10,390 bases of DNA from Phycisphaerales bacterium (GTDB taxonomy: Bacteria > Planctomycetota > Phycisphaerae > Phycisphaerales > UBA1924): contig JALSHW010000293.1 in assembly GCA_026982035.1 (NCBI GenBank), positions 1 through 10,390 on the forward strand. The letters run 5' to 3'. A model generated the notes under the pieces. The model searched no databases and was not told where the DNA came from. It saw nothing but the letters and a program-made list of their open reading frames with translations. The translations under genes and the position numbers were made by a program. Below are positions 1 to 10,390 of the stretch, in pieces. The first letter of the stretch is position 1, and each line of letters starts with the position of its first letter.

Positions 1-2
1 TC

Positions 3-170
3 CTACCATGCCTGCTGATGATTCTCGATGACATCGTCCACAGCATCCGTGTGCTTTGGACGGGACAAATCGACCTTCCTCGCCACAACCCAGCCCTTGA
101 TTCCCCAGAAATCGCCGCCCTCAATGCTTCTGAGCCGAGCCCTGTCCAAACCCAAACCAGGAACGAATAA
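3..170 (+). CDS. C-terminal end of an unidentified protein (partial)
   Basis: An open frame enters from the left edge (first whole codon at base 3) and ends in TAA at 168-170, leaving 55 visible residues. The fragment opens with a short hydrophobic stretch (LPCLLMIL), continues with DDIVHSIRVLWTG, and ends in a polar Ser/Pro/Gln tail. That shape fits the last membrane helix and cytoplasmic tail of an integral membrane protein. The codon style matches the genes that follow. The stop lies only 6 bases before the ABC exporter start, so the two are probably co-transcribed. The pattern after the helix faintly recalls carbon-starvation (CstA-type) transporter ends, but this is too weak to use as a name. 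Confidence 0.55.
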   Translation, partial: LPCLLMILDDIVHSIRVLWTGQIDLPRHNPALDSPEIAALNASEPSPVQTQTRNE

Positions 171-176
171 TTACCC

Positions 177-2021
177 ATGACCATGGATGCCTTCTGGCAC
201 TTTGCCAAACAGATGTTGCGATGGCGCGCCCACCTGATTTTCGGGCTGATCTTTGCCGCAATCTCCGCCGGAGGCATGGGCGCGGGCATCCTCGCCATGC
301 AACCGGTCCTTGACACCATCCTCGAACCCGGGCACCGCGGGCTCCCACAGTTGGCCCAGGAATACACCGCCCAAGGGTGGGCCTCGGGTATCTTCACCGA
401 TTCATTCATCGAATCGCTCCCCGAAGGCCCCTTTGACGCGATCCTCTGGATCATGATCTCGTTGGGCGTGCTCACAATCTTCGGGGCCTTTGGCAACTTC
501 ATGCACCAGTACCTGGCCCTGACGGTCGTCCAACGATCCATCGCCAGAATCCGCCGACAGGCCTTTGGACAAATCCTCCACCTCCCCCTCAAAACAATCG
601 TCTCCCAAGGCCCAACCGACACCATCTCCCGCATCGTCAATGACACCGAAGCACTCTCGGCCGGGTTCGTTTCGCTGCTCTCCAAAGCCGTCGCCCAGAT
701 CACCAAAGGTCTCATCGCCTTGATCGTTGCATTTTTGATCAACTGGCAACTGACACTGGTCGCACTCTTGTTGATGCCCATCCTTGCCATGGTCATCCGC
801 AAACTCGGCAAGCGTATCCGCCGGGCTTCTCAACGGGTCCTCTCAAGCCGGGCCGGGCTCTACCGGGCCGCCACCGAAGCCCTCCAAGGCATGCGCGTCG
901 TCAAAGTCCACACCACCGAACGCTACGAAGCCGGTCGATTCGGACGCATCAACAAAGAAGTCCTCCGACAACAACTCAAAATTCGCACCGCTCGCGCCAT
1001 CGCAGGCCCATTGATCGAACTGATCACCGTCTTCACCCTCGGTGCCTTGACACTGGTGGCCGTCAAACTCATCCTCGATGGACACCTCGACAAATCCGAG
1101 TTCATGACCGTACTGGTAGCCCTGGCAATCGCTGGAGCAAGCATCAAACCCATTTCAGGGCTCATCAACGACATCCAGCAATCCGGAGCAGCCGCCGACC
1201 GACTCAATCAACTCCTCAATGAAGACACCGAGCCAGGCCACGACATCCGAATACCCAAACTCGCTCGCCACCATGAATCACTCGTCTTTGATAATGTCTC
1301 GTTCATCTATCCAAGCGGTACCGCACGAGCCGTTTCCAACATCTCTCTGAGAATCAACGCCGGAGAAACCGTCGCCTTTGTGGGTCCAAACGGCTGTGGA
1401 AAAACCACACTGCTCTCACTGGTTCCCCGTCTCTTTGATCCAGACGAAGGCCGCGTACTCATCGACGGCACCGACATCACCCGCGTCCGGGTTCGTTCTC
1501 TTCGAAAACAAATCGGTGTCGTCACCCAAGAAGTCGTCCTCTTCAAAGGCACCATCGGCGACAACATCGCCTATGGAAACCCAAACGCCACAACCGAACA
1601 AATCATCCAAGCCGCCGAACAAGCCCGGGCACTCCAATTCATCAACGAACTCAACGAAGGATTCGAAACCCCCGTCGGTGAACAAGGCCTCACCCTCTCA
1701 GGCGGCCAACGCCAACGCGTCGCCATCGCCCGCGCCATCCTCCGCAACCCATCCATCCTCATCCTTGACGAAGCCACCTCAATGGTCGACGCCGCCTCTG
1801 AACGACTCATCGGCGATGTGCTCTCAACCTTCTGCACCAACCGAACAACCCTCATCGTCGCCCACCGACTCTCAACAGTCCTGGGCGCCGACCGAATCGT
1901 CGTCATGGACAAAGGCCAAATCGTCGCAACCGGAACCCACAACCAACTCCTCGAAACCTCCCCACTCTACAAATCCCTCGCCCAGCATCAACTCATCGAA
2001 CACACTGAAAACCAATCCTGA
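177..2021 (+). CDS. MsbA-like ABC exporter, fused permease and ATPase
   Basis: This is a half-transporter of 614 residues with permease and ATPase in one chain, the layout of type I (ABCB/MsbA) exporters that dimerise in the inner membrane and pump lipids, peptides or drugs outward. Hydrophobic segments lie near residues 19-42, 88-108, 171-189, 191-207, 277-300 and 310-330. The ATPase runs from about 368 to 602. It has an A-loop tyrosine (Y378), Walker A GPNGCGKTT (403-411, K409), Q-loop Q451, signature LSGGQ (507-511), Walker B SILILDE with D531 and catalytic E532, and H-loop H563, so it should be active. The loop between the first two helices (about 43-87) looks longer than in MsbA. AGGAA at 159-163 is a distant ribosome-binding site, and a second ATG at 183 is an alternative start. 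The substrate cannot be told from sequence; lipid A or lipid-linked export is only one possibility. Confidence 0.93.
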   Translation: MTMDAFWHFAKQMLRWRAHLIFGLIFAAISAGGMGAGILAMQPVLDTILEPGHRGLPQLAQEYTAQGWASGIFTDSFIESLPEGPFDAILWIMISLGVLTIFGAFGNFMHQYLALTVVQRSIARIRRQAFGQILHLPLKTIVSQGPTDTISRIVNDTEALSAGFVSLLSKAVAQITKGLIALIVAFLINWQLTLVALLLMPILAMVIRKLGKRIRRASQRVLSSRAGLYRAATEALQGMRVVKVHTTERYEAGRFGRINKEVLRQQLKIRTARAIAGPLIELITVFTLGALTLVAVKLILDGHLDKSEFMTVLVALAIAGASIKPISGLINDIQQSGAAADRLNQLLNEDTEPGHDIRIPKLARHHESLVFDNVSFIYPSGTARAVSNISLRINAGETVAFVGPNGCGKTTLLSLVPRLFDPDEGRVLIDGTDITRVRVRSLRKQIGVVTQEVVLFKGTIGDNIAYGNPNATTEQIIQAAEQARALQFINELNEGFETPVGEQGLTLSGGQRQRVAIARAILRNPSILILDEATSMVDAASERLIGDVLSTFCTNRTTLIVAHRLSTVLGADRIVVMDKGQIVATGTHNQLLETSPLYKSLAQHQLIEHTENQS

Positions 2022-2368
2022 TGCAACAAAAAGATGCCAACGAACACCTGGTTTTTGTCTGCGACTTCTGCCATCAACCCTGGGACGATTCGCGCCCAAT
2101 GGTCGAAGGCCATCGTGGATCACTCATCTGCGCCAACTGCCTCTCGATCGGATACACCGAAATTGTCCACCTCAAACTCGGTTCGCCCGTTGAGCGCGAA
2201 GACACCTGCCTGCTCTGCCTAGAACATGGCCGCGACGATCCACATTGGCGATCACCCATGTTCGACCAAGCCATCGCCTGCCGACGATGCCTCAAACAAT
2301 CCGCAGGTGTCCTCCACAAAGACCCCGACTACACCTGGCAAAAACCGCGTGATCCGTCCAAAGACTAA
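2021..2368 (+). CDS. Small protein with two tandem ClpX-like C4 zinc fingers
   Basis: This 115-residue soluble protein has four CxxC pairs. The first finger is C14-x2-C17 and C37-x2-C40 (19 residues between the pairs). The second is C63-x2-C66 and C87-x2-C90 (20 between). The first finger reads like the N-terminal zinc-binding domain of ClpX: CDFC, then a V-x-G-x-x-G-x-x-I-C spacing, then CANCL. No AAA+ ATPase follows, so it is not ClpX. The near-equal spacing suggests a duplicated treble-clef module. The start codon overlaps the stop of the exporter gene (TGATG, bases 2019-2023) and lacks a clear ribosome-binding site, so translation is probably coupled to the exporter. By family analogy such fingers bind proteins or dimerise. 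The function is unknown; a partner or regulator of the exporter is a guess from position. Confidence 0.82.
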   Translation: MQQKDANEHLVFVCDFCHQPWDDSRPMVEGHRGSLICANCLSIGYTEIVHLKLGSPVEREDTCLLCLEHGRDDPHWRSPMFDQAIACRRCLKQSAGVLHKDPDYTWQKPRDPSKD

Positions 2369-2398
2369 ACCCCGCGGCTCTCTCGCTCATTGATATTC

Positions 2399-3307
2399 CT
2401 ATTCCGGACGCGTCTTCTTGTAAATATACTCGATGTCAGTAATCAAAATGTACGACCCGTCCGATTGATGCACCAACCCCTTAAGAAACTCTGAATTCTC
2501 CGTCGAATCTGGCAGTGCCTCAACTGAACCATCTGGACAATCAAACACTGAATGCACTTCGTCAACAATCAATCCAATCTTGTGGCCACCAAGTTCAGTA
2601 ATAATCATCATGCTCGTGTGAATTGGTCGAAGCGTCTCAACGAGCGACTTGAATAACTGCCGCATATGAGCAAGTTCTCCATCCCACACCGCATCGATCA
2701 AGTCCCTGGCTTTGTCGCATTCATTCTTGCTTACCAAAAGCATGACATCTTTGGCGATCGAATGGATCTTTTTGTGTGGCTCATCAAACTGATTAACAAT
2801 CGCACGAGCAGACGAACTTCCCTTGGTCAAACTTTCCAAAAGCGAGGTGTTGCCACAGAGATTGTTATACCATTTACCAAAAGAACATTTGGCGGGATCG
2901 GTTGATTTCGTAAATTGCTCACCCGTTTCAACACTCTCTTTGAGAGCAAGGAGCCACTGCACATGCTCCTCTTCTCGTTGCGCAAGCATTTCTTCAAGTT
3001 CTTGCACGCTGTCTGTGTGCGAAGTAAACCCGAACAATGCCCGCGTATCAATCGCTGGAATAATCGTTCCACGGTGATTGATCACTCCTTGCACATACGA
3101 GGGAGCATGTGACACACGCGTAATCTGGGTCATGGATGAATCCATGAGTTCGACGGTGGTATCCGTCGAAATCCCATACATATTCTTATTGATCTCCACG
3201 ACCACATACCGCGTCACATCCTCAGCCACCACCGAGTTCGATTCGGTACCCTCATCGATTTGGACCAATTCCTGTTCTTCTACGCTTGTGGTTGATAATT
3301 CTGTCAT
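2399..3307 (-). CDS. CheW-type chemotaxis adaptor with a nested CZB zinc-binding domain
   Basis: From the ATG at 3307 the product has 302 residues. Residues 31-96 form the first part of a CheW domain: the RYVVVEI strand, the VINHRGTIIPAIDTR motif with R79 and R89, then LFGF. Residues 232-299 form the rest: SMMIITELGGHKIGLIVDEV, then SYILITDIEYI. Between them lie about 130 residues carrying the CZB (chemoreceptor zinc-binding) signature: H115-x2-W118, C141-S-F-G-K-W146, and H178-x3-H182, a His3Cys zinc site. CheW domains couple chemoreceptors to CheA; CZB domains sense zinc or oxidants such as hypochlorite. No other chemotaxis gene is in view. In-frame ATGs at 3325 and 3340 would add 6 or 11 residues. 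3307 is preferred because GAGG lies just before it, although the full AGGAGG is unusually close. The gene is visibly less GC-rich than its neighbours. Confidence 0.85.
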   Translation of the reverse strand: MTELSTTSVEEQELVQIDEGTESNSVVAEDVTRYVVVEINKNMYGISTDTTVELMDSSMTQITRVSHAPSYVQGVINHRGTIIPAIDTRALFGFTSHTDSVQELEEMLAQREEEHVQWLLALKESVETGEQFTKSTDPAKCSFGKWYNNLCGNTSLLESLTKGSSSARAIVNQFDEPHKKIHSIAKDVMLLVSKNECDKARDLIDAVWDGELAHMRQLFKSLVETLRPIHTSMMIITELGGHKIGLIVDEVHSVFDCPDGSVEALPDSTENSEFLKGLVHQSDGSYILITDIEYIYKKTRPE

Positions 3308-3552
3308 ACCTCCTCTATCGGGCATGAAACGATGGCACATAACCCAAACGAATCAGACATCCACAGATTCCCGCCTCACCCCACCTTGAACCCAATTTTG
3401 TGCCCATTATCAAGACCTCATCAGCCCACCAAAACCCCACGACACGCCAAAACAGGGTATATCATCCCCCTTTGATCCGCCTTCCCTGATTTGTGGCCTC
3501 AAGCGAAACCTCCATCTCTCCGCCACATACAACCAGTTCAAGACCACCCATT
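3308..3552. other. Divergent intergenic region, no gene seen
   Basis: This stretch separates the leftward CheW-CZB gene from the rightward S41 peptidase and must hold both promoters. No convincing paired -35/-10 boxes could be identified. TATATC at about 3459-3464 is a possible -10 for the rightward gene but has no matching -35. Short frames crossing the region lack ribosome-binding sites and recognisable protein sequence. No tandem repeat or long hairpin was seen. Confidence 0.5.
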
Positions 3553-3558
3553 GAGGAG
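3553..3558 (+). promoter_or_regulatory. Ribosome-binding site GAGGAG deciding the S41 peptidase start
   Basis: GAGGAG sits 7 bases before the TTG at 3566, an ideal spacing. This supports 3566 over the more upstream in-frame TTG at 3491, which has no such site and would put a polar extension in front of the lipoprotein signal. Confidence 0.65.
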
Positions 3559-3565
3559 TTCCAGT

Positions 3566-5014
3566 TTGACCACCCTTTCAATATCCGCATCTTTCTACGG
3601 GCTCGCATCCCGCAGATCACTCTCGATCATCATCCCATCAATCCTACTTCTCCTCGGATTCGTTGGATGTACTTCAGACACCATCGTCCAAACAACCTCT
3701 ACCCAACACACCCTCACCGATGAACGCCGAGCCCAGAATGTCGCATCATTCGAATATGTCTGGAACAGCGTCAAAGACAAACACTGGGACCCCGACCTCA
3801 ACGGCATCGACTGGAACCAAGCCAGAACCGACCTCCTCCCCAAAGTCCAAAACGCCACAACAGACAACCAAGCACGCGCCGCCATCAACGAACTCCTCAA
3901 CCGACTCGAACAATCCCACTTCGGAATCATCCCAAGCTCGGCCTACACCAAACTCCAAGAAGAATCCACCGAAATCGAAGACGACGATTCAGACTCGACA
4001 GAATCAACCACAAACACCGATTCAGATGACAAATCAGACGACGACTCCAAACCAGGATGGTCCGGCATGAACGCCCGACTCATCAACAACCAATTCCTCG
4101 TCACCAAAGTCGTCCCCGACTCACCAGCCGACCAATCAGGAATCAAAACCGGATGGATCATCGACTCCATCCGAGGCCGAAAGGTCAACTCCCTCATCGA
4201 ACTGGCCAACACCATCAATGGCGTCATGCGTCCCGAAACCCAAGCCGGGCTCATCCTCTACTCCCGCCTCCACGGCGACGCTGGCAAAACAGTCAAAATG
4301 ACCTTCATCGACGGCAACGATCAAACCCAAAAAATCGATCTCACCTTCGTCGAATCCCCAGGCATCATGGCCGGCATCGGCGAACTCCCCGAATCACCCA
4401 TCGAAGTCGAAGCCACCACCCTCGACAACGGCATCGGATACTTCCGACTCAGCATGTTCATGAGCCCAGGCACCGTACTCCCAACCTACCAACAATTCAT
4501 CAAAGACCACATGGACGCACCAGGCATCGTCATCGACATGCGAGGCAACTTCGGTGGCATCATCCTCATGGCCCCCGGAATGATCAACTGGCTCATCGAC
4601 GAAAAAGGACTCATGGGCACCATGAAAATGCGCGACGCCCAGCGAGGCCCATTCGATATCCCCCTCATGCTCAACCCACGCAAAAAACACTACACCGGGA
4701 AAGTCGCCGTCCTCATCGACGAAATGAGCATCTCCAACGCTGAAATCCTCAGCGCCGGACTCAAAGACATCGGCCGCGCCACCATCTTCGGCACCCGCAC
4801 CGCCGGACTCGCCCTCCCCTCCACCGTCGAACGCCTCCCCAACGGTGATGGCTTCCAATACGCCTTTGCCGACTACATCACCAGCGGGGGCTATTCCCTC
4901 GAATCCAACGGCACCACCCCCGATATCGACATCACCTACACCCGCCAAGGCCTCCTCAATGGCCACGACGAGGTACTCGACGCCGCCACCGACTGGATCA
5001 ACTCCAACGAATAA
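3566..5014 (+). CDS. S41-family (C-terminal processing/tricorn-like) peptidase, PDZ-containing lipoprotein
   Basis: From the TTG at 3566 the product has 482 residues. A signal of lipoprotein type (ASRRSL, then a hydrophobic run ending GFVGC) puts the lipidated cysteine at residue 35. Next come a helical N-terminal domain (about 55-125) ending LEQSHFGI, a very acidic Asp/Ser linker (about 135-163), a PDZ domain (about 165-260) and the S41 core (about 275-475). In the core, IDMRGNFGG and SISNAE place the nucleophile serine at residue 390, with Glu three residues on. The lysine that serves Prc/CtpA enzymes 25 residues after the serine is replaced by leucine (L415, in GTRTAGL). A histidine (H118, in EQSH) and E446, ahead of the G-x-x-P-D motif, suggest a tricorn-like Ser-His-Glu arrangement instead. 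It probably trims or degrades envelope proteins from a membrane anchor. It lies 86 bases before the LolA-like gene, probably in the same transcript. Confidence 0.87.
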   Translation: MTTLSISASFYGLASRRSLSIIIPSILLLLGFVGCTSDTIVQTTSTQHTLTDERRAQNVASFEYVWNSVKDKHWDPDLNGIDWNQARTDLLPKVQNATTDNQARAAINELLNRLEQSHFGIIPSSAYTKLQEESTEIEDDDSDSTESTTNTDSDDKSDDDSKPGWSGMNARLINNQFLVTKVVPDSPADQSGIKTGWIIDSIRGRKVNSLIELANTINGVMRPETQAGLILYSRLHGDAGKTVKMTFIDGNDQTQKIDLTFVESPGIMAGIGELPESPIEVEATTLDNGIGYFRLSMFMSPGTVLPTYQQFIKDHMDAPGIVIDMRGNFGGIILMAPGMINWLIDEKGLMGTMKMRDAQRGPFDIPLMLNPRKKHYTGKVAVLIDEMSISNAEILSAGLKDIGRATIFGTRTAGLALPSTVERLPNGDGFQYAFADYITSGGYSLESNGTTPDIDITYTRQGLLNGHDEVLDAATDWINSNE

Positions 5015-5086
5015 TCAAATCGACTGAACCGTTCAAATCTCAGTCCTACCCTGTACCTGAACACAAACCCATTTCAACCACTCGCC

Positions 5087-5092
5087 GAGGAG
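5087..5092 (+). promoter_or_regulatory. Ribosome-binding site for the LolA-like gene
   Basis: GAGGAG lies 8 bases before the ATG at 5101 and fixes that start. The same hexamer precedes the S41 peptidase gene at nearly the same spacing. Confidence 0.7.
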
Positions 5093-5100
5093 CCCACACC

Positions 5101-5943
5101 ATGAAATCCAACACACGCCACACCACACTTGCCATGTTGCTCGCCGCTGCGATGCCCATGATCTTGTCAACCCCTGCACTGGCTGGCCCAGGCCATGGCC
5201 ACAGCGAAGAAGTCGCCAAAACAACCGACGCTCCAACCATGGACGCCAAAGCCAAAGCCGTCTGGGACAAATCCATCAAAGCAAGCCTCAGCGAAAACGC
5301 CGAGGAAAGAGGGGTCAAAACCATGCGCCTCACCGGCACCATGTCCATGCCCGCCCAAGGCATCAACGCCACGATGAATATCTTCATCGCCAAAGATCAA
5401 GGCATGCGCCTGGACATGGAAATCCCAGGGATCGGCTCCTTTGAACAAGGCATCTCAGGCGATGTCGCATGGTCCAACAACATGATGGAAGGCCCGAAAA
5501 TCATCGAAGGCGATGAAGCCAAACAACTCTTCAAACAACTCGACCTCTACGCCGATCTCAATTGGGAAAAATACTACCAAAGCATCACTTTCAAAGGCCA
5601 AGAAACCATCACCCTCCCAGACGACACCGAAATGCAAACCAATGTCCTCGAACTCGTCTCCATCGACAACGGCACCGTCTCCACCCAATACTACAACGCC
5701 GACACCGGACTCCTCGCCAAAGCCGTCTCAACCGTCGCCATCCCAGGAGGCGGAGAAATGCCATCAACGGCCTACACCACAAAATATCGTGAAATCGAAG
5801 GCCTTATGATCCCCTTCAAAACCGTCTCCTCTTCCGGACCCATGAAGCAAATCATCGAGTTCTCCGAAGTCCTCGTCAACGACGAAATCAAAGACGGCGA
5901 ACTCGACCTCCCAGAAGACATCAAAGAACTCCTCGAAGACTGA
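5101..5943 (+). CDS. Exported LolA-like (outer-membrane lipoprotein-sorting fold) protein
   Basis: This 280-residue protein begins with a clear Sec signal peptide (MKSNTRHTTL, then a hydrophobic core) with a likely cleavage after ALA28. The mature part opens with a His-rich GHGHS and an Ala/Lys helix (about 48-62). Then come many amphipathic strands typical of LolA/LolB-like half-barrels: MRLTGTMSMPA (75-85), MRLDMEIPG (102-110), SGDVAWS (119-125), NADTGLL (199-205) and a closing VLVNDEIKDGELDLPED. This fold binds lipids or acyl chains in the periplasm in its known members, but many distant members are uncharacterised, so lipoprotein transport is not claimed. It has no lipobox and should be soluble in the periplasm. 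It follows the S41 peptidase in the same direction and is closed by the terminator at 5970-5998, so the two probably form one unit. Confidence 0.72.
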   Translation: MKSNTRHTTLAMLLAAAMPMILSTPALAGPGHGHSEEVAKTTDAPTMDAKAKAVWDKSIKASLSENAEERGVKTMRLTGTMSMPAQGINATMNIFIAKDQGMRLDMEIPGIGSFEQGISGDVAWSNNMMEGPKIIEGDEAKQLFKQLDLYADLNWEKYYQSITFKGQETITLPDDTEMQTNVLELVSIDNGTVSTQYYNADTGLLAKAVSTVAIPGGGEMPSTAYTTKYREIEGLMIPFKTVSSSGPMKQIIEFSEVLVNDEIKDGELDLPEDIKELLED

Positions 5944-5969
5944 GTCGAAAACCAACTCTCACTCACCTC

Positions 5970-5998
5970 ACGCGGACGATTCAATCGTCCGCGTTTTT
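5970..5998 (+). terminator. Rho-independent terminator after the LolA-like gene
   Basis: A perfect 11-bp inverted repeat (ACGCGGACGAT and ATCGTCCGCGT) with a 3-base loop is followed by further T residues, starting 26 bases after the stop at 5943. The T tract is on the + strand only, so it ends the rightward transcript. The leftward O-antigen ligase gene terminates inside it: its TGA (5981-5983) fills the loop and its last codons make up the right arm. Confidence 0.85.
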
Positions 5999-7321
5999 CA
6001 TTGTTCCCACATTGCCCAAAGGCATATACGCAGGCCCCAACGCCGCCAACCCACCAAACAACGCCATCGTGTTGACATTGAGCAACACCGAATCAAACAC
6101 ACTCACCAACACCAACCCCACCAACCCAAAAAACGGCCCCATCAAATACGAACCACGCTCATCAACACCAACACTCCGCCACGCCCCCACCAACACCACA
6201 ACGACCAGCAACCCCCCAAACAACACACCAAAAACCCCATGCTCTGACCACAGCCGCAGCACCGATGAATGCGCATGGGCATGGTCATCGAGCACCTCAC
6301 TGGTCCGCTCTTGCATCCAATGCTCAAACCCCCCAGCCCCGATCCCACCAATCGGATGCTCCAACCCCGCATCCATCGCCTGAACCCACATCGAAATCCG
6401 AGCCCCCGTCGAAGTCGAAAAATCACCCTCAACAGCCAACCCAATCTCCGATCGCGCCTTGGTCAGCCGCTCTGAAATAGCGTCGCCCTTCAACACACCC
6501 ATCGCCACCACCGCCACCATCAACACAACCCCGCCCACCACCATCGACCGCAGTCGCAGCCGTCCAACCCAAGCCGACACACAAACCCCAACAACAATCA
6601 ACCCCACCGCCGCGACCCACGCCCCGCGTGTCCCCGTCGCAATCAACGCCACAATCGTCGCCGACGAGCCCAACAATCCAATCGCCCGCACCTTACCAGA
6701 GCCCATCAACGCCGCAGGCAAATGCAATCCCAACGCCCCAACCAACACCGAACCCCCCACCGCCGGGTCCCACCATCCCGAAATCCGGTTCGGTTCATGC
6801 CACAACCGATCAGCCAGCCACGCATTGCCAAAGCCATCAAAGGCATCAATCACCTGAGCCCCATATCCAAATACAAATCCGATGCACAAGCTCGCAATCA
6901 ACACCCGCCGATGTTCGATCACCGGATAGATAAACCCAATCATCGCCAACCACCGCAATTCCCCAATATGCTCAAGCCCCGCCGCCGGATCAACAGACCA
7001 CAACAAACTCACCCCCATCAACCCCGCAAGCATCAACCCCACCAACACCACCGGCTGACCAAACCCGTGAACCCACACCGGAAATGTATTGACCACCCGC
7101 ACCACGAAAAACCCCACCAAAGGCAACATCGCAAGATCCACCACACTCACAGGCCCAGCAATCCCAAACATCGCCACACACGCCAAAACCAAATGAATCC
7201 GATCCCCAATCCGATCCCGCTGGTGCATCCGCTCAAAGGCGGCATCGCACGCATCGCCCGTGATGTACGATCCCGTCACAAAACCACTCAAATTTGAAAT
7301 CAATCGCTGTTTCAACACCAT
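5981..7321 (-). CDS. O-antigen ligase / Wzy-type polymerase membrane protein
   Basis: From the ATG at 7321 the product has 446 residues with many hydrophobic helices and one large extracytoplasmic loop near residues 280-360, the layout of the WaaL/Wzy (Wzy_C) family. These enzymes join or polymerise undecaprenyl-linked sugars at the outer face of the inner membrane. Visible family motifs are ATGTRGAW (228-235, R232), STGARISMW (304-312, R308), HPIGGIGAGGF (322-332) and DHAHAHSSVL, then SEHG (346-362), with H349/H351 matching the conserved loop histidine. Sequence cannot separate ligase from polymerase. The start is chosen because AGGA lies 7 bases upstream; an upstream in-frame TTG at 7417 would translate the G-rich leader as a Gly/Trp/Cys tail and is unlikely. 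No other polysaccharide gene is in view. Codons end mostly in G or T, opposite to the + strand genes. Confidence 0.88.
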   Translation of the reverse strand: MVLKQRLISNLSGFVTGSYITGDACDAAFERMHQRDRIGDRIHLVLACVAMFGIAGPVSVVDLAMLPLVGFFVVRVVNTFPVWVHGFGQPVVLVGLMLAGLMGVSLLWSVDPAAGLEHIGELRWLAMIGFIYPVIEHRRVLIASLCIGFVFGYGAQVIDAFDGFGNAWLADRLWHEPNRISGWWDPAVGGSVLVGALGLHLPAALMGSGKVRAIGLLGSSATIVALIATGTRGAWVAAVGLIVVGVCVSAWVGRLRLRSMVVGGVVLMVAVVAMGVLKGDAISERLTKARSEIGLAVEGDFSTSTGARISMWVQAMDAGLEHPIGGIGAGGFEHWMQERTSEVLDDHAHAHSSVLRLWSEHGVFGVLFGGLLVVVVLVGAWRSVGVDERGSYLMGPFFGLVGLVLVSVFDSVLLNVNTMALFGGLAALGPAYMPLGNVGTMKNADD

Positions 7322-7328
7322 CACTCTA

Positions 7329-7333
7329 TCCTC
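7329..7333 (-). promoter_or_regulatory. Ribosome-binding site GAGGA of the O-antigen ligase gene
   Basis: On the minus strand GAGGA is followed by 7 bases and then the ATG at 7321. It decides that start. It lies only 4 bases downstream of the last long G run of the leader, so structure there could cover it. Confidence 0.6.
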
Positions 7334-7337
7334 ACAA

Positions 7338-7391
7338 CCCCCCCAAACCCCCCAACCCCCCCCAACACAGCAACCAACCCCCCACAAACCC
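7338..7391 (-). repeat. Multiple G-tract leader with G-quadruplex potential
   Basis: Read on the minus strand, this leader holds runs of 3, 6, 8, 6 and 7 G separated by short T-rich spacers (on the + strand: C runs at 7389-7391, 7378-7383, 7356-7363, 7348-7353 and 7338-7344). The last three runs are split only by TT and TTT. The pattern satisfies the classic four-tract quadruplex rule on the coding strand, immediately before the ribosome-binding site of the O-antigen ligase gene. Long G homopolymers are also prone to slippage. The runs themselves are seen directly; folding or regulation is inferred. Confidence 0.75.
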
Positions 7392-7396
7392 GTACA

Positions 7397-7402
7397 ATCA
7401 TA
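7397..7402 (-). promoter_or_regulatory. Possible -10 box for the O-antigen ligase gene
   Basis: TATGAT on the minus strand matches five of six bases of the sigma-70-type -10 consensus and would start transcription close to the beginning of the G-tract leader. No acceptable -35 box was found at 16-18 bases, so the call is weak. Confidence 0.22.
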
Positions 7403-7520
7403 CAGGCACCCAAACAATCACCCGGTTCGCTCCAGATTTGATGGGCAACCACGCCGATGATAGAGAGAGTTTATTGAGAAGCTCTAGAATCAATCAGAAT
7501 GAACACCAAGGCCTCAACCC
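7403..7520. other. Intergenic spacer between divergent genes
   Basis: This spacer must contain the promoter of the rightward DUF4175-like gene. TTGATG (7437-7442), 17 bases, then TAGAGA is the best pair found but the second box is poor. AAGG ten bases before the ATG at 7521 is a weak ribosome-binding site. Nothing else was recognised. Confidence 0.35.
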
Positions 7521-9299
7521 ATGAACCCACTCCACACCACCATCGCCAAAGCCACCAAGCGACTGATCCTCATTGATTCACTCCGCACCATCACCATCTG
7601 CCTGGCCGCGGCTCTTGCCCTCATGGTCTTTGCCCGCGCCACCCAGAAAGTCGCCCCGGTCTTCGAGATTCCTTGGCCCATCGTCTTCATCGCCGCCCCG
7701 ATCACCGCCATCGTCGCCGGTCTCATCTGGGCATTGATCCGCAGGCCATCCAAAATCAAAGCCGCCCAGATCATCGACGAACACGCCGACCTCCGCGAAT
7801 CAATCTCCACCGCCCTCATCGTCGAATCCCAATCCGACGGCTGGTCCAAAGCCATCCTCACCGACGCCAACAACAAGGCCTCAAAGATCAACCTCAAAAC
7901 CGCCCTCCCCCTCACCGCCCCAAAGTTCTGGCCAGCCCCCATCACCGCCGGGCTCGCGCTCTTGGCCGTCTGGTGGCTCCCCGTCAAAGACCTCACCGGA
8001 CTCTACGCCAAACAGCAAGAACACCAAGCCGAGCAACTCCAAGTCCAACAAATCGAATCCACCGTCCAAGAATCTCAAAAAGCCCTCAAAGAAATCCTCG
8101 AAAAAACCAATCTCGACTTCGCCGACGATGACAACATCTTCGAAGACCTCCTCAACCCCGAATCCAACGAATACCTCACCCCCGAAGAATCCCTCCGCAG
8201 CGCGATCAAGAACCTCACCAGCGTCGCCGACAAACTTGAAGAAAAACGCAACAACGAAGACGGCGCCACCTTCGACGCCATCAAAGACGCCATGAAATCC
8301 CTCAACACCGCCGAAGAATCCCCGGCTTCAGAAATGGCCCGCGCCATGGCCCGTGGCGACTTCAAAGAAGCCAAAGAACAACTCGAGCAACTCGCCGAGC
8401 AAATGGAATCAGGCGACCTCTCCGAATCAGACAAAAAGAAACTCGGCGATCAACTCGACAACATGAAAAAACAAATGGAGCAAATGTCCAAAAACTCCCA
8501 AGAACTCGAAGAACAACTCAAAGCCGCAGGCCTCAGCGAACAACAAGCCAAACAACTCGCCTCCGATCCAAACGCTCTCAAAAAAGCACTCGAAGACGCA
8601 GGCGTCACCCCAGAACAAATCGAATCCCTCGCCAAAGCCGCCCAAGCCCAACAAAAATCCTCCGACGCCGCCGCCGCCATGTCCCAAGCCATGGGACAAA
8701 TGGCCCAAGGCATGCAAAGCGGCAACCCCCAACAAGCCGCCGCCGGCTCCGACGCCATGAACGCCCAACTCTCCGACCTCGAAAACATGCAACAAGAAGC
8801 CAACTCGCTCGAATCGGCCATGAACCAAGCACAACAACAACTCAACGAACTCTCCCAATGCTCCGGCGGCGGCTCCAACCCAGGCGGAGGCCAACAAGCC
8901 CAATGGGCATCATCGGGACAATTTGCAGAAGGAAACTCACAAGGATTAGGTTCAGGATCAGGAGGCCCCGGTCAAGGCCTGGGCGCAGGACCACAAGAAC
9001 AAGGCGCCGACTTCACCATCAACAAAGAACACGCCTCAGTCCGCACAACCTCAGAAGGCCCCGTCATCGCCTCGACCATGGTCAACGGCTCGCAAATCAT
9101 CGGCGAATCCACCGCCGTCTTCTCCGACGCCGTCACCAACGCCAAAACACAGGCCTCCGAAGCCATCGAAACCAAACGCATCCCCCGTCAATACGAATCC
9201 GCCGTCCAAAGCTACTTCGGACGCCTCGACAAAGCCGCCAAAGAAGCAAAATCTGAGGCCAAGCCCACCCCAGAGCCCGCCGAAACCAAGGACGACTAA
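7521..9299 (+). CDS. DUF4175-like membrane-anchored coiled-coil protein
   Basis: This 592-residue protein has three N-terminal hydrophobic segments (about 23-38, 52-73 and 138-153). Between the second and third is a conserved-looking stretch (IKAAQIIDEHADLRESISTA, 79-98) typical of the DUF4175/TIGR02302-type proteins found near MoxR-DUF58-VWA clusters in planctomycetes and proteobacteria. Residues about 160-445 are highly charged and rich in Gln, Glu, Lys and Met, predicted long coiled coil (runs such as KEAKEQLEQLAEQM). A Gly/Ser/Gln-rich linker follows (448-496). The C-terminal domain (about 497-570) ends with RIPRQYESAVQSYFGRL, resembling the conserved tail of this group. It should be an inner-membrane protein with a large coiled-coil domain on one side. 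The biochemical role is unknown, and the usual MoxR/VWA partners are not in view. Internal Gln-rich codon runs are low-complexity, not true DNA repeats. Confidence 0.72.
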   Translation: MNPLHTTIAKATKRLILIDSLRTITICLAAALALMVFARATQKVAPVFEIPWPIVFIAAPITAIVAGLIWALIRRPSKIKAAQIIDEHADLRESISTALIVESQSDGWSKAILTDANNKASKINLKTALPLTAPKFWPAPITAGLALLAVWWLPVKDLTGLYAKQQEHQAEQLQVQQIESTVQESQKALKEILEKTNLDFADDDNIFEDLLNPESNEYLTPEESLRSAIKNLTSVADKLEEKRNNEDGATFDAIKDAMKSLNTAEESPASEMARAMARGDFKEAKEQLEQLAEQMESGDLSESDKKKLGDQLDNMKKQMEQMSKNSQELEEQLKAAGLSEQQAKQLASDPNALKKALEDAGVTPEQIESLAKAAQAQQKSSDAAAAMSQAMGQMAQGMQSGNPQQAAAGSDAMNAQLSDLENMQQEANSLESAMNQAQQQLNELSQCSGGGSNPGGGQQAQWASSGQFAEGNSQGLGSGSGGPGQGLGAGPQEQGADFTINKEHASVRTTSEGPVIASTMVNGSQIIGESTAVFSDAVTNAKTQASEAIETKRIPRQYESAVQSYFGRLDKAAKEAKSEAKPTPEPAETKDD

Positions 9300-9368
9300 C
9301 CAACCATCTCCGGGTGCCCCGACTCGCCGTTGGGGGGGCTTCGGCGCAATCGGGTCTTGGGAGTGCCC

Positions 9369-9374
9369 TACACT
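9369..9374 (+). promoter_or_regulatory. Possible -10 box directly ahead of the solute-binding protein gene
   Basis: TACACT (four of six consensus bases) ends 6 bases before the ATG at 9381, which would give a leaderless transcript starting at or near the start codon. No Shine-Dalgarno sequence exists at normal spacing, which fits this reading, but there is no good -35 box. Confidence 0.22.
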
Positions 9375-9380
9375 CGCCTC

Positions 9381-10390
9381 ATGAACATCACCAAGCTACT
9401 CACTATTGTCTTTCTTTTATTCTCAATCGCCGCCTGTCGCCCCAATACCCAAACCACCCCAGTGCAAACCGTCATCCTCTACACCTCCACCGACGACGAG
9501 TTCGCCAAGCTCATCGCCAACGACTTCACCACAGAAACCGGCATCCAGGTCAAAATCGTCGGCGACACCGAAGCCACCAAAACCACAGGCCTCGTCGCAC
9601 GACTCAAAGCCGAAGCAAACAACCCCAAAGCCACCAAAGCCGATGTCTGGTGGTCCTCTGAACCCTTCGGCACCATCGACCTGGCACTGACAGGAGTCCT
9701 CCAACCCGGCGCCATGCAAGGACTCGTTGAAGATTGGCCCGAAACCCTCCACGATCCGGACTGGACCTGGGTCGCCATGGCCTCGCGCCCCCGCGTCATC
9801 GTCTACGCCTCTGACCGCATCACCGATCCACCATCATCACTCCGCGATTTTGCCCACCCAAAATGGAAAGGCCGCATCGGCATGGCCCGCCCACAATTCG
9901 GCACCACCCGAGGGCACATGGGCATCCTCGCCGACCGCTGGGGACTCCAAGAGTTTGAACGCTGGCTCACCATGCTCAAAGCCAACAACATCCGCCTCTA
10001 CGACGGCAACGCCACCGTCGTCCGCGCCGTGGCCATGGGTGAAATCGACCTGGGACTCACCGACACCGACGATGTCTGGGCCGGACAACGCAATGGCTGG
10101 AAAGTCGACTGCACCTACGAACCCTTCGACCCACCCATGAACCTCAACACCCTCAGTTCCAAAGGCCCAACCCTCCTGCCCAACACCGTCGCCATCGTCG
10201 CCGGTGCCCCAAACCCCGACAACGCCAGACGACTCGCCGGCTACCTCATCTCCCCGCGCGTCGAACGCCTGCTCGCCGAATCCACCTCCCGCAATCTCCC
10301 CGTCAATCCAGAACTCAACGACCTCTTCAACACCATCGCACCACCATCCCTGACCAGTCCCGATCCCAACAAACTCAAAGACCAAGCCAT
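9381..10390 (+). CDS. Solute-binding lipoprotein of an iron-type ABC importer (3' end outside window)
   Basis: An open frame from the ATG at 9381 runs off the right edge, giving 336 residues plus two bases. The N-terminus is a lipoprotein signal (MNITKLLTIVFLLFSIAAC, lipidated C19). The mature part follows the FutA/AfuA/FbpA class of periplasmic binding proteins: VILYTSTDDEFAKLIANDF (31-49), ADVWWSSEP (87-95), an RVIVYASD strand (138-145), PKWKGRIGMA (160-169) and NATVVRAVAMGEIDLGL (210-226). In iron-binding members a Tyr-Tyr pair follows this last motif; here it reads TDTDDVW (227-233), so ferric iron binding in the usual way is doubtful and the substrate is open. It should be membrane-tethered and feed a permease and ATPase, whose genes would be expected downstream. 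Only a few C-terminal residues are likely missing. Confidence 0.85.
   Translation, partial: MNITKLLTIVFLLFSIAACRPNTQTTPVQTVILYTSTDDEFAKLIANDFTTETGIQVKIVGDTEATKTTGLVARLKAEANNPKATKADVWWSSEPFGTIDLALTGVLQPGAMQGLVEDWPETLHDPDWTWVAMASRPRVIVYASDRITDPPSSLRDFAHPKWKGRIGMARPQFGTTRGHMGILADRWGLQEFERWLTMLKANNIRLYDGNATVVRAVAMGEIDLGLTDTDDVWAGQRNGWKVDCTYEPFDPPMNLNTLSSKGPTLLPNTVAIVAGAPNPDNARRLAGYLISPRVERLLAESTSRNLPVNPELNDLFNTIAPPSLTSPDPNKLKDQA

Follow-up and report, generated by a model that had tools for sequence, protein, structure and literature searches.

The adaptor protein CheW is commonly regarded as a passive connector. With a sensor situated inside the CheW fold, it can be asked directly whether an adaptor is able to gate the array without a change at the receptors. 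In the accessible part of PMC8262984, "CheW-CZB" was named in 2021 as one of seven CZB subgroups, with 1.4% of 10,140 CZB sequences, and it was described that cysteine oxidation leads to zinc release, with transmission to the N- and C-terminal helices. The accessible text of PMC10653840 treats CheW-CZB as already identified and CheWS as the first characterised CheW-fused sensor, and it was proposed there in 2023 that chemotactic sensing via CheW-fused domains, CZB included, is perhaps widespread. The accessible portions of PMC7154110, PMC9321776 and PMC6194562 added nothing on CheW-CZB.

CheW-CZB is therefore a described class and is not new as a kind. The initial annotation had stated that CZB domains usually sit at the ends of receptors or cyclases and that CheW is normally a bare adaptor, which is incomplete, as CheW-CZB is a named class in the part of PMC8262984 that was available. 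A text stating the nesting of the CZB domain was not found in the literature; figures or supplements may draw it, and the main text of PMC8262984 has 0 occurrences each of the terms "nested", "inserted" and "Planctomyc". The present analysis adds the insertion site at a shared loop, the recurrence across phyla, the nesting in all sampled CheW-CZBs with both CheW halves visible, the occurrence as a second adaptor beside a separate CheW, and the repeated lack of CZB among close relatives.

A CheW fold interrupted by a CZB domain

The window is the whole stretch of 10,390 nucleotides, of planctomycete origin, that was analysed. Its CheW-CZB gene (2399..3340, minus strand) is one open frame of 313 amino acids, or 302 amino acids from the ATG at 3305-3307, and residues are numbered from the latter start (3307), which was also used for P0001. 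The N-terminal CheW half (3026..3214, minus strand; residues 32-94) ends with the motif IDTRALFGF and was delimited using the Pfam CheW profile, the strands and the aligned range. It is followed by an insert (2615..3025, minus strand; residues 95-231), which was recognised with Pfam, the AlphaFold model and structural alignment, and the C-terminal CheW half (2411..2614, minus strand; residues 232-299; Pfam CheW profile positions 64-134) then begins with SMMIITELGG. In a genome profile search, positions 2-65 of the CheW profile (length 138) matched window positions 3011-3208, and positions 64-134 matched 2420-2629. The Pfam analysis yielded 90 bits for CheW (PF01584, curated cut-off 23.5) in two stretches, and between both of them 43.1 bits for CZB (PF13682, curated cut-off 29.4), covering profile positions 1-64 of 64 at 2741-2965 (minus strand).

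The AlphaFold model of the protein had a pLDDT of 91.8. It contained the whole CheW fold, to which 140 of 140 residues of 2ch4_Y were structurally aligned, and the CZB fold within the insert (2624-3010, minus strand; residues 100-228). In the model, both outer CZB helices (residues 97-128 and 197-229) continue directly into CheW at a single loop. Pfam, the model and the structural alignment agree that a complete CheW fold is interrupted by a CZB domain. This verified the observation of the initial annotation that a CheW domain is split after IDTRALFGF. In the checks that it had suggested, the halves formed one fold and the insert had a CZB profile match, and H115, C141, H178 and H182, which it had named, were found at these places in the translated frame. 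Because the CZB domain is nested, cutting it off at one end would break CheW, which matters for modelling and for truncation.

A chimera, a frameshift or an assembly artefact was ruled out, because the frame is open throughout, 203 of 204 proteins with a CZB show the same order of parts, and the synteny is kept in relatives. The neighbours on the plus strand lie outside of the system and are an ABC transporter with transmembrane and ATPase regions (177..2021) and a protein of 115 amino acids with a match to a ClpX-type C4 zinc finger (2021..2368). The latter is tail to tail with CheW-CZB, also in several relatives. The order of ABC transporter, small zinc-finger protein, CheW-CZB and S41 peptidase was kept in L022 and L109, and the neighbourhood was partly kept in L017, L020, L021, L023, L108 and L112. 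Two further proteins of the window (7521-9299 and 5101-5943, both plus strand) are conserved in relatives and had no Pfam match at an E value of 0.001. A search for a sigma-28-like promoter upstream of the gene, using a consensus and allowing up to 4 mismatches, yielded weak matches only.

The predicted zinc site of the window protein consists of a complete His3-Cys ligand set with the motif CxFGxW. The codons of the four predicted ligands are located on the minus strand at 2963..2965 (H115 in HVQW), 2885..2887 (C141 in CSFGKW), 2774..2776 (H178) and 2762..2764 (H182), and the respective residues were present in 128, 132, 133 and 127 of 136 aligned proteins. All four ligands were found together in 125 of the 136, and at least one was missing in 11, which still have the CZB bundle. 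W118 and W146 were invariant (136 of 136), the ligand-poor proteins included. The residue following the zinc-site cysteine was alanine in 78 of 136 proteins and is serine in the window protein.

Recurrence of the nested architecture

Two protein searches, one with 103 listed proteins and one of which the best 120 of 2154 were used, resulted in 222 distinct proteins; both queries were nested proteins, and the CheW and CZB profiles were built from them. With these profiles, CZB was detected in 204 of the 222 proteins, and in 203 of the 204 the CZB is situated between two CheW halves. The sole exception, P0100, is a fragment. From a scan of genome contigs, 80 loci of 513 confirmed were retained. 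Our own profiles revealed 19 fully nested genes in 18 of these 80 loci, not counting the window gene, while one CheW half was detected in six further genes and none in 14, 12 of which are frames of 476-804 amino acids. Pfam analysis of six among these incompletely detected genes found two CheW stretches in five and one stretch in the remaining gene, from the planctomycete Poly30. The Pfam table for the five genes prints only the better CheW stretch, on one side of CZB; by eye, both halves were read around CZB in four of the five.

Fully nested genes were found in Bdellovibrionales, Terriglobia, Sedimentibacter, Desulfobacteraceae, Magnetococcales, Anaerotignum, Ruminococcus, Phycisphaerales and others, and those placed by Pfam and by eye include Enterovibrio, an Alteromonadaceae bacterium and a Myxococcota bacterium. 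A form that is confined to planctomycetes was thus ruled out. The same insertion loop was used in CheW-CZBs of Clostridia, Proteobacteria, Terriglobia, Planctomycetota and others, in samples that stem mostly from nested queries, and the sampled CheW-CZBs, including six Clostridia genes, were nested wherever both halves were visible. On one Magnetococcales contig two nested CheW-CZB genes are situated directly in tandem (L014:7806-9686).

A layout with CZB at one end of CheW was looked for using the CZB family alone, in 392 genomes of Planctomycetota and in 16 further ones, all of which had been chosen because they carry a nested CheW-CZB. Of the 80 CZB matches obtained, one belongs to the window; loci were retrieved for 59 of the remaining 79, and our profiles identified a CZB frame in 52 of the 59. 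Among these 52 loci, CZB was found beside a receptor signalling domain, within CheW or with neither, and in no case at the end of a whole CheW. CZB was present in 38 of the 392 Planctomycetota genomes. The 29 loci retrieved from these besides that of the window had a receptor signalling domain in 21 cases, neither domain in two and no frame in five (own profile). In the remaining locus, L183, a CheW half precedes CZB (profile) and a second one follows it (by eye). Several long proteins (L152, L177, L180 and L196) have two to three successive CZB matches near the N-terminus with a receptor signalling domain behind them, and likewise two to three successive matches near the N-terminus of long proteins were seen in L033, L034, L039, L052, L067 and L081.

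Within the order of the window, 18 of 151 genomes matched the family alignment at an E value of at most 1e-20. In seven of these, the window's own included, the match was nearly full-profile (all four sampled genomes of its genus, two g21 and one g27), and in the other 11 it covered the first CheW half only, all of them being CheWs without the insert.

A putative accessory adaptor of the chemoreceptor array

The window's genome is 56% complete and contains one CZB and three receptor matches. On its contig C11, a CheW is encoded together with the beginning of a CheA dimerisation domain, and C117 has a CheW-bearing frame; from the sequence, the neighbours on C11 can be read as cheB and cheR and the frame on C117 as the end of CheA. 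In 23 of 23 genomes tested, which were all carriers, there were CheA, receptors and a separate frame with a full-length match to CheW. In these 23 genomes CheW-CZB is a second adaptor beside a separate CheW. This makes it more likely that CheW-CZB modulates a receptor array than that it replaces a receptor, and it weakened the earlier suggestion of an effect "without a dedicated receptor". The related suggestion of the initial annotation, that the adaptor may itself sense zinc or an oxidant, is reasonable, and the idea is already in print (accessible text of PMC10653840).

We favour the explanation, with a probability of roughly 60%, that CheW-CZB is an accessory array adaptor, the coupling of which is tuned by cytoplasmic zinc or oxidant. 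The complete CheW fold would stand in for one CheW of the array of CheA, CheW and receptors, next to the canonical CheW encoded elsewhere, and the nested CZB bundle would bind one zinc via H115, C141, H178 and H182. The bundle would become looser when zinc is lost or C141 is oxidised. As the outer helices of the model join the CheW fold at a single loop, a loosened bundle would alter the coupling of receptors to CheA by that CheW, and the cytoplasmic zinc or oxidant status could thereby tune swimming.

Two observations count against an array adaptor or leave its docking less clear. No che gene was recognised near CheW-CZB in 22 of 26 loci using BLAST with the che proteins of the window's genome, an approach of limited reach. 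The exceptions were L008 with receptors, L030 with a CheY-like match in a long frame, and two Sedimentibacter loci (L009 and L010) with a plain CheW gene directly upstream. The homologue in L010, from Sedimentibacter saalensis DSM 13558, spans 5666-6508. In addition, E. coli CheW R40 and D107, which are reported to contact the receptor, and E27, R117 and F122, reported to bear on interface 2 (PMC6954272 and PMC5181776, accessible parts), correspond to M, S, N, E and S in the window protein, in an alignment that was read by eye. Docking by the E. coli pattern is therefore not supported letter for letter, and the E. coli contacts were discarded as support for array docking. TtCheW (2qdl) likewise has E at the place of R117, and thus the difference may be a matter of lineage.

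The orphan gene position in most loci and the five differing contact residues would also fit a CheW fold that docks to another partner than CheA, e.g., another kinase or a distinct receptor assembly, to which CZB would report. However, CheA and receptors accompany CheW-CZB in all 23 genomes tested, which were all carriers, and a plain CheW gene lies directly upstream of it in the two Sedimentibacter loci, so that such a partner appears highly improbable.

Probable loss of the sensor and comparison with known systems

Twelve close relatives lack CZB and have 5 to 23 residues at its place. A tree restricted to the CheW halves was calculated (49 rows, 137 columns), including 11 outgroup rows. The CZB-less forms appeared at four places within the CZB-bearing group, with several placements unresolved; 4-5 changes were needed in the bootstrap trees (5-95%), and the well-supported branches force two. 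A single clade of CZB-less relatives was rejected (AU p 3.3e-5). All 11 outgroup rows carry CZB, and therefore loss is the simpler reading, although the tree alone cannot tell gain from loss. The CZB-less close relatives are thus best read as the result of repeated loss. The predicted zinc site has thus disappeared several times, in some cases together with the CZB domain and in others from a domain that was kept. The 11 ligand-poor and 12 CZB-less relatives indicate that sensing is dispensable in this lineage, which counts against the favoured explanation. In L096 (G122), P0091 and P0094, about 130 residues are inserted into CheW at the position of CZB, with most or all of the zinc ligands gone.

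P0023 and P0093 are near-identical up to the junction and differ in the CZB domain. Their longest contigs differ in length by exactly 26,000 bases, and the two may be orthologues from separate genomes or copies from versions of a single genome. Such pairs with and without the sensor are natural comparisons. When the CZB-less P0081, which has a 5-residue linker, was compared with 120 family genomes, the best matches were pairs of partial matches in single longer frames, as nested genes would give, and the others were CheWs of 29-34% identity.

In three groups with intact ligands the insert diverged 2-3 times as fast as the CheW halves, and the ratios were 5.8 and 2.4 in two ligand-poor groups. 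For 14 ligand-poor rows, each compared with its nearest intact relative, the ratio was 3.5 to 5.4 in six, 38 in one and 1.1 to 3.1 in seven, values that are inflated by choosing the partner by CheW identity. A clear speed-up of the insert after ligand loss was revealed neither by the two groups nor by the 14 rows.

The CZB-less forms at four places of the tree, the degenerate ligand sets and the fast divergence of the insert would all be expected if the protein were a plain CheW with a decorative, decaying insert that has little or no effect on coupling. In contrast, the same nesting with mostly intact ligands occurs across many phyla, which argues for long-term selection for a working CZB and renders a mere decoration quite unlikely. 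The insert might also act mechanically: the nested CZB would pair two CheW units and change the packing or stability of the array, and zinc would be structural and not a signal. The CZB of DgcZ was described as a homodimer, the conserved alpha-1 region is described as contributing much of the interface of the CZB homodimer (accessible part of PMC8262984), and both tryptophans are kept even in ligand-poor proteins. However, the fast divergence of the insert in the intact groups is unlike a tight shared contact; the high conservation of the four ligands fits a role of zinc, which a structural zinc would explain as well. We regard this mechanical role as unlikely. The accessory, zinc- or oxidant-tuned adaptor remains the preferred reading, and a more general view may tentatively be built on it, which we hold to be possible but rather less than probable: CheW could be a hub, one loop of which takes a sensor cassette that is fixed at both ends and senses by pulling on the adaptor. 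Lineages could toggle this sense through loss of the cassette or of its zinc ligands, with the adaptor remaining part of the array, and the cassette would have been lost at least two, probably four times in the planctomycete family.

The window protein resembles the CheW-CZB subgroup in having CheW and CZB in one ORF and in lacking, after the cysteine, the Arg that most receptors have there; a nesting of CZB is not mentioned for the subgroup in the accessible text (PMC8262984). With CheWS of Treponema denticola it shares that an adaptor has its own sensor, which for CheWS was proposed to feed the intracellular state into the array; however, the sensor of CheWS is a C-terminal CheR-like SAM-binding domain, and that of the window protein a nested CZB (PMC10653840, accessible text). 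Among solved structures, the CZB domain of DgcZ (PDB 3t9o, 4h54) was the top helical match to the insert in a fold search, and the three His and one Cys ligands are common to both. In DgcZ it is the N-terminal regulator of a diguanylate cyclase, whereas the CZB of the window is anchored at both ends in another domain. Like canonical CheW (2ch4, 2qdl, 8c5v), the window protein has the entire CheW fold, but unlike it, it carries a CZB domain of about 130 residues in the loop that corresponds to residues 77-85 of E. coli CheW (alignment with 2ho9, by eye).
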